Shown piece by piece: positions 1 through 64,000 of a DNA stretch of 64,000 nt. How positions within the stretch are numbered: position 1 is the stretch's first letter; every line of letters starts with the position of its first letter. Below the pieces are notes generated by a model, which searched no databases, was not told the origin of the DNA, and saw only the letters and a program-made list of their open reading frames with translations. Source of the DNA: Clostridium pasteurianum (lineage in GTDB: Bacteria > Bacillota > Clostridia > Clostridiales > Clostridiaceae). The position numbers were made by a program, and so were the translations under genes. The stretch spans positions 806,001 through 870,000 of the forward strand of contig NZ_MCGV01000001.1 of NCBI RefSeq assembly GCF_001705235.1. Direction: 5' to 3'.

Positions 1-200
1 TAAATGCCTCTTTAAAATACGATAAAATTACTACTGCACTGCAGCATAAAAGCATAAAAATTTCCAATACATCAGAATCTTTTCTAAAAGAATACAAATG
101 CAATAATTATTTTAGACTTACAATAAGTGAGGTAAATGAAAAGCAAATATCTAAGAACATACCTATACTACTTGATATCATTAATAAATTCAAATTATAA
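1..200 (+). CDS. C-terminal fragment, probable MocR-like / PLP-dependent aminotransferase-fold protein
   Basis: An open frame enters from the left edge and ends with TAA at 198-200, giving about 65 residues. The tail FRLTISEVNEKQI followed by KNIPILLDIINK resembles the end of MocR/GntR-type regulators with an aminotransferase domain, which usually finish with 'YFRLGFS..SEEEIEEGI..L'. Only the extreme C-terminus is visible, so the family call is tentative. A bidirectional hairpin terminator follows, and the tRNA gene beyond it runs the other way. Confidence 0.4.
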   Translation, partial: NASLKYDKITTALQHKSIKISNTSESFLKEYKCNNYFRLTISEVNEKQISKNIPILLDIINKFKL

Positions 201-285
201 TTAGCTTTAATATTTTACTTTATTTTTCACATCACTTTACAGTGAAATTCAACCCTTAGCTTTTAATTATTTATCTGCAAAAACA

Positions 286-323
286 AAAATAGTGAGCCTA
301 CATTTCTGCAAACTCACTATTTT
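286..323. terminator. Bidirectional terminator between the MocR-like gene and tRNA-Glu
   Basis: AAATAGTGAG at 287-296 pairs with CTCACTATTT at 313-322 around a 16-nt loop. The flanking A and T runs allow termination from both convergent sides. Confidence 0.7.
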
Positions 324-330
324 AAATGTT

Positions 331-405
331 TGGTAGCCCCAACGGGACTTGAACCCGTGATTCCGCCTTGAGAGGGCGATGTCTTAACCGCTTGACCATA
401 GGGCC
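331..405 (-). tRNA. tRNA-Glu (anticodon CTC)
   Basis: The minus strand reads GGCCCTATGGTCAAGCGG at the 5' end. It folds into a complete cloverleaf. The acceptor GGCCCTA pairs with TGGGGCT (one G-U at the first pair). The anticodon stem TCGCC/GGCGG encloses the loop CTCTCAA with anticodon CTC. The T-arm is ACGGG-TTCAAGT-CCCGT, and CCA is encoded at 331-333. It reads GAG codons and stands alone, not in a tRNA cluster. Confidence 0.95.
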
Positions 406-579
406 TTAAACTAAAACTGCATTTCTCAAACACAGCCAACGAATAATATTATATCATTATATCTAAGATTTTCAAACACTTTTTTCGAATGAATTTCTTA
501 TATTTTTCGAATTACAACACTATATCTCGTTTTTCCTTTTATGCGCTACTGTACACTTAGTTATACCATTTTTTTACAA
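406..579. other. AT-rich spacer upstream of tRNA-Glu
   Basis: No convincing reading frame or structured element is seen here. It presumably carries the tRNA promoter on the minus strand. Confidence 0.5.
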
Positions 580-978
580 TTAGAATTTTATATCTTTAGC
601 TATTTTATTAATATCAAATTCCTTATTTGCTTCAGAAAATACTGCTAAGCAATCACTGTATCCACAATTTCTATCCTTAACCTCGTGAACTATACTTTTT
701 GCCTTTATACCAAACTCATCAATACAATCTTCAAGTGCTGCATCTACATTGTCTAATGAAAGATCGTTTAAAAATGGAAGATAATACTTACTATACCATG
801 TATCCTCTTCGTTTTCTTTACTACATTCTCCATCAGCAGATGCTTTAGCCGCATTTATTTCATATTTATCAAAAACATATTGAAACTTTATAACAAACAA
901 ATCATTTTTATAATTTATTTCCTGTATATTTTCTATTCCACTGTCACTAATAAAATCTAAAATTTCATTCTTATTCAT
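580..978 (-). CDS. Hypothetical protein, 132 aa, acidic, cytoplasmic
   Basis: The frame is clean and starts with ATG at 978, 7-8 nt downstream of a GAGGTG ribosome binding site. The product is acidic and has no signal peptide or membrane segment. It has the alternating charged/hydrophobic pattern of a small soluble alpha/beta domain, with a CGYSDC cysteine pair near residue 107. I do not recognise a family. The gene is monocistronic, with spacers of more than 170 bp on both sides. Confidence 0.75.
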   Translation of the reverse strand: MNKNEILDFISDSGIENIQEINYKNDLFVIKFQYVFDKYEINAAKASADGECSKENEEDTWYSKYYLPFLNDLSLDNVDAALEDCIDEFGIKAKSIVHEVKDRNCGYSDCLAVFSEANKEFDINKIAKDIKF

Positions 979-1171
979 ATTTCACCTCAAAAAAAATTTT
1001 TTAATATTTATAAGCTTTTTTGGTTAAATCTAATATTAATATTATTATATTATCACATATAATATGAATATTAAAATTTATACTTTTTTATTCATGTATT
1101 AATATAAATTACACAATTTTCATAATATTATGCCTATGCTTCAAGTACTTTATATTTCTACTATTTATTAT

Positions 1172-1192
1172 ATAATAGTTTCGAACTATTAT
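1172..1192. promoter_or_regulatory. Palindromic operator overlapping the arginase -10 element
   Basis: ATAATAGTT (1172-1180) and AACTATTAT (1184-1192) form a perfect 9-bp inverted repeat around TCG. The left arm overlaps a consensus -10 TATAAT at 1171-1176. A repressor bound here would block the arginase promoter. The repressor is not identified. The sequence does not match an ArgR box or a Rex site that I know. Confidence 0.55.
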
Positions 1193-1214
1193 TTATAACT
1201 CGGAGGTTTTGCAA

Positions 1215-2138
1215 ATGAATATCGATATATTAGGAGTACCTATATATTATGGTTCTGACAAAAAGGGAGTTGACTTAGCACCTAATAAAATAAGGGAAGA
1301 CAATTTAAAAGCAGTAATAACTAAGTACAATCACAAGGTTAGGGACATGGGAAATGTCAGTGTTCCATTCATACCTGAAAAAGATAAATTTAATGATAAT
1401 TCTAAAATGAAATTTTTAAAACCTATAATGAAAGTTAACAAAGATGTTGCCGATGAAGTTTACCATTCACTGGCTTCTGGAGATTTTCCATTTATACTAG
1501 GAGGAGATCATTCAATAGGTCTTGGCAGTATATCTGGTGCTAGCAAATTTGATAAGGATCTTGCTGTAATATGGATTGATGCCCATACAGATATAAACAC
1601 AGATAAAACTACTTTGTCTGGAAATGTTCATGGAATGCCTCTAGCTGCTGCAATGGGTATTGGTTCTAATGAACTTACAGACATATATTACAAAGGTCAA
1701 AAAGTAAAACCAGAAAATGTATTTATAATTGGCGCAAGAGATATAGATGATGGTGAATCAAAATTAATATCAGAAAAGCATCTCAATGTTTATTCTACAG
1801 AGACCTTAAAAAAAATTGGTGTAAAAAACATTATGGATGAAATTCACAAAAAACTTTTAAGCCAAAATGTACATTCAGTTCATTTAAGCCTTGACATAGA
1901 CTGTCTTGATAAGTCTATAGTTCCAGGTACAGGAACTCCTGTCCCTAATGGCATGAGCATACCTGACACTAAATTTATTATAAGTTATCTTGCTAAAACT
2001 GGTCTCGTTAAATCAATGGATCTTGTTGAATTTAACGTACTTTTGGATAAAAATTCAGAAACTGAAAATGTAGTTATGGATTTCATTGATTGGACATTCA
2101 AAAATCTGAAGAGAAATAGCAATGATGTGGAACATTAA
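1215..2138 (+). CDS. rocF: Arginase (ureohydrolase family)
   Basis: This enzyme would hydrolyse L-arginine to ornithine and urea, using a binuclear Mn2+ centre. The ureohydrolase metal ligands are all present: GGDH (H99), DAHTD (D122, H124, D126) and SLDIDCLD (D227, D229). The N-terminus (GVPIYYGSDKKGVDLAPNKIR) is arginase-like rather than agmatinase-like. I chose the ATG at 1215 because GGAGG at 1202-1206 is 8 nt upstream; the TTG at 1209 is too close. The product is 307 aa, normal for the family. The last ~28 nt of the gene belong to a long inverted repeat. A palindrome over the -10 suggests a dedicated repressor. Agmatinase or formimidoylglutamase is a less likely alternative. Confidence 0.88.
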   Translation: MNIDILGVPIYYGSDKKGVDLAPNKIREDNLKAVITKYNHKVRDMGNVSVPFIPEKDKFNDNSKMKFLKPIMKVNKDVADEVYHSLASGDFPFILGGDHSIGLGSISGASKFDKDLAVIWIDAHTDINTDKTTLSGNVHGMPLAAAMGIGSNELTDIYYKGQKVKPENVFIIGARDIDDGESKLISEKHLNVYSTETLKKIGVKNIMDEIHKKLLSQNVHSVHLSLDIDCLDKSIVPGTGTPVPNGMSIPDTKFIISYLAKTGLVKSMDLVEFNVLLDKNSETENVVMDFIDWTFKNLKRNSNDVEH

Positions 2139-2304
2139 AAAAATGCTATAAATCTAAGGTTAAAAAATCGTAAAAGGCTAAGATATTTCAATAACTCGCT
2201 AAGAAAATGCTCAGACAAATTGAAATATCTAATCCTTTTACGATTTTTTAGCCAAGATTTATTAGCATTTTTTTAAATCGTTTCACATCATTACTATTTC
2301 TCTT
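2109..2304. repeat. Long inverted repeat with conserved core, downstream of arginase
   Basis: The left arm (2109-2192) and right arm (2219-2304) are reverse complements over ~85 nt with about one mismatch in eight. The arms begin inside the last codons of the arginase gene. The loop contains AACTCGCTAAG and GCTCAGACAA (2193-2218). The same core, on the opposite strand and with unrelated arms, recurs at 9185-9206. As RNA the element would be a very long hairpin between convergent genes, so bidirectional termination is a plausible role. Confidence 0.85.
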
Positions 2305-2316
2305 ATAGAGGTAAGG

Positions 2317-3543
2317 CTAAGAAGAATAATGTGCTTCGCCCATGCCTTGTGTATGATTCCATTCAGTGCCTTTCAATTCCTCTTTTACAAGCTCATACAT
2401 CTTTGTGGTAAGTGCAGCTACATTATCCCAGGTGTACTTATCCTGTACCGTTTTTATTGCATTTCTCCTTATTCTTTGAGCAAGTTCATTATCCTTCAAA
2501 ATTTGAATTAAATTATCTTTAAGGCTTTCTACAGAACCATTTATCATCTTCATACCATTTTGTCCGTGTTCTATTATTTCTGCAAATCCGCCGGTATCAG
2601 AAACAACTGCCGGACATCCTGCTGCCATGGCCTCTAAAAGAACTATGCCAAATGGCTCATAAAGAGATGGGAATACCGCTGCACTTGCGATTCTATAAAA
2701 TTGTCTTTTAGTTTTACTATCCATATACCCTGTAAATAAAAATTTATCCTTAAGTCCTAAACTTCTAACCTTATCTTTAAGTTCTTCAGTCATAGGTCCT
2801 GTTCCCGCAATTATAAATTTAGTTCTACCGTATTCTGAAATTATATATGGAGCCGCATCTATTAATATTTGAATTCCTTTTTCAAATACATGCCGTCCTA
2901 TAAAGAAAACTATCTTTTCATCATCTTCTGCATACTTTCTCCTAAATTTAAGCCAATCAAAGTCAAAATCAAAAGTTTTTAAATCAATTCCATTGGGTAT
3001 TACCCAAACCTTTTCATCTTCTGCCTTAAATGTATCTACTATCTGAGATTTCATATAATTACTGCATGCAATTACTTTTACTGCTTCATGGGTTAACATC
3101 CATTCTGCTGATGAAATATACTTCTGCATATCTGTTCTTATCCCATTATTTCTCCCCTTTTCAGTAGCATGAATTGTACACACAACAGGTATCTTATATG
3201 ACCACTTTAATACCTTAGCACAGTACATAGAAAGCCAATCATGGGCATGAATTATGTCTACAGTCCCAATTTCTCTTATTATTCTTATGCTTTCCTCAAT
3301 CATAGAAAAATTAAGCTGCATAATCCATTTAGTAAAATCTTCTGTATCAATTTTATAAGGAGTTACCCTATGTACCCATACCCCATTATCATTTTCCTCA
3401 ATAGGTGCCGTTTTTTCCTCACATGTAACAACATATACCTTATGCCCCAAATCTGCTAATGCATGTGATAAATTATAAACATGATTAGATAATCCTCCAA
3501 CATTTTTAGGTGGATACTCCCATGACAACATTAGTATTTTCAT
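2317..3543 (-). CDS. GT4-family glycosyltransferase (glycogen synthase-like)
   Basis: This is a GT-B-fold retaining glycosyltransferase that probably uses a nucleotide-sugar donor. It begins MKILMLSWEYPPKNVGGLS, the N-terminal glycine loop of GT4/GT5 enzymes, and the family signature is near the end (PSLYEPFGIVLLEAMAAG, the E-x7-E motif). The C-terminal Rossmann domain contains FFIGRHVFEKGIQILIDA. The start at 3543 follows a GGGGGG ribosome binding site; the in-frame ATG five codons upstream lies within that site. At 408 aa it matches archaeal/clostridial GT4 'glycogen synthases' and cell-surface glycosyltransferases. The acceptor cannot be told from sequence. It is monocistronic and convergent with arginase. 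Confidence 0.8.
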   Translation of the reverse strand: MKILMLSWEYPPKNVGGLSNHVYNLSHALADLGHKVYVVTCEEKTAPIEENDNGVWVHRVTPYKIDTEDFTKWIMQLNFSMIEESIRIIREIGTVDIIHAHDWLSMYCAKVLKWSYKIPVVCTIHATEKGRNNGIRTDMQKYISSAEWMLTHEAVKVIACSNYMKSQIVDTFKAEDEKVWVIPNGIDLKTFDFDFDWLKFRRKYAEDDEKIVFFIGRHVFEKGIQILIDAAPYIISEYGRTKFIIAGTGPMTEELKDKVRSLGLKDKFLFTGYMDSKTKRQFYRIASAAVFPSLYEPFGIVLLEAMAAGCPAVVSDTGGFAEIIEHGQNGMKMINGSVESLKDNLIQILKDNELAQRIRRNAIKTVQDKYTWDNVAALTTKMYELVKEELKGTEWNHTQGMGEAHYSS

Positions 3544-3558
3544 TACTATTCCCCCCAT

Positions 3559-3780
3559 TTGACCCTATTAAATATAAAATATTCTTGATTTTTTCTGCTT
3601 TTGTTTTTCCAAATTTTTATATTGAAAATTGAAATTACATAAATCAATTATTAAGTTATTTTCCTTATATTACAATTATAAATGTTTTTCAATAGTTTTT
3701 TCAAGCTTACATAAAATGAAACAGTGATTAATTTTCACTATATTATATTATGTGTAAATAGTGAATTTTAGTTATATACT
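3559..3780. other. Intergenic AT-rich spacer with a small inverted repeat
   Basis: TTCACTAT near 3733 and ATAGTGAA near 3758 form an 8-bp inverted repeat. No reading frame is supported. The spacer carries the promoter of the glycosyltransferase. Confidence 0.4.
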
Positions 3781-3822
3781 AAAAAAGATGAAGGAATATT
3801 TTATTTAATCCTTCATCTTTTT
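3781..3822 (-). terminator. Terminator of the NfeD-SPFH operon
   Basis: AAAAAAGATGAAGGA (3781-3795) pairs with TCCTTCATCTTTTT (3809-3822), directly after the SPFH stop codon on the minus strand. Confidence 0.85.
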
Positions 3823-3825
3823 AAA

Positions 3826-4773
3826 CTATTTAGTAGAATCTTTTTTTAGAACATCAGCTATTGCTGCTATGCTTCCAAGGGATGAAAGTGTTTCATTTGG
3901 AAGTATAAGTTTATTAGCAGGATTTTTAGCCATTTCTTTAAGTGCTTCAACCTGTTTTAATGCTATAACTGTCTCATTTGTTCCTGATTCTATTATAGAT
4001 TTATTAACAACATTTATAGCTTTACCCTGTGCATCTGCAACGGTTTCTATAGCCTTTGCCTTACCTTCTGCTTCAAGAAGTTGAGATTCTCTAAGACCTT
4101 CTGCTCTCTTTATGTTAGCTTCCTTTTCAGCCTCTGCCTGAAGTATCTTAGCCTGTTTTTCACCTTCTGCTTTAGCTATTTCTGCTTGCTTTTGACCTTC
4201 TGCTTGAAGTATAGTTGCTCTCTTATCTCTCTCTGCTCTCATCTGTTTTTCCATTGCCTGCTGTATCTCAGCTGGAGGAATAATATTTTTAATTTCAACA
4301 GAAAGTATCTTTATTCCATATGCATCTGTAATTTCATCTACAACTTTAAGTAATGCTTGATTTATTTGATCTCTTCCTGAAAGTACTTCATCAAGAGTCA
4401 TATCACCTACAATATTTCTCATATTAGTTATAGTTGAATATATAATACCTGATTTATAACTTTCAATATTGTACACAGCATCCCTTGCATTCATAACTTT
4501 GTAGAATATTACATTATCAATAGATATTTTTACATTATCCTTTGTTATAACACTCTGAGGTTGTATATCAAGTATTTGCTGCTTAGTTGAAATTTTAGCT
4601 CTTGTAAAATCAACAAAAGGTATTATAAAATTCCAACCTGGCTGTAAGCTTCTATGATATTGTCCTAACCTCTCTACAACATACACATATCCAGTTGTAA
4701 CAACTTTAAGTGAACTTAAAATAACAAGTAAAATAAAAACTATAATAATAATTAAAAATATTTTTCCTATCAT
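3826..4773 (-). CDS. SPFH/stomatin-family (paraslipin-like) membrane protein
   Basis: A single N-terminal membrane anchor (residues ~3-25) is followed by an SPFH/band-7 domain (residues ~30-190; YVYVVERLGQYHRSLQPGWN is characteristic). A long Ala/Glu/Lys-rich coiled coil follows (KAEGEKQAKILQAEAEKEA). Such proteins oligomerise into lipid-microdomain scaffolds. The start was moved to the ATG at 4773 because the upstream ATG touches the GGGAG ribosome binding site. The neighbouring NfeD gene ends 1 nt before this start, so the two are translationally coupled. NfeD-SPFH pairing is the standard arrangement for this family and supports the call. Confidence 0.9.
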   Translation of the reverse strand: MIGKIFLIIIIVFILLVILSSLKVVTTGYVYVVERLGQYHRSLQPGWNFIIPFVDFTRAKISTKQQILDIQPQSVITKDNVKISIDNVIFYKVMNARDAVYNIESYKSGIIYSTITNMRNIVGDMTLDEVLSGRDQINQALLKVVDEITDAYGIKILSVEIKNIIPPAEIQQAMEKQMRAERDKRATILQAEGQKQAEIAKAEGEKQAKILQAEAEKEANIKRAEGLRESQLLEAEGKAKAIETVADAQGKAINVVNKSIIESGTNETVIALKQVEALKEMAKNPANKLILPNETLSSLGSIAAIADVLKKDSTK

Positions 4774-4774
4774 G

Positions 4775-5212
4775 TTAAACATCTCCCTTTTTTCTTATCA
4801 ATAATTTATTTCCATCGATACCGGTAATTATAAAGCTTTCGCCCTCTCTTATATTTTCGCCTACATTTTTTACTGTCCAATATATACCGTCTAGTTTAAT
4901 TTTGGAGTTTCCAATATCCATATCTTTATTTGCCTTAATTTCCCTTCCAATGAATTTTTCTTCCATTAAAGGTGTCCTTCTAACTGTACTTTTTATTAAC
5001 TTTTTTGATAAAGGATATCCAACACTTAAACAAATAATGCTTACAACTAAGAATATTATTATTTGAATTGTAAGTGATGCTCCCAATAAAGATGCCACTA
5101 TTGCAGCTACTGCACCTATAGTAAACCATATAAATAGAAATCCGGATGTTGTAAAATCAATTAACATCATGACGACTCCAATAGCTATCCATATTTTCAA
5201 AACATCATTCAT
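4775..5212 (-). CDS. NfeD-like membrane protein
   Basis: The 145-aa protein has an N-terminal block of hydrophobic helices (residues ~5-75) followed by a soluble beta-rich tail (~85-143). This is the layout of short NfeD proteins with a C-terminal OB fold. It sits directly upstream of the SPFH gene with a 1-nt gap, and NfeD proteins are partners of stomatin/prohibitin homologues. The start follows GGGGGTGAA. It lacks the serine-protease (ClpP-like) part of long NfeD proteins, so it is the protease-free type. Confidence 0.88.
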   Translation of the reverse strand: MNDVLKIWIAIGVVMMLIDFTTSGFLFIWFTIGAVAAIVASLLGASLTIQIIIFLVVSIICLSVGYPLSKKLIKSTVRRTPLMEEKFIGREIKANKDMDIGNSKIKLDGIYWTVKNVGENIREGESFIITGIDGNKLLIRKKGDV

Positions 5213-5592
5213 TGTTTCACCCCCCTTGATGAAATATACTTTACATTATTTTATACTGTAAATAAAGTTTCATTTTACCTCTAAAAAGGTTAATTTATAC
5301 CCTTTGCTCTAATTTAGCTTGTCTTTAGTGTTCAACCTTATTATATCATGGTTTTTCGCCTTTTTATAAATTTAATATTTTATTATATATTTCATTAAAA
5401 TTTTTTAGTAAAATATTTCCGCATTGTGTAACCATTTACTAAAATAAATACAAGTTGATTAAAAGTTCATATTTCCTTGCTGACGTAACAATGTTATGTT
5501 ACGCTGTATGTATGATAACAATAAATTGCACTTGCTTATTATATTATTTATTGTCAAATAAAAGATATTATCTCATAGAAAGGAAATATAAA
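5213..5592. other. Divergent promoter region between nfeD and the MFS gene
   Basis: This 380-bp AT-rich spacer separates two divergent units. The open frame before 5593 continues from 5455 but has no ribosome binding site and resembles no transporter N-terminus, so I treat it as untranslated leader. No riboswitch or clear operator is seen. Confidence 0.4.
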
Positions 5593-6852
5593 ATGAAATA
5601 TAAAAGAAATTTTCTACTATACCTATCAGCTAGATTTATCTCTTTAATAGGAACTGGGATACAACTAACAGCTCTTCCTCTTTTCATACTGGATTTAACA
5701 CATTCAGGTATGCTTATGGGAATATCTTCTGCTATAAATATAATTCCAAATGTTTTAATATCACCTACCGCAGGCATTTTAGGTGACAGAAAAAACAGAA
5801 AATATCTTATGATAATCTCAGATTTTTCAAGGGGAATTCTAACATTAATATTGAGCATTTTAGCTTTTAGAGGAATTCTTAGTATTTATGTTTTATTTGC
5901 AGTTCAAATACTTGTATCAATTATGAATAGTATATTTTACTCTTCTTCAAGTGCAATTATAAGTGAACTTATAGATGAAGATGAACTTATGAAGGCCATG
6001 TCCACAAGAGGAGGTCTTGATGCAGTTTCAATGATAGTAGGTCCTGCAATTGGCGGTGTCCTATACGGCTTTTGTGGAATAAAGGCTATATTTTTTATAA
6101 ATGCCCTTTCATTTATTATATCTGGAATACTATCTTTATTCATGATATACGTTTGTAAAAACCATAAAAATAAAAACCTATCAAACACTTCATTATTTAA
6201 AGAAATGGGTGAAGTATTAACCTTTATAAAAAGTAACAAAGGACTTATTCAGCTATTTGCGTTTGCAATGATATCAAATTTATTAATATCACCTTTTATC
6301 GATATAGTAATGCCTTATGTTGTTAAAACTTGTATAGGCTTTAGTTCTGGACAGTATGGTTTCTTAATCTCTATATTTACCATCGGTGCTTTAGCTGGTA
6401 ACATACTTTTAAATCTACTCTCAAAGAAAATGAGAGTCAAAACCATAATGAATTTAGGCGTATTAATAGAAGCAGTTATGCTATTTGCTCTGTCTATAGC
6501 TGTTTCACCAGAATTAGTTAAGCTTCTAGGCTCACATTCAATTTCATTATTTTTAAGCTTAAGCCTAATATGTATAATCATAGGTATAGCTAATGCTTTA
6601 TTAAATACACCGATAAACACTAATCTTCAAAAAATGGTTCCAAACTACCTTCGTTCAAGATTCTTCTCCATATTAGGAGTATTTATGCAATGCACTGTTC
6701 CCATAGGCTCCCTTGTATATGGACTTGTTTTAGATAAATTTCCTTATTTTTATATTTTACTAATAGTAACAACATTAAATGCATTAGCCAGCATAATCTT
6801 TATGGTAAAGGCAGTAAATGAAGTTTATGAACCAAGCATTTCGGAAAATTAG
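5593..6852 (+). CDS. Major facilitator superfamily transporter (probable drug or metabolite efflux)
   Basis: The 419-aa product has about 12 hydrophobic segments. The motif GILGDRKNRKYLMIISD between helices 2 and 3 is the MFS 'motif A' (GxLaDRxxRK). The arrangement resembles MFS_3/enterobactin-exporter-like permeases. I chose the ATG at 5593 because AGAAAGGAAAT lies 7 nt upstream and the protein then begins with a short basic stretch before helix 1. The substrate is unknown. nadE follows 84 bp downstream with its own TATAAT, so it is probably separately transcribed. Confidence 0.85.
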   Translation: MKYKRNFLLYLSARFISLIGTGIQLTALPLFILDLTHSGMLMGISSAINIIPNVLISPTAGILGDRKNRKYLMIISDFSRGILTLILSILAFRGILSIYVLFAVQILVSIMNSIFYSSSSAIISELIDEDELMKAMSTRGGLDAVSMIVGPAIGGVLYGFCGIKAIFFINALSFIISGILSLFMIYVCKNHKNKNLSNTSLFKEMGEVLTFIKSNKGLIQLFAFAMISNLLISPFIDIVMPYVVKTCIGFSSGQYGFLISIFTIGALAGNILLNLLSKKMRVKTIMNLGVLIEAVMLFALSIAVSPELVKLLGSHSISLFLSLSLICIIIGIANALLNTPINTNLQKMVPNYLRSRFFSILGVFMQCTVPIGSLVYGLVLDKFPYFYILLIVTTLNALASIIFMVKAVNEVYEPSISEN

Positions 6853-6936
6853 CCCTGTAAATACAATATAGAGAACCTTACATGTGCTATAATATATAAA
6901 TATGAAATCAGAAAAATTTAATAGGAGAGAATAAAA

Positions 6937-8940
6937 ATGAATAGTTTACTTAATCATGGTATAGTTGAAGTAGCAGCCCTAACGCCTACTTCAATTCAAA
7001 TAGGTAATCCTGAATACAATGTAGATAAAATGTTAGAACTTATAAATGAAGTTAATGAAAAAAACCGTATAGGGGAAAGGCAAACAAGAATAGTTGTATA
7101 TCCAGAACTATGCGTAACAGGATATACCTGCGGCGACTTATTCAATCATTCTGCCCTTCTTAACAGCGCAAACAAGGAATTAAAAAGATTCATTGAAGAA
7201 TCAAACAGTGAATTTAGCCCTATAATATTCGTTGGTATGCCTATAAGAAAGGATAATCAACTATTTAACTGCGCTGTTGCAATACATAAAGGAAAAATTC
7301 TAGGTGTTATTCCAAAAACCTTTATCCCAAATTACGGAATTTATTATGAAGCTAGATACTTCAAAACTTCGGGTTCCAGACTAAACAATGAAATTATTAT
7401 GTATGGAGAAAAAGTTCCCTTTACCCCAAACTTACTTATTGAAGATGACGAAACAGGAGCCGTAATAAGCGGAGAAATTTGCGAAGATTTATGGGTTCCA
7501 ATTTCCCCTTCTTCTTATCACTGCCTACACGGGGCAAATATAGTAGTAAATCTTTCTGCCAGCAACGAAACTATAGGAAAAACTGCGTACCGTGAGGACT
7601 TAGTTAAAATGCATTCGGCAAAATGTATGTGCGGTTACATTTATGCTTCTGCTGGAAGTGACGAATCTACAACTGATACAGTTTTTTCAGGTCATTCTAT
7701 CATAGCTGAAAATGGCTATATTGTTTCTGAAACAAAATTCTTTAATAATAAGGACATAACTTATGGAGAAATTGACATTGAAAAATGTATGAATGATAGA
7801 GCTGTAAATAGTTCTTATATGATGGTTCAAGATAAAAAAGAATATAATCACATTTACACAAAAACCTTTGAACCTAAATCCACTAAATTTAAGTCAAATA
7901 AAGAACTGTCCATATTACCTTTCGTCCCTAAGGATATTGACAATCGTTCAGAAGAAATATTGCACTTACAGGCTACTGGATTAGCTCAAAGATTAAAGAA
8001 AATTCACTGCAAAGAAGCAGTAATTGGTATATCTGGCGGCTTAGATTCAACTCTAGCCTTAATTGTAGCCGTGGAAGCTTTCAAAATCAACAATTATGAT
8101 ATGAAAGGCATTACAGGAATAACTATGCCGGGCTTTGGAACAACAAACAGAACTCTAGATAATTCTAAAACTTTAATGAAAGCACTACACATTACATATA
8201 AAGAAATTTCAATTAAAGATGCCTGCATTCTTCACTACAAAGACATTAAGCATAACATTGAAGTACATAACACTACTTATGAAAATGTTCAGGCAAGAGA
8301 AAGAACTCAGGTACTTATGGATGTTGCCAATAAAAATAACGGTATCGTTGTAGGAACTGGTGATTTATCTGAATTAGCTCTTGGCTGGTGTACTTACAAT
8401 GGAGATCAAATGAGCATGTACGGAGTTAACACTTCAATTCCTAAAACTCTTGTTAAAAGCATTGTAAATTCATATGCCAAAAAACAAAATGACCAAATTA
8501 AAGAAACTCTATTAGACATTTGTGCTACACCTATAAGTCCGGAACTTTTACCTCCAAACCCAGATGGAACAATTGCACAAAAAACGGAAGAAGCTATTGG
8601 TTCATATGTGGTTCATGATTTTATATTGTATTATATGCTAAGATATGGCTTTGGCCCTAGTAAAATATATGACTTGTATGTAAATTCCTTAATGCTAAGT
8701 GCTAAAAAAAATGGAGGTTCTGAAAAGAATATTGATAAGGAAAATATATTAAAGGATATGAATACTTTTTATAGACGTTTCTTCACTCAACAATTCAAAC
8801 GTTCCTGTATGCCTGACGGAGTAAAAGTTGGTTCCGTTTCCCTATCACCAAGAGGTGATTGGCGTATGCCAAGCGATGCTTCATACGAAATATGGCTAAA
8901 AGAACTTAAAGAGAGAAGTAACAGTATTTTAGAACATTAA
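6937..8940 (+). CDS. nadE: Glutamine-dependent NAD+ synthetase
   Basis: This is the last step of NAD biosynthesis: deamido-NAD + ATP + glutamine to NAD. The N-terminal nitrilase-type glutaminase domain (residues ~1-300) has the catalytic glutamate in VVYPELCVTG (E57) and the nucleophile in GEICEDLW (C182). The C-terminal synthetase domain carries the PP-loop ISGGLDST (about residues 365-372). The 667-aa length fits the long two-domain form. The start follows AGGAGAG. The final codons (from ~8911) have a diverged copy in the inverted repeat 300 bp downstream. Confidence 0.95.
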   Translation: MNSLLNHGIVEVAALTPTSIQIGNPEYNVDKMLELINEVNEKNRIGERQTRIVVYPELCVTGYTCGDLFNHSALLNSANKELKRFIEESNSEFSPIIFVGMPIRKDNQLFNCAVAIHKGKILGVIPKTFIPNYGIYYEARYFKTSGSRLNNEIIMYGEKVPFTPNLLIEDDETGAVISGEICEDLWVPISPSSYHCLHGANIVVNLSASNETIGKTAYREDLVKMHSAKCMCGYIYASAGSDESTTDTVFSGHSIIAENGYIVSETKFFNNKDITYGEIDIEKCMNDRAVNSSYMMVQDKKEYNHIYTKTFEPKSTKFKSNKELSILPFVPKDIDNRSEEILHLQATGLAQRLKKIHCKEAVIGISGGLDSTLALIVAVEAFKINNYDMKGITGITMPGFGTTNRTLDNSKTLMKALHITYKEISIKDACILHYKDIKHNIEVHNTTYENVQARERTQVLMDVANKNNGIVVGTGDLSELALGWCTYNGDQMSMYGVNTSIPKTLVKSIVNSYAKKQNDQIKETLLDICATPISPELLPPNPDGTIAQKTEEAIGSYVVHDFILYYMLRYGFGPSKIYDLYVNSLMLSAKKNGGSEKNIDKENILKDMNTFYRRFFTQQFKRSCMPDGVKVGSVSLSPRGDWRMPSDASYEIWLKELKERSNSILEH

Positions 8941-8974
8941 ATAGAATTCATAAGACTAAGTCTCAAATACCGAT

Positions 8975-9100
8975 ACTTCTCTTAAAATAAATGCAATGAA
9001 AAAATTCATCCGTACCTACGAAGTTTTAGGTGTGAAGTGACTTGAATTTCAATATTTTTCGTAGTATCACGAAGAAAAATTCACTTTGCTTTTACTCTAA
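8975..9100. repeat. Degenerate inverted repeat downstream of nadE
   Basis: CCTACGAAGTTTTAGG (near 9013) and TTTTTCGTAGTATC (near 9056), with further imperfect pairing outwards (GCAATGAAAAA against TTCACTTTGC), form a worn hairpin around GTGTGAAGTGACTTGAA. It fills part of the 160-bp gap between nadE and the stronger inverted repeat. No reading frame is present. Confidence 0.5.
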
Positions 9101-9101
9101 T

Positions 9102-9285
9102 AGAAGTAACAATATTTTGAAAACAGTTTAAATAAAGTTCAATAAGTCTTGCCCCCAATTATAAAAATACTTAGATACTTCAAATTGTCTGACCGTTAGG
9201 GAGTTATTGAAATATCTTAGGATTTTTATAATTGGGGGCTTAGACTTATGAATTTTATTTAATGCTTCAAAATATTGTTACTTCT
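9102..9285. repeat. Long inverted repeat with conserved core, between nadE and yaaR
   Basis: The left arm (9102-9184) and right arm (9207-9285) pair over ~80 nt; for example AGAAGTAACAATATTTTGA pairs with its complement at 9267-9285. The loop TTGTCTGACCGTTAGGGAG is the reverse complement of the core found at 2193-2218. The reverse complement of the right arm also matches the end of nadE (8911-8960) as a third copy. The element ends 2 bp from the yaaR stop, so it separates two convergent genes. Confidence 0.85.
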
Positions 9286-9287
9286 CT

Positions 9288-9710
9288 TTATTTATATAAG
9301 TCAACTATTAGTCCTGCTATTTCATCTACAGTTCCTGCTATTTGTATTTTCTCTTTTTCTTCTTGTAAAAGCTGCTGTGTAAGTTCTTCAAGCTTGGCAT
9401 CAATAGTTTCCACTGTGATATAATATTGTGTCTGCCAGAAGCTTATATCCTTCTTCACAGAATACATATGATCAAGCACCGATTGAAGATATTCCTGTAT
9501 AAGGTTCTTATAGGCTCGTACATCTCCATAACACTTAGTTATAATTAACCTATTCCCCTTCTTTTTTATCTCATCCTGCAAATCCCTCAGCTCTTGTTCT
9601 GATTTTTGTTGTTGCGCAAAATTAAAACTCTTTGAGAAATCTTTCTTGACAGCTACACGTGTACTATTATTTTTAATCGGTCTACTACTCTTTATTTTTG
9701 AAATCTCCAC
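9288..9710 (-). CDS. yaaR: YaaR family protein (DUF327)
   Basis: The 140-aa protein has a basic, disordered N-terminus and a helical C-terminal half with LIITKCYGDVRAYKNLIQEYL and FWQTQYYITVETID, typical of the YaaR/DUF327 family of Firmicutes. The molecular function is unknown. It is a soluble, coiled-coil-prone protein with no membrane segment. It starts with ATG at 9710. A long inverted repeat lies beyond each end, so it appears to be transcribed alone. Confidence 0.8.
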   Translation of the reverse strand: MEISKIKSSRPIKNNSTRVAVKKDFSKSFNFAQQQKSEQELRDLQDEIKKKGNRLIITKCYGDVRAYKNLIQEYLQSVLDHMYSVKKDISFWQTQYYITVETIDAKLEELTQQLLQEEKEKIQIAGTVDEIAGLIVDLYK

Positions 9711-9789
9711 AAAATCACATCCCTATTCAATATACCATTTATTTTTATCTATTATATTAATTGTAACAAAATATATTCGAAAAATAAAC

Positions 9790-9920
9790 AAGCAGTCTAA
9801 AAAATATATCGCGGGTGGCTGTAAATTCAAATACAAGTTTAAATGTTTTTTTATTTTAATATTTTTTAATTACTAAAAATTAAACATCAAAAACCGCCCG
9901 CAATATACTTTAGACTGCTG
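9790..9920. repeat. Long imperfect inverted repeat between the carbonic-anhydrase-like gene and yaaR
   Basis: AAGCAGTCTAAAA..ATCGCGGGTGG (9790-9818) pairs with CCGCCCGCAATA..TTTAGACTGCT (9893-9919). The AT-rich interior can pair further (GTTTAAATG against TTAAACATC). It lies just downstream of the carbonic-anhydrase-like gene and upstream of yaaR, so it probably works as a terminator. It does not contain the core shared by the two other long inverted repeats. Confidence 0.7.
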
Positions 9921-9979
9921 TAGATATACATAAGTACATCTGTTATTATTGTTTACATTTTCATTTTAAATATTCATTT

Positions 9980-10483
9980 TTATAAATATTTTTTTCCCAT
10001 TTCAATATAATGCTTAGCATTTTCTTTTATGCTTAATTTTTCTTCCTCAGTAAGTTTTCTTATGACTTTAGCAGGGCTTCCCATACAAAGTACCCCACTA
10101 GGTATCTTTTTACCTGAAGTCACAAGACTATTAGCTCCTACTATACTTCCTTCCCCTATCTCTGCATTATCCATAATAGTAGATCCCATACCAATGAGGC
10201 AATTGCTGTGAACAGTGCATCCATGAAGTATAACCCCATGACCAACAGTAACATTATCTTCAATAGTAACACCATTGTCATTAGAATTTACATGAATTAC
10301 TGAATTATCTTGAATATTAGAACCACTACCTATCTTTATATAATTAGAATCCCCTCTTATTACAACCCCAAACCAGATGCTGCTGTCCTGTCCTATCTTA
10401 ACATCACCGATTATATCTGCACTTTGAGCTACAAAAACAGATAAATTTATATCTGGCTTTTTATTTTCATAACTGTATATCAT
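9980..10483 (-). CDS. Gamma-carbonic-anhydrase-like hexapeptide-repeat protein
   Basis: The 167-aa protein is built of left-handed beta-helix hexapeptide repeats (IGDVKIGQDSSIWFGVVIRGD, then repeated [LIV]-G-x4 turns). The three metal-ligand histidines of the YrdA/PaaY/gamma-CA group are present: VIHVN (H69), GHGVILHG (H86 and H91). The C-terminus is GSPAKVIRKLTEEE followed by a helix. Members bind Zn or Fe as trimers. Many have weak or no carbonic anhydrase activity, so the reaction is uncertain. ATG at 10483 follows an AAGGTGAAA ribosome binding site. Confidence 0.85.
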   Translation of the reverse strand: MIYSYENKKPDINLSVFVAQSADIIGDVKIGQDSSIWFGVVIRGDSNYIKIGSGSNIQDNSVIHVNSNDNGVTIEDNVTVGHGVILHGCTVHSNCLIGMGSTIMDNAEIGEGSIVGANSLVTSGKKIPSGVLCMGSPAKVIRKLTEEEKLSIKENAKHYIEMGKKYL

Positions 10484-10566
10484 TAAATTTCACCTTCTAG
10501 ACTTATTATTTTTATATATTTCGCTTACACTAATATTATCATATATAATTCTATACTAAAATAGTG

Positions 10567-10595
10567 TTGAATTAAAATCAAATTTGTTTTATAAT
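10567..10595 (+). promoter_or_regulatory. Sigma-A promoter of nrdJ
   Basis: TTGAAT (10567-10572) and TATAAT (10590-10595) are separated by 17 bp. The start point would fall just before the first NrdR box. Confidence 0.65.
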
Positions 10596-10599
10596 ATCT

Positions 10600-10646
10600 A
10601 TACAATATATAGTACTTTTCGAATCAGTTTCCACTATATATAGTAT
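10600..10646 (+). promoter_or_regulatory. Pair of NrdR boxes upstream of nrdJ
   Basis: The cores CAATATATAG (10603-10612) and CTATATATAG (10634-10643) both match the NrdR consensus core CWATATATWG. They lie exactly 31 bp apart, the three-helical-turn spacing at which the dATP/ATP-sensing repressor NrdR binds. Their position directly after the promoter is right for repression of a ribonucleotide reductase gene. Confidence 0.85.
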
Positions 10647-10664
10647 ATAACTGGAGGATTTTTA

Positions 10665-13634
10665 ATGGATGATTTAAACATATTATTTAAAAGATACTAT
10701 ACTCAGGAACTTGAAAAAGACAAAGATAAAACCGTCTATGATTTATTCAAATGGAAAAAAGTTGATGTCAAATTAATAGATCACAAAACTAATAAGGTGC
10801 TCACAGACATGAAAAATCTAGAATTTCCCTATGATTATTCTCAAAATGCCTGCGATATAATAGCATCTAAATATTTCAAAAAAGCAGGAGTACCAAATGA
10901 ATGCGGTTACGAAAACAGCATGAAAATGGTAGCACACAGGCTTGTAAGCTTCTGGTGTGAAGCTCTTAAAGATGAAGGTATTATAAAAAACAAGGAAGAT
11001 GCATCTATTTTTTATGATGAGCTAGCATATGCACTTTTGAATCAAATGTATGCGCCAAACTCTCCACAATGGTTTAACACAGGATTATCATTAATTTACG
11101 GAATAAAGGGAGAAAAGCAAGGACATTTTTATTATGATTTAAAACAAAAAAAGGTTGTACCAAGCAGTGATTGCTACACTAGAACACAAGCATCAGCATG
11201 CTTTATAATTTCTATAGAAGATAAGCTTTTAGGACCTCATTCCATATCAGAACAGTACGTAACAGAAACAAAATTGTTCAAAGGTGGCTCTGGTACAGGA
11301 ACAAATTTCTCAACTATAAGAGCCAAAGGTGAAAAGCTATCAGGAGGCGGAGTTTCTTCAGGACTAATGAGCTTCTTAAAAGGCCTTGATAGAAATGCAG
11401 GTGCAATAAAATCCGGAGGTACAACTAGGCGTGCAGCAAAAATGCTTTGCTTAAATGTAGATCACCCTGAAATAATGGATTACATAACATGGAAAGCTAA
11501 AGAAGAAGACAAAGTTAAGGCACTTGGCAAAATGGGTTATGATGCAAGCTTTGAGGGAGAAGCCTACGAAACTGTATCAGGTCAAAATGCCAATAATTCA
11601 GTAATGTTGACTGATGAATTTATGAAAAAAGTATGCAATTTAGATAAAAAACCAGATGAAACTATAGAACTAAAAGGCAGAGTAGATTCATCTGTAAACA
11701 GAAAAGAGAAAGTCAAAGATATATGGGATGCGTTCAATAAATCTTCCTGGAGATGTGCTGACCCTTCCCCTCTTTTCTCTGACAGATTAAATGCATGGCA
11801 TACGTGTCCATGCGGCGAAGATGGCGTTTATAATGCACAATATAACAAAATAAATTCTACAAACCCATGCGGAGAGTATGCTTTTTTAAATGATACTTCC
11901 TGCAACCTAGCTTCAATAAATTTATATAAATTTTATGATGAAAATAATAACAGCTTTGATGTAGAAGGTTACAAACACATAATAGGACTTGTTCAATTAG
12001 TTCTAGAAGCTTCAATACATTGGGGACAATTTCCAACAGCAGATGTTGCTCGAAAGACTCATATGTTTAGAACTACAGGTCTTGGAGTATCAAATTTAGC
12101 TGCCCTACTAATGGTAATGGGATATCCTTATGACTCAGATGAAGGCAGAGCCGCAGCAGCTTCCCTAGTTGGAATACTTACTGGCTACTCATATTATATT
12201 TCATCATTAATGGCAAAAGAAGTTGGTCCTTTTGAAAAATACGATATAAACAAGAAATACATGAATACAGTAATAGAAAATCAAGCAAGAGCTGCTGGAA
12301 GCATTAATACTCCTTATGAAAATATAAACTATGAACCTTTAAAAGCAGACCATAAAATACTTGAAAAAGAAAACCTTAAATACGTAGGTGACGAACTTAA
12401 AAACGTATGGAAACTAGCTGTAGAAGGTGGCAGCAAATACGGCTACAGAAATGCTCAAGTTTCAGTCATGGCTCCAACAGGAACTATCTCCTTTGCCATG
12501 GACTGCAGCTCAACCTCAATAGAGCCATTTTTCAGCCATGTAATTTACAAAAAGCTTTCCGGCGGAGGATACATGACCATAACAAATCCTCTAATCGAAA
12601 AAGCTCTAAAACACCTCGGCTACTCAAAAAATGAAATAGCCGACATTCAAAACTATATTTTAAGAAAAAAGACTTCAAAAGGCGAAGATGGCACAGAGTA
12701 TGAAACAATACTCGACGGAAAAATCGAAGGAGCACCACACCTAAAACCAGAACATCTTGCAGTATTTGACACAGCAAACAAATGCGGCACTGGAGAAAGA
12801 TTCATCCGCCCAATGGGTCACATACTAATGGTAGCATCACTGATACCTCTTATATCAGGTTCAGTTTCAAAGACAGTAAATCTTCCAAAAACGGCAACTG
12901 TGGAAGACTTTAAAAATGTAATCATTGACTCCTGGAAACTCGGCGTAAAAGGCATAACAATATATAGAGATTCCTCAAAGGAAAGTCAGCCTCTTAACAC
13001 AAGCTTAGAAGAATACTCCTCAACTAAACCAGAGGACATGACCTATGCACAACTTCTAAACCTTGTAAAAAAATCGGCCTCCTCCCCTGTGCACATGACA
13101 CGCGAAAGAGCTGTCGGCATAAGGACCGGCAGAACACACCCTGCACAGATAGGAGACATAAAAATATACACAACAGTAAACAGACGCGCCAACGGAGAAA
13201 TTTCTGAAATATACATCACAACAGACAGAGAAGGAACTCTAATAATGGGACTTTTAAACTCCCTATCAAAATCAATCTCTGTGATGCTTCAATACCACGT
13301 TCCACCAAAGGATATTTCAGAAATGCTTAGAGGTCAAAAATACGAGCCATACGGTTTTGTACAAATGCACCCATATATAAAACACGTAACCTCAATCTCT
13401 GACCTAATAAGCAAAATAATAGACATAGAACTAGGCGACTTCTCCCACTGCCAGGTAAAGCCACAAAACATAGAAGCCTACGAAGAGGAACATCATCACC
13501 CTGAGGAAACAAAAATCTCCAAAGGTGAAAGAGCTTACGACATAACTTGTCCTAACTGTTCCTCCACAAGAATGGTGAAAAACGGCACCTGCTATGTCTG
13601 CCTAGACTGCGGAACCACTACGGGATGTAGCTAA
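10665..13634 (+). CDS. nrdJ: Adenosylcobalamin-dependent ribonucleoside-diphosphate reductase (class II)
   Basis: It reduces ribonucleotides to deoxyribonucleotides using a B12 radical and works with or without oxygen. NPCGE (N400-E404, with C402 and E404 in the active site), the flanking DCYTRTQASACF region and MAPTGTISFAMDCSSTSIEP are class II signatures. The C-terminus is a zinc ribbon (CPNCSS ... CYVCLDCGTTTGCS) that supplies shuttling cysteines. The 989-aa length is normal. It starts at ATG 10665 after TGGAGGA. The last third uses visibly more C-ending codons than the first two thirds. NrdR boxes precede it, and a repeat array begins within 10 bp of its stop. Confidence 0.95.
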   Translation: MDDLNILFKRYYTQELEKDKDKTVYDLFKWKKVDVKLIDHKTNKVLTDMKNLEFPYDYSQNACDIIASKYFKKAGVPNECGYENSMKMVAHRLVSFWCEALKDEGIIKNKEDASIFYDELAYALLNQMYAPNSPQWFNTGLSLIYGIKGEKQGHFYYDLKQKKVVPSSDCYTRTQASACFIISIEDKLLGPHSISEQYVTETKLFKGGSGTGTNFSTIRAKGEKLSGGGVSSGLMSFLKGLDRNAGAIKSGGTTRRAAKMLCLNVDHPEIMDYITWKAKEEDKVKALGKMGYDASFEGEAYETVSGQNANNSVMLTDEFMKKVCNLDKKPDETIELKGRVDSSVNRKEKVKDIWDAFNKSSWRCADPSPLFSDRLNAWHTCPCGEDGVYNAQYNKINSTNPCGEYAFLNDTSCNLASINLYKFYDENNNSFDVEGYKHIIGLVQLVLEASIHWGQFPTADVARKTHMFRTTGLGVSNLAALLMVMGYPYDSDEGRAAAASLVGILTGYSYYISSLMAKEVGPFEKYDINKKYMNTVIENQARAAGSINTPYENINYEPLKADHKILEKENLKYVGDELKNVWKLAVEGGSKYGYRNAQVSVMAPTGTISFAMDCSSTSIEPFFSHVIYKKLSGGGYMTITNPLIEKALKHLGYSKNEIADIQNYILRKKTSKGEDGTEYETILDGKIEGAPHLKPEHLAVFDTANKCGTGERFIRPMGHILMVASLIPLISGSVSKTVNLPKTATVEDFKNVIIDSWKLGVKGITIYRDSSKESQPLNTSLEEYSSTKPEDMTYAQLLNLVKKSASSPVHMTRERAVGIRTGRTHPAQIGDIKIYTTVNRRANGEISEIYITTDREGTLIMGLLNSLSKSISVMLQYHVPPKDISEMLRGQKYEPYGFVQMHPYIKHVTSISDLISKIIDIELGDFSHCQVKPQNIEAYEEEHHHPEETKISKGERAYDITCPNCSSTRMVKNGTCYVCLDCGTTTGCS

Positions 13635-13639
13635 TCATC

Positions 13640-14400
13640 CAGAGGCTTGGGCGACAGCCCATTAGTCTCTTGTACTATATAAAGTCGGTCTCAATATTAA
13701 TAACGTAGAACTTTATATTGCCACTACACAAACTGGGGTTTGGGCGTTTCACGGCGCTTTCCCCTTATATTATGATAATACTATAAATGGGCTCACCCTT
13801 CTATTTCGGATGAGTCCATTATCTCTGTGCAAACTATAGCCGGTCTCAATATTAACAGACCAAAACTTTATATTGCCATAAAATAAACTGAGGGGTTTGG
13901 GCTTTTCATGCCGCTTCCCCTCATATTATGATAATACTATAATGGGCTCATCCTTCAATCTCGGATGAGTCCATTAGTCTCTTGTGCTATATAAAGCCGG
14001 TCTCTATATTAACAATATAGAACTTGTACTGTCACTATACAAGCTGAGGGGCTTGGGTTTTAACCCATTAGTCTCTTGTATAAACTATAGTCGGTCTCAA
14101 TATTAGTAATATAGAACTTTATATTGTCACTACACAAACTGCGGGGCTTGGGCGTTTCACGGCGCTTCCCCTTTATATTATGAATATACTATAATGGGTT
14201 CATCCTTAATTTAAGATGAGCCCATTAGTCTCTTGTATAAACTATAGTCAGTCTCAATATTAGCGACGTAGGATTTTATACTATCACTAAACAAACTGCA
14301 AGGTTTGGGCTTTTCACGGCGCTTTTCCCTTTATTATATTAATATACTATAAATGGGCTTATCCTTTAATTTCGGATGAGCCCATTATCTCTGTACAATA
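13640..14400. repeat. Tandem array of a ~157-bp structured repeat
   Basis: The landmark CCATTA(GT)CTCT recurs near 13658, 13815, 13971, 14064, 14221 and 14381. This gives spacings of 157, 156, 93, 157 and 160 bp: four full units, one short unit lacking its middle, and a terminal half-unit. Each full unit has a hairpin of the type TGGGCTCATCC-N8-GGATGAGCCCA. A second GC-rich element (GGGGTTTGGGCGTTTCACGG ... CCCC) is joined to it by AT-rich linkers containing GTCTCAATATTA. No protein is encoded. Partial copies lie near 28.1 and 28.7 kb. Confidence 0.9.
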
Positions 14401-14480
14401 TATAATAATCGTTTAAATTAACAACATAAAATACATACTAATAATATAACTATAAATTAGAGTGTCTTTGCAGACTATAT

Positions 14481-14521
14481 AAAATAAAAAACTACGTAAT
14501 TTAATATTAATTTTTTATTTT
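14481..14521 (-). terminator. AT-only hairpin after the ABC-3C operon
   Basis: AAAATAAAAAA (14481-14491) pairs with TTTTTTATTTT (14511-14521), 39 bp beyond the stop of the last ABC-3C gene. The stem has no G-C pairs, so it would be a weak terminator. Confidence 0.4.
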
Positions 14522-14559
14522 ATTAATCCATAAATGTTCTGCTTTTACCTTAACTTTAA

Positions 14560-16473
14560 TTATTTATACCAGTCTTCTGGAATCAACTTTTTTTCATGCC
14601 ACCAATCTTCATCAATTAATTTTTGAAATTTTTCATCCTTAAGTTCAGCATGATCTACTATTATAACCTGAAGATTACCCTTTAAATCATTTACTCTCTC
14701 TATAATAAAATCATATAAATCATACACCATATTCCAATCTGTATTTTTCTCATCAAGTTCAGAAGGAAAATACACCTGCGATGGTTGATCTATGAATAAG
14801 AACCTAGGTACCGGTCTATTTGCATTTATAAAATATTTATGCAATGCAAAATAAGTTATTAAATGAACTCCAACCCAATTTGAGCCACTTCCTATTTGCC
14901 TCAAAGGAACTGGACGTTCCGCTTTATCAACAACAACTGTAACTTTATTCATGTCCAATCTGTAAGGATTATCACTATGTTCCAAGTTTAATTTTTTAGC
15001 CCATTCACTCATGTCAACTGAAATTCGCGATAATACAGATTGACGCTTTTCATCTAAAATATCCTTGTCTAAAAGATTATCTATTTCATCGATACGTCCT
15101 TCTATTTTTTTGATTTTTTGCTCTTTATCTTCAAATTCAGTATCTTTTTTTACACTTTCTAACCACAAACTAATTCTCCCAGCTATCTTTGCACGTCTAG
15201 AATTTAAATCTTTGATTTTTTGGGCTTCTTCGTTTTCATTATAAATACCATCAATCTCTGCTTTCAAGTTTTCAATTTTTTCTCTTAATTTTTGCCTCTC
15301 TTGTTCTAATCCATCAATAAATTTACGTAATTTAGGTTTTTCCCGAGTAACATTTTCTATATTTTTATCCAAATTACTAATAGCAGTTTTTATAGCATCT
15401 ATTTCTGGAATTGAATTAGTTAACTTTCCTGAGCAAAACGGACAAATACCCGGCCTAAAATCTAGCTTTTCAAACAAACCAATTGACTCCAATCTTATTT
15501 TCTGATGCGAAACTTCATTTACATATCCTGTTGTTTCTCCTGCAAAAGCTTTTGCATCTGAAATATTTAAATCTAATTCCTCTAACTCACACTTATGCTT
15601 TTCCAATATACTTTGTAAATAACTTAGCCTGTCCATTCCAACTTCATGAAAACTGGTAGGTGTCCATTCTACTACATTTAAAAGTAGATCATACAATTTA
15701 GTATAACTATTATAATCAATATCTGTTGTATAATCTATGAGTCCTACTTGCTTTGCCTCAGAAATAAGCGAAATTGCTCTTTCCATTCCTCCACCTTGTA
15801 AAACTCTTTTTTCTTCAATACGACGCTTCTCAATAGATAATTGCCGTTTCAATATGCTTCTTTCATTTTCTAAAGCTAATGTTTCTTCATTTACAATACC
15901 AAGAAAGTACGGAAGTGTATCTTTAATTGCTTGAGTAATATAATCATCTGATTGTTTATGAAAAAGAAAGTTTTTAGCAGCTATTTCATCTTGATTTTGA
16001 AAGCAATAATATAATGCATGTCTTATATTTGCGGATAAAGCATTTCTACTTTGCCCGTCAGGTGGCGTATGTAAATTTTCTAAAATTCCAATTCTACGAG
16101 ACAATGTTTCTTCTAATCCTGCTACATTCTCATTTGATACAAAATTACATTTTATCGGAGCTTCTATTTCTTTTCCGATGTCAACATAACAATAACTCGT
16201 TGATTGTTGTCCTAGATCTGGATTTTTACGTGCAACAAATACTCTTTCATTCTCAAATTGAAGCAACAATCCATACCAAACTACGTTATCACGAACAATT
16301 CCGTCTGCAATATTACATGACTCTCCTCCAAGACAATAGTCTATAATATCTCCAACAGCCGATTTACCAGATTTAGATTTTCCTGTTATAATATTTACTG
16401 ATCCTAATTTAAATTGTAAACGTCGAACTTTTCCGTTTTTTCCATAAACAATAATTTCTCTTATTTGCATCAT
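14560..16473 (-). CDS. ABC-3C system SMC/Rad50-like ATPase (DUF3732-type)
   Basis: This is the ATPase of a three-component ABC conflict system. From the ATG at 16473 the protein has 637 aa. A P-loop GKSKSGKSAVGD lies at about residues 31-42. A long coiled coil (about 190-460) is interrupted by a Rad50-type hook GICPFCSGKL. A signature-like IGSGSNWVGVHL and a Walker B RFLFIDQPSQVYFP follow near the C-terminus, with Gln in place of the usual catalytic Glu. The middle-component gene upstream ends TGA inside this ATG (ATGA), which argues for this start and for coupled translation; GGGGG precedes it. It is the last gene of the operon. ABC-3C systems are proposed to sense foreign nucleic acid; that role is inferred here. 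Confidence 0.85.
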   Translation of the reverse strand: MMQIREIIVYGKNGKVRRLQFKLGSVNIITGKSKSGKSAVGDIIDYCLGGESCNIADGIVRDNVVWYGLLLQFENERVFVARKNPDLGQQSTSYCYVDIGKEIEAPIKCNFVSNENVAGLEETLSRRIGILENLHTPPDGQSRNALSANIRHALYYCFQNQDEIAAKNFLFHKQSDDYITQAIKDTLPYFLGIVNEETLALENERSILKRQLSIEKRRIEEKRVLQGGGMERAISLISEAKQVGLIDYTTDIDYNSYTKLYDLLLNVVEWTPTSFHEVGMDRLSYLQSILEKHKCELEELDLNISDAKAFAGETTGYVNEVSHQKIRLESIGLFEKLDFRPGICPFCSGKLTNSIPEIDAIKTAISNLDKNIENVTREKPKLRKFIDGLEQERQKLREKIENLKAEIDGIYNENEEAQKIKDLNSRRAKIAGRISLWLESVKKDTEFEDKEQKIKKIEGRIDEIDNLLDKDILDEKRQSVLSRISVDMSEWAKKLNLEHSDNPYRLDMNKVTVVVDKAERPVPLRQIGSGSNWVGVHLITYFALHKYFINANRPVPRFLFIDQPSQVYFPSELDEKNTDWNMVYDLYDFIIERVNDLKGNLQVIIVDHAELKDEKFQKLIDEDWWHEKKLIPEDWYK

Positions 16474-16958
16474 GGTTTTACCCCCAAACATATAAATATA
16501 TTTTCAACTTTTCCTGCTGTTGCAAACCACTTAGCAATATGTGCACCTTTATTAATGCAATCCTTTATTTCATCATCAATAAATTTTGTTTTACTAAGTG
16601 TTTTCATTGTTCGAACAATTTCTAATTCACCATTATATGTTAGCTGTAGTACACCTGTTTGTATTAATAATTCAACTGCTTCATTTGTAATTGGAATTAA
16701 TCCTCTTGCCCTTTTAGGGAAGTCAATTAAAGCCTCAGGATATCGTTGCACCCATATTAACATTTTAGTTTTGCTATTAATTAATTCTCTTGTATTTCTT
16801 CGCAAAATTAATGGCAATATCAAATACGTAAGTGCAAATGGAAATTCTCTATGAGTTACTTCACCATATGTTTTTACTGTACTATATATAATTCTTCCGC
16901 AAAAAGCTGGATTAAGTAAATACGCTACTTCCTTTGACCGTTCGTTCCAATCTCGCAT
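16470..16958 (-). CDS. ABC-3C system middle component (MC), 162 aa
   Basis: This small protein matches the 'three component ABC system middle component' type. It begins with NPAFCGRIIYSTV, has an FPFALTYLILPLILRRNTRE core, a winged-helix-like middle region (ITNEAVELLIQTGVLQL) and a helical tail. In known ABC-3C loci this gene always sits between the ATPase and the CTD component, as here. It starts 6 nt after the CTD-component stop and overlaps the ATPase start by 4 nt. No enzyme motif is visible, so an adaptor role is inferred. Confidence 0.8.
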   Translation of the reverse strand: MRDWNERSKEVAYLLNPAFCGRIIYSTVKTYGEVTHREFPFALTYLILPLILRRNTRELINSKTKMLIWVQRYPEALIDFPKRARGLIPITNEAVELLIQTGVLQLTYNGELEIVRTMKTLSKTKFIDDEIKDCINKGAHIAKWFATAGKVENIFICLGVKP

Positions 16959-16964
16959 TTAATG

Positions 16965-18152
16965 TCACCTCAATTCTAATAATAACTTAAGACGTTCGTA
17001 AAAATCTGCATGCCACCCTATTTTTAGTTCATTTGATAAAATGTGATAACTACCTCTCATTACAAAAGCCTCACTACACTTTTCTCTTATTCTTATATCT
17101 TGTTTCTCTAAATCTGAAAACAGATCTTTTCCCTTTTTTACTTTTATTTCTTCAGTAATTTCATCACCATATTCCTCTAAATCATCCTGCATAGCATAAA
17201 AACAATGTTCCCATTCATCAATAAGTTTTCGTTCATAGTCTTCTAGTTCATCAACATATAGCAAATCATTTCTAACCCAACTTGCACGTTGTTTAAAAGC
17301 ACGATAGTAATCTCTTAACGCCATCCGTACACGATTACTTCCAATACTAATCAATTTTAATTGTTCGAGAAAAATTTTATCATTAGGTGCCATATTATCC
17401 ATATTTAATTTTTCAATTTCAAATACATCTATTGGAAGATTATCAGGAGTATATTCTTCACTAATTGATACAATATACGAACGAACTTGACTTTGTGAAA
17501 CATAAATAGGATCATCAGAATTTAAAGCCTCAATTGACTTTTTAAACCACCATCCTTCCAGTCTTTCACAAATTAAATCTTGGTATTTAGGTAAACAGCT
17601 ATATCGAATTTCTCTCTTAATTTCATTTTCTACATTAATAATATTGCTACTTCCATCAATTACCACAATATTATTCAATAATTTTTTTGCGACTTCTTCA
17701 TTCAAAGAATTAAAAGAATTATAAAACTTTAAATTGACTTGATTATTAGATTCTTTACTTACCTTTTTTAATAACTGATATGCTAATTCAGTATCTCTGT
17801 TCTCATTGTTTTTTAAATAATAGGCTGCTGTTTTATCAGGTGCTAATGCTGTTGTTATAATCATAAATTTAGTAGTTTCTAGTAATTCATTTGATTCTTT
17901 TATTGCATCAACCCATACCTTTATTGTTCTCCACATATCAACACTAGCATTAGTTAAATCTCCTCGATGTTCTATATGATGCTTAAGCTGAATCAGTATT
18001 TTAGGAATATCATTATCACTAAATGCAATATCATCAAATTTTTCAATACTAATCTGTGCTTGTTCATCCTCACTTTTTAGTAAAAGATTAAGTGCATATC
18101 TAACTTGATATAAATATCCTATCATTTGTTCTGAAGCTTGATGATTTGACAT
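16965..18152 (-). CDS. ABC-3C system CTD component with a nuclease-like N-terminal domain
   Basis: This is the first gene of the operon (395 aa). The N-terminal ~60 residues read GYLYQVRYALNLLL, then ISIEKFDDIAF, then KILIQLKHH. That pattern (E37, D40/D41, Q55-L-K57) is the E-xn-D-xn-[EQ]xK arrangement of restriction-endonuclease-like domains of the DUF4297/Cap4 type. The C-terminal half (about 200-395) is the helical 'ABC-three component' domain expected to contact the middle component and the ATPase. The start follows a GGGGGGC run. By analogy it is the effector that cuts nucleic acid when the ATPase is activated; this is inference. Confidence 0.75.
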   Translation of the reverse strand: MSNHQASEQMIGYLYQVRYALNLLLKSEDEQAQISIEKFDDIAFSDNDIPKILIQLKHHIEHRGDLTNASVDMWRTIKVWVDAIKESNELLETTKFMIITTALAPDKTAAYYLKNNENRDTELAYQLLKKVSKESNNQVNLKFYNSFNSLNEEVAKKLLNNIVVIDGSSNIINVENEIKREIRYSCLPKYQDLICERLEGWWFKKSIEALNSDDPIYVSQSQVRSYIVSISEEYTPDNLPIDVFEIEKLNMDNMAPNDKIFLEQLKLISIGSNRVRMALRDYYRAFKQRASWVRNDLLYVDELEDYERKLIDEWEHCFYAMQDDLEEYGDEITEEIKVKKGKDLFSDLEKQDIRIREKCSEAFVMRGSYHILSNELKIGWHADFYERLKLLLELR

Positions 18153-18560
18153 ATTTGTTTTCGCCCCCCACTTGTTAACTTATACATTTAATCATTAACC
18201 TGGAATCTAAAGTTTTCATTTTATTTCGCATATTGTAAACATATGCAAATTTAAAACTTAATTAAAAATCATTTCATATATCTTCATTGTATGTATTTAG
18301 TATTTTTCTTTGAATATTCTAACATTGAAAATTTTCATTTGGTACAAGGTTTTTATATTAACTATTAATTTATAAATACACTATAATTCTTGATTCTAAC
18401 GTTTTATAGCATGTATAACTTAAGTTTAACCCTATAAACCCTACAAATTTTTATATATTTATTTTGTAGTTGAATTTTTTATCTTAACTTAACCTTATAC
18501 TTTTTTAACCTTATCAAGCTTTTGGTATTTTTCACTTTATAGTTTAAGATTGTATATTTT
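18153..18560. other. Promoter region of the ABC-3C operon, otherwise empty
   Basis: This 400-bp AT-rich spacer holds no reading frame with a ribosome binding site. No inverted repeat longer than the short palindrome GAAAATTTTC was seen. Confidence 0.4.
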
Positions 18561-18561
18561 T

Positions 18562-19110
18562 TTACCAACTCAGAATCACTATGAAAGTTTCCAGTCTTTT
18601 TTCCTTGACATACATATGCTTTTCCCAACTTCTTATTTTTTTAAGCACTGAAAGTACATTTACCATAACTGATCCATGATGCGGTACAACAATATGTAAA
18701 TACGTTATTGGAAAAATATATTTATTCATATTTATTACATCATAATCACAATCTCCTGGAAGTAACATATCTCATCACCTTGCAACTTAAGAATCAACCC
18801 ATAATTATTCTTTGCATTAATGCCATTCTTTGCAATAGCCTTTCCCTTCCAAATAGTAATTTCTTTTTCTTTAGTTTCATATACCATTAAATTTTGAAAT
18901 TCATCACTTATTAAACAAAGGTCAGCTCCTTTCGTAACCATAACTGCACACATTGGAATCGCTGAGACACATCTTGTCATAATATCTTTAAACCTTGGAG
19001 CAATAGATAGTCCTTTATTGAAATAAGGGTTATCTAAAGTAATTATCAATATGCCTCTTATTAGGATCATCTTTACTAGTCAAACCAATATATCTATCTC
19101 CTTTTGGCAT
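18562..19110 (-). pseudogene. Broken metallo-beta-lactamase-fold hydrolase gene
   Basis: Three consecutive minus-strand fragments together look like one gene. The first, from ATG 19110 after GGGGAGAGA, reads MPKGDRYIGLTSKDDPNK and stops after 26 codons. A second frame (to 18735) continues NPYFNKGLSIAPRFKDI. A third frame (18768-18562) reads MLLPGDCDYDVIN and YLHIVVPHHGS, the second half of a metallo-beta-lactamase fold of the ComEC-like type. At least two frameshifts are needed to join them. It lies upstream of the ABC-3C operon and downstream of the GIY-YIG gene, on the same strand. It is probably a decayed accessory gene of the island. Confidence 0.65.
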
Positions 19111-19129
19111 ATTATCTCTCCCCAATATT

Positions 19130-19561
19130 TTATGATTCCATAAAATTATTATATTTAGTTTCAAGCTTCATTGAAGCATAAATTTGAAAAATAGCTCTTT
19201 CATGCTCATCATCAATTCTAAACATCTTTGTTGTAAAATACTTGTACATATAATTTCTAGTATCTTCCATAGTTTTAAATTCAAATGCTTCTGATTTCAT
19301 TATCTTATACGTTAACGTAGCTTGAGATTGTGAAACTGCTCTAAGATCAATTCCTATTCGTTGAGCTAAATTTTTAGACCTTCCAACATAAACAGGCTTC
19401 TCCTTTTCAAACATTATGAACACACCTGATACAGGTTCTCTTGTATTAAAATTTTTTTTTATTTCCCCTTCAGTTAAATCTGCAAACAAATATTCCTTTT
19501 GTTCAAGAAGCTTTTCTAAATACAGTGGTAATAATTTAATAATATTTTCAAATGAATTCAT
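19130..19561 (-). CDS. GIY-YIG domain protein, 143 aa
   Basis: The motif set of GIY-YIG nucleases is visible: GVF (46-48) and YVG (58-60) on the paired strands, R61 and R68 following, and a late glutamate in DDEHERAIFQIYAS (E121) as the likely metal ligand. A helical N-terminal extension of ~40 residues precedes the domain. The start follows GGAGGG. No DNA-binding domain is attached, so it may act with partners or on small substrates. It lies in tandem with the DUF1643 gene and the broken MBL gene. Confidence 0.75.
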   Translation of the reverse strand: MNSFENIIKLLPLYLEKLLEQKEYLFADLTEGEIKKNFNTREPVSGVFIMFEKEKPVYVGRSKNLAQRIGIDLRAVSQSQATLTYKIMKSEAFEFKTMEDTRNYMYKYFTTKMFRIDDEHERAIFQIYASMKLETKYNNFMES

Positions 19562-19615
19562 AAATTTTTCCCTCCATTTATTTTATAAAAAAATTTCACG
19601 CATAAATCAATCTCA

Positions 19616-20233
19616 CTACCCAATCTTTCCCTCAGCAGCTTCCAAAAAATATTCCGAATTAACATACAGAGGGTGAACAGGATATTCAACATTTTTTAAA
19701 ATGCCTTTCTGGTTTAATTTATGAACCATAATTGCATTTTTATATTTATTTAATATTTCTCTTTGCCTACTTGCTTGAATATTAGTCTTTCCCCATGCCA
19801 GCCAAACAAACTGATATTCATCTTGCAACTTCCTTGCTTTATACATTAATTCACAAGTATCAGATAAATTTTTTGCTAACTTCTTAGCTTCGTCACTACT
19901 TTTAGATCTAATATTAAATAAATTTTCTATATGAAATGTATACTGTTCTGGAAGTTTAATATTATTTTCTGCATAAGCTTGTTTTATTAGTTTCATTACT
20001 TTTTTCATTGTATTATCACTTTTAGTAACTACAGGTCTTTCAGTTTCATATTCTTCAGTAGAAAGTTTCTCAAATAACTCATCCGACTCCGGTCTTGCAC
20101 TTCCTGGGTTCAACATATAAATTAGCCCAATTACATTTCCTGGTCCATTATCAGATCGAAATTCAGTATCATATCTAAATATTTTAATACCACTAACTGT
20201 TTTTATTGATTTATAATTAGCTAATATAACCAT
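19616..20233 (-). CDS. DUF1643 family protein
   Basis: The 205-aa protein contains GLIYMLNPGSARPESDE (residues ~36-52), the hallmark 'MLNPSxA' segment of DUF1643. Later FVWLAWGKTN and a histidine-bearing end, VEYPVHPLY, are also typical. The family is uncharacterised but is often found with restriction or other defence genes. It is the first gene of the DUF1643/GIY-YIG/MBL group. Its ribosome binding site is weak (GGGGCG about 10 nt upstream). Confidence 0.75.
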   Translation of the reverse strand: MVILANYKSIKTVSGIKIFRYDTEFRSDNGPGNVIGLIYMLNPGSARPESDELFEKLSTEEYETERPVVTKSDNTMKKVMKLIKQAYAENNIKLPEQYTFHIENLFNIRSKSSDEAKKLAKNLSDTCELMYKARKLQDEYQFVWLAWGKTNIQASRQREILNKYKNAIMVHKLNQKGILKNVEYPVHPLYVNSEYFLEAAEGKIG

Positions 20234-20329
20234 AATTTAATCGCCCCATTCTATATTATTTATTTAGAAGTACATTTCTACATTCGTCCCTAATTTTCCT
20301 CCATAATTTTCAATATACTTTAAATTCCT

Positions 20330-20509
20330 CCATAAAAAAATGACACATTTTCAAAATGAAAATATGCCATTTGTTTATAGTCGAAAACTATAAAACTTTT
20401 TATCTATTCTTATATACCTAAACTGCATTTTTAATATATATATTTATTTATCCAAAAGCTCACTTATACTTTTATTAAATCCAATTGGTTATGTTCTATA
20501 AATTGAATT
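20330..20509. repeat. Intergenic repeat with hairpin, diverged copy at 35665-35775
   Basis: AAATGACACATTTTC (20338-20352) pairs with GAAAATATGCCATTT (20358-20372). A similar hairpin and the following AAAAGCTCA..TTATT, TTCTATAAATT stretches recur at 35665-35775. It follows the 24-aa peptide gene on the minus strand and could be its terminator or 3' leader. Confidence 0.55.
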
Positions 20510-20584
20510 TTATTTTTTCTTACCTTTTCTATTTATAGAGCAAAAAAGAGCAGCACCTATCGCAACCCAAATAGCAATTTTCAT
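20510..20584 (-). CDS. 24-aa membrane peptide, copy A
   Basis: ATG at 20584 follows AGGGAGTGA. The product begins MKIAIW, continues AIGAALFCSINRK and ends in lysines: one transmembrane helix with a basic cytoplasmic tail. A second copy at 27364-27438 keeps the frame, start, ribosome binding site and all but three residues, which argues that it is translated. The function is unknown. The size and charge pattern fit small membrane regulators or type I toxin-like peptides, but no antisense RNA is evident. Confidence 0.6.
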   Translation of the reverse strand: MKIAIWVAIGAALFCSINRKGKKK

Positions 20585-20662
20585 TAAAAATCACTCCCTA
20601 CAAGTTCCTATTTATTAATCCACCTTAAACCGTTTTCTAGCTCCTGTTTACCTATACCAACT

Positions 20663-20827
20663 TCAATTACATGATTTACCCTCTTTAAAATAAGCAGCAA
20701 GTGAAATTCCCGCAGCTAACAAAAAAATTGCAGTACTAATATATCCTATATATGCCGTTTTCTTAACCCATAATGCTCCACCTATACAAAGAACGACTAA
20801 TGTTAAACTGAATTTTCTTTTGTCCAT
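20663..20827 (-). CDS. 54-aa small membrane protein
   Basis: ATG at 20827 follows AAGGATTGG. The product has two hydrophobic segments (residues ~7-20 and 28-46) joined by WVKKTAYIGY and ends in KEGKSCN. It lies 78 bp upstream of the 24-aa peptide gene on the same strand. A truncated, frameshifted copy lies beside the second 24-aa gene (27514-27620), so the two small genes form a duplicated module. No family recognised. Confidence 0.6.
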   Translation of the reverse strand: MDKRKFSLTLVVLCIGGALWVKKTAYIGYISTAIFLLAAGISLAAYFKEGKSCN

Positions 20828-20882
20828 AACCAATCCTTCTCTCTACAAATTTATAATTTAGAGGAATTATATATGATAAACG

Positions 20883-21059
20883 TTAACTATTTTTTGCCCT
20901 TCTTAGTATATTTATTTCTTTATCTGTAAGTCCTGTAAGTTTATTTATTGTTTCATTATCTAATCCCATTTCTATTGCTTTTATTGCTGTATCAGTCGCC
21001 TGCTCTTCTTTTCCTTTTTTTATTCCATCTTTGACTAACATTTCTCCTAATTTTGTCAT
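20883..21059 (-). CDS. 58-aa remnant of an Rpn/PD-(D/E)xK transposase-type nuclease (C-terminal tail)
   Basis: The frame from ATG 21059 (after GGGGAG) reads MTKLGEMLVKDGIKKGKEE and ends with a helical segment (MGLDNETINKLTGL, TDKEINILRRAK). This is the usual tail of Rpn-family recombination-promoting nucleases ('KGxEKGxEEG..LGLxxETIxKxTGLSxEEI'). The catalytic domain is missing. It is either a remnant or a re-used short ORF. A further unassigned frame at 21128-21262 may be part of the same decayed element. Confidence 0.55.
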   Translation of the reverse strand: MTKLGEMLVKDGIKKGKEEQATDTAIKAIEMGLDNETINKLTGLTDKEINILRRAKNS

Positions 21060-21281
21060 GCTTATCTCCCCATTTACTTTTTCTTATCCACACTACCAAC
21101 TTCTATCTATATTTTTATTATACCCTATTATATTCCTGTAGACATTACTAGCTTATAATATTTTTCAATATAATATATATCCTCTTCATATCCCAATCTT
21201 CCTTGATTTAATATTTGACAATATTTAATTTCTTTTAAATTCTTATTTATCTTCAATGGCATAGCCAGTGTTTTCTAACGC

Positions 21282-21311
21282 AAAAAATACCACAGTCAAT
21301 GCGGTATTTTT
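21282..21311 (-). terminator. Terminator of the NlpC/P60 gene
   Basis: AAAAATACCAC (21283-21293) pairs with GCGGTATTTTT (21301-21311), 28 bp beyond the stop codon. Confidence 0.85.
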
Positions 21312-21338
21312 AAATATGTATTTTAGATATTCTTAAAC

Positions 21339-22442
21339 TTATTTTACTCTTCTAGCTGTTATGTAGTCTGGTCTCCCCATTGATGATATTTTTATTACAT
21401 CACCAGTTCTCGGAGAATGAATATATGTATTATTGCCAACATACATTCCCATATGAGTAGGGTCTCCATTCTTACCAAAAAATACAAGATCTCCTGGTTG
21501 AAGCTGATCTCTTGGAACTCCATACCCATCATTTATTTGGTCATACGTTGTTCTTCCAAGGCTTATTCCAAAATGTGCATAAACATATTGAGTAAATCCT
21601 GAACAATCAAATCCTGTAGAAGGGCTTGTCCCTCCCCAAAGATAAGGTGTACCTAAGAAATTTGATGCATATGCTATTATACTATTGTCAGAAGCAGTTG
21701 CTACAGAAGCTATTCCTCTTGAATAATTGACACTAGGTGCTTCACTTCTCATGTTAATTACTGTTTTCATAGCTGCATTTACTGAAGCTTGGGATTCATC
21801 TACCTTTGATGCATATAGTTTTTCTTGAACTTTAGCATCTTCAATAAGTTTTTTCTGATCCGTTATTCTACTGTTTAGACTTGTTAATTTGTTTTCATTT
21901 TCACTTTTTAATGCATTTAAACCATTATACTTTGCATCAAGGGATGCTTTTTTACTTTTCACTTCTGCTTTCATATCATTTAAATCGCCTATTACTTTTT
22001 TATCCATGCCTATTATTTTTCCAATCATTTCTGTTTTAGATATTAAATCACTAAAACTTTCTGAGTCTAATAAAATGTTAAGGTAACTAGATTCTCCATT
22101 TATATATATTGCTCTTACTCTTTGACTAAATACATATTGCTTAATTTTCACTTCTTCTTCAACCTGAGTTATTTGTTTTTTTGTGTTTTCGATATCGTTT
22201 TCTGCTTTCGTTATACTCTTTTTATTCCCTTCAATTTTTATCATATAATCTTCAATTTGATTATCCAACTCTTCAATGCTTGCTTCAAGCTCATGTCTTG
22301 TGTCTTGTGCTTTCTTTAACGAATTCTTATTTTGCTCCAATTGAGTTTGTGCTTGATTAGATATTGGTGCAGCAAATGCTGAAACTTGAGTAACCATCAC
22401 TAACACCGTTGCAAGCATAACCGTTTTAATTGTTTTTTTCAC
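21339..22442 (-). CDS. Secreted NlpC/P60 peptidoglycan endopeptidase with N-terminal coiled coil
   Basis: The signal peptide is residues 1-24 (cleavage after SAFA). Long coiled-coil helices (about 28-225) precede a linker and a C-terminal NlpC/P60 domain. The domain has the catalytic Cys in FDCSGFTQYVYAHFG (near 280), a His in DPTHMGMYVG and a second His in YIHSPRTGD. The enzyme cuts D-Glu-type bonds in peptidoglycan stems during growth or cell separation. The coiled coil probably auto-inhibits or contacts an FtsEX-like activator, as in PcsB/CwlO relatives. It is monocistronic with its own terminator. Confidence 0.9.
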   Translation of the reverse strand: MKKTIKTVMLATVLVMVTQVSAFAAPISNQAQTQLEQNKNSLKKAQDTRHELEASIEELDNQIEDYMIKIEGNKKSITKAENDIENTKKQITQVEEEVKIKQYVFSQRVRAIYINGESSYLNILLDSESFSDLISKTEMIGKIIGMDKKVIGDLNDMKAEVKSKKASLDAKYNGLNALKSENENKLTSLNSRITDQKKLIEDAKVQEKLYASKVDESQASVNAAMKTVINMRSEAPSVNYSRGIASVATASDNSIIAYASNFLGTPYLWGGTSPSTGFDCSGFTQYVYAHFGISLGRTTYDQINDGYGVPRDQLQPGDLVFFGKNGDPTHMGMYVGNNTYIHSPRTGDVIKISSMGRPDYITARRVK

Positions 22443-22650
22443 TTACATCTCTCCCTTATTTATAGAGTAATACTTGTCACTCTTTTGTAAAGTTACTCAA
22501 ATAATACACTAAATTTGTGTAGAAATTATGTAGGTTTACATAAGACCATATATTACCACGGAAAATTGCATAATTTCATTATAATTATAATAAGTTTTAC
22601 GCTATGGAAATTTAACTTTTTTAATTGAAAAATAGGCTTTATAAATCTAA
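22443..22650. other. Upstream region of the NlpC/P60 gene
   Basis: AT-rich promoter region without a reading frame or clear operator. Confidence 0.4.
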
Positions 22651-22651
22651 T

Positions 22652-22687
22652 AAAAAAGAAAGCTAAAAATTTAATAGCTTTCTTTTA
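22652..22687 (-). terminator. Terminator of the heavy-metal operon
   Basis: AAAAGAAAGCTA (near 22654) pairs with TAGCTTTCTTTT (22675-22686), 33 bp after the stop of the 91-aa membrane protein gene. Confidence 0.8.
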
Positions 22688-22718
22688 CTATAATTATGAT
22701 CATACAATTAATTTAATT

Positions 22719-22994
22719 TCATTCCTTTTTTTCGTTCACTTCTTTCTTTCCACTACAACAATTCCCATGCTTACTATCCTTAAACATCATTCCAATCATA
22801 AGTACCATCATTATAGGACATATGAAAGGTGCTATTCCACTTATAGCTACTTTAAATCCTGTTCCTACATTTATAAACGGAAGTGCTCCAAAAATAATAT
22901 AGGGTAATCCGCAGCAAAGCACCATCATTAACATATGCTTCATTGGATTGTGTTTTTTATTTTCTCCATTTGGGTTATTTCCATGACACTTCAT
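22719..22994 (-). CDS. 91-aa membrane protein with His/Cys-rich tails
   Basis: The N-terminus (MKCHGNNPNGENKKHN) and the C-terminus (DSKHGNCCSGKKEVNEKKE) are rich in potential metal ligands. Between them are two hydrophobic helices (about 19-39 and 47-70, the second methionine-rich: CPIMMVLMIGMMF). The Met/Cys/His content and the position downstream of the HMA-TauE-cupredoxin gene suggest copper or another soft metal. The start follows GGAGGAA. No precise family assigned. Confidence 0.7.
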   Translation of the reverse strand: MKCHGNNPNGENKKHNPMKHMLMMVLCCGLPYIIFGALPFINVGTGFKVAISGIAPFICPIMMVLMIGMMFKDSKHGNCCSGKKEVNEKKE

Positions 22995-23165
22995 AATAAA
23001 TTCCTCCTTAATTGTGTTGTTATATTTAACAAGTAAGCTTAATAACTCCTGTACTCAAAATCGATTTATTTACAATTTTCTCAATATTGCCTCCTTGTAA
23101 ATACATTATAAATAAATGTTGTGAAGATATTATAAAGATAAAAATTAATTTTTTCATAATGTACT

Positions 23166-24992
23166 TTACCCATCTATTAATTTTTTACGAACGTCCTCTA
23201 AGTTCGTTGTTTTTAATGAATCCGTAACTTCAAGACCAGCGACTGTTACATTATCTTTAACAATAAGATAAGTTCCAGCTTTATCTATCTTAAATTGAAC
23301 ATTAACTATACCTTTTTCCCCTGTAAATGAACTTACTTTCTCGCGACTATTTGAATTTACTATGATAAACTCACTATTAGGATTATCAAAATTATTAAGG
23401 TCAATAACTAAGTTTGTTTCTATTCCTTTTTCTATCACTACTACAAGTGGTTCAAACTCATAGCCAGTTCCCTTTATATTTAATGTTTGAGTGCTTCCTG
23501 AAATATTAGCTTTTTGGATTAATCTATCAGTAGGAACTTTACTTAAATCATTCCCATAGATGCTTGTAGCTTGTGGTGCAGTGCTTGAAGCCCCTGCCCC
23601 GCCTGTACAACAACTCATTCCACTACTTGGAGCTGGAATAGATGAATCCGACTTAGATGTATCTACAGAATCAAGATTATCAGTTACTTTAATTACTCCT
23701 CTTATCATTCCCATCCAACAGCTAAAATTTATGTCTCCATCCTTTGGTGTAAATTCTATTGTGTTTTCACCAGACTTTAAAGTTTTTTGTATATTAAGTG
23801 ATGGTACTACTACAGCATTATTACAAGAATTTATTTGACTTCCTGTTATAATCCATTTAACAGGTATACCCTTTTGCACATAAAAAGCATTAGGAGTATA
23901 ACCGTTATTATCTGCAGTCATTTTAATTACTTGAACTCCATTTTCAATAGTTGCTTTACCTATATTGGCTTGAGATGCATTTGCTTTAGAACCTGAAATA
24001 CTTTGTGCTAATATTCTAGCATTTGGAACTCCAACTCCTGCAAGTGCAAGACCTCTATTCCCCATTATCAATCCAAGTATCACTACTAATATTCCACTAA
24101 ACTTTAAAAGTTGTTTTGTATAACCTTTACTTAACAAGCTAGATATTGTTCCAAACACTAGCATTAAAGGAACTGTTCCTAACGAAAACAGGAACATTGA
24201 TATAGCCCCCGCTGCTGCACTGCCTGTGCCTAATGCATAGAGCTGCATTGTTTGTAATGGTCCACAAGGCATTAATCCATTTAACATTCCCACTAAGAAA
24301 GGAGCTTTAGGTTTACTTTTTATTTTACATGCTGACCATGGTAATTTAATATTAAGTCTTCTAAATAAAGAGAAACCGGCTATATTTAATCCCATTATCA
24401 CCATAAATATTCCAGCAAATATTTGAAGTCCTGCTTTTACATTGAGTGATAATGATAATACTGATCCTAATGCTCCTACAATACCACCTATTATTGTGTA
24501 AGAAGTTACTCTTCCAGCATTATATAAAATTGCAGGTACTAAAGCCTTGAGTCTACTCTGCTTTTCATTTGCAATACTATTTTTTGATAAGCTTTGAGTC
24601 AGCATTATTCCGCCACACATACCAACACAATGTATTGATGTAAGCATCCCAACAACGAATAATACCACATAAGATGCATTATTTAATTTAGAACTCATAT
24701 CAAAACCTGATGTTGAATTGCCAAGAATCAGTACAGCTGCAGCTATAACTAAAAATCCTGCAAGTTTAATGCCATTTGAGTCTTTTGTGCTGTAGCCAGC
24801 TTTATTTATAGCTTTCTTTAATTGTTCACTAGTACAAATTTTACTATCATACTCAACAGTAACTTGCTGAGCACTATAGCTAGCCATCACATTTACAACT
24901 CCATCAACTTTCTTTAATGCTTTTTCTACTCTGTTTTCACAAGATGTGCATGTCATATTATATACTTTAATAATTTCTCTCTTAATGCTCAT
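23166..24992 (-). CDS. HMA - TauE/UreH-type transporter - cupredoxin-like fusion (heavy-metal handling)
   Basis: The 608-aa protein is a mosaic. A heavy-metal-associated domain at the N-terminus carries MTCTSC. Six to seven membrane helices of the sulfite-exporter TauE/UreH (DsbD-like) type follow (about 75-320; VGMLTSIHCVGMCGGIM and GMLNGLMPCGPLQ are the family hallmarks). Next is an extracytoplasmic cupredoxin-like domain (KMTADNNGYTPNAFYVQKG ... FSCWMGMIRGVIKV), then a linker with SSGMSCCTGG, then a second cupredoxin-like domain. The ATG at 24992 follows GGAGG. The genes for the two-component system lie directly upstream on the same strand. The role is probably copper/mercury trafficking or cytochrome-type copper supply; which metal is not determinable. 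Confidence 0.82.
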   Translation of the reverse strand: MSIKREIIKVYNMTCTSCENRVEKALKKVDGVVNVMASYSAQQVTVEYDSKICTSEQLKKAINKAGYSTKDSNGIKLAGFLVIAAAVLILGNSTSGFDMSSKLNNASYVVLFVVGMLTSIHCVGMCGGIMLTQSLSKNSIANEKQSRLKALVPAILYNAGRVTSYTIIGGIVGALGSVLSLSLNVKAGLQIFAGIFMVIMGLNIAGFSLFRRLNIKLPWSACKIKSKPKAPFLVGMLNGLMPCGPLQTMQLYALGTGSAAAGAISMFLFSLGTVPLMLVFGTISSLLSKGYTKQLLKFSGILVVILGLIMGNRGLALAGVGVPNARILAQSISGSKANASQANIGKATIENGVQVIKMTADNNGYTPNAFYVQKGIPVKWIITGSQINSCNNAVVVPSLNIQKTLKSGENTIEFTPKDGDINFSCWMGMIRGVIKVTDNLDSVDTSKSDSSIPAPSSGMSCCTGGAGASSTAPQATSIYGNDLSKVPTDRLIQKANISGSTQTLNIKGTGYEFEPLVVVIEKGIETNLVIDLNNFDNPNSEFIIVNSNSREKVSSFTGEKGIVNVQFKIDKAGTYLIVKDNVTVAGLEVTDSLKTTNLEDVRKKLIDG

Positions 24993-25080
24993 ATTATCCT
25001 CCATAAAATTACTGCAATTTATTTATAACTAATCTTTAAATATAATTAATTGTAATAAAAAATTATGAAGATTTTATGTG

Positions 25081-26454
25081 CTAATTATTTTTACTTATGC
25101 ATACTGTAAATACAGTTCCCTTGTTTTCCTTACTTTCTACATCTATTGTTCCAGAATGCAGTGTTAATATCTTCTTTACAAGAGTAAGTCCAATTCCACT
25201 TCCTTCAATCTTATGCCTGCTTTTATCTCCCCTGTACATTCTTTCAAAAACATAAGATAAATCTTCTTTTTTAATTCCAATGCCATTATCTTTAATTTTA
25301 ATGATAACAAAGTTTATGTCGCTGCTGACATTAACCCATACAGTTCCACCTATATTATTGAACTTAATTGCATTAGATATAAGATTTATAAAAACTTGTT
25401 TTAATTTATCGTAATCTCCAACCACCATATAATCTATATTCTCTTCTTTATTCATAATTAATTTTATACTTTTTTCATCAGCAGCAATATAAAAGTCACT
25501 AATTACATTGGAAAGAAGTTCACCTATATTCACTAATCCTAATTTAAGAACTATTTCATCAGATTCTATTTGTTTTAACGCATTTAAATTATTCAAAAGC
25601 TTACCAAATCTTATTACTTCATCATTTAGATTATTAAGTTTATCAGTAGTTACAGGTATAACCCCATCTATCATTGCTTCCAAATTATTCTGAAGCACAT
25701 TTAAAGGTGTTCTTATTTCATGAGATATATCTGAAATAAGACGCTTTCGAAGCAAATCCTGGCTATTTAATTTTTCTCCTAAATCATTTATACTTTCAGT
25801 TAAATCTCTGATTTCTTCAATATTACTTTTTATATTTGATTTAGAGCCATAATTTCCTTTAGATAAGCTAACAGATGTTTTTGAAACTTCTTTTATAGGT
25901 TCAGAAAACTGTTTCGATAAAATTAAACTTATTATTGCTACTATTAATAGTGTTAATGCTCCACTAAATACAATCCCCTTATTAATTTGTGTCTTGAAAT
26001 TGATATCCTCCTGTGAAAGTAATACAGGTGAATATTGACCTACCAGAATATACCCTACCGTTTTGTTATTTACATTTATATCAAAAGTATTAGTAGTATA
26101 AACTCCTGTTTTCTTCATACCATTAATTGTAATATGATTTTTTTCTCTTATATCTTCATGATTCATTTGCCATACAACTTTTTTATTTCCATCTAAAAGA
26201 GTCAAACAGTAATTACTCATATATGCTTCATGCATCATTTCTTCACCAGAAGTTTTATTCCATCCACCATCACTTTTATAAACTTGCTCAAAATACTCTA
26301 CTAACCTCTCATTTCTTTGAGTTTGTATATTTTGCATATATTTATTAAATGTATCAGTTATAGTTCTATTTACAATTAAAGCTAATAATAATACAGCAGT
26401 TACAGCACAAAATATTATGATAAAACTTAATCTTCCTCTAATACTTTGCTTCAT
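25081..26454 (-). CDS. Sensor histidine kinase of a two-component system
   Basis: The domain order is TM1 (residues 9-29), an extracytoplasmic sensor loop (30-160), TM2 (about 161-181), HAMP, a HisKA domain with SDISHEIRTPLNVL (H245), and HATPase_c with N, G1 and G2 boxes (NLISNAIKFN, DNGIGI, GSGIGLTLVK). The start overlaps the response-regulator stop by 4 nt, so the two are co-translated. The downstream metal-handling gene suggests an envelope or metal signal. The sensor loop has a histidine and few cysteines (HEAYMSNYC, MNHED), so the ligand stays open. Confidence 0.9.
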   Translation of the reverse strand: MKQSIRGRLSFIIIFCAVTAVLLLALIVNRTITDTFNKYMQNIQTQRNERLVEYFEQVYKSDGGWNKTSGEEMMHEAYMSNYCLTLLDGNKKVVWQMNHEDIREKNHITINGMKKTGVYTTNTFDINVNNKTVGYILVGQYSPVLLSQEDINFKTQINKGIVFSGALTLLIVAIISLILSKQFSEPIKEVSKTSVSLSKGNYGSKSNIKSNIEEIRDLTESINDLGEKLNSQDLLRKRLISDISHEIRTPLNVLQNNLEAMIDGVIPVTTDKLNNLNDEVIRFGKLLNNLNALKQIESDEIVLKLGLVNIGELLSNVISDFYIAADEKSIKLIMNKEENIDYMVVGDYDKLKQVFINLISNAIKFNNIGGTVWVNVSSDINFVIIKIKDNGIGIKKEDLSYVFERMYRGDKSRHKIEGSGIGLTLVKKILTLHSGTIDVESKENKGTVFTVCISKNN

Positions 26455-27134
26455 AATTCATCACCAAATTTATAACCGACCTTTGTAACAGTAAGTATGT
26501 ACCTTGGAGATTTAGTATCTTCCTCAATTTTCTTGCGTAAATTTTTTATATGAACATCTATACTTCTATCTGAGCCCTCAAAATCAATACCAAAAACTCT
26601 CTCTATTATTGCTTCTCTTGTAAATACTTTTCCTTTATTTGAAGCTAAAAAATATAATATATCAAATTCATTAGGAGTTAAACTTACTTCTTCTCCATTT
26701 AATTTAACTGTTCTTTTATCAATATCAATTATTAATCTATTGTTATCAAAAGAGAGAATATTTTCTTTATTTCTTCCGACTCTTCTAAAGAGTGCATTTA
26801 CACGGGCAGTAAGTTCCCTTGGACTTAATGGTTTTATTAAATATTCATCAGCTCCAATATTTAATCCTTCTATTTTATCACTTAAAGTGCTTTTAGCAGT
26901 TAGCATAAAAATATATACATCTGATATTTTTCTAAGTATTTTGCAAACTTCTTCACCATCGATATCTGGCAACATTAAATCTAAAATCACAAGATCAATT
27001 CTTTTTTTTCTAAAAATTTCAATTCCGTCTAATCCGTTTTCAGTAGTAAACACCACATATCCTTCTTTCTCCAAATATGCCTTTACAACTTCTGATACAC
27101 TTTTTTCATCTTCAATTATTAGAATGCTATTCAT
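26451..27134 (-). CDS. OmpR/PhoB-family response regulator
   Basis: A receiver domain (D52 in LVILDLMLPDIDGEE, with the acidic pair ED at 8-9 and K in LIKPLSPREL) is followed by a winged-helix Trans_reg_C domain (SLTPNEFDILYFLASNKGKVFTREAI ... DRSIDVHIKNLRKKIEED). The 227-aa length is standard. It is the first gene of the operon with the kinase and is probably the activator of the HMA-TauE fusion gene downstream. Promoter boxes are not obvious. Confidence 0.92.
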   Translation of the reverse strand: MNSILIIEDEKSVSEVVKAYLEKEGYVVFTTENGLDGIEIFRKKRIDLVILDLMLPDIDGEEVCKILRKISDVYIFMLTAKSTLSDKIEGLNIGADEYLIKPLSPRELTARVNALFRRVGRNKENILSFDNNRLIIDIDKRTVKLNGEEVSLTPNEFDILYFLASNKGKVFTREAIIERVFGIDFEGSDRSIDVHIKNLRKKIEEDTKSPRYILTVTKVGYKFGDEL

Positions 27135-27320
27135 AATATTAACCTCTTAAACTTTTCATATTTTATTACACTCTCGTATATTTAGCATTTTAATATAAAC
27201 TTATGAATTTTATATGTAGATAATCTTACATATCTATCAAAAATCATCAGTGAATTTTTCCATTTCAAATATTCCATAAACTATAATATATTTAATTTAG
27301 GTGGTATTCTAGATATAATA
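27135..27320. other. Upstream region of the two-component operon
   Basis: AT-rich promoter region. No reading frame or strong repeat is seen. Confidence 0.4.
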
Positions 27321-27324
27321 AAAA

Positions 27325-27348
27325 CACCCATACTTCTCAGTATGAGTG
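27325..27348 (-). terminator. Terminator after the second 24-aa peptide gene
   Basis: CACCCATACT (27325-27334) pairs with AGTATGAGTG (27339-27348). On the minus strand the stem is followed by a T run, 16 bp past the stop. Confidence 0.8.
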
Positions 27349-27363
27349 CTTATTAATTGGAAT

Positions 27364-27438
27364 TTATCCCTTTTTATTTTTTCTATTTATAGAGCAAAAA
27401 AGAGCAGCACCTATAGCAATCCAAATAGCAATTTTCAT
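27364..27438 (-). CDS. 24-aa membrane peptide, copy B
   Basis: This is the paralogue of the peptide at 20510-20584. It has ATG at 27438 after AGGAAGTGA, begins MKIAIW, continues AIGAALFCSINRK and has a basic tail. Only a Val/Ile exchange and two tail residues differ. Coding is conserved while the surrounding non-coding sequence has diverged, which supports selection on the peptide. A strong terminator follows directly. Confidence 0.62.
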   Translation of the reverse strand: MKIAIWIAIGAALFCSINRKNKKG

Positions 27439-27513
27439 TTAAAATCACTTCCTACAAATTCCTATTTATTAATCTATCCTGAATAGTTTTCCAACTTCTG
27501 TTTACCTATAGCA

Positions 27514-27620
27514 ACTCCGCTTACATGATTTACCATCTTTAAAATAGTTAGCAATTGAAATCCCTCAGCTAACAAAAAATTCCAGTACTAATATATCCTA
27601 TATATGCCGTTTTTTTAACC
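27514..27620 (-). pseudogene. Truncated and frameshifted copy of the 54-aa membrane protein gene
   Basis: The sequence matches the gene at 20663-20827 from VKKTAYIGYIST onward, but a 1-nt loss in the A run after 27570 shifts the frame to an early stop. The first 20 codons are missing. The sequence beyond the break (27622-27663) matches 21128-21170, so ~500 bp present in the first locus was deleted here. Confidence 0.7.
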
Positions 27621-27668
27621 TATAATATTCCTGTAGACATTACTAGCCTATAATATTTTTAAGTATAT

Positions 27669-27998
27669 TTACTTATCATTATCCTCAATTCTTTTTCCAC
27701 CAAAAGCATGAATTGTTCTTGTCCCCGCCGTGCAACTTCCTCCTTGTACTGTTCCTTTAGGAATAAAAAGTTCATCACCTGGATTTAGAACAAATGCCTT
27801 GCCATTTATAGTAACTGTATATTGCCCACAAACGCATATCATATATTCATCAAATTCATGTTTATGTTCTTTAGATATTCTATCGGAATAACATGTCCAA
27901 AAAGCCATCTGGCTGCCATCTTTTCCTTCAAAATAATATCCATCAATATCTGGCGTATTTTGTTGCTTTGATGGAACTTTGTTGATATCTTTTTTCAT
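27669..27998 (-). CDS. Cupin-domain protein, 109 aa
   Basis: A single cupin barrel has motif 1 HKHEFDEYMICVCG and motif 2 PGDELFIPKGTVQGG; the metal-binding H/H/E set (KEHKHEFDEY) is present. The function is unknown; small cupins of this type bind a metal and often act as sensors or isomerases. The ATG at 27998 lacks a good ribosome binding site. The reading frame stays open upstream (DYKIKDFPEF) to a GGGGTG site near 28030, which suggests the original start codon was lost. A degenerate copy of its 3' end lies at 35118-35170. Confidence 0.75.
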   Translation of the reverse strand: MKKDINKVPSKQQNTPDIDGYYFEGKDGSQMAFWTCYSDRISKEHKHEFDEYMICVCGQYTVTINGKAFVLNPGDELFIPKGTVQGGSCTAGTRTIHAFGGKRIEDNDK

Positions 27999-28089
27999 AA
28001 ACTCAGGAAAATCTTTGATTTTATAATCACCCCTACAAATTTATTATTTATAATACTTAACTAAAAATTGAAATCTGTCATTTTATCCC

Positions 28090-28195
28090 TTATTATATGA
28101 TAATATTATAAATAGACTCATCCTTCAATTTCGGATGAACCTATTATTATTTGTACTAACTATAGTGAATCTTTATATTAACAAAATTAAACTTA
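28090..28195. repeat. Degenerate partial copy of the 157-bp repeat (hairpin half)
   Basis: TATATGATAATATTATAAA, then GACTCATCC-N8-GGATGAAC and TTGTACTAACTATAG match the hairpin end of one unit and the start of the next in the 13.6-14.4 kb array. The inferred continuation lies at 28670. The plus-strand frame over it is not a gene. Confidence 0.7.
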
Positions 28196-28388
28196 TTATA
28201 AATCGTTCTATGAAAAGAATTTCCACGTCATGCTTTACTTTAATTCGTATATTTGTAATAATGAATGGATTAATGTTTATTGTTATTTGCAATAAACTCT
28301 GTCAAATTAAATTCTGTAGATATCATAAGGTCATTAAGCAATTTAAGGAAATCAGCGTAATAATTTAATATAAATTTTTTAATTTCAT

Positions 28389-28562
28389 TTATACTCTAGT
28401 ATCAATATTATTCCCCAAATTAGGATTCATTGATTGTATCATTTCCGCAATGTCTTGACCATCTTGTTTAGATGAATTCATTGCCATTTTAAGTACATCA
28501 ATATTTGCCTGTTCACATACTCTAACATTACTACTAACAGTTGCCATAACAGCTATATCCAT
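28389..28562 (-). CDS. yjfB: YjfB family protein (putative motility protein), 57 aa
   Basis: The frame starts at ATG 28562 and reads MDIAVMATVSSNVRV, then NIDVLKMAMNSSKQDGQ, ending MNPNLGNNIDTRV. The MDIA..., the central 'L.KAMD..K.Q...M' helix and the NPNLG..ID.RV end are characteristic of the small YjfB family, which is linked to motility. It precedes the chemotaxis genes on the same strand with a 395-bp gap. The ribosome binding site is modest (GGGGATGCTGGGAA). Confidence 0.72.
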   Translation of the reverse strand: MDIAVMATVSSNVRVCEQANIDVLKMAMNSSKQDGQDIAEMIQSMNPNLGNNIDTRV

Positions 28563-28669
28563 TTCCCAGCATCCCCTTTTATTTAATATAATTTAGTTAT
28601 CGTATTATATGCATTTTTCTTGATAAGGCAGCCATCTTATATTTAAACTTTTACAAAAATAAAAACTCT

Positions 28670-28800
28670 AACAATATAGAACTTGTACTATCACTACACA
28701 AACTAAGGGACTTGGACGTTTTACAGCACTTTCCTTTATAAATGATACTACTACTATACAAGGCTCATCCTTCATCTTGGATGAGCCAATTAATTATTTC
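28670..28800. repeat. Partial copy of the 157-bp repeat (middle and hairpin)
   Basis: TAACAATATAGAACTTGTAC, CACTACACAAACTAAGGG and GGCTCATCC-N8-GGATGAGCC follow the order of a unit in the main array. It starts almost where the copy at 28090-28195 stops, so together they make one full period split by ~475 bp that contain yjfB. Confidence 0.75.
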
Positions 28801-28957
28801 TAAGTAAAGCACCTCGTATATAATTATCATCAATTAAGTGATTTTGTTTTAATCATAAGAAAATTAACATTAATGCATAATATCAAAACTATATAAGTTT
28901 TTTTAAATTCATCATAGATATGTAGATAACTTCCTATGAAAAATTGTATTAATATTC

Positions 28958-30613
28958 TTAGCCATTTAGATCAATTTCATGATATTTCTTTTTTGACTTC
29001 ATATCTTTTAACATATTAAATACTTCTGGATTTACATTTTCCTCTTTATCGTAACTATAATTTACTTTTCTTGTTTTAAATTTCTTAACTTGTTCAAGCA
29101 TAATATCTGCCTGGCTTGAAAGTTCTTCACTTGCTGCCGCACTTTCTTCAGATGTAGCACAATTTTCTTGAATAACCTGAGATACCTCCATTATTCCGCT
29201 GCTAATCTGCTCTGCACCAGTTGCTTGCTCTTTAGAAGCTATAGCTATGCCTTCCACAAAATCTGCTACCTTTGTAACTCCTTCTACAATTTCACCAAGA
29301 GCTTCAGCCGTTTCATTTGCAATTTTAGTACCTATATCCACCTTTTTAATAGAATCTTCTATTAGTGAAGTAGTTTCTTTTGCAGCATCACGTGACTTTG
29401 CAGCTAAATTTCTTACTTCCTCTGCAACTACTGCAAAACCTTTTCCGTACCTACCAGCCCTTGCAGCTTCAACTGCAGCATTTAGAGCTAGAATATTTGT
29501 CTGAAAAGCAATATCATCTATAGCTTTTATAACTTTAGATATATTACCTGAAGCTACATTTATATCATCCATACTTTTAAGCATTTTATCCATATGAGAA
29601 TTTCCCTTAACTGCATTATCTTTTACATGTTCAGTCAATTCATTTGCTTTACTTGCATTATCCGCATTAAGCTTTATTTGTGAAGAAATTTCTTCCACAG
29701 AAGCTGTCAATTCCTCCACAGAACTTGCTTGTTCCGTAGATCCTTCTGAAAGAGCCATACTTGAATCTGATACTTGTTTAGCACCAGTAGCCACCTGATT
29801 TGCTGCAATTTGAATATTTGTTACAACTTCATTTAAATTATCATTCATCTTCTTAGATGCCTTTGCAAGTATTCCTATTTCATCTTTTCCCATAGTATCT
29901 ATATTTACATTTAAGTCTCCCTCTGCAACTTTACTTGTAGAAATCATAAGCTCCTTAATTGGTCTTATTATGGATAGTGAAATAATTGTTCCTAGCGCTA
30001 TGGCAACAGATACCCCTATAATTATAAAAATTATAATTATTTTTCCACCTGTATTTGCTGTTTTATAATTATTTACTGAAAAACTTTCTGCAAGATTTTC
30101 CTTTAAACTTATAACTGTTTTCAAATTATTTTGTATATCATTTTGTGCTGTGCTAAGCTTTCCATGTACTAGACTTACTGCACCTTTGTTATCACCTTTT
30201 TGGGCTTTTTCAATAATTTCATTAGCTACTTCCATGTATCTTTCTTTAGACTCTTTAAGATTTCCAGTTGCCTGTTTTCCTGAATCAGTTAAAAGTGTTT
30301 TTGAAAATTCATCTAATTGTCGATCGAAATCAGAACTAGATGAATTCACCTCATTTATGTATTTATCCATGTCCGATTGATTATCTGATAAAATGACATC
30401 CCTCAAATGTGCTCTTATATCTCCATAGGATGAATTAAGTCTAGTCAACTGACCAAGTGGCACTGTCATATTTTTATATAATTGTGTATCTAAATTATTG
30501 ATTTTATCCATATTTATTAATCCAAATATTCCAATTGTAAACATTATAAATACAATTAATGCGAATCCTATAAGTAACCTCATACCTATTTTTAAGTTAT
30601 TAAATAATCTCAC
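28958..30613 (-). CDS. Methyl-accepting chemotaxis protein
   Basis: TM1 (residues 10-33), a four-helix-bundle periplasmic-type sensor (about 35-185), TM2 (about 190-215), HAMP (about 216-268), then the methylation helices and the conserved signalling tip ([23 protein letters not shown]). The 551-aa size is standard. The sensor loop resembles 4HB_MCP domains. It lies 20 bp downstream of cheW in the same operon, so it feeds the local CheA. The start follows AGGAGTG. Confidence 0.92.
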
Positions 30614-30633
30614 AATTATACACTCCTTTTATA

Positions 30634-31122
30634 TTAAGCATTACTCAAACTATCTGCATCTTCGTGATTTAAAAGTTTTTCACAATCCAAAAGTAGTTTT
30701 ACATTATTTTGAACTTTTCCTATACCTTTTATAAACTTATTTTTCATTCTACTAATTTCAGGTGGCTCTACAATTTCACAATCAGGTATATCTATTACCT
30801 CAGACACACCATCTACAATAAGCCCTATATAAATATCTTCAATCTCAATTACAATAATACAAGTTCTATCGTTATACTCCATTGGCTCCTTCTTAAATCT
30901 CAATCTAATATCCATTACAGGTATTATCTTACCTCTTAGGTTTATAATTCCTTTTATGTATTGTGGAAGTTCAGGTATTTCACTTATGGGTTGAATTCCT
31001 ATTATTTCAATCACATATTTAATTTCTATACCATAAAATTCTTTTTCAAGAGTAAATGTAAGATATTTATTCTTTTGTGTATCTTCTTCCTCAATTAAAT
31101 CATCTACTACAACTTCCGACAT
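30634..31122 (-). CDS. cheW: Chemotaxis coupling protein CheW
   Basis: The 162-aa CheW domain contains YLTFTLEKEFYGIEIKYVIEII, IKGIINLRGKIIPVMDIRLRF and GLIVDGVSEVIDI, typical for the receptor-kinase coupling protein. It overlaps the end of cheA by 23 nt, and GGGGAGA inside cheA supplies the ribosome binding site. The MCP gene follows. Confidence 0.93.
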   Translation of the reverse strand: MSEVVVDDLIEEEDTQKNKYLTFTLEKEFYGIEIKYVIEIIGIQPISEIPELPQYIKGIINLRGKIIPVMDIRLRFKKEPMEYNDRTCIIVIEIEDIYIGLIVDGVSEVIDIPDCEIVEPPEISRMKNKFIKGIGKVQNNVKLLLDCEKLLNHEDADSLSNA

Positions 31123-33136
31123 ATTTACATTCTCCCCTCACCATTGGTTTTTGTTTTCCAAGCATATTTATAAGTTCACCTATATCAAGTATCAGACTAA
31201 TACTTCCATCCCCAAGAAGAGTACATCCTGAAAGTCCATATACATTTTTTACCTTTCTTATATAGTTAGGCAAACACTTTACCACAACCTGCTGCTGTCC
31301 AACTAATTCATCTGCAAATATACATAATCCCACATTGTCCTTTTCCACCATGACAATTATTCCATCTTCTAAATTTTTAACATCAGTTTTTAAATTGTAC
31401 AATTTATGTATACTAATAATAGGATAGCACTTACCCCTCACCATTATCATTTCATCACTACCAATATTAGAAATTACATTACTTCTTTCCACACTAAAAA
31501 ATTCTTTTATAGACATAATAGGAATAGTATAGTATGAATTTCCCACCTTTATATTCATACCATCTATAATTGCAAGGGTTCTAGGTATTTTCATAGTTAT
31601 AGTAGTTCCGCAATTCTCTAGCCCTTCTATTGAAACCGATCCTGATACATTTTGAATATTTTTAACTACCACATCCATGCCAACTCCCCTTCCGCTAAAT
31701 TCTGTAACGTTTTCATTTGTAGAAAACCCCGGAATAAAAATCAAATCATAGATTTCTTGGTCACTCATCTCCTCTGGATTTTTCTTAAGTATCCCATTTG
31801 AAATAGCTTTTTCTAATATGCTTTTTTTATTTAATCCTCTACCATCATCCTTTACAGTTATAACAATGTCATTTCCTTCATTTTTTGCTTCTAAAGTAAC
31901 AGTTCCAGTTTCACTTTTTCCAATATGTTTTCTATCTTCTACAAATTCTATTCCGTGATCAATAGAATTACGTACTAAATGCATCAGAGGATCTGATATA
32001 TGTTCAATTATATTTTTATCTACTTCTGTATCCTCTCCAATTAATTTTAAGTGAACCTGTTTATTTAATTTTTTACTCATATCATGTACTATGCGATTCA
32101 TTTTGTGAAATACTATAGATATAGGTACCATTCTTACAGACATTATTACATCCTGAAGCTCGCTTGTAATTTTATGAAGCTGCCTTGATGACTTTTCAAA
32201 ATTGCTCAATCTCATTCCCTTTAAATCAGAATTTTGAGTAACCATAGCCTCTGCAATAACCATTTCCTCTACTAAATACATCAACTTATCTAACTTTTCC
32301 ACTTTTACATTTATAAAATCCTGTATAATTGATTTATCATTTGTATTTTCATTATATGAATTTACATTTTTATTAAATTTAGTAAGTCCTTCAAATTGTA
32401 TATCTTCTTTCATTTTCTCAAATTTGAAACTTTTCAGAAAAACTGTTTTATCTAAAATTTCAGAAATTTCATTATATGACTTATTGGATTTTATAAATAT
32501 TTTGAAGCCATTTTTATGTATTGTTTTACAAGTATCATCATTTTCAATTATATCCTTAGGTATATAGTCAATTTCCTCTGCAAATTCCTTCAATGTTTCT
32601 ACCACAGTATACGCTCTTAAGTTTTCCATTTCACAGTCATCCTCAAAAAATATAATTGCTTCATATCTATTAATCAACTTGACTTCTTCATTTATATTTT
32701 CGCTAATAATATTCTCTTTACGATTTTGATTTTGTAAATCTATAAGGAACTTTTTATTGTACTCTATTATAAAATCGCAATTTCCATTCACTTTATCCCC
32801 ATTTTTTATTTTTTCAAGCTCTACTTTTATAAAATCCACACATTTTAAAATTAAATCCGATAAACTTTCGTAATCTACATTTTTAGGTTTTTCTTCTCTG
32901 AGAAAATAGAACAAATCTTCTATCGAGTGAGCCAAATTTGAAATACATTCGTAAGCCATCATGGCAGAAGACCCTTTAATTGTATGCATGATACGAAATA
33001 TCTCATTGATAACTTCTTCCGAATAACAATTTCCACTTTCATTTTCTAATATTAATGTTTCAAGTTGGTCAATAAGCTGGGACGTTTCAAATATATAGGA
33101 TTCAAATATAACATCATTTGAGTTCTTATCTGACAT
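31100..33136 (-). CDS. cheA: Chemotaxis histidine kinase CheA
   Basis: The order is an Hpt domain with FRIMHTIKGSSAMM (H51, phosphorylation site), a low-similarity region in the P2 position (about 150-250), a dimerisation domain (VEKLDKLMYLVEEMVIAEA), HATPase_c (LMHLVRNSIDHGIE, DDGRGLNKK, FSGRGVGMDVV) and a C-terminal CheW-like domain. The 678-aa length is normal. It phosphorylates CheY from the gene 26 bp upstream. The P2 region is unusually diverged. Confidence 0.94.
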   Translation of the reverse strand: MSDKNSNDVIFESYIFETSQLIDQLETLILENESGNCYSEEVINEIFRIMHTIKGSSAMMAYECISNLAHSIEDLFYFLREEKPKNVDYESLSDLILKCVDFIKVELEKIKNGDKVNGNCDFIIEYNKKFLIDLQNQNRKENIISENINEEVKLINRYEAIIFFEDDCEMENLRAYTVVETLKEFAEEIDYIPKDIIENDDTCKTIHKNGFKIFIKSNKSYNEISEILDKTVFLKSFKFEKMKEDIQFEGLTKFNKNVNSYNENTNDKSIIQDFINVKVEKLDKLMYLVEEMVIAEAMVTQNSDLKGMRLSNFEKSSRQLHKITSELQDVIMSVRMVPISIVFHKMNRIVHDMSKKLNKQVHLKLIGEDTEVDKNIIEHISDPLMHLVRNSIDHGIEFVEDRKHIGKSETGTVTLEAKNEGNDIVITVKDDGRGLNKKSILEKAISNGILKKNPEEMSDQEIYDLIFIPGFSTNENVTEFSGRGVGMDVVVKNIQNVSGSVSIEGLENCGTTITMKIPRTLAIIDGMNIKVGNSYYTIPIMSIKEFFSVERSNVISNIGSDEMIMVRGKCYPIISIHKLYNLKTDVKNLEDGIIVMVEKDNVGLCIFADELVGQQQVVVKCLPNYIRKVKNVYGLSGCTLLGDGSISLILDIGELINMLGKQKPMVRGECKYVGSCSR

Positions 33137-33162
33137 AATTTGCCACCATCCAGTTTTAATAT

Positions 33163-33525
33163 TTACACTGATAATACTTTATTAAGTACTTCAATCAATT
33201 TATCTTCTTTAAAAGGTTTAACAATAAATGATCTGGCACCACTAATTATTGCCCTCTTAACCATTGTTTCTTGTCCTACTGCAGTTATCATAACAACTTT
33301 AGCTTTATCATCATATTCTTTTATTTTTTTAAGTGCCTCAATTCCATCCATATCAGGCATTGTAATATCCATTGTTACAATATCAGGATTATATATTTTA
33401 TATTTAAAAATTGCCGAAGTTCCATTTTTAGCCTCTACAATAACGTCAAATCCATTTCTGGCTAGCATCGTTTTTAGTGACAATCTCATAAAAACTGCAT
33501 CATCAACAATAAGTATTTTAGGCAT
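33163..33525 (-). CDS. cheY: Chemotaxis response regulator CheY
   Basis: A stand-alone receiver domain of 120 aa has D8/D9, the phospho-acceptor D53 (DIVTMDITMPDMDG), T in VVMITAVGQE and K in FIVKPFKEDKL. It is the first gene of the cheY-cheA-cheW-mcp operon. It starts at ATG 33525 with GGAGGGCGAG immediately upstream. Phosphorylated CheY would bind the flagellar switch. Confidence 0.93.
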   Translation of the reverse strand: MPKILIVDDAVFMRLSLKTMLARNGFDVIVEAKNGTSAIFKYKIYNPDIVTMDITMPDMDGIEALKKIKEYDDKAKVVMITAVGQETMVKRAIISGARSFIVKPFKEDKLIEVLNKVLSV

Positions 33526-33590
33526 AAGCTCGCCCTCCTTACATTAGCATATTTACCATTTGTATAATACAATATTTAAAAAATAACTAA

Positions 33591-33658
33591 AGGATAATAT
33601 CACTCTTTCCCGGAATAGCTTATTAAAAAAACCAATCGTGAAAGCTAATATTATCCTA
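33591..33658. promoter_or_regulatory. Inverted repeat upstream of the chemotaxis operon
   Basis: AGGATAATAT (33591-33600) and ATATTATCCT (33649-33658) are perfect 10-bp arms. CTTTC and GAAAG pair inside them. The element lies 65 bp before cheY in the presumed promoter or leader. It could be an operator or an RNA hairpin. Confidence 0.45.
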
Positions 33659-33842
33659 TATAAATAAAATAACATTTTCTCAAAGTGACTGTAAAGAAGT
33701 AAATAGTTCCACTTTTTCTATTTGAGTGATATACTGTAAGTTAATATCTTTTAGCTTACCAAATTTTGCTCCATAATATAATAAAATCAAATTATATTGT
33801 CACAATTAAATTACATTCTACAAAGTGGAATTTACCTTTTTA

Positions 33843-34235
33843 TTAATCTGTAAATCTCAATAAATACCCATCTGGGTCTTGTATAAGAAATTCTTTTTGA
33901 ATCTTTTGATTTCCATCGTATAAATATATTGTTTCTTTTAATTCTCTATAAATTTTAATTTTGCTATTTTTAACAACTGCATATAATTTTTCAACATCAC
34001 TACAGGATATAGAAAAGTTTATTCCTCTACCTAGTGGATATTCCAAGCTAGCTACATTCCAGCCATCCCAATGAATTTCTTCAAACATAAACTGACTTTC
34101 ACCATAAGATAAAAACATGAATTTTTCATCTATTCTTTCATATTCTAGTTTAAATCCCAAAAAAAATATATAAAATTGTTTTGTATGTTCAATATTAGTT
34201 ACTGATAACTCTGGTATTAATGCATTAAATTTCAT
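33843..34235 (-). CDS. VOC-family (glyoxalase/bleomycin-resistance-like) protein
   Basis: The 130-aa VOC domain begins KFNALIPELSVTNIEHTKQFY and ends EFLIQDPDGYLLRF. This is the two-betaalphabeta-module fold with an acidic ligand near the end (QDPDGYLLRF). The start at 34235 follows AGGAGGAA; the longer frame upstream has no ribosome binding site. Bleomycin-binding-like or uncharacterised dioxygenase-like functions are possible. A broken second VOC gene lies just upstream. Confidence 0.82.
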   Translation of the reverse strand: MKFNALIPELSVTNIEHTKQFYIFFLGFKLEYERIDEKFMFLSYGESQFMFEEIHWDGWNVASLEYPLGRGINFSISCSDVEKLYAVVKNSKIKIYRELKETIYLYDGNQKIQKEFLIQDPDGYLLRFTD

Positions 34236-34266
34236 AATTCCTCCTAAAAATATTATTATCTTTACT

Positions 34267-34451
34267 TTAAACACTACCACATAATATTAATTTCAATGGT
34301 TTTTTCTCATTTAACCCAAATTCAATATAATCTTTGTATTCCATCATGTTAAATCTACTATCAATTTTTTTTGAAAAAGTCCTTCGTAAAATTTTATTGC
34401 TTTTTCTGCATTGCTCACATACACTCTCGTTAATATTTTATAAATTTGCAT
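34267..34451 (-). pseudogene. Truncated VOC-family gene broken in an A8 run
   Basis: From ATG 34451 (after GGAGATGGAG) the frame reads MQIYKILTRVYVSNAEKAIK, then FYEGLF and stops after 35 codons. Adding one A in the run of eight A restores a frame with MMEYKDYIEFGLNEKK to a stop at 34267. Even then only half a VOC domain is present, so this is both frameshifted and truncated. Confidence 0.65.
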
Positions 34452-34484
34452 TTCTCCATCTCCTTAACAAATTGTAATTTGCCG

Positions 34485-35096
34485 CTATATACTTCCATCT
34501 GGAGCCTGCCCAGCATGAGCTAGCCATTGACATTCAGTCATCTCCATATTTGTAAAAGTTGCTTTAAATGATGAATCTTCTGGACTGCAAGCATAAATAC
34601 CAAATTTAATAGAACCGTTACCATTCCACATATGACATATACGCATCTGACTATAATTAATTCCGTCAATAGAACACTCTATACAGTAATCGGCCTCCCT
34701 ACGGCTAAATCTATACCACATCGATTTAATTGATGCATCAATAGTTGTAGTAGCCCAATCAGAGTAACCATTATTTGTAACAACACTTCCTAAATGTCCA
34801 AAATTTTTATTTTCATATTCAATAGAACCTTTAAACCAATTTTCACTATCTAAATACATAACCACGCCACATTGGTCAAAACGATGTTTACTTTCAAATT
34901 CAGTCCTTACTATAAAAGAAAAGTATTTTTCATCCGTATTCATCTGAAGCACAGGAGCATTATCATTCCTAAAATTATAATAGGTCTTTTGCCATAAATC
35001 AGTATGTGGCTTTGTAATAATTTCTATTTTATCTTCAGTAATAGAATAGCTTTCAGGTTGTCTTGTCCATTTTAAATCTTTAATATCAAATTTCAT
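34485..35096 (-). CDS. DUF1349 family protein (YesU-like concanavalin-type fold)
   Basis: The 203-aa protein has the DUF1349 pattern: DLKWTRQPESY, FIVRTEFES, DQCGVVMYLDSENWFKGSIE, WYRFSRREADYCIECSIDG and FGIYACSPEDSSFKATF. This fold is a beta-jellyroll related to concanavalin-like lectins. The family is often called 'regulation of enolase 1', but its biochemistry is unknown. It starts at ATG 35096 after AAGGAGAAG. Cytoplasmic. Confidence 0.82.
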   Translation of the reverse strand: MKFDIKDLKWTRQPESYSITEDKIEIITKPHTDLWQKTYYNFRNDNAPVLQMNTDEKYFSFIVRTEFESKHRFDQCGVVMYLDSENWFKGSIEYENKNFGHLGSVVTNNGYSDWATTTIDASIKSMWYRFSRREADYCIECSIDGINYSQMRICHMWNGNGSIKFGIYACSPEDSSFKATFTNMEMTECQWLAHAGQAPDGSI

Positions 35097-35117
35097 TATT
35101 TTCTTCTCCTTTACAAT

Positions 35118-35170
35118 TTACTTATCATTATTTCCAATTCTTTTTTCACCAAAAGCATAAATTATTCTTT
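35118..35170 (-). pseudogene. Remnant of a cupin gene 3' end
   Basis: About 53 bp encode IIYAFGEKRIGNNDK and a stop. This matches the last codons of the cupin gene at 27669-27998 (TIHAFGGKRIEDNDK). The rest of the gene is missing. Confidence 0.6.
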
Positions 35171-35182
35171 AACTCAAACTTA

Positions 35183-35623
35183 TCATTTTATTTTCTTTAA
35201 TGAAGATACAATATCCTTACATACTAATGTTTGCATGTTATCATTATATATAGTAACATCTGCTTTAAGCAGAGCTTCTCGAATGCATTTAGCTAACTTC
35301 GGTTTGTATTTTGCGATACACGGTAATGCCTTAATGCACTGCCTTGCTGTAATGGGCTTTTCATCTATAATATGTTTTAAGTAGTTATCTATAATTTCGT
35401 CAATTTTATTTTCCACATCCCATTTTGCATTAGCTGATATTAAAACAATACCTCTAGTTCTTATATATGAATTGTTATTTTCAATCATTTCAGCAAACTC
35501 ATGAAAAAATTTATAAACAGCATTAGATTTTTCACTTTCAATTTCTAACATCTGTAACGCTTTATATGCTTCTTTATTATCTTTAGAATATAATTTTTCA
35601 ATCAATTCTATTAAACTATCCAT
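35183..35623 (-). CDS. HEAT-repeat-like helical protein, 146 aa
   Basis: The protein is all helical, with helix pairs of about 35 residues: YSKDNKEAYKALQMLEIESE, IRTRGIVLISANAKWDVEN, ITARQCIKALPCIAKYKPK. This pattern is HEAT/SufBD-like. It is soluble and has no catalytic motif, so it is likely a binding scaffold. Its partner is not evident from the neighbours. Confidence 0.65.
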   Translation of the reverse strand: MDSLIELIEKLYSKDNKEAYKALQMLEIESEKSNAVYKFFHEFAEMIENNNSYIRTRGIVLISANAKWDVENKIDEIIDNYLKHIIDEKPITARQCIKALPCIAKYKPKLAKCIREALLKADVTIYNDNMQTLVCKDIVSSLKKIK

Positions 35624-35664
35624 AAATCATCCTACTTTCTACAAAATCTTGAGTGGTGAAATTA

Positions 35665-35768
35665 TAGACAAATGGCATACTCTCATTTTTGAAAATATGC
35701 CATCTATCTAAAAAGCTCATTTGTATTTTATTAACTATAACTGATTATATTCTACAAATTTAAATTTA
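35665..35768. repeat. Diverged copy of the 20330-20509 intergenic repeat
   Basis: AAATGGCATACT and GAAAATATGCCAT form a hairpin here too. They are followed by AAAAGCTCATTT and TTCTACAAATT, in the same order as near 20.4 kb. No coding sequence is seen in it. Confidence 0.5.
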
Positions 35769-36284
35769 TTAATTGAGGTCATGTTCTATTATAATAATTG
35801 ATTCTTCATGCTCACCAATCATTTCAACTGATATCTTTTTAATCACAGTGCTAAATTTTTCATTACATTTACTTACATAGTCAAATGCTTTATCTAGTAT
35901 CTCTACAGACGATACTTTCCCAACTGTCATATGTGGAACATAATCACGACCCAACTTAAATTTATTTAGTTTATCTTTATATAGCCTATCGTGTATATTT
36001 TTGATAGTATCTATACCTTGTACTACATTTAAAAACAAGTAGTTTCCATATATATCTTCTTGTTTACTAAAACCTTCTAATTCAATTTTAAATGGATGGA
36101 TACCTTCTAAACTCTCTTTTAAATATAATTTAAGTTCTTCATTAGTTAACTTACTATCAAAAGGAAAAACTAAAGTTATGTGAGGCAATACTAAATCTGC
36201 AAGAGGATCGTATTTCTCACGGATATAATTTATAACATTCATATTCTGAAATTCAGGAAAAATCATGATAGTTCTTGTATTCAT
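35769..36284 (-). CDS. 2H-family phosphoesterase (2'-5' RNA ligase-like)
   Basis: Two H-x-T motifs face each other in the family fold: PHITLVFPF (H35, T37) and VPHMTVGKV (H118, T120). The 171-aa length is typical. Members are RNA 2',3'-cyclic phosphodiesterases or act on related cyclic phosphates. The exact substrate is unknown. It is followed downstream by the HEAT-repeat gene. Confidence 0.85.
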   Translation of the reverse strand: MNTRTIMIFPEFQNMNVINYIREKYDPLADLVLPHITLVFPFDSKLTNEELKLYLKESLEGIHPFKIELEGFSKQEDIYGNYLFLNVVQGIDTIKNIHDRLYKDKLNKFKLGRDYVPHMTVGKVSSVEILDKAFDYVSKCNEKFSTVIKKISVEMIGEHEESIIIIEHDLN

Positions 36285-36322
36285 ACTTATATCCCCTTAC
36301 AAGTTAGAATTTATATCTATAT

Positions 36323-36736
36323 TTAAAGAGTTTTAGTAAAATAATAGCGCTTTCCTGTAACTGGATAGTTTTCTAATGCAAATACTTCTTTATATCCATA
36401 CTTTTTATAAAATTCAGGTGCTTGAAAACTAAAAGTATCTAAAAATGAATACTTGCAACCACGCTTTTTCGCTGTTTTTTCTGCCTGATTTAAAATATTA
36501 CTTCCGATATTATGTCCCCTTAATTTTTCACTCACCCATAGAAATTTTATAAACAACCAATTACCATGTGTATTTCCAATTAGACCAGCAACTTTTTTAC
36601 CTGTTTCATCTTGTAGATAAACGCCTAAATCCTTTGGGTTTTTATCTTCAATTTTTGCTAAATTGTATTCTAATAAACCTTTAAAAATAATATCTTCATC
36701 TTGTTTTTTAATTTCATCAGTAATCTCAATTTTCAT
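36323..36736 (-). CDS. GNAT family N-acetyltransferase
   Basis: The 137-aa GNAT domain has the acetyl-CoA-binding motif A FLWVSEKLRGHNIGSNILNQAEKTA (R/Q-x-x-G-x-G/A) and motif B FQAPEFYKKYGYKEV. The substrate is unknown. It lies 78 bp downstream of the DJ-1 gene and 38 bp upstream of the 2H phosphoesterase start, so it may be co-transcribed with both. Confidence 0.85.
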   Translation of the reverse strand: MKIEITDEIKKQDEDIIFKGLLEYNLAKIEDKNPKDLGVYLQDETGKKVAGLIGNTHGNWLFIKFLWVSEKLRGHNIGSNILNQAEKTAKKRGCKYSFLDTFSFQAPEFYKKYGYKEVFALENYPVTGKRYYFTKTL

Positions 36737-36813
36737 TTTAATTCTATACCTCCTTTGCTGACATTCAATTACAGATAAATTCCTATTTATATTACTTAAC
36801 CTTAAATTAGAAT

Positions 36814-37398
36814 TTATTTTGCAAATATATCATTTGTACAATTATCATTCCATATATATTCAATATCATTAGCAATTTTTATAGCTTTTTCTTTGCCAAA
36901 TCTATCTGAAACAAATCCCAATGTCATATCAATTCCAGCTGAAATACCTGATGATGTATAATATTTTCCATCAGCAACCCCTCGTGCTTTTAGAACCCAA
37001 TTCACCTTATCATTTACTGATTTTACCCATTCTAAAGCTTGATTATTAGATGTAGCTTTTTTACTATTTAAAACTCCACACTTTACTAATACTGCTGAAC
37101 CAGTACATATAGATAAACAATATGTAGATTTCTCTGCAATTGACTTTAATTTATTTAAAAAAGATATATTATTAACTAATTTTCTTGTACCCCTCCCTCC
37201 GGGAATAACTAATATACCACTTTCATCTGCTAAACTAATAGGCTCAGTTATAATTTTAAGATTTTGTGCATTGGTAATAACTCCACCAGTTTCTGAATAA
37301 TAATGTATTTCATAGTCTTCTATTTGTCCTAGTATTTCTATTTGTCCAAATATATCTAAGGTCTCAAAATCATTAAATAATATAATATTAATATTCAT
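36814..37398 (-). CDS. DJ-1/PfpI family protein
   Basis: A DJ-1/PfpI domain of 194 aa has the nucleophile elbow YCLSICTGSAVL (C98), an acidic residue near 16-24 and GILVIPGGRGTRK upstream. It belongs to the stand-alone branch near isonitrile hydratase and glyoxalase III-like proteins. The reaction is unassigned. The neighbours are acetyltransferases. Confidence 0.85.
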   Translation of the reverse strand: MNINIILFNDFETLDIFGQIEILGQIEDYEIHYYSETGGVITNAQNLKIITEPISLADESGILVIPGGRGTRKLVNNISFLNKLKSIAEKSTYCLSICTGSAVLVKCGVLNSKKATSNNQALEWVKSVNDKVNWVLKARGVADGKYYTSSGISAGIDMTLGFVSDRFGKEKAIKIANDIEYIWNDNCTNDIFAK

Positions 37399-37430
37399 TT
37401 CTCCATATCCCTTAGTATTAAGCTAACAAA

Positions 37431-37893
37431 TTATAATCTATATTCCATCCGTGTACTTTTTACCTTTAACCCCATTTTATTATAAAAACATTCTGCTTCT
37501 TTATTTACTTTCCATACATTTAACTCTAAGGACGTTGCATTCCACTCTTTAGCTTGGTGTTTAGCTGCTTCAAAAAGCTTTCTCCCAATTCCCTTAAATC
37601 TATGCTCTGAATCCACAACAAAATCTTGAATATATGATTGTACACTATCTCTCAGAGTAGGTATTCCTATGGATTTCCTCTTTATCATGTGGCATAATCC
37701 AGCTACTTTACCATTATCTATCCATAATAATATAATATCATTAGGATTTTTTATCATTTCTTCATATTGTTTCTTTGTAATTACTACTCCATCTATATAT
37801 ATCCGGTCTTCTGTCTAAATGCAGCTTAAAAATTTGATTAAACAATTTATAAACAGTTTCAAAATCATCAATATTAGCTACCCTTGTTCCCAT
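37431..37893 (-). pseudogene. GNAT acetyltransferase gene disrupted by TA-dinucleotide contraction
   Basis: From ATG 37893 (after GGAGGAAAATGAGT) the frame reads MGTRVANIDDFETVYKLFNQ up to RRPDIY, then leaves frame at GATATATATAGATGG. The second frame carries the rest of the enzyme, including motif A VVDSEHRFKGIGRKLFEAAK, to the stop at 37431. Restoring one TA rejoins the frames as DIYIDGVVITKKQ. The acetyl-CoA site is intact, so this looks recent. Slippage-based switching is possible. Confidence 0.75.
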
Positions 37894-37908
37894 ACTCATT
37901 TTCCTCCA

Positions 37909-38046
37909 CTAATTTATACTTTTCAAATTCATATCCTCTATAGACACTTCTGGATGATGATATCTGCCTCTTTTATTCAGCATTATTCCACCCCTTACAG
38001 CTTTCCTAGGGCACCAATTGAAACATGCTAAACAATTTTTGTATTT
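37909..38046 (-). pseudogene. C-terminal remnant of a 4Fe-4S ferredoxin-type protein
   Basis: A minus-strand frame without start reads CPNKYKNCLACFNWCPRKA, then RGGIMLNKRGRYHHPEV, ending in TAG at 37909. The cysteine spacing is that of a bacterial ferredoxin cluster. The arrangement matches the end of EFR1-type proteins such as the one at 46846-47628 (CLACINCCPKKAIQYG, then KGRYVNPYF). Confidence 0.65.
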
Positions 38047-38047
38047 A

Positions 38048-38521
38048 TTAGGGCATAAATACTACACCCATTTCCTCTAATTTCTTTTTGGTTCTTTTGA
38101 ATTTGTTATAATTTCCAACACCAACAAGTGATTCGTTAAATAAAATCTTATATTGATTAGTTATCCCACCAATGGCTGAAGCACTTACGCAGTAATTACC
38201 ATCTACACCGACTAACTCAAGTTCACTTGCATTTATATTTTGCAAATACTCTGACAACTTTTTATTAGAAAAACAGCTTGCCTTTCTTTTTTCAAACACA
38301 TTATTAGATACCACAGAAAGTCCATCAACTAATTTCTTTGGCTTTCTCCCAATTTCCCAAAAGAATCTATTTACAATATAAATCACTGATTCATTAGGAT
38401 ATTCCAAAATTTTATCATTGATAGACTGTATCAGTTCCTTAGCCTTATACGGATACATTTTTACATTCCGTGAATCTCCCACATAGTCTTCCTGCATATC
38501 TATAACTAACAAGCATTTCAT
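38048..38521 (-). CDS. Isochorismatase-like cysteine hydrolase
   Basis: The 157-aa protein starts MKCLLVIDMQEDYVGD (D8, the catalytic Asp). It has a Lys in FEKRKASCFSN (about 78-80) and the Cys nucleophile in GVDGNYCVSASA (C111), completing the D-K-C triad of this superfamily (isochorismatase, nicotinamidase, N-carbamoylsarcosine hydrolase). ATG 38521 follows GAGGTGG. It is somewhat short and lacks the nicotinamidase metal site, so the substrate is unknown. The SRPBCC gene lies just upstream. Confidence 0.82.
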   Translation of the reverse strand: MKCLLVIDMQEDYVGDSRNVKMYPYKAKELIQSINDKILEYPNESVIYIVNRFFWEIGRKPKKLVDGLSVVSNNVFEKRKASCFSNKKLSEYLQNINASELELVGVDGNYCVSASAIGGITNQYKILFNESLVGVGNYNKFKRTKKKLEEMGVVFMP

Positions 38522-38546
38522 AAAACCACCTCTACACGTTAGAAAT

Positions 38547-38945
38547 TTATTCGCCAAGTTTCCTTTTTAAATCTGATATATAAATCGCTTGCTGCTTTTT
38601 TAAGTAGAATCCTACAAACAAATTCATTATAGGATTGTTTACAGATACTTCTTCTACAAATTCAATCTTCGTACCATCATTGCTAGAAGTAAAAATACCA
38701 ATCCAATGCCCTTTCATATTTTTATTAATCATATCAAATTCATATTTCTCATAAGGCTTTTTTAAAGTAACAGTAAATTTAGTAGGGAAATTGTCTTTTG
38801 TATACTCTGTAAAAGAGTTCCCGTCTTGTGAAACATCAACTTTACTTAAATCGCTGCGCCACTCATATTTATTATTATTTGTAACCACTTCCCATACTTT
38901 TTTAATATCAGCTTTAAATGAAGCTGTAATAATTGATCTTTTCAT
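38547..38945 (-). CDS. SRPBCC (START/Bet v1-like) domain protein
   Basis: The 132-aa protein opens with ITASFKADIKKVWEVVTN and WRSDLSKVDV, and has a C-terminal long helix (MNLFVGFYLKKQQAIYISDLKRKLGE). This is the helix-grip fold of the polyketide cyclase/dehydrase and lipid-transport superfamily. It binds hydrophobic ligands. The stop is 25 bp from the next start, so it is co-transcribed with the isochorismatase-like gene. Confidence 0.8.
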   Translation of the reverse strand: MKRSIITASFKADIKKVWEVVTNNNKYEWRSDLSKVDVSQDGNSFTEYTKDNFPTKFTVTLKKPYEKYEFDMINKNMKGHWIGIFTSSNDGTKIEFVEEVSVNNPIMNLFVGFYLKKQQAIYISDLKRKLGE

Positions 38946-39095
38946 AATACATAATTCTCCTCATTAAATTATTGTTAATTTAGCCCAAATTATTTTACAA
39001 ATACTGCTTTTTTATGATAAATTAATTATAACATGAATTTCAAAAAACAATATAACCTAATAACTCAAAATTACTAATGAAAGGAAGTCAGTGGC

Positions 39096-39659
39096 TTGAT
39101 TAAACCTTATATTTCTCAACCCAAAGGTAGTATGAGTTGGGGTGCATATTCAATTGCATACTATTTATGGGAAACAAACAAATCTCAATGTATAAATGAC
39201 AGAACTTTTGTTGATAGTATTTACAAAAAAATACAAACTGGTTCCAATAATATGGGTATTCATGAAGCTTGTTCAAGTCCGCAAAAAATATTTAATGAAT
39301 TAAATGATACATGGCATTCATCTTCCTGCATGTGCATATTATCCACTAGTCCACTTATGCCACTTGCAGAAGGTTTTAAAATATCCGGCATAAATATAGA
39401 TGTTCTTGATAAAATTAAGTTAAGTGTCAATAAGTATGCGATTATTTTATGTAGTTCAGAAAAATCTGCTAGAGCATTACATTATATACTTATTAAATGC
39501 GAGGATAATACCCTTAAAATGTTAAATTCATCAGCTATATATGGTAATGGTATTGATAATGTAGTTTGGGAAAATTTTATTATTGAATCTAATGGTAAAA
39601 TTACATCGGATAGGTATAATCCATACTTATATGCAGGAGCAGGAATTCTTATAGAATAA
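39096..39659 (+). CDS. C39-like peptidase-fold protein with Trp in place of the catalytic Cys
   Basis: Start TTG 39096 follows AAGGAAG. The N-terminus IKPYISQPKGSMSWGAYSIA resembles a papain/C39-type active site ('Q....SCGa.Sia..l'), but the nucleophile position is Trp (TGG instead of TGT/TGC). Downstream, ALHYILIKCEDNTLKMLNSS keeps the histidine strand expected for such a fold. The 187-aa length suits a single domain without a signal peptide. It is either an inactive pseudo-peptidase or an unrelated protein with coincidental similarity. It is the only plus-strand gene between 33.8 and 43 kb. Confidence 0.5.
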   Translation: MIKPYISQPKGSMSWGAYSIAYYLWETNKSQCINDRTFVDSIYKKIQTGSNNMGIHEACSSPQKIFNELNDTWHSSSCMCILSTSPLMPLAEGFKISGINIDVLDKIKLSVNKYAIILCSSEKSARALHYILIKCEDNTLKMLNSSAIYGNGIDNVVWENFIIESNGKITSDRYNPYLYAGAGILIE

Positions 39660-39694
39660 TTATTATAGGTCTTTAAGCTCCATGTTCTTGAAAC

Positions 39695-40003
39695 TTACTT
39701 TGAAAGAGATAACAAATAATCAAAATAGCCTTGTTTATGATACATTTTTAAAGCAAATGGATTTAGTGAAAAAACATCGAGTCGTATTGTTTCTACCCTT
39801 TCGCTTTTCAATTTTCTTTCAATATGCTTTAGAGTTAATGCTCCTATGCCTTGATTTTGGAATTTAGGATTTACACACATTCTATGAATTACATTATAAG
39901 TTGCATTTTGATATTTCCAATTTCCATTAATATATTGCTCATCGCAATCACTATTCAAGACATATACACAAACGATCTCACCATCAATCTTACTAATATA
40001 GCT
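39695..40003 (-). pseudogene. 5'-truncated GNAT acetyltransferase
   Basis: The open frame begins after a TAATAA that is the stop region of the upstream gene. It reads SYISKIDGEIVCVYVLN, then CVNPKFQNQGIGALTLKHIE (motif A) and LDVFSLNPFALKMYHKQGY. Roughly the first 50 residues of a GNAT domain are missing and no ribosome binding site precedes it. A short ORF from ATG 39958 remains open but would be incomplete. Confidence 0.65.
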
Positions 40004-40006
40004 TTA

Positions 40007-40780
40007 TTACCATTCATTAATAGCATATAAAATTGCAAGCCTAATCTGCTTTAGCAATTCACTCGACAGAGAATCGTATTCTTTATCCATCCCTTTTTCA
40101 TGTGCCATATAAGGAGGACTATCATTCCAGGAACCCATTGCGCCAAAAACATCGGCAGTACTGGCCGCCTCAAAAATATGCAGATTTTCTTCTGGAAGTT
40201 CAGGAAGTGGTATATTATATGCGGAATCTGTATAATCAGAAGAACCTAGCAGAATATCAAAAGCTTTTTGAAATACCCACGCAAAATTATTGCAATCAAT
40301 CTTGAGAGCTAATTCTTTTATATCAAGTAGAACAGATTTGAACTTCTCGCTATTATTTTGAAAATGCGGCTTTTCTAGAGGAGCATCCTTTAACTCCTTT
40401 TCTGTATAAAGAATATTCCACATCTTTTTATAAGAGTCAAATTCCCATTTTGCAAAGAAATACGTAACTTTACCATCTTCAAAAAAACATACAATAGAAC
40501 TCTGCGCTGTATTTGAAAAGCCTAGAATACTACGATCCTTAACTGTGACAGGCGCAAGTAACTTTAAATCATACATTCCTTTTTTCAAACAATAATCATA
40601 CCATTCAGATACATTTTTCGCTTTATATTCTTTTGTAACAAACAATTTATTCTGCGGCAAAAACTGAAATTCAATTCTGTTTTCATATTTAAATAGATTA
40701 TAAGATATTGCTGTCTTTTCCTTTAGTGCTTTTTTTGCCGCCGCAGTAATACAGCAAATCTGATACATTTCACCATTCAA
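40007..40780 (-). CDS. Hypothetical protein, 257 aa
   Basis: A full-length-looking cytoplasmic protein with ATG 40780. The N-terminal ~150 residues are beta-rich (YENRIEFQFLP, SSIVCFFEDGKVTYFFAKWEFD). The C-terminal part is helical, with a conserved-looking AASTADVFGAMGSWNDSPP segment and a terminal helix. I do not recognise the family. It has no signal or transmembrane segment. The broken GNAT begins at its stop codon. Confidence 0.65.
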   Translation of the reverse strand: MNGEMYQICCITAAAKKALKEKTAISYNLFKYENRIEFQFLPQNKLFVTKEYKAKNVSEWYDYCLKKGMYDLKLLAPVTVKDRSILGFSNTAQSSIVCFFEDGKVTYFFAKWEFDSYKKMWNILYTEKELKDAPLEKPHFQNNSEKFKSVLLDIKELALKIDCNNFAWVFQKAFDILLGSSDYTDSAYNIPLPELPEENLHIFEAASTADVFGAMGSWNDSPPYMAHEKGMDKEYDSLSSELLKQIRLAILYAINEW

Positions 40781-40831
40781 CTATTATCATCCCCCTTACT
40801 TACTCTTATTTTACCCTTAAATTTCATATAA

Positions 40832-40880
40832 TCAAATTATTTTAGACATGTAATACTCGTCCATATATTCTCTATTAACT
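40832..40880 (-). pseudogene. Remnant of a GNAT gene 3' end
   Basis: The codons REYMDEYYMSKI and a stop, plus ~20 bp beyond it, match the end of the intact GNAT gene at 44286-44801 (GEYMDEYYMSKII). The rest of the copy is missing. Confidence 0.6.
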
Positions 40881-40914
40881 AATTTAATAACTTGCATTCC
40901 CAACATAAAAAAAG

Positions 40915-40936
40915 CACCTGCACAATCATGCAGGTG
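40915..40936 (-). terminator. Terminator downstream of the flavin oxidoreductase gene
   Basis: CACCTGCA (40915-40922) and TGCAGGTG (40929-40936) form the stem. On the minus strand it is followed by GC and seven T. Confidence 0.88.
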
Positions 40937-41122
40937 TAATTATATTTATCCGTACCTTTTAATTTATTACAATTAAATATATATCAGTACCTCTCTCAAT
41001 CTCTACCCTATTTTTTATCAATATCACTTTTAAAATTTCACTTATAATATATGGAACAATAGATAGTTCCATATGAAACTAAAACTATCTACTGCCCATT
41101 AATTTCTATATATCAGATCAAA

Positions 41123-43069
41123 CTATAAATCTAAAGCTGCATAGTGACCATGATGAATTGCAGTCATAGCTTTTCCAGGTCTAACGCAGTCACCTATTGC
41201 ACGGAACTCCATAACCTTATCACTTAAAGCTTTAACTTCGTCAGAACGTGATCTCATACCAACTGCACATAAAATTGTGTCTGCAGGGAATACAAGTTCA
41301 TTACCATCTTTATCAACTGCTACAACTCCTTCTTTAGTTATAGCTTTTACAGAAGTACTAACTCTTACATCAACACCCTCACGTAATTCTCTAGTTAAGC
41401 CCATTTTATGGAATGGATTTGCATCTATTGCAAAATCGTCTCTAGCTTCTATAAGCGTTACTTCTTTATTTTCACGTTTAAAGTGAACTGCTGATTCTGA
41501 ACCAACAAGACCTGCTCCAATTATAACAACTTTCTTTCCTATGTTAGGTTCATCTTTTGCAAGTTCACTACAGTATACTACTCTTTTATCATCAATACCA
41601 GGAATCCTTGGAACAATAGGATAAGCACCTATAGCACAAATTAAAGAATCTGGTTTAATTTCATCTACTAACTTTTCATCTACCTTAGTATTTAAGCGAA
41701 TTTCAACATTATCATGTTTTTTAAGCTGACGTATTAACCATTTAGAAAATCCATAGTAATTTTTCTTAAAATCAACGTGAGCCTCACAAAGTATCTGTCC
41801 ACCTAATTCACCACTAGCTTCACAAAGTATTACATTGTGTCCTCTTTCTGCTGCTGTAAGAGCTGCCTGCATACCACCTGGTCCCCCACCAGCAATTAGT
41901 ACCTTCTTTAATTTAGCTGGAGGTGCTGGAGGCGAAAAGTATAATTCTTCTTCACCTATTACAGGATTTAAAGCACATGCTACATCTCTCGTATTTATAA
42001 TTGTATCAAAACATACATGACAGCGCATGCACTTTCTAATATCCTCATCACGTCCTTCTTTAACCTTAGTTGGGAAGAATGGATCGACAATAAATGCACG
42101 AGCCATTTCTACTACATCTGCTTTACCTGAAGCTATAATTTCTTCTGCTTTATCAGGATCTGAAATAGCTCCTACAACTGCAACAGGAACATGTACATTC
42201 TTTTTTATTTCAGCTGCTAATTCAACATTAAGTCCATGAGGATAAAACATATCTGGATGCGTACGTACAAAAGTTTCCTGTACTTCTTGATTTCCAACAC
42301 TAATATGAAGCATGTCTACATAATCTTGAAGAACCTTAGCAATTTCTACAGCTTCATCTAAACCATAACCACCCTCAAAGAAATCAAGACCATTCATTCT
42401 AAACTCGATTGGGAATCCAGGTCCAACTGCTTCTCTAATAGCTTTAAGTATCATTATAGGAAAACGTAATCTATTTTCAAGACTACCACCATATTTATCT
42501 TCACGATTATTAGTAGGAGAAAGGAATTGGCTTATTAACCATCCATGACCTCCATGAATCATAAGCATTTCAAAACCCGCTCTTTTAACTAAAGCAGCAC
42601 CTTTAGCAAAAGCATCTACTAAATCCAAAATCATACCTTCATCCATTTGATGAACAATGGTATTATTGACTATTTCATATATTGGACCGTATGGCTTGTT
42701 TTTAGGATGCGGATTCTCTAAATTTGGAACACCTGCATATTTACCCGCGTGAGTTAACTCTATGTTCGGAACACAACCATGACGCTTAATTGTACGTGCT
42801 GCATGAGTTAAAGATGGTAAAATTAATGGATTATCTAGTGCAAGTTCCTTAGTATGTCCTCGACCAGAATCAAGTACATTAGACACTCCAATAGTACAAT
42901 TAGCTGCTCCACCTTTTGCACGTAGCTCAAAGAAAGCAATATTTTCTTGATTTAAAGTCAATTCTGGTGATAATTCCTGCAACGAAATAGGTGCAGAAAA
43001 CATTCTATTCTTAAAAGTAACATTTCCTAAAGTAATTGATTTACAAAGATTAGGATATTTCAGCTTCAT
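41123..43069 (-). CDS. Old-yellow-enzyme family NADH:flavin oxidoreductase / enoate-reductase type
   Basis: This is a modular flavoenzyme of 648 aa. It has an N-terminal FMN TIM barrel (LGNVTFKNRMFSAPIS ... HGGHGWLISQFLSP), a 4Fe-4S cluster (CMRCHVCFDTI ... VAC) and a C-terminal FAD/NAD(P)H domain with two dinucleotide folds (VLIAGGGPGGMQAA, VVIIGAGLVGSESA). The closest types are 2,4-dienoyl-CoA reductase, 2-enoate reductase and BaiCD/BaiH; the substrate is not set by sequence. The start follows GGAGG. A LysR gene is divergent from it and likely controls it. Confidence 0.88.
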   Translation of the reverse strand: MKLKYPNLCKSITLGNVTFKNRMFSAPISLQELSPELTLNQENIAFFELRAKGGAANCTIGVSNVLDSGRGHTKELALDNPLILPSLTHAARTIKRHGCVPNIELTHAGKYAGVPNLENPHPKNKPYGPIYEIVNNTIVHQMDEGMILDLVDAFAKGAALVKRAGFEMLMIHGGHGWLISQFLSPTNNREDKYGGSLENRLRFPIMILKAIREAVGPGFPIEFRMNGLDFFEGGYGLDEAVEIAKVLQDYVDMLHISVGNQEVQETFVRTHPDMFYPHGLNVELAAEIKKNVHVPVAVVGAISDPDKAEEIIASGKADVVEMARAFIVDPFFPTKVKEGRDEDIRKCMRCHVCFDTIINTRDVACALNPVIGEEELYFSPPAPPAKLKKVLIAGGGPGGMQAALTAAERGHNVILCEASGELGGQILCEAHVDFKKNYYGFSKWLIRQLKKHDNVEIRLNTKVDEKLVDEIKPDSLICAIGAYPIVPRIPGIDDKRVVYCSELAKDEPNIGKKVVIIGAGLVGSESAVHFKRENKEVTLIEARDDFAIDANPFHKMGLTRELREGVDVRVSTSVKAITKEGVVAVDKDGNELVFPADTILCAVGMRSRSDEVKALSDKVMEFRAIGDCVRPGKAMTAIHHGHYAALDL

Positions 43070-43107
43070 AAAAACTCCTCCTTTAGCATCTATATTTATT
43101 TAAAATT

Positions 43108-43122
43108 AGTATTTTGAATACT
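43108..43122. promoter_or_regulatory. LysR-type palindrome between the oxidoreductase and lysR genes
   Basis: AGTATT-TTG-AATACT is a perfect 6-bp inverted repeat. It contains the T-N11-A spacing of LysR-type binding sites and lies in the divergent promoter region. Confidence 0.55.
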
Positions 43123-43289
43123 ACTTTGTTAATTTTTTCTCAGCCTTGTTATAATTATAACGTCGCCTGAAAACATTTTCAAATTCAAAAAAAAGCAATT
43201 GTTATTCCAAAAATGAATATTAATTTACTTTGATTTTTTTTTATGTTAATCTTATACCATAAAAAAGTTGTAATAAGGAGGTCTATAAA

Positions 43290-44180
43290 ATGAAAATTGA
43301 TTTGTTACGTGAATTTATTATACTTTCTAAAAACTTAAATTTTAGTGAAACAGCAAAACAACTGTATATCACACAGTCTGTATTAAGTAAACATATTATT
43401 TCATTAGAAAATGAAGTTGGTGCAACTTTATTAACAAGAAATCATCATAATGTGGAATTAACAGAAATAGGCGAACTATTTTTAGTTGAAGCTACAAATA
43501 TTGTCAATCAATATGACACTAGTATAAAAAGAATTGAATCCAAAATAAAACACCTTGAAAAAGAATTGAAAATTGGATATTTATATGAACACACAAAAAA
43601 TATTCTTGTACCAGCTGTCCACTCATTTAATATAAATTTTCCAAATATCAAGCTAACACTAATTGCTGGCTTGTACGAAAATCTACCACCACGACTGAAA
43701 AGCGGGAGTTTAGATCTAATTCTTACACTTAATTTAGATAAGGATATGTTATCCTGGTGTAATACATATACTTTATATAAAGATGTACTTTGTGCCGCAA
43801 TGTGTAAAGAACATCCCCTAGCAACACGCCAAAATATTTCGATTAGTGATTTAGCCTCTGAACATATTTTCCTGCCCTCCAATGAAATTTTTAGGGGTTA
43901 TGGAGCTTTTACAAATAAACTTTTAGGATTAGAATCTTTACACAAAGATATGGTTTTTACATATGAATGCATATATTCTTCATTACTAATTGTTGAGGCA
44001 GGTCAGGGAATTGCAATTATACCCAAAATGTTCAAAGCCAATAGAAATAATAATATATGTTTTTTACCATTTAAAGGAGATGAGTACTGCTTTGATGTTG
44101 TTGCGGCTTGGCGAAAAACTGATAACAATCCTGCAATAAAAAAATTCATTCATATTTTATCTCTTAATGCATCGTATTAG
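43290..44180 (+). CDS. LysR-family transcriptional regulator
   Basis: An N-terminal winged HTH (LREFIILSKNLNFSETAKQLYITQSVLSKHI) is followed by a substrate-binding domain of periplasmic-binding-protein type. At 296 aa it has the normal length. It starts at ATG 43290 after AAGGAGG. It is divergent from the flavin oxidoreductase with a 220-bp shared promoter region that contains a LysR-type palindrome, so regulation of that gene is likely. Confidence 0.92.
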   Translation: MKIDLLREFIILSKNLNFSETAKQLYITQSVLSKHIISLENEVGATLLTRNHHNVELTEIGELFLVEATNIVNQYDTSIKRIESKIKHLEKELKIGYLYEHTKNILVPAVHSFNINFPNIKLTLIAGLYENLPPRLKSGSLDLILTLNLDKDMLSWCNTYTLYKDVLCAAMCKEHPLATRQNISISDLASEHIFLPSNEIFRGYGAFTNKLLGLESLHKDMVFTYECIYSSLLIVEAGQGIAIIPKMFKANRNNNICFLPFKGDEYCFDVVAAWRKTDNNPAIKKFIHILSLNASY

Positions 44181-44285
44181 TTTTTAATTTTTTAAAAATT
44201 TTTTACTAATACTACCATCATCCTAATATAAATTGTGTTTCCTAAAAATCACTATCCATATTACTTAACTTTAAATTTCCTATAA

Positions 44286-44801
44286 TTAAATTATTTTGGA
44301 CATGTAATATTCGTCCATATATTCTCCATGCACATACATGGATTTTCTTTTTGTTCCCTCTACTTCAAAACCGTCTTTTTTGTACAAGCCTAAAGCTCCT
44401 TTATTATTACAAAGTACAGTTAATTCAAGCCTTACAAGCTTTTTCTCCAATGCCCACTCATTTAGCCTACTAAAAAGCTTTGTACCAATTCCATAACCGC
44501 GATATTTTTCTCTTATACCAACTACTATGTATGCACTGTGCTGTGTCCTTCTTACATTACCTATTTGTGCTGAAATAAATCCTATAATTTCATCTCCAGC
44601 TACGGCTAAAAAAAACAAATCATCTCCATCAATGGTCCTATTAATATTTTTCTGAAGTATATCTAAATTCTTAGTTCTTTCCCCTGGTTCATACATCATA
44701 AACTTTGTTTCATAATCTAATTTATTCATCATATTCCATAAAGCTTCTGTATCACATTTTTCAACATTTCTAAATATAATATTACCGTTCAAAAATACCA
44801 C
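44286..44801 (-). CDS. GNAT family N-acetyltransferase
   Basis: The 171-aa protein has motif A VVGIREKYRGYGIGTKLFSRL and motif B NNKGALGLYKKDGFEVEG. The N-terminal frame IIFRNVEKCDTEALWNMMNK is RimJ/RimL- or PA4866-like. The substrate is unknown. Its 3' end exists as a remnant at 40832-40880. Confidence 0.87.
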   Translation of the reverse strand: MVFLNGNIIFRNVEKCDTEALWNMMNKLDYETKFMMYEPGERTKNLDILQKNINRTIDGDDLFFLAVAGDEIIGFISAQIGNVRRTQHSAYIVVGIREKYRGYGIGTKLFSRLNEWALEKKLVRLELTVLCNNKGALGLYKKDGFEVEGTKRKSMYVHGEYMDEYYMSKII

Positions 44802-44892
44802 TCCTCACTTATTAATTGTGCCATTTGCAAATCAATATGCATTCTGGCAGCATTTCACCTTTAATAACAGAACTATCCATAATCTCAACCTT

Positions 44893-46002
44893 CTATCTAC
44901 AGTGATGTAGGCAATTTATATTTAACTTTTTAACATCCTCTTCCTTTTCAAATAATAAACATCCACCATCATGTTCCCCAGTTAACATTTCATTATCTTT
45001 AAGTTTTTTAAACAATTGTGACTTTAAAGCCTCTCTTAAACTATTTCCCTTTAAATTAACATCTGAATATGGTGAAAATGGACATGGTTCTGCTCCCCCC
45101 TTAGCATTTATATGAAAAAAACCTCTCCCTGCAGCTAAGCATCCACCTGAATATTTTTCATCACCAGGAAACGATAAAAACACCATGCTTTCAAATACTT
45201 TTCTCAATTCTTCCACTTTCTCTGCTAAAATCAGACGTTCCTTATCCGTAGGGGCAAGATTTCTAGTATTTTTAGTTACAGGAACATATTCTACAAATAT
45301 TAACACTCTTGCTCCCTTATTATAAAGATCCTGTGCAAACTCCTTACTTGTAACAGTTATTATATTTTCAGTTGTTACGGTTACAGAACCTCCAAATAGG
45401 ATTCCCTTTTTAGTTAGACTATTCATTGCAATCATTATTGAATTATAAGTGCCTTCTCCCCTTCTACTATCTGTTTGATTCTTATATCCTTCAATACTTA
45501 TCATTGGCACAAGATTTCTATTTTTATCAAATAAGTTTATATAATCTTCATCTAGCATAGTTCCATTTGTGAAGATTGGGAAAACTATTTCTTTAACAGA
45601 GGATGCTTTTTCAATAACCCCTCTTCTCATAAGCGGCTCTCCCCCTAATAATAATAGAAACGAAATTCCTATTTTCTTCGCTTCATTAAAGATTTCTCCC
45701 CATCTCTCTTCTGACATCTCACTAAGTTTTAAGTTATCTCCACATGATTTATTAGCTCTTGCATAACACCCTTTACAATGTAAATTACAATTACTAGAAA
45801 TGCTTCCCATTAAAAGCGGTGGTATATGCTCTCCTTTGTTTTCTAACATATGCCTTTTGTTTTTTGCATCCTTTACTGATAACATATACTTTATTACAAA
45901 TGCAGCTTCCTTTGGATTTTTCATAGATGCTTTTAAAACATTCTTTACTATATTTTCAATACCTTCACTCATATATTCCGATAAGTTAAATTCCTTATTC
46001 AT
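44893..46002 (-). CDS. Radical SAM protein with SPASM-like C-terminal cysteines
   Basis: From ATG 46002 (GGGGGC eight nt upstream) the protein has 369 aa. The SAM-cluster motif is CNLHCKGC (C72, C76, C79). LLLLGGEPLMRRG is the GGEP motif that binds SAM. The C-terminal GGCLAAGRGFFHINAKGGAEPC and a late HDGGCLLF and LHHC suggest auxiliary clusters. The substrate is unknown. A TetR gene lies 22 bp upstream on the same strand, so the two form a self-regulated operon. Confidence 0.85.
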   Translation of the reverse strand: MNKEFNLSEYMSEGIENIVKNVLKASMKNPKEAAFVIKYMLSVKDAKNKRHMLENKGEHIPPLLMGSISSNCNLHCKGCYARANKSCGDNLKLSEMSEERWGEIFNEAKKIGISFLLLLGGEPLMRRGVIEKASSVKEIVFPIFTNGTMLDEDYINLFDKNRNLVPMISIEGYKNQTDSRRGEGTYNSIMIAMNSLTKKGILFGGSVTVTTENIITVTSKEFAQDLYNKGARVLIFVEYVPVTKNTRNLAPTDKERLILAEKVEELRKVFESMVFLSFPGDEKYSGGCLAAGRGFFHINAKGGAEPCPFSPYSDVNLKGNSLREALKSQLFKKLKDNEMLTGEHDGGCLLFEKEEDVKKLNINCLHHCR

Positions 46003-46024
46003 TTTATTTGCCCCCAAAAACTCT

Positions 46025-46588
46025 TTATTTTAAAAGTAAATCTAGTTGAATATCAATAAACCTATCTCTTTCTTCTTTAATATTAATATCAATATCGCTA
46101 AAAGATTTAAATTCGTCTGCTCTATAAAATACTAATTGCATAAATGAAATTAATTGATATGAAATAATTTTGCACTCCTCATCACTTTTACTTCCCTTAA
46201 AACATTCTTTAACTAAAGGAAGTATTTCAATAGTTTCAGTAAATTCTCCCTTTAATAAAATATACGGCATCATTTCCTTTGTATATTTTTTATAATGAAC
46301 AACTATATCACTTATACGAATTAAAAAATATTTAAGCTTATCTTTTGGCGACTTTACATCATTTTTCATATCTTGAAAATAAGTATTTGCAGCATCTCCT
46401 ATTAATTTATTTGCAGCAATATTTATTAATTCATCTTTAGATGCAAAATGATAATTTATTGTTGATAAATTTACTTTTGCTCTTTCTGTTATCTTTCTCG
46501 ATGTTATTTCTGAAACATCGTCACACTCTTGCAATAATTCCATTACTGATTTTATTAATTGATTTTTGGTATTATTAGATTTATCCAA
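46025..46588 (-). CDS. TetR-family transcriptional regulator
   Basis: The N-terminal HTH (VSEITSRKITERAKVNLSTINYHFASKDELI) is typical of TetR. The C-terminal ligand domain is helical. It starts with TTG 46588 after GAGGCG. A 25-bp palindromic site lies 16 bp upstream, over the presumed promoter, which suggests autorepression that also covers the radical SAM gene downstream. Inducer unknown. Confidence 0.9.
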   Translation of the reverse strand: MDKSNNTKNQLIKSVMELLQECDDVSEITSRKITERAKVNLSTINYHFASKDELINIAANKLIGDAANTYFQDMKNDVKSPKDKLKYFLIRISDIVVHYKKYTKEMMPYILLKGEFTETIEILPLVKECFKGSKSDEECKIISYQLISFMQLVFYRADEFKSFSDIDINIKEERDRFIDIQLDLLLK

Positions 46589-46603
46589 TTTATCGCCTCA
46601 TTT

Positions 46604-46628
46604 TCAAACATGTTTGATACATGTTTGA
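46604..46628. promoter_or_regulatory. TetR operator
   Basis: TCAAACATGTTTGA (46604-46617) is a perfect 14-bp palindrome. It is followed after TAC by a second half-site, ATGTTTGA (46621-46628). It lies directly upstream of the TetR ribosome binding site. Confidence 0.8.
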
Positions 46629-46695
46629 TTATAAACCTTTTATCATAATATAACAATATATGAAAATTATATTTAATAAATTTTATATAAAAATA

Positions 46696-46730
46696 ACTCT
46701 CATCTAAGGCATTAAGCCTAAGATGAGAGT
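46696..46730. terminator. Hairpin between the EFR1 gene's downstream region and the tetR promoter
   Basis: ACTCTCATCT (46696-46705) pairs with AGATGAGAGT (46721-46730), with most of the inner TAAGGC/GCCTAA also pairing. On the minus strand the stem is followed by TATTTTTATA. It could terminate transcription entering from the EFR1 side. Confidence 0.6.
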
Positions 46731-46845
46731 AAGTTTACATTTCGCATATTAATAAAGTAGTTTCTTTGTCTACCCTATTAAGTTATTTAACATATCCCAT
46801 ATATTAATCATTTCCTTATTAACATAAACTTTACATCAAAATAAC

Positions 46846-47628
46846 TTATTTGTGTGCAGCCTTTAAAAAATAAGGATTAACGTACCTTCCCTTTTTAACT
46901 GTTCCTTTGCCATATTGTATTGCTTTTTTAGGGCAGCAGTTAATGCAGGCTAGACATTGAGAACACTCACCACTCCAATGTGGTTTCCCTTTTTCTAATG
47001 TTATTATATTTGAATTACATACCTTTGCACATTTTCCACAAGATATGCAGTCATCTGTTGCATAAAACTTTGATGCGTTTATGCCGTATTTCTCAAAAAG
47101 AGGATTGATTACATTAGTTAAAATCCATGGCGCAGATCCCTTTTCTACTTCAAATACACTTTGTCTTTTTTCTTTTATAACCTCGTTTATCTTTTCTATA
47201 TCATTTTTAGCGTTTTGAAGTTTTTTTCTTTCTACTTCTTTCGAATCTGCATCACCAAATATTATATAATTATTTGGCATAACAATTGAAAATCCGCTGT
47301 TTAAAGTCATTCCTTTATTGCTAAGTTCTTTTTTTATTAATTCCATTGTATTTCCTATGTTAGCGCCGCAGGTAGCTACTGAAAAAATGTAGTTATTCTT
47401 ATAGTTATTAAACTTAACTTTTTTAATAAATTCCTTTACTATCTTAGGAGGTGCCCATGCATAAATTGGGTATACAAATCCAAGCACTTCTTCGTCCTTT
47501 AAAGTAAACTCTAATTCTTTTCCCTCATTAATTAATTTAGAAATAGAAATTATTATATCATTATTTGCCTTTGCAATTTCATTTGCTGTATACCAAGAAT
47601 TACCTGTTCCCGTAAAATAAAAGATCAT
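46846..47628 (-). CDS. EFR1 family flavodoxin-ferredoxin fusion protein
   Basis: An N-terminal flavodoxin-like domain (MIFYFTGTGNSWYTANEIAK, the FMN phosphate loop TGTGNS) is followed by two 4Fe-4S ferredoxin motifs: CISCGKCAKVC and CSQCLACINCCPKKA. The 260-aa length is usual for EFR1 proteins, which act as electron carriers or reductases. A remnant of a similar C-terminus lies at 37909-38046. It starts at ATG 47628 after AGGAGAG. Confidence 0.88.
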   Translation of the reverse strand: MIFYFTGTGNSWYTANEIAKANNDIIISISKLINEGKELEFTLKDEEVLGFVYPIYAWAPPKIVKEFIKKVKFNNYKNNYIFSVATCGANIGNTMELIKKELSNKGMTLNSGFSIVMPNNYIIFGDADSKEVERKKLQNAKNDIEKINEVIKEKRQSVFEVEKGSAPWILTNVINPLFEKYGINASKFYATDDCISCGKCAKVCNSNIITLEKGKPHWSGECSQCLACINCCPKKAIQYGKGTVKKGRYVNPYFLKAAHK

Positions 47629-47730
47629 ATATTCTACTCTCCTTTAATTTTCTTTATAAATTCTATATATTTATTTTAACTTATAATTAATAAATATTAA
47701 AACTATATATTAATTACTTTCAATATATTT

Positions 47731-47776
47731 ATATGTTATGGCTAAGTGTTGTTTTTTACTATCAGCCATAACATAA
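47731..47776 (-). terminator. Hairpin downstream of the broken flavoprotein gene
   Basis: ATGTTATGGCT (47733-47743) pairs with AGCCATAACAT (47764-47774) around a T-rich loop. It lies 57 bp past the stop of the broken flavoprotein gene. Confidence 0.6.
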
Positions 47777-47832
47777 TTTTTAAAGATAATCATATAGCAT
47801 ACTTCATACTTTTAGTTACATATTAATAGTAT

Positions 47833-48829
47833 TTATAAATTTGCTAGATATTTACCTACATGACGGCCAAATGTCATGGATCTTCCTGCTGCAACCCCTG
47901 GAGTTAGTTCTGGATAAGAATATGCAAAGAAACCACCACTATCATTTCCAACTGCAAATAGACCTTTAATTGGTTCCATATTTTTATCTAATATCTGCAT
48001 ATTTGTATTAATTCTCAGTCCATCTAATGTACACAATAAATTTCCTCCAACCGTTATACCATAAAATGGTACCTTAGCAATTGGTCTCATACGAAAAGCT
48101 GCCTTTCGAAAATCTTTATCCTCTCCCTTTTCACATAGCTCATTATAATGTGTTATAGTTGCCTTTAAAGTTTCAGGAGGAAGCATTAATTTTTGAGCAA
48201 GCTCTTCAATTGTGTTTGCCTGCTGCATATAACCATCTTTTAATAATTTTTCATTCATTACCTCTATAATTTTTGTATTAAAATTACATGGATGTTTTTC
48301 ATTATCTTTAGGAAGTACAACTCGTGAACAACCAATTGTATGAAATTTAAGCACATCTTCCATCCAATTTGAATCGAATATAGAGCACCATACTTTGCCT
48401 GGCTGCATACTAGCAGCATGTACACAAAAATCATATGGAACTGATTCATTTGTATAACGCTCACCAAATTTATTTACTTTAAGAAATGGCTGGCTACCTA
48501 GCCAAAACATTTTACCTTCAAATGGTTCTCCCGCTTCTTTTCCTGGTTTTACTGCCCCTCTATCAAAGATCATAACAGTTGGAATAGGATCCATTAAAGC
48601 TCCTATTTCTTTAACAACTTTAATTTCATCTCCCGTTACGCCCGGAGTTAATGGAAATGATGTTATATTAGATGCAGCAGTTGGATTTAATCCCTTTAAT
48701 AACTTTAGCACCATTTTGGGCTGCTGTTAAGGCTGTAATAATGCCTACAGTACCTCCACCACATACAACTATTTCTGTTTCAATTGTCTTTGTAATTGTT
48801 AGTTCTTTATTTTCTATTCTCTTATTCAT
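47833..48829 (-). pseudogene. FAD-dependent (fumarate-reductase/flavocytochrome-like) gene with internal deletion and frameshift
   Basis: From ATG 48829 (after GGAGGC) the frame gives the FAD-binding start TEIVVCGGGTVGIITALTAA up to NGAKV. It then meets a different frame coding NPTAASNITSFPLTPGVTGD and the whole C-terminal half, ending YSYPELTPGVAAGRSMTFG at 47833. About 150-200 residues normally between these parts are missing. The residual 293-aa frame has no start signal of its own. A MarR-type palindrome lies 75 bp upstream of the start. Confidence 0.78.
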
Positions 48830-48903
48830 AAAAATGCCTCCTATATTAATATTTTTACTTTTTCTAAAAGCATAAAATTTCTATTACATTTATCACCTCT
48901 CTT

Positions 48904-48925
48904 TATATGTAGATATCTACATATA
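48904..48925. promoter_or_regulatory. MarR-type operator, copy 1
   Basis: A perfect 22-bp palindrome has the half-site TATATGTAGA at 48904-48913. It lies between the marR stop and the start of the broken flavoprotein gene. The inner 16 bp are identical to the palindrome at 49251-49266. Confidence 0.82.
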
Positions 48926-48966
48926 ATTTCAAATAAAAAGAGTGCACAAATTCACACTCAATAGTT

Positions 48967-49239
48967 TTACAATTTTTCAAGGCAGCATAGTACTTTTTGT
49001 AAAAGTTCCTTAAGAATTCTCTGCTCTTCTTTTGTCATATTATTATCAAGTATAGACTCAACGGATTCTTTTTTACGATTGTTGAATTTTTTCATAACAG
49101 TTATTTCCTTTTGTGTTATAACAACATTTTTATATCTTCTATTTTCTTCGTCTTTAAAACGCCTTATCATATCTTTTTCTTCAAGTCTTTTAGCCAAATC
49201 AATTACAGAAGTGTGCTTAATTTTTAAATACTCAGCCAA
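48967..49239 (-). CDS. N-terminally truncated MarR-family regulator, 90 aa
   Basis: The product AEYLKIKHTSVIDLAKRLEEKDMIRR is the recognition helix and wing of a MarR protein, followed by the C-terminal helices. The first ~50 residues (helices 1-2) of a normal ~145-aa MarR are absent. Translation would start at TTG 49239, which has a good GAGGTG 6-8 nt upstream. A 16-bp palindrome directly precedes that site. The short form therefore seems to have regained expression signals. Loss of helix 1 may weaken dimerisation. Confidence 0.7.
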   Translation of the reverse strand: MAEYLKIKHTSVIDLAKRLEEKDMIRRFKDEENRRYKNVVITQKEITVMKKFNNRKKESVESILDNNMTKEEQRILKELLQKVLCCLEKL

Positions 49240-49250
49240 ATTATCACCTC

Positions 49251-49266
49251 ATGTAGATATCTACAT
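49251..49266. promoter_or_regulatory. MarR-type operator, copy 2
   Basis: ATGTAGATATCTACAT is a perfect 16-bp palindrome, immediately before the ribosome binding site of the truncated marR. An identical sequence lies within copy 1 (48904-48925), so the two sites very likely bind the same regulator. Confidence 0.82.
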
Positions 49267-49416
49267 TGTAGATTAATTGCTTTTTTACTTTTGTCAAGTA
49301 TATATTACATATTAATACAGCTTCTACAAATATTCATTTTTGTTTTAAAACTCTAGATGATATAATTCAATACATAGTATAACCTTAAATTAACCAATTC
49401 CACATGGAGGTGTAAA

Positions 49417-50994
49417 TTGAAAACTAACGATAAATGTACCACCAAAAGCATTTTATTTCACTGGCACAGTTTTAAATTTAAGTTAATTTTTGAAGGTATC
49501 ATTATAGGTATTATTACTGGACTAGTTATTGTTTTATATCGTTATATTATTGAGATTTTACTCAAATATGTGTTTCACATTTATAGTATCATAGAAAAAA
49601 ATCCAGTATTAATTCTACCATGGATTATATTTTTAATATTGATAGGTTATTTAGTTGGCTTGCTCATTAAATTTTTACCTAATATTCGCGGAAGTGGTAT
49701 ACCACAAGTTGAGGGTATTTTGCTTGGAAAACTTGATATGAACTGGCTGAAAATATTACTAGGTAAATTTTTTGGCGGAATACTTTCAATAGGTTCGGGA
49801 CTCTCCCTTGGTAGAGAAGGTCCATCAATACAATTAGGCGGTGCAATTGGTCAAGGCTTTAGTAGAATATTTAAACGTATAAAAATAGAAGAAAAATATC
49901 TTATTACAAGTGGAGCAAGTGCTGGGCTAGCTGCTGCCTTTAATGCCCCTTTATCTGGTGCACTCTTTGCATTAGAAGAGGTTCATAAAAACTTTTCACC
50001 TTTGATATTACTTTCCGCATTATCAGCTGCACTATCAGCCGACTTTGTGTCCAGCAGTTTTTTTGGTTTAAAACCTGTTCTTAGCTTTAATGGCCTACAT
50101 ATACTACCACTAAAGTACTATATCTACATAATTCCTTTAGGCATTATAATTGGAATTTCTGGAGTAGTATTTAATAAAGTGCTATTAAAGACACAAACTT
50201 TATATCAAAAACAAACCTGGCTACGTAAAGAATTTAAGATTATAATACCAATGCTTTTTTCCGTTATTATTGGTATTTTTCTACCCCAAGCTTTAGGTGG
50301 CGGTAATGGTCTTATATCTTCATTAACTGCAAACAAATTCTCTTTAATAACCTTACTTATCATAGTAATAGTAAAATTTATTTTTACTATGGCGTGCTAC
50401 GGTTCTGGTGCTCCCGGTGGAATTTTCCTTCCGCTTCTTGCTATTGGTGCTTTAGTAGGAAATATATATGGGGTATTCGTTGTTGATATTTTTCATTTTA
50501 ACAATGCCTATATTAATAATTTTATAATATTTGCAATGGCAGGTTATTTCACAGCTGTAGTAAGGGCTCCAATAACAGGTACAATCTTAATAACTGAACT
50601 TACAGGTTCTTTAGGTCACTTGCTCTCTTTATCTGTTATGTCTCTTATTGCATATATAATTGCAGATATTTTGGAATGTAAGCCAATTTATGAATCCCTA
50701 TTTGAAAATTTTCTCCATAATCAAGATAAAAAATCTCCTACGAGCAATAAAAAAGGTAAATCAATTTTGGAATTTGTAATATGTATGGGATCTATTTTAG
50801 ATAGCAAACAAGTAAAAGAAATCAATTGGCCAAAAGACTGTCTATTAGTTGCCGTTAAAAGAGGTGAAAATGAAATAATACCAACAGGTGACACCATTAT
50901 TTTTTCAGGTGACTATTTGATTGTTCTTACTAACGAGCGTAGTGTACCTAAAATAAACGACATAATTTCCAACATGGCAGGTAATAACATTTAA
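49417..50994 (+). CDS. ClC-family chloride channel/antiporter with C-terminal TrkA-C domain
   Basis: The 525-aa membrane protein has the ClC signatures GSGIPQVEG (92-100) and GREGP (132-136; E134 is the external gating glutamate), the GALFALEE region (E187/E188) and AVVRAPITGTILITELTG. The gating glutamate suggests a Cl-/H+ exchanger. The last ~70 residues form a TrkA-C (RCK_C) domain (VKEINWPKDCLLVAVKRGE), a c-di-AMP-binding type in Firmicutes. TTG 49417 follows GGAGGTG. The cation antiporter downstream has the same tail. Confidence 0.88.
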   Translation: MKTNDKCTTKSILFHWHSFKFKLIFEGIIIGIITGLVIVLYRYIIEILLKYVFHIYSIIEKNPVLILPWIIFLILIGYLVGLLIKFLPNIRGSGIPQVEGILLGKLDMNWLKILLGKFFGGILSIGSGLSLGREGPSIQLGGAIGQGFSRIFKRIKIEEKYLITSGASAGLAAAFNAPLSGALFALEEVHKNFSPLILLSALSAALSADFVSSSFFGLKPVLSFNGLHILPLKYYIYIIPLGIIIGISGVVFNKVLLKTQTLYQKQTWLRKEFKIIIPMLFSVIIGIFLPQALGGGNGLISSLTANKFSLITLLIIVIVKFIFTMACYGSGAPGGIFLPLLAIGALVGNIYGVFVVDIFHFNNAYINNFIIFAMAGYFTAVVRAPITGTILITELTGSLGHLLSLSVMSLIAYIIADILECKPIYESLFENFLHNQDKKSPTSNKKGKSILEFVICMGSILDSKQVKEINWPKDCLLVAVKRGENEIIPTGDTIIFSGDYLIVLTNERSVPKINDIISNMAGNNI

Positions 50995-51102
50995 TAAATT
51001 AATAATAATTTGTCACTAAAATACATACTATAAAATCACATTGACTTGAAGCTGAAGCTAGTATATAATTCACATAATTAAAATTTTTAAGAGGTGTTTA
51101 CT

Positions 51103-52545
51103 ATGACTGAATCTATAAGCTTTGGTTCAATATTAATAATTTCTATACTTGCATTCATAACCCCCTTAATTATATCTTCAATAAAAAAGATTAAAATACC
51201 ATTTGTAGTTGGAGAAATATTCGTTGGACTCATAGTTGGTAAAAGTGGTTTTAACATCGTGCATAGCGATATATGGATAGTCTTTTTATCAAACTTAGGT
51301 CTGGCATACTTAATGTTCTTAAGTGGACTTGAAATTGACTTCTCAATGTTTAAAGAAAATAAAGAGAGTTTTAAAATTTTGCGCACCTGTATACTGATGT
51401 TTTTTGCTTCATTAATTACAGCCTTTGCATTTTCATTTATTTTAGTTAAACTCCATATAATAAAAAATTTGTATTTTTCAACTTTTCTTTTAACTGCAAC
51501 AGCGCCAGGTTTTTTAGTACCTGTACTTAAGGAAAAAGACTTATTAAAATCCACCTATGGTCAAACTATGCTTATTTTTTCATTGTTATGTGAATTCATA
51601 TGTCTTATTTCATTAACATTAATTTCTTCTATAATTAAAGAGGGAATAAACTACAAGAGCTTTTTATTTATTTTTATATTTGCAGCTGCATTTTTAATAT
51701 ATTTCTTTATTAAAAAAAGTTACAAACGTATATTTCTTAAAATAGAAACTTTAAATGGTCTTCATATAGAAGTCAGAGCCGCCTTTGCAGTAATCCTTTT
51801 ATTAGTTTTTCTATCACATAAAACTGGAACAGAAATAGTATTAGGAGCATTTTTAGCTGGAGTAATTTTTTCTTTGATTTCTGGAAGAACGAGAGGAAAT
51901 TTAAATGAAGAACTTGACATAATCGGATATGGACTTTTAATACCAATATTTTTTATAGAAGTTGGTGTCAATCTTAACATAGGCAACATAATTACAAACT
52001 TAAAACTCATGGCTATGATTCCATTAATGCTTGTAATTTTTTATGTTATAAAATTAGTATCTTCATTACTTTTATATAACATGTTTAATTTTAACAAAAT
52101 GATATCATCTTCATTCTTACTTGCAAGCCAGCTTAGTCTTATGATTGTTGGATGTCAAATTGCTTATAATTTAAATGTAATAAATCAGCAAATATATTCT
52201 CTTCTTATAATGACCACTATATTATCATGTTTTTTATTTCCTGTAGTTTTTGATAAAATTTTTATTTATGATATTAATGAAAATAAAGAAAACTTAGGCA
52301 TAGAAAGTATATCAGTACGTGAACTTGTACTTAATAACGAAAAGCTGTGCAATAAAAAATTAAAGGAAATAAATTTTCCAAAAAACTCAAGAATATTTAT
52401 GATTATACGTGATAATAAAGAAATACTGCCAAATGGAGAAACTGTTCTCAAACAAGGTGACATACTAATACTTGGTGGGATAAAACATTATGAAAAAGAA
52501 ACATTAGAGCTGATTTGCGGCGAAAAAAATTGCGTTATAAAATAA
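51103..52545 (+). CDS. CPA2-type Na+(K+)/H+ antiporter with C-terminal TrkA-C domain
   Basis: About 12 membrane helices of the Na_H_Exchanger fold are present (PFVVGEIFVGLIVGKSGFN; LGLAYLMFLSGLEIDFSMF; a later GTEIVLGAFLAGVIFSLI). A soluble TrkA-C tail follows (SVRELVLNNEKLCNKKLKEI ... NGETVLKQGDILILGG). The ATG at 51103 follows GAGGTG. The gene lies 108 bp after the ClC gene and ends at a strong terminator. K+/Na+ export under control of c-di-AMP is a reasonable inference from the tail. Confidence 0.88.
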   Translation: MTESISFGSILIISILAFITPLIISSIKKIKIPFVVGEIFVGLIVGKSGFNIVHSDIWIVFLSNLGLAYLMFLSGLEIDFSMFKENKESFKILRTCILMFFASLITAFAFSFILVKLHIIKNLYFSTFLLTATAPGFLVPVLKEKDLLKSTYGQTMLIFSLLCEFICLISLTLISSIIKEGINYKSFLFIFIFAAAFLIYFFIKKSYKRIFLKIETLNGLHIEVRAAFAVILLLVFLSHKTGTEIVLGAFLAGVIFSLISGRTRGNLNEELDIIGYGLLIPIFFIEVGVNLNIGNIITNLKLMAMIPLMLVIFYVIKLVSSLLLYNMFNFNKMISSSFLLASQLSLMIVGCQIAYNLNVINQQIYSLLIMTTILSCFLFPVVFDKIFIYDINENKENLGIESISVRELVLNNEKLCNKKLKEINFPKNSRIFMIIRDNKEILPNGETVLKQGDILILGGIKHYEKETLELICGEKNCVIK

Positions 52546-52549
52546 TAAA

Positions 52550-52593
52550 ATAGACCAGCATCCTATTGAAAACATTATATGGCGCTGGTCTAT
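52550..52593. terminator. Terminator after the antiporter gene
   Basis: ATAGACCAGC (52550-52559) pairs with GCTGGTCTAT (52584-52593). It is shared by the convergent 76-aa gene. Confidence 0.8.
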
Positions 52594-52622
52594 ATAAATT
52601 ACATTCTTATATTTATTTAATA

Positions 52623-52853
52623 CTACTGTGGAGTAACACTAAAATATAATGAATTTCCAAAACTAGTATCTCTTATTGACTTTTTAATTACAGAACAAGC
52701 CTTTTCAGTATCTTCTAATTTACTTTCAAAAAAAAGCTTTAAGCCTTGTTTTTTTACATATTTAAAGGGTTTATCATTATCTACTTCAATATCCTCAACA
52801 ACTTTTATTACATCGTTTTGCTTTAAAGCACAATTCACTATTATCATGTCCAT
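52623..52853 (-). CDS. Hypothetical protein, 76 aa
   Basis: The frame starts at ATG 52853 after GGGAGG and encodes a small soluble beta-alpha-beta-like domain (MIIVNCALKQNDVIKVVEDI, LFFESKLEDTEKACSVIKKS, SLYFSVTPQ). The pattern resembles small conserved clostridial proteins of unknown function. It is not membrane-bound and has no obvious partner. Confidence 0.65.
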   Translation of the reverse strand: MDMIIVNCALKQNDVIKVVEDIEVDNDKPFKYVKKQGLKLFFESKLEDTEKACSVIKKSIRDTSFGNSLYFSVTPQ

Positions 52854-52859
52854 TTTCCT

Positions 52860-53036
52860 CCCTTAATTTCACTATTGTAATATACATATCCATTTTAAAT
52901 TATAACATCTATATAATATGTTTTCAATTTTTTCATAAAACCTCCATAGTAAACTTAGTTTATATTTTAAGCTGCAATACTTGCCATATTTAAAATTTCC
53001 ACTTTATTTTAAAATTTTATGTAAACGAATTTATTA
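52860..53036. other. Divergent promoter region
   Basis: AT-rich spacer of ~180 bp between the 76-aa gene and the quorum-sensing regulator. No repeat or reading frame is seen. Confidence 0.35.
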
Positions 53037-53065
53037 TTAACATATAAACTAATTAGTGGTATAAT
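53037..53065 (+). promoter_or_regulatory. Sigma-A promoter of the quorum-sensing regulator
   Basis: TTAACA (53037-53042) and TATAAT (53060-53065) with a 17-bp spacer. An in-frame ATG at 53064 lies inside the -10 and is not a start; the ATG at 53106 is. Confidence 0.75.
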
Positions 53066-53105
53066 GAATGTAAGTAAAATATTTTACAGGTTGGGAGTTT
53101 TAAGC

Positions 53106-54413
53106 ATGGGAAGAAGTTATGAAATAATAACTATTGGCACAAAACTTAAAAACTTAAGGCAAAAATACAATGTGAGGCAAGACGACCTGACAGGCGGTGA
53201 AATAACTAGAAACCTTATAAGTCAAATAGAACATGATAAGGCAAATCTCACTAAAAATGCTGCTGAAATTATATTAAAAAACTTAAATAAAATTTGCGAT
53301 AAAAAACATATATCAGTTGATGAAAGCATAGAATATTTAATGGAAGATGAAAAATCGCAAGCTACTAAAATATTGGACAAATACATAAAAGAACTTAAAG
53401 ATCTTACAGTATATAAAGATGGTAGTTTTGTTAGTAAATTAAATGCAGCTGAAAAATTTTTAATTACATGGGACTTTAATGATAAAAAAATCTCAATATT
53501 TGAATTAGCTGGAGATTATTTTTGCAGTATCAATGATTTTTATAAAAGTTCAATGTACTATGAAAAAGCTAAATCTTTAATAAATATGGACATGTCTATT
53601 AATAATACAATTCCTATTTTGAGAAAACTATCAATGGTATACTTTTATATGGGTAAATATGAAGATGATATAAAATGCTGTGATTTTTCAATAAATCATT
53701 TTAACAATATGGATGAAGAATATTATTGTATTTTCCTTTATAATAGTGCATTATGCTATATAAACTTAAAACAATATGATCTAGCTTTAGAAAGATTTAA
53801 TAAAATTGAACCTATATTAGAAAAAATTGATATGAACAAATATTACGATGTACTTATTCAAAAAGCTGTTTGTTTTGCAGACCTTAAACAATACAAAAAG
53901 AGCTTAAATTTATATTATAAAGTAATAGATTTTATTAAAGAAAATAATCCTGAAAAATACATTATAATTTTAATTAATTTATCTGATATTTACATAGATC
54001 TTTCTGATTATGATAAAGCAAGAGAAAATTTGGACTTAATGCTCAAGAACAGAAAGTATCTAAATGAAGATTTTGTTTACTTACCTGAGGTTTATTCAGA
54101 AATAGGTAAACTATACAAAAAACTAAATGAATACGAAAATTCAGAAGAATATTATTTACAAGCTTTAAAATATACAAAAAAATCAATGCGATATTATTTG
54201 GAATATGATATTTTATCTAAATTAGTAGACATATACACATGTACTAATAATCATGAAAAAGTTTTAGATACCATGAATGAGTTTTTTATTCTTTCAGGTA
54301 AAGAAGGAAAAATTAATTCATCTATTAAATATAAATTAATAGAATTTTATTTAAACACAGAAGACATACAAGCACTTAAAGAAATGTATAATTTCTGTAA
54401 AAAATTTGGGTAA
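53106..54413 (+). CDS. XRE-HTH and TPR regulator of RRNPP type (QsrR-like)
   Basis: The 435-aa protein has an N-terminal XRE HTH (IGTKLKNLRQKYNVRQDDLTG ... LISQIEHDKANLT, about residues 7-65) and then about nine TPR motifs (for example FYKSSMYYEKAKSL, YDLALERFNKIEPIL, YENSEEYYLQALKYTK). This is the architecture of RRNPP regulators that bind short linear peptides taken up by the cell. GGGAG at 53093-53097 and the promoter fix the start. A 39-aa peptide gene follows 26 bp downstream, as in the Qss systems of solventogenic clostridia. Confidence 0.9.
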   Translation: MGRSYEIITIGTKLKNLRQKYNVRQDDLTGGEITRNLISQIEHDKANLTKNAAEIILKNLNKICDKKHISVDESIEYLMEDEKSQATKILDKYIKELKDLTVYKDGSFVSKLNAAEKFLITWDFNDKKISIFELAGDYFCSINDFYKSSMYYEKAKSLINMDMSINNTIPILRKLSMVYFYMGKYEDDIKCCDFSINHFNNMDEEYYCIFLYNSALCYINLKQYDLALERFNKIEPILEKIDMNKYYDVLIQKAVCFADLKQYKKSLNLYYKVIDFIKENNPEKYIIILINLSDIYIDLSDYDKARENLDLMLKNRKYLNEDFVYLPEVYSEIGKLYKKLNEYENSEEYYLQALKYTKKSMRYYLEYDILSKLVDIYTCTNNHEKVLDTMNEFFILSGKEGKINSSIKYKLIEFYLNTEDIQALKEMYNFCKKFG

Positions 54414-54439
54414 AGTATATTACGAAAGGATGATTTAGC

Positions 54440-54559
54440 ATGTTTTTAAAAAAGCATAAACTTATACTCTTCAGCTTACTTTTAGGAGTATTATTTACAG
54501 GGATGTTATTTTCATTAAATTCCCCGATTATTTCACAAGTACCTCTTTGGGCTTGGTAA
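54440..54559 (+). CDS. Precursor of a quorum-sensing peptide, 39 aa
   Basis: ATG 54440 follows GAAAGGATGA. The product starts MFLKKHK and continues with a hydrophobic core LILFSLLLGVLFTGMLFSL, then the C-terminal tail NSPIISQVPLWAW. A basic end, a hydrophobic secretion signal and a short hydrophilic tail make the standard shape of RRNPP signal precursors. The mature peptide is likely cut from the last 5-13 residues. The 26-bp distance after the TPR regulator and the following terminator support a two-gene operon. The sequence of the active peptide is not known. Confidence 0.8.
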   Translation: MFLKKHKLILFSLLLGVLFTGMLFSLNSPIISQVPLWAW

Positions 54560-54610
54560 ATATGATAGCGTTACATTTTTATTCTATTTATTGATATTTT
54601 ATTGTACATA

Positions 54611-54648
54611 AAAATGCCAGGCAATACCTTATTACCTGGCTAATTTTT
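54611..54648 (+). terminator. Terminator of the quorum-sensing operon
   Basis: GCCAGGCAATA (54616-54626) pairs with TATTACCTGGC (54630-54640), followed by TAATTTTTTC. It also serves the convergent dehydrogenase gene. Confidence 0.9.
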
Positions 54649-54652
54649 TCTA

Positions 54653-55594
54653 TTATTTTATAACTCCAACTATGTTCATAAGTTTCTCGCCTTTAGCAAA
54701 TCTATCCAGATTATCAATACTTATATTAACAATTTTTCTCAAAGTCTCATCAAGATGAAAACTGCCTGATATATGAGGTGTAATAATAGCTCCTGGCATA
54801 TCCCACAATCTGTCTTCAAAAGGTAGAGGCTCAGGTTCTGTTACATCAAGTCCTGCCCCACTTATAATTCTATGTTCAAGGGCCTCGCACAAATCATCAG
54901 TATATATGGCGCTTCCCCTACCCACATTTAAAATGACCGCACTTTTCTTCATCAATTTAAACTTATCCATATTAAATAGATGGTGAGTAGCCTTAGTTCC
55001 TGGAAGAGATAACGCTACTATATCTACTTTAGGTAAGATTTCATCTAAGTGTTCCATTGTAAATAGTTCATCAAGATATTCTGGCTTTTTAGCTATATTT
55101 CTTTTAATACCTATTGTGTAACTTCCTAAAGCCTTCATTTTTCTAGCAAAATTTCCTCCAATATCACCAAGTCCAACCACTAATGTTGTACTTCCTTCTA
55201 TTGATGTAACGCTTCCTTCATCTCGCCACTCATGCTTTTTCTGATTTAAATAATATAAATTTAATTTCTTTTTAATTTCAAACAGCATGCCAAGCATATG
55301 TTCAGATATGGCAAGACCATATGCACCTCTTGCATTGGTAAGCTGTGCTCCCTCAGGAATCACTCCCCCATCAGAATATCCTTCTGTACCTACACTATTT
55401 AGCTGTAACCACTTGAGCTTTTTGCTACCTTTCACATATTTAGCTGGTACATTTCCAATAATTATATCAGCACTTTTTACAACTTCTTCACTAACTTTAC
55501 TCTTAGCTATAAAAATATATTCTGCTTCTGGCATTTTTGACTTAAGTTTTTCTTTTTCATCCTTATTTAATGGAATAACAACTAAAATCTTCAT
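54653..55594 (-). CDS. D-2-hydroxyacid dehydrogenase family protein
   Basis: The 313-aa protein has the NAD-binding loop VVGLGDIGGNFARKM (G-x-G-x-x-G), the catalytic Arg region VILNVGRGSA, the Glu in VTEPEPLPFEDRLW and the catalytic His in ITPHISGSF. The N-terminal domain is shorter than in phosphoglycerate dehydrogenase, as in 'phosphoglycerate dehydrogenase-like' enzymes (YfaW/GhrA type). The substrate is unassigned; glyoxylate/hydroxypyruvate or 2-oxo acids are possible. It starts at ATG 55594 after GAGGTG. Confidence 0.87.
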   Translation of the reverse strand: MKILVVIPLNKDEKEKLKSKMPEAEYIFIAKSKVSEEVVKSADIIIGNVPAKYVKGSKKLKWLQLNSVGTEGYSDGGVIPEGAQLTNARGAYGLAISEHMLGMLFEIKKKLNLYYLNQKKHEWRDEGSVTSIEGSTTLVVGLGDIGGNFARKMKALGSYTIGIKRNIAKKPEYLDELFTMEHLDEILPKVDIVALSLPGTKATHHLFNMDKFKLMKKSAVILNVGRGSAIYTDDLCEALEHRIISGAGLDVTEPEPLPFEDRLWDMPGAIITPHISGSFHLDETLRKIVNISIDNLDRFAKGEKLMNIVGVIK

Positions 55595-55652
55595 TTGATA
55601 TCACCTCTAAGATTATTATAACAATTCATCTTAAATCTTTTCACAAATATAA

Positions 55653-57902
55653 TTATATATTTTTTGTCTTCATTGCTCTCATAGAATTTAGCACTGCAAT
55701 TAATGTTACTCCAACATCTCCAAATACAGCTTCCCACATAGTACCTAAACCTAAGGCTATAATTACTAACAGAACAACCTTAACACCTAAAGCAAATATT
55801 ATATTCTGCATTACTATTTTTCTTGTGTTTTTCGCTATCTTTATAGCTGAAGCAATTTTAGAAGGTTCATCAGTCATTAAAACTACATCCGCAGCTTCAA
55901 TAGCAGCATCCGAGCCTACTCCTCCCATTGCTATACCAATATCAGCCCTAGCTAAAACTGGTGCATCATTTATTCCATCACCAACAAACACTAATTTTCC
56001 CTTTGATGTCTTCTCTTTATCAAGTAATTCTAGCTTTTCAACTTTTTCATCTGGAAGTAATTCAGCATGAACTTCATCTAGGCCTAATTCTTCAGCTACC
56101 TTAGCTCCAACTACTTTGTTATCACCTGTTAGCATTACTGTTTTCTTAACTCCAATGTTTTTTAAATCCTTTATGGCCTTTTTAGAATCATCTTTTACTT
56201 CATCAGATATAACTATATATCCTGCATACTTCTTATCCATGGCAACATGAACTACTGTCTCTATAGTTTTAGTTTCATCATATTCTATATTTTCTTCATT
56301 CATTAATTTATAGTTACCTGCCAGCACTTCTTTGCCCTTAACTACTACTTTCACACCATGTCCAGATATTTCATAATAATTTTTTATTAAACTCTTGTCT
56401 ACTTCTTTATCATAAGCATTCAATATTGAAACTGCTATTGGGTGGTTAGAATAACTTTCTGCATAAGCTGCATAAGCTATAAGATCATCCTTTGAAATAT
56501 CATCTTGATTTTTCACTTCTGTTACCTTAAATACTCCTTTTGTAAGTGTTCCTGTCTTATCAAATACCACAATTTCAACATTGTTTAAAGCTTCTAAATA
56601 ATTACCACCTTTAACAAGTATTCCGTTTCTTGAAGCTCCGCCTATTCCTCCAAAGAAGCCAAGTGGTATGGAAACAACTAAGGCACAAGGGCACGATACT
56701 ACTAAAAATGATAATGCTCTATAAATCCACTGTGAAAAGGTAGCACTTCCTGTAAAAAGAGGCGGTATTATAGCTAAAGCTAAAGCTGAAAAAACAACAA
56801 CAGGTGTATAATACCTAGCAAACTTAGTAATAAATTTTTCCGTTTCTGCTTTTTTACTGCTTGCATTTTCAACTAAATCCAATATCTTTGAAATAGTAGA
56901 ATCACCAAATCCCTTTTGCACTTCAATTGTTAAAAGTCCATTTTTGTTAATAACTCCACTTAAAATATTATCCCCTACACTTACCTTTCTAGGAACTGAC
57001 TCACCCGTTAGGGCCGAAGTATCTATCATTGAATTACCTTCAAGCACTTTACCATCCAGTGGAACTTTTTCTCCCGGTTTTACAATTATAATATTTCCTA
57101 CACTAACTTCTTCTGGGGATACCTTTTTAACATCATCACCTACTTTTAAATTAGCAAAGTCAGGTCTTATATCCATAAGTGAAGTAATAGATTTTCTTGA
57201 ACGATTAACTGCAATTCCCTGAAACATTTCTCCAAGTTCATAGAAAAGCATAACAGCTACACCTTCTGGATACTGTCCAATAGCAAAAGCGCCAATAGTT
57301 GCTACACTCATAAGAAAATTTTCATCAAATACTTGCCCTTTGCTTATATTTTTTAATGCTGTTAATACTACTTCGCCACCAGCAAGTACATAACTTATTA
57401 AATAAAGTATTAATTCTACAGAATTTGAAAACTTTCCTATGGTAGCTATCCCAAAAAGTGAAGCTGCAATAACTAACCTAATTATTTCATTTTTATTACT
57501 TTCTCCATTCTCATGTTCATGCCCATGTTCGATAATTTTCTCTTTTGAGGCATTATTTTTATTTCCAATTTCAATAACTTTAACTTCAGGCTCTATTTTT
57601 ACAATACTTTTAGATATTTCTGAAATAAATTCTTGTACATTATTTACTTTACCAATTTCTACAGTTAAAGTTTTAGTTAAGAAATTTACATTTGCCGAAC
57701 TTACTCCTTTAGTTTTACTAACCTGTTTTTCTATCTTAGCTGCACAATTAGCACAGTCTAATCCCTGAAGAAGAAACTTTTTCACTATACTTTCACTGCT
57801 AATCCTATTAGATTTAATATTAGCATTTGGGTTCACTAATTTAATATTTGAGTTTACTAATTTTAAATTACTCTTATTTAAATTCTTAATTTGTTTTTCC
57901 AT
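55653..57902 (-). CDS. cadA: Cadmium/zinc/lead-translocating P1B-type ATPase
   Basis: The 749-aa protein has an N-terminal HMA domain GLDCANCAAKIE (C50, C53), then a His-rich stretch HEHGHEHE, six to eight transmembrane helices with the metal-site motif SCPCALV, an actuator TGES, the phosphorylation motif DKTGTLT and GDGINDAP. CPC together with the N-terminal CxxC and His stretch points to Zn/Cd/Pb rather than Cu/Ag. It exports the metal. The start is at 57902 with a GGAGGGG site upstream. A CadC/CzrA-type palindrome precedes it, but no ArsR gene is adjacent. Confidence 0.9.
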   Translation of the reverse strand: MEKQIKNLNKSNLKLVNSNIKLVNPNANIKSNRISSESIVKKFLLQGLDCANCAAKIEKQVSKTKGVSSANVNFLTKTLTVEIGKVNNVQEFISEISKSIVKIEPEVKVIEIGNKNNASKEKIIEHGHEHENGESNKNEIIRLVIAASLFGIATIGKFSNSVELILYLISYVLAGGEVVLTALKNISKGQVFDENFLMSVATIGAFAIGQYPEGVAVMLFYELGEMFQGIAVNRSRKSITSLMDIRPDFANLKVGDDVKKVSPEEVSVGNIIIVKPGEKVPLDGKVLEGNSMIDTSALTGESVPRKVSVGDNILSGVINKNGLLTIEVQKGFGDSTISKILDLVENASSKKAETEKFITKFARYYTPVVVFSALALAIIPPLFTGSATFSQWIYRALSFLVVSCPCALVVSIPLGFFGGIGGASRNGILVKGGNYLEALNNVEIVVFDKTGTLTKGVFKVTEVKNQDDISKDDLIAYAAYAESYSNHPIAVSILNAYDKEVDKSLIKNYYEISGHGVKVVVKGKEVLAGNYKLMNEENIEYDETKTIETVVHVAMDKKYAGYIVISDEVKDDSKKAIKDLKNIGVKKTVMLTGDNKVVGAKVAEELGLDEVHAELLPDEKVEKLELLDKEKTSKGKLVFVGDGINDAPVLARADIGIAMGGVGSDAAIEAADVVLMTDEPSKIASAIKIAKNTRKIVMQNIIFALGVKVVLLVIIALGLGTMWEAVFGDVGVTLIAVLNSMRAMKTKNI

Positions 57903-58318
57903 GTTTCCCCTCCCAATTACTATTTATAAATTTCATTATTTACGGCCATCAATTTTTTATCAAACATATGAACATGTGAATTATTGTTCATATGTTCATT
58001 ATATGCAAATACCTTAAAATTGTCAATTATAATTTACATAAATTTTACCTTTATATTTTAAAAAGTTTTTTATAGATAAATTCTTTATCATGCAAAACTA
58101 TTATCAGTTTAATTTTAAATTTAATTTAATTTAAAAAGACATTAAAATGTCATTGACAACTTATAAATTTAGTACTAAAATTTATAAGGTATTTATTTGT
58201 AAACAAGGTATTTGTATGATAGGTGCTCATTAAAAGTACTTTGTTGTAATTATATTGCCTAAAATGAAACAAATTGTAATGTAAGTCATGCTTTTATAAT
58301 TTGTAAATATTTTTTCCG
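57903..58318. other. Divergent intergenic region before cadA and the lipoprotein gene
   Basis: Apart from the ArsR-type palindrome this 415-bp stretch is AT-rich and holds no reading frame. A GGGGGGG run at 58319-58325 marks the lipoprotein ribosome binding site. Confidence 0.4.
57965..57994. promoter_or_regulatory. ArsR/SmtB (CadC/CzrA-type) operator upstream of cadA
   Basis: CATATGAACA (57965-57974) and TGTTCATATG (57985-57994) form a perfect 10-bp inverted repeat with a 10-bp centre. A third half-site, ATGTTCAT, overlaps the right end. The TGAACA-type halves with AT flanks match metal-sensing ArsR-family sites. It lies 63 bp upstream of the cadA start. Confidence 0.75.
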
Positions 58319-58333
58319 GGGGGGAAATAGCGA

Positions 58334-59551
58334 ATGAAAAAAATTATATCAATACTAATGATCTTAGTATTAACACCTGCAATATTAGTTGGATGCAAGC
58401 CTAAAATCAAAGCAGATGAATCTGCCAAAATTTTATCTAATTTTATTGTAAAGAATGATACTTCTGAAATATCAAAATTGGGAGATACAAAAAGCAGTTT
58501 ATATACATCAACTAATACGCAAAAAAACAAATTTAAAAAAGAATTTAAAGATGAGATTAAAAAGTCAATAGGTATAGGAGTAGATGATACTACTGCTGAT
58601 GAACTTTATAATTCTTATTACAAAGCATTAAAAAGAGTAAATATAACTACAAGTATCGTTTCTGAAAATGATGAAACAGCCGAAGTAAAAGTTAAAACAA
58701 ACTATATAGATGTAAAACAAATTATTTTAAACTCAATAAGTGATACCATGGATGAAAACCTTGATAATGAAAATGATTTTTCTGATAAAGATGCAATTTG
58801 TAAGAAATACATAAATAGTATTATAGATCAATTAAATAAAGCTAAACCATCTAGAAAATCTAAGGAAAATACCTTTAAGTTTGTAGTAAAAGATCATGTT
58901 TGGGTTCCACAAGATGAACATAAATATGTTGATGGTGTTATTGATTTAGCACAAGGTGGACTTGCAGCGGATTTATCAAAATTAAAAATGGCACCTGATA
59001 AATCTGCCGAAATGTGGTTTAATTTCTTTGTAAAAAGTGACGACTCAGGATCAAGTAAAATATTAATGAATTTCACAGGAAAAGATTTTACTGACAAGCT
59101 AGATAAAATGAAAGAAAAGGCATTTAGTAAAGGAATAAAGAGTTCTGCTTCAGATATAACAATAAGTGACGATGACTGTAGCAAAATTTATTCTGCATAT
59201 AAAAACGCCATAAAAAATATTAACGTTACAACAGAAACAACTTCTAAAACCGATGATACTGCATTAGTTAATGTTAAAACTAATTATATAGACGTTGAAA
59301 GCATTTCTCAAAAAGCAGCTTCGGAGGCAATTTCAGATGTTCAAGCAATGAATTTAACAGACGAAAATCAAGCAAAAAATGAGGCAATAAAATCATTTAT
59401 AAATCATCTTGAAAATGACCTAAATACTGCTAAACCAGGAGCTGAAACAAAGGAGCAATCCTTTAATTTTGATTCATCAAATGGAATATGGGTACCAGAA
59501 AATGGTTATGATTTTGGAAATCAATCCGAAACCATGATTTCAGGCCAATAA
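58334..59551 (+). CDS. Lipoprotein with two tandem DUF5105-like domains
   Basis: The signal peptide ends in a lipobox (AILVGC, lipid anchor at C21). The mature protein has two homologous halves (about 30-200 and 215-380). Each has a helical start with DESAKIL or KSAEMW, a pattern AEVKVKTNYIDVKQI or ALVNVKTNYIDVESI, a KAKPSRKSKE or TAKPGAETKE segment and an F..VWVP end. This looks like an internal duplication of a DUF5105-type domain. It is membrane-anchored outside; function unknown. GGGGGGAAATAGC gives the ribosome binding site. Confidence 0.8.
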   Translation: MKKIISILMILVLTPAILVGCKPKIKADESAKILSNFIVKNDTSEISKLGDTKSSLYTSTNTQKNKFKKEFKDEIKKSIGIGVDDTTADELYNSYYKALKRVNITTSIVSENDETAEVKVKTNYIDVKQIILNSISDTMDENLDNENDFSDKDAICKKYINSIIDQLNKAKPSRKSKENTFKFVVKDHVWVPQDEHKYVDGVIDLAQGGLAADLSKLKMAPDKSAEMWFNFFVKSDDSGSSKILMNFTGKDFTDKLDKMKEKAFSKGIKSSASDITISDDDCSKIYSAYKNAIKNINVTTETTSKTDDTALVNVKTNYIDVESISQKAASEAISDVQAMNLTDENQAKNEAIKSFINHLENDLNTAKPGAETKEQSFNFDSSNGIWVPENGYDFGNQSETMISGQ

Positions 59552-59581
59552 AAACATTCTTTAAAATTTAATATACTGGTT

Positions 59582-59633
59582 TTAAAAGAAAAGAATTGGG
59601 ATCTTTATAAAAATCCCAATTCTTTTCTTTTAA
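59582..59633. terminator. Bidirectional terminator between the lipoprotein and dehydrogenase genes
   Basis: AAAAGAAAAGAATTGGGAT (59584-59602) pairs with its complement at 59613-59631. A and T runs flank both sides, between convergent genes. Confidence 0.92.
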
Positions 59634-59655
59634 AATACATTGCTGCCATAGCCCT

Positions 59656-60642
59656 TTAATATTTAACTTCACAATCACTTACATCATTTTTTACAAAAGA
59701 AACTAAACTATTTATTGCACACCTAACCATACTGGTAACTGCTGCATCAGTATAAAAAGCCATATGTTGTGTCATAATTACATTAGGAAATTGTCTTAAA
59801 TATGCCATGTCCCTATTACTAATAATATCAGTACGTCTATCTAAATGATAAATCCCTTCTTCGTTTTCTACCACATCTAGACCCAATGCCCCTATTTTAC
59901 TTTTTTCAATTCCATCAATTAAATCAGGCAAATGCATTAATTGTCCTCTGGCGCAGTTAATTAAAACCACACCATCTTTCATCTTGTTTATATTCTCACT
60001 ATTTATAATATGATAAGTCTCCTCATTTAAAGGTGTGTGAAGAGTTATAATATCGCTTTCCTTATATATTGTATCTAAGTCCACATAAGACACTTTTTCT
60101 TTTATGCTTTCATTAACAAATTTATCGTATGCTAAAATTCTGCATTTAAATCCCTGTAAGCATTCAATTACTGCTGCTCCTATCTTACCAGTTCCTATAA
60201 CTCCTACAGTTAAATCCTTCATTTCTTTTCCTTTAAGTCCTATGAGAGAATAATCATTTACATTTCCTCTAAACATTGCCTGTTTATAATTTCTTATACA
60301 CATTAGCATAAGCATTACTGTATACTCCGCAACACCATTAGGAGCATAATGAGCATTACTAATCTTTATGCCATTACTTTTAGCATACTTAACATCTATG
60401 TGATTATATCCAATAGTTCTAGTAGCTATATATTTTATATTAATTTCCTTTAATTTATCTATAATAGATTTATTAATTTGGCTCTGCCCTAAAGTCGTCA
60501 CTCCATCGCAACCTTCAGCTAAACAAACAGTATTTTCATTTAACGTCTCTTCTACTAAAACAATTTCTACATTTAATTTTCTTGATATTTCTTCAAAATC
60601 TTTTCTTTCATCTTCTCTAGTTTCATACGATATAAATTTCAT
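59656..60642 (-). CDS. D-lactate dehydrogenase-type D-2-hydroxyacid dehydrogenase (VanH/HicDH-like)
   Basis: The 328-aa protein has GVIGTGKIGAAVIE (NAD loop), the catalytic Arg in LINCARGQL, Glu in VVENEEGIYH and His in MTQHMAFYTD. The LDRRTDIISNRDMAYLRQFPNV segment is typical of VanH and D-LDH/HicDH enzymes that reduce pyruvate or branched 2-oxo acids. No vanA/vanX genes are nearby, so a fermentative role is more likely than vancomycin resistance. It starts at ATG 60642 after GAGGGG. Confidence 0.87.
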   Translation of the reverse strand: MKFISYETREDERKDFEEISRKLNVEIVLVEETLNENTVCLAEGCDGVTTLGQSQINKSIIDKLKEINIKYIATRTIGYNHIDVKYAKSNGIKISNAHYAPNGVAEYTVMLMLMCIRNYKQAMFRGNVNDYSLIGLKGKEMKDLTVGVIGTGKIGAAVIECLQGFKCRILAYDKFVNESIKEKVSYVDLDTIYKESDIITLHTPLNEETYHIINSENINKMKDGVVLINCARGQLMHLPDLIDGIEKSKIGALGLDVVENEEGIYHLDRRTDIISNRDMAYLRQFPNVIMTQHMAFYTDAAVTSMVRCAINSLVSFVKNDVSDCEVKY

Positions 60643-62407
<1,765 letters not shown>

Positions 62408-62559
62408 ATATATATAAAATAAAAAGGAATATATCACAAAATGTATGCTCCCTTGTAGGTAGACAGGTAAAATAATAAAAAACTTGTCACTTAAAAGAGG
62501 GCATATCAATTAATTAAGAAATATTAGTTTGGCAGCCTTTTACTTACTCTAATATTTTA

Positions 62560-63426
62560 TTACGTATTAAAAGTCTTCAAAAATTTTTTTGCTAAAGGAG
62601 ATAAATAGCGTTTTTTGCTCCATATAATAGCTGTTTGTGTTACTAAATATTTTTCATTAATCTCCTTATATTTAAAATCAATATTAGGTACAGCATTAAG
62701 CCAATCTTTAGGGACAACAGCTACTCCCATACCTGTATTAGCCCATAGAAGTATTGATCTTGCATCATTAATTCTACAGATTATTCTAGGCTCAAAACCA
62801 GCTCTTTTACAAGCATTTATAATATCTTTTTCATATCTAAAATTCACCAATAGTGGCCTATCATAAAGTTCAATAATATCTATAGTCTTCTTATTTTCCT
62901 TCCAATCCTCGTCATTACAATATACAGCTACCATAGATTCTTCATGTAAATATGCAGCTTCAACGTCCATGGAATTTAAGGGAGTTCTTACTATCCCTAT
63001 ATCTATCATTCCTTTTTCTAACAATTGTAGTATTTCATTTGTATGCCTTTCCCTTATAGTAAAATTTATATTAGGATATGTTTTATGAAATTCATTAACC
63101 CTCTTAAGTAATAATGTATCTACCTCTGCTGTTATACTTCCAATGGCAAGTGTTCCTATTACGCCTTTATTAATATTTCTAAGTTCTTTAACAGTATCCT
63201 GTGTAAACTCAATAATTTGCTCTCCGCGTTTTTGTAAAGTTTTCCCTGCCTCTGTTATTTGAAACTTTCTAGTAGTTCTGTCTATTAATTTAACATTCAG
63301 CTCTTCTTCGAGCAGTTTTAATTGCAAACTTAAATGAGGTTGAGTTATGTGCAATTTTTCAGATGCCTTTGTAATATTTCCCTCTTTAGCAATCTCAAGA
63401 AAATAACTTAATTGTTTTATATCCAT
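62560..63426 (-). CDS. LysR-family transcriptional regulator
   Basis: The 288-aa protein has an HTH (LSYFLEIAKEGNITKASEKLHITQPHLSLQL) and a type-2 periplasmic-binding-like effector domain. It starts at ATG 63426. It is divergent from the AEC permease gene with ~150 bp between, and so is a likely regulator of that transporter. The inducer is unknown. Confidence 0.92.
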   Translation of the reverse strand: MDIKQLSYFLEIAKEGNITKASEKLHITQPHLSLQLKLLEEELNVKLIDRTTRKFQITEAGKTLQKRGEQIIEFTQDTVKELRNINKGVIGTLAIGSITAEVDTLLLKRVNEFHKTYPNINFTIRERHTNEILQLLEKGMIDIGIVRTPLNSMDVEAAYLHEESMVAVYCNDEDWKENKKTIDIIELYDRPLLVNFRYEKDIINACKRAGFEPRIICRINDARSILLWANTGMGVAVVPKDWLNAVPNIDFKYKEINEKYLVTQTAIIWSKKRYLSPLAKKFLKTFNT

Positions 63427-63573
63427 AATACTCCCACCTATATTTATATATTAAATATATATATATCATAATAACTAACTATTTTTTGTATAAATACTTT
63501 TTTGTTATTATTGTATTGAAATAATATTTCATCATACATTCAAAAAAAGTTGAAACAGAAAGGGTGAACAGAC

Positions 63574-64000
63574 ATGGTTATTTTAAATTCTCTACAAAGT
63601 GTATTAAGTATTATATTAATGTTGTCAATAGGCTATTTTTTTAGCCATAAAGGATGGTTTAACAATGAAACTTCAAAACTTTTTTCTAAAGTTGTAATAA
63701 ATATAGCAGTACCCTGTTATATGGTATCAAATCTATTAACAACATATACAAAAGATAAACTTATTCAATTTGCTTCCGGCGTATTTGTACCTTTTGCTTC
63801 AATAATTATATGCTACATTTTAGGAATTATATTAGCAAAAATATTTAATATTCCATCTAACAAAAGAGGAATTTTTGTTTCAACTTTATCAATAGCTAAT
63901 ACCCTCTTTGTAGGCTTACCCGTTAATACATCACTCTTTGGAAATAAAAGCCTTCCTTTCGTCTTTATTTATTTTTTAGGTAACATAAGCTTATTCTGGA
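63574..64000 (+). CDS. AEC (auxin efflux carrier) family permease, 5' part
   Basis: The frame starts at ATG 63574 after AAGGGTGA and runs off the window. The first ~140 residues give several transmembrane helices with VVINIAVPCYMVSN, the intramembrane Pro motif of the AEC/malonate-permease family, and TLFVGLPVNTSLFG. The likely substrate is a small organic acid such as malate. It is divergent from the LysR gene. Confidence 0.85.
   Translation, partial: MVILNSLQSVLSIILMLSIGYFFSHKGWFNNETSKLFSKVVINIAVPCYMVSNLLTTYTKDKLIQFASGVFVPFASIIICYILGIILAKIFNIPSNKRGIFVSTLSIANTLFVGLPVNTSLFGNKSLPFVFIYFLGNISLFW

Follow-up and report, generated by a model that had tools for sequence, protein, structure and literature searches.

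The window, by which we mean the whole 64,000-nucleotide stretch of DNA that was analyzed, contains a two-gene unit. A gene for a putative receptor-regulator (qsr) is followed, 26 nt after its stop codon, by a small gene for a putative signal precursor (qsp). The features of this qss unit are:

53037..53065, + strand: promoter, with -35 box TTAACA (53037-53042), a 17-nt spacer, and an extended -10 box TATAAT (53060-53065); 11/12 matches, with TG before the -10 box
53070..53087, no strand: proposed Qsr operator GTAAGTAAAATATTTTAC, of the form GTAA-N10-TTAC, 4 nt after the -10 box; from a repeat scan and a spacing control
53106..54413, + strand: qsr, for a 435-aa HTH-TPR receptor-regulator of the Qsr family; from homology, domains, and a structural model
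54425..54430, + strand: likely ribosome binding site of qsp, AAAGGA; from the sequence and a similar layout in paralogs
54440..54559, + strand: qsp, for a 39-aa signal precursor; from a leave-one-out profile and an alignment
54536..54556, + strand: codons 33-39 of qsp, for the predicted mature core QVPLWAW, which aligns with AEPTWGW, the active peptide of QspB; the exact ends are presumed
54563..54574, no strand: one-base variant of the palindrome TGAYAACGTT; from a comparison of qsp 3' ends
54616..54640, no strand: bidirectional terminator hairpin of the qss unit and the convergent gene; from folding and a pattern scan

The initial annotation, which was made from the sequence alone, had described an XRE-TPR regulator, then a tiny gene 26 bp on with its own ribosome binding site, whose product has a basic start, a hydrophobic core, and a short tail. 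Both open reading frames, AAAGGA, and the precursor layout are present. The annotation had read the two genes as an RRNPP quorum-sensing pair. The evidence supports this interpretation: Clostridium acetobutylicum has eight qsr/qsp pairs, to which the window pair is homologous.

We placed the start codon of qsr at 53106, rather than at the ATG of a longer open reading frame (53064), in agreement with the paralogs. Pfam identifies TPR repeats in the protein (TPR_12 at 61.2 bits, with TPR_2, TPR_1, and TPR_8 also above their cut-offs). By Pfam alone, the HTH is weak (HTH_19 at residues 11-53, with 18.7 bits against a cut-off of 30.2). Residues 1-80 are homologous to other Qsr proteins, and the motif TRNL.S.IE is invariant (32/32). 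The predicted structure is all-helical. The criteria that we used for RRNPP pairs (PMC10075063) are a TPR-repeat receptor of about 250-500 aa, an N-terminal HTH of the transcription-factor type, and an adjoining small gene whose product combines a basic start with a hydrophobic core and a short tail; the window pair has each of these. The same list includes Sec export of the propeptide and re-import of the mature peptide for binding by the TPR domain, which are predicted for the window pair. We set aside the Foldseek fold as proof of an RRNPP protein; its ranking was headed by eukaryotic TPR proteins.

For comparison we used genome G001, which we take to be C. acetobutylicum or very near to it because one of its peptides (at L036) is of the QspB type: it has 50 aa, with AEPTWGW at residues 37-43, as published for QspB. 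By this peptide, L036 is QssB. G001 encodes eight receptors of the Qsr family (one is cut short), each with a peptide. Window Qsr groups with the Qsr proteins by identity, as distinct from by a tree: it is 54-61% identical to six full-length receptors of G001 and 40-41% identical to QsrB. The closest (61%) is L018 on contig C1, which by its plasmid position should be QsrH (CA_P0149). The L018 peptide ends in GLPLWVW and the window peptide in QVPLWAW. Fragments and HTH-only matches (L015-L017) were kept out of the receptor set, and receptors that are cut short or have an internal stop (L023, L029, and L038) were kept out of alignment A2.

The product of qsp is MFLKKHKLILFSLLLGVLFTGMLFSLNSPIISQVPLWAW. 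It had no match in Pfam or NCBIfam up to E = 1. Using a profile built from 18 related peptides, with the window peptide excluded, it was the best of the 627 open reading frames of at least 20 aa in the window (E = 5.3e-13; the runner-up had E = 0.059). A second profile, A1, which contains the host's peptides themselves, was compared to the host genome (4.68 Mb). It had 11 matches with E < 1e-11, each directly 3' of a receptor gene, and the next match was at E = 0.17 (150 of 248 candidates scored). The small open reading frame at 54440-54559 is a real gene. A proline (P35) and a tryptophan (W39) are invariant in 18/18 aligned peptides (QspB, whose tryptophan is internal, is not in this alignment), while the hydrophobic part is not invariant. 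The window peptide thus has the conserved C-terminal proline and tryptophan by which the Qss family is recognized.

The host genome (G000; 4.486 Mb + 191 kb) contains 14 full-length qsr genes, including the one in the window; the other 13 products are 39-60% identical to window Qsr. There is also one decayed receptor fragment and one HTH-only match. The initial annotation had staked its reading on a conserved peptide in relatives: intact peptides are found at 11 of the 14 G000 receptors and at 8/8 in G001. At L013 the peptide has decayed, and none was found at L008 or L014. In all 11 intact G000 peptides, a basic start is combined with a hydrophobic core, and the end is P-x-x-x-W. L009 and L013 (G000:C1:2287956 and 2289652) are qss units in tandem; in the second of them, the peptide gene has decayed and the receptor remains open. 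At L011 (G000:C2), a short qsp-like start, VFHKKYKFNIRL, is followed by a stop before the intact peptide gene, as if the peptide gene had been duplicated.

Across 194 genomes of the family, a profile of the W-ended peptides had matches in five (at most 38 candidates were scored per genome). The matches were full-length in G000, G001, and G087, and covered the N-terminal part only in G012 and G036. In the sister species C. guangxiense (G002) and C. hydrogenum (G003), the peptides have tails that differ from the window type. A search of relatives with the single window receptor gave 20 pattern matches, of which none was confirmed. The search with alignment A2 gave 17 loci: 15 were from C. hydrogenum and C. 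guangxiense, and two weak matches in metagenome-assembled genomes were set aside. In another genus, L166 (G087:C37:226800-229400) has a W-ended Qsp-like peptide, ending in KPYYPW, 3' of a seemingly broken receptor, with a TPR remnant in one frame and an XRE HTH of another type in another.

By homology, the window pair extends the known Qss family of C. acetobutylicum; the type of pair is itself already known. NprR-NprX and PlcR-PapR of Bacillus also consist of an HTH-TPR regulator and a propeptide gene, and the DNA motif of PlcR differs from GTAA-N10-TTAC. Among the matches to modeled window Qsr, NprR is the first structural entry. The Qsr proteins of C. acetobutylicum are under 18% identical to NprR and PlcR (Kotte et al. 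2020, PMC7376267). The same study describes eight qsr/qsp pairs, QssA-QssH, in which, as in the window, the receptor gene is followed by a gene for a Qsp of similar size with a basic-hydrophobic N-terminus and a C-terminal proline and tryptophan. In contrast to those pairs, the window pair is chromosomal with its own tail (QVPLWAW), it has an isoleucine where the eight published Qsp share a leucine, and it belongs to a set of 14 receptors, 11 with a peptide, instead of eight pairs. QssB responds to short Qsp-derived peptides, and synthetic AEPTWGW restores butanol and spores under overexpression of QsrB, which suggests that QsrB is repressor-like and is released by the peptide; qsrH mutants make less butanol late (PMC7376267). 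C. saccharoperbutylacetonicum has QSS1-5, with roles in solvents, spores, and motility; by description rather than by sequence, these resemble the window pair, with qssR-qssP in one operon and several paralogs (Feng et al. 2020, PMC7206700). The initial annotation had stated that similar Qss systems control solvent formation and sporulation in clostridia; for this particular pair, such control is a possibility, which is a weaker case than the annotation made. The host's own genes fit the solvent context: two adjacent CoA-transferase genes lie 3' of an adhE-like gene and face an adc-like gene (both named by resemblance).

The initial annotation had also bounded the operon with a consensus promoter and a strong terminator; the case for the terminator is weaker than it stated. 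The promoter has 11/12 matches, and paralogs L003-L007 have a similar element, but a sigma-70 scan of the region found no excess of promoter-like matches over shuffled sequences (19 vs. 20.7). Since the scan alone is not above shuffles, we accept the promoter because it is conserved in the paralogs. The terminator hairpin is present and, folded alone on the + strand (54605-54655), is better than shuffles (z = -3.4), but the whole 3' stretch (54560-54655) is not (z = -1.5). Also, the hairpin doubles as the terminator of the convergent gene for a 2-hydroxyacid dehydrogenase on the - strand. It is stronger on that strand, which is the only one for which the pattern scan calls it. When L001 is compared with L003-L007, similarity starts at the -35 region, about 70 bp 5' of the start codon, and stops shortly beyond the terminator; the remaining parts of the 1.5-kb flanks do not match. 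L003 and L004 are alike for about 100 bp beyond the end of the unit. By this comparison, the qss unit is self-contained.

The palindrome TGAYAACGTT is found 3' of the stop codon of 8/11 qsp genes (L002, L005-L007, and L009-L012), at distances of some 10 nt or less, or about 45 nt in L002. There are only 11 copies elsewhere in the genome. Its center is LacI- or cre-like; we dropped the idea that it is a cre site, given its mismatches to the published cre of C. acetobutylicum (PMC5263246).

To find repeats in the 14 qsr promoters of G000 (150 bp each), we scanned for any 4-bp inverted repeat with a spacer of 0-14. GTAA-N10-TTAC ranked first, with 10/14 promoters, while the maximum for any word in 200 shuffles was 7. 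The genome of G000 contains 68 such sites, so 0.03 would be expected in the 14 promoters. For each of the 12 boxes of G000 and G001, the nearest -10-like hexamer ends 0-4 nt before the box. A free scan of the qsr promoters of G002 and G003 also put this word, with this spacing, first (7/12; the next word had 4, and the any-word maximum in 300 shuffles was 6); there the box lies at or just before the -35. A weak point is G001, where 2/7 qsr promoters have the exact box. Among regulators from other genera (one locus per genome; 22 of 26 loci, without L187, L191, L192, and L196, which are broken or partial matches), 7/22 have the box within 180 bp before the start codon, or 8/22 with a slightly different stretch. 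Three of these promoters have two boxes, 46-48 bp apart. By a simple filter, 19 of these 22 regulators have no peptide-like open reading frame. In a free scan of this set, other words reach 6 and some word reaches at least 7 in 145/300 shuffles, whereas the preset word reaches at most 2 in shuffles; the box is significant there if the word is set in advance, but not if it has to be discovered freely.

The spacing is specific. With GTAA-Nk-TTAC for k from 0 to 24, k = 10 occurs in 19/33 promoters of the C. acetobutylicum group and in 8/22 from other genera, and no other k exceeds 2. The 33 promoters are 14 from G000, 7 of 8 from G001, 4 of 5 from G002, and 8 of 11 from G003 (L023 and L038 are left out, and three G003 receptors have no locus). 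The number of boxes in the window (3 vs. 1.7 expected) is not significant alone. We propose that GTAA-N10-TTAC is a candidate Qsr operator, to which Qsr would bind. We found no Qsr operator in the literature that we searched, and "operator" and "binding site" are absent from the main text of Kotte et al. (PMC7376267). RstA of Clostridioides difficile, whose regulator Kotte et al. call an orphan (PMC7376267), differs in having no defined consensus box in the account of PMC6414698; to the knowledge of its authors in 2019, PlcR was the sole RRNPP regulator with a defined motif. As a separate observation, window positions 5485-5502 and G000:C2:110460 share an identical 18-bp repeat, GTAACAATGTTATGTTAC, in the same neighboring geometry, which is possibly the site of another regulator.

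Outside the qsr genes, G000 and G001 each have a box with a preceding -10 at about 100 nt 5' of a histidine kinase gene. This match was found after the fact. The G001 kinase has 654 aa with HisKA and HATPase domains, and its gene is within about 1 kb of qsrB (CAC0324). CAC0323 is a 7TM-PAS-HisKA-HATPase protein of 654 aa (PMC11210211), and its loss lowers sporulation (PMC11210211, PMC8102284). G000 and G001 each have one CAC0323-type gene at E < 1e-25, and the two proteins are 41% identical. The best kinase matches in the two sister species (31% identical) have no promoter box. In neither G000 nor G001 was the combination of box and -10 more frequent than a reversed-pattern control, and we dropped it as a general regulon finder. 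For this reason, we treat the boxes at three secreted glycanase-like genes as no more than leads. A CAC0323-type sporulation kinase may belong to a shared Qsr regulon.

The repeat might instead be a CcpA crevar site (TGTAAA-Nx-TTTACA), which we consider unlikely. The sequences do overlap, and the published sol-20 site has 6-nt repeats that are 8 nt apart, which is the same geometry (PMC5263246); L132 in G001 appears to be this site. Full TGTAAA-N8-TTTACA is present in the G000 kinase box and in 4/10 boxes from other genera, whose arms are closer to crevar, and some boxes outside qsr precede the secreted glycanases. But the window repeat (TGTAAG/TTTACA) is one arm base off, and in the C. acetobutylicum group both full arms are present in 1/19 boxes (TGTAA/TTACA on both sides in 6/19). 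Single outer-base changes in sol-41 abolished CcpA binding, and crevar spacers vary (PMC5263246), whereas in qsr promoters a spacing of 10 alone stands out. Boxes also recur at qsr-type genes across genera. When CcpA was inactivated, CAC3319 alone changed among three kinases (PMC3507653); CAC0323 carries the box yet was unchanged, which disfavors CcpA as the user of the kinase box.

The two ends of the receptors evolve differently. Among 13 G000 receptors (L014 was left out), the share of identical residues that have identical codons is 0.68 in residues 5-75 and 0.60 in residues 201-435; 10/5000 label permutations reached this contrast (the genes are not independent). For L001 and L003-L007 the shares are 0.80 and 0.64. 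This points to exchange of the promoter-HTH end among copies. Selection on DNA and protein sequence, without exchange, could also keep these ends alike. In favor of this, no part of the Qsr proteins is more conserved than the HTH (PMC7376267), and within G001 the two shares differ little (0.58 vs. 0.55). However, the greater likeness of residues 5-75 within G000 extends to silent sites, and this contrast is absent between G000 and G001 (0.556 vs. 0.560), so we think that selection alone is a somewhat unlikely explanation.

Across 17 loci (L036 and L038 were left out), receptor residues 201-435 covary with the last eight columns of the peptide (rho = 0.32; 3/1000 permutations), while the HTH does not (rho = -0.03; 564/1000). 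These permutation values ignore shared descent and are indications only. They indirectly support binding of the peptide by the TPR domain. Taken with the codon contrast at the promoter-HTH end, they are indications that the qss copies have a shared DNA address and private signals.

Could the 39-aa product stay in the membrane, as a small membrane protein that is regulatory or resembles a type I toxin, instead of being an exported signal? Its size, basic start, and hydrophobic core would suit this. But it is the proline and terminal tryptophan, not the hydrophobic part, that are invariant; the G000 peptides were found only beside qsr genes among the candidates scored; the tail and the receptor's sensor half covary; and C. 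acetobutylicum cultures respond to the addition of synthetic peptides from the QspB tail (PMC7376267). We consider a membrane role very unlikely.

We conclude that the window pair is very probably a quorum-sensing operon of the same Qss type as in C. acetobutylicum, in which Qsr would be a peptide-released autorepressor with a shared operator. The activity of the peptide and the repressor mode are predicted by analogy to its relative QssB (PMC7376267). Qsr would be a cytoplasmic HTH-TPR regulator. Judging from its layout, Qsp would leave the cell by means of its basic-hydrophobic N-terminus and be processed to a short C-terminal piece around QVPLWAW; this piece would re-enter the cell as a pheromone and be bound by the TPR domain of Qsr. 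In its peptide-free state, Qsr probably occupies the GTAA-N10-TTAC box at the start of transcription as a dimer and keeps its own operon repressed; the peptide, as in QssB, would release it. The many paralogs appear to keep the promoter, operator, and HTH while the TPR domain and peptide tail diverge together. Many signals would then probably feed one shared set of promoters, maybe including that of the CAC0323-type kinase.

A broader proposal is tentative, and we give it less than even weight: that GTAA-N10-TTAC is the common Qsr operator, on which some ten G000 receptors with private peptides converge through a recombination-homogenized HTH-promoter module, and that it also acts at the CAC0323-type kinase and so on Spo0A, sporulation, and solvents. 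The novelty lies in a concrete candidate operator for these regulators and in a hint as to how one genome wires many parallel signals to one DNA site. If the proposal is true, quorum signals would reach Spo0A, sporulation, and solvents via transcription of the kinase, which is a testable route.

Elsewhere in the window, on the - strand at 47833-48829, a gene that by eye is like an FAD-dependent oxidoreductase lies in two frames, as open reading frames of 293 aa and 53 aa.
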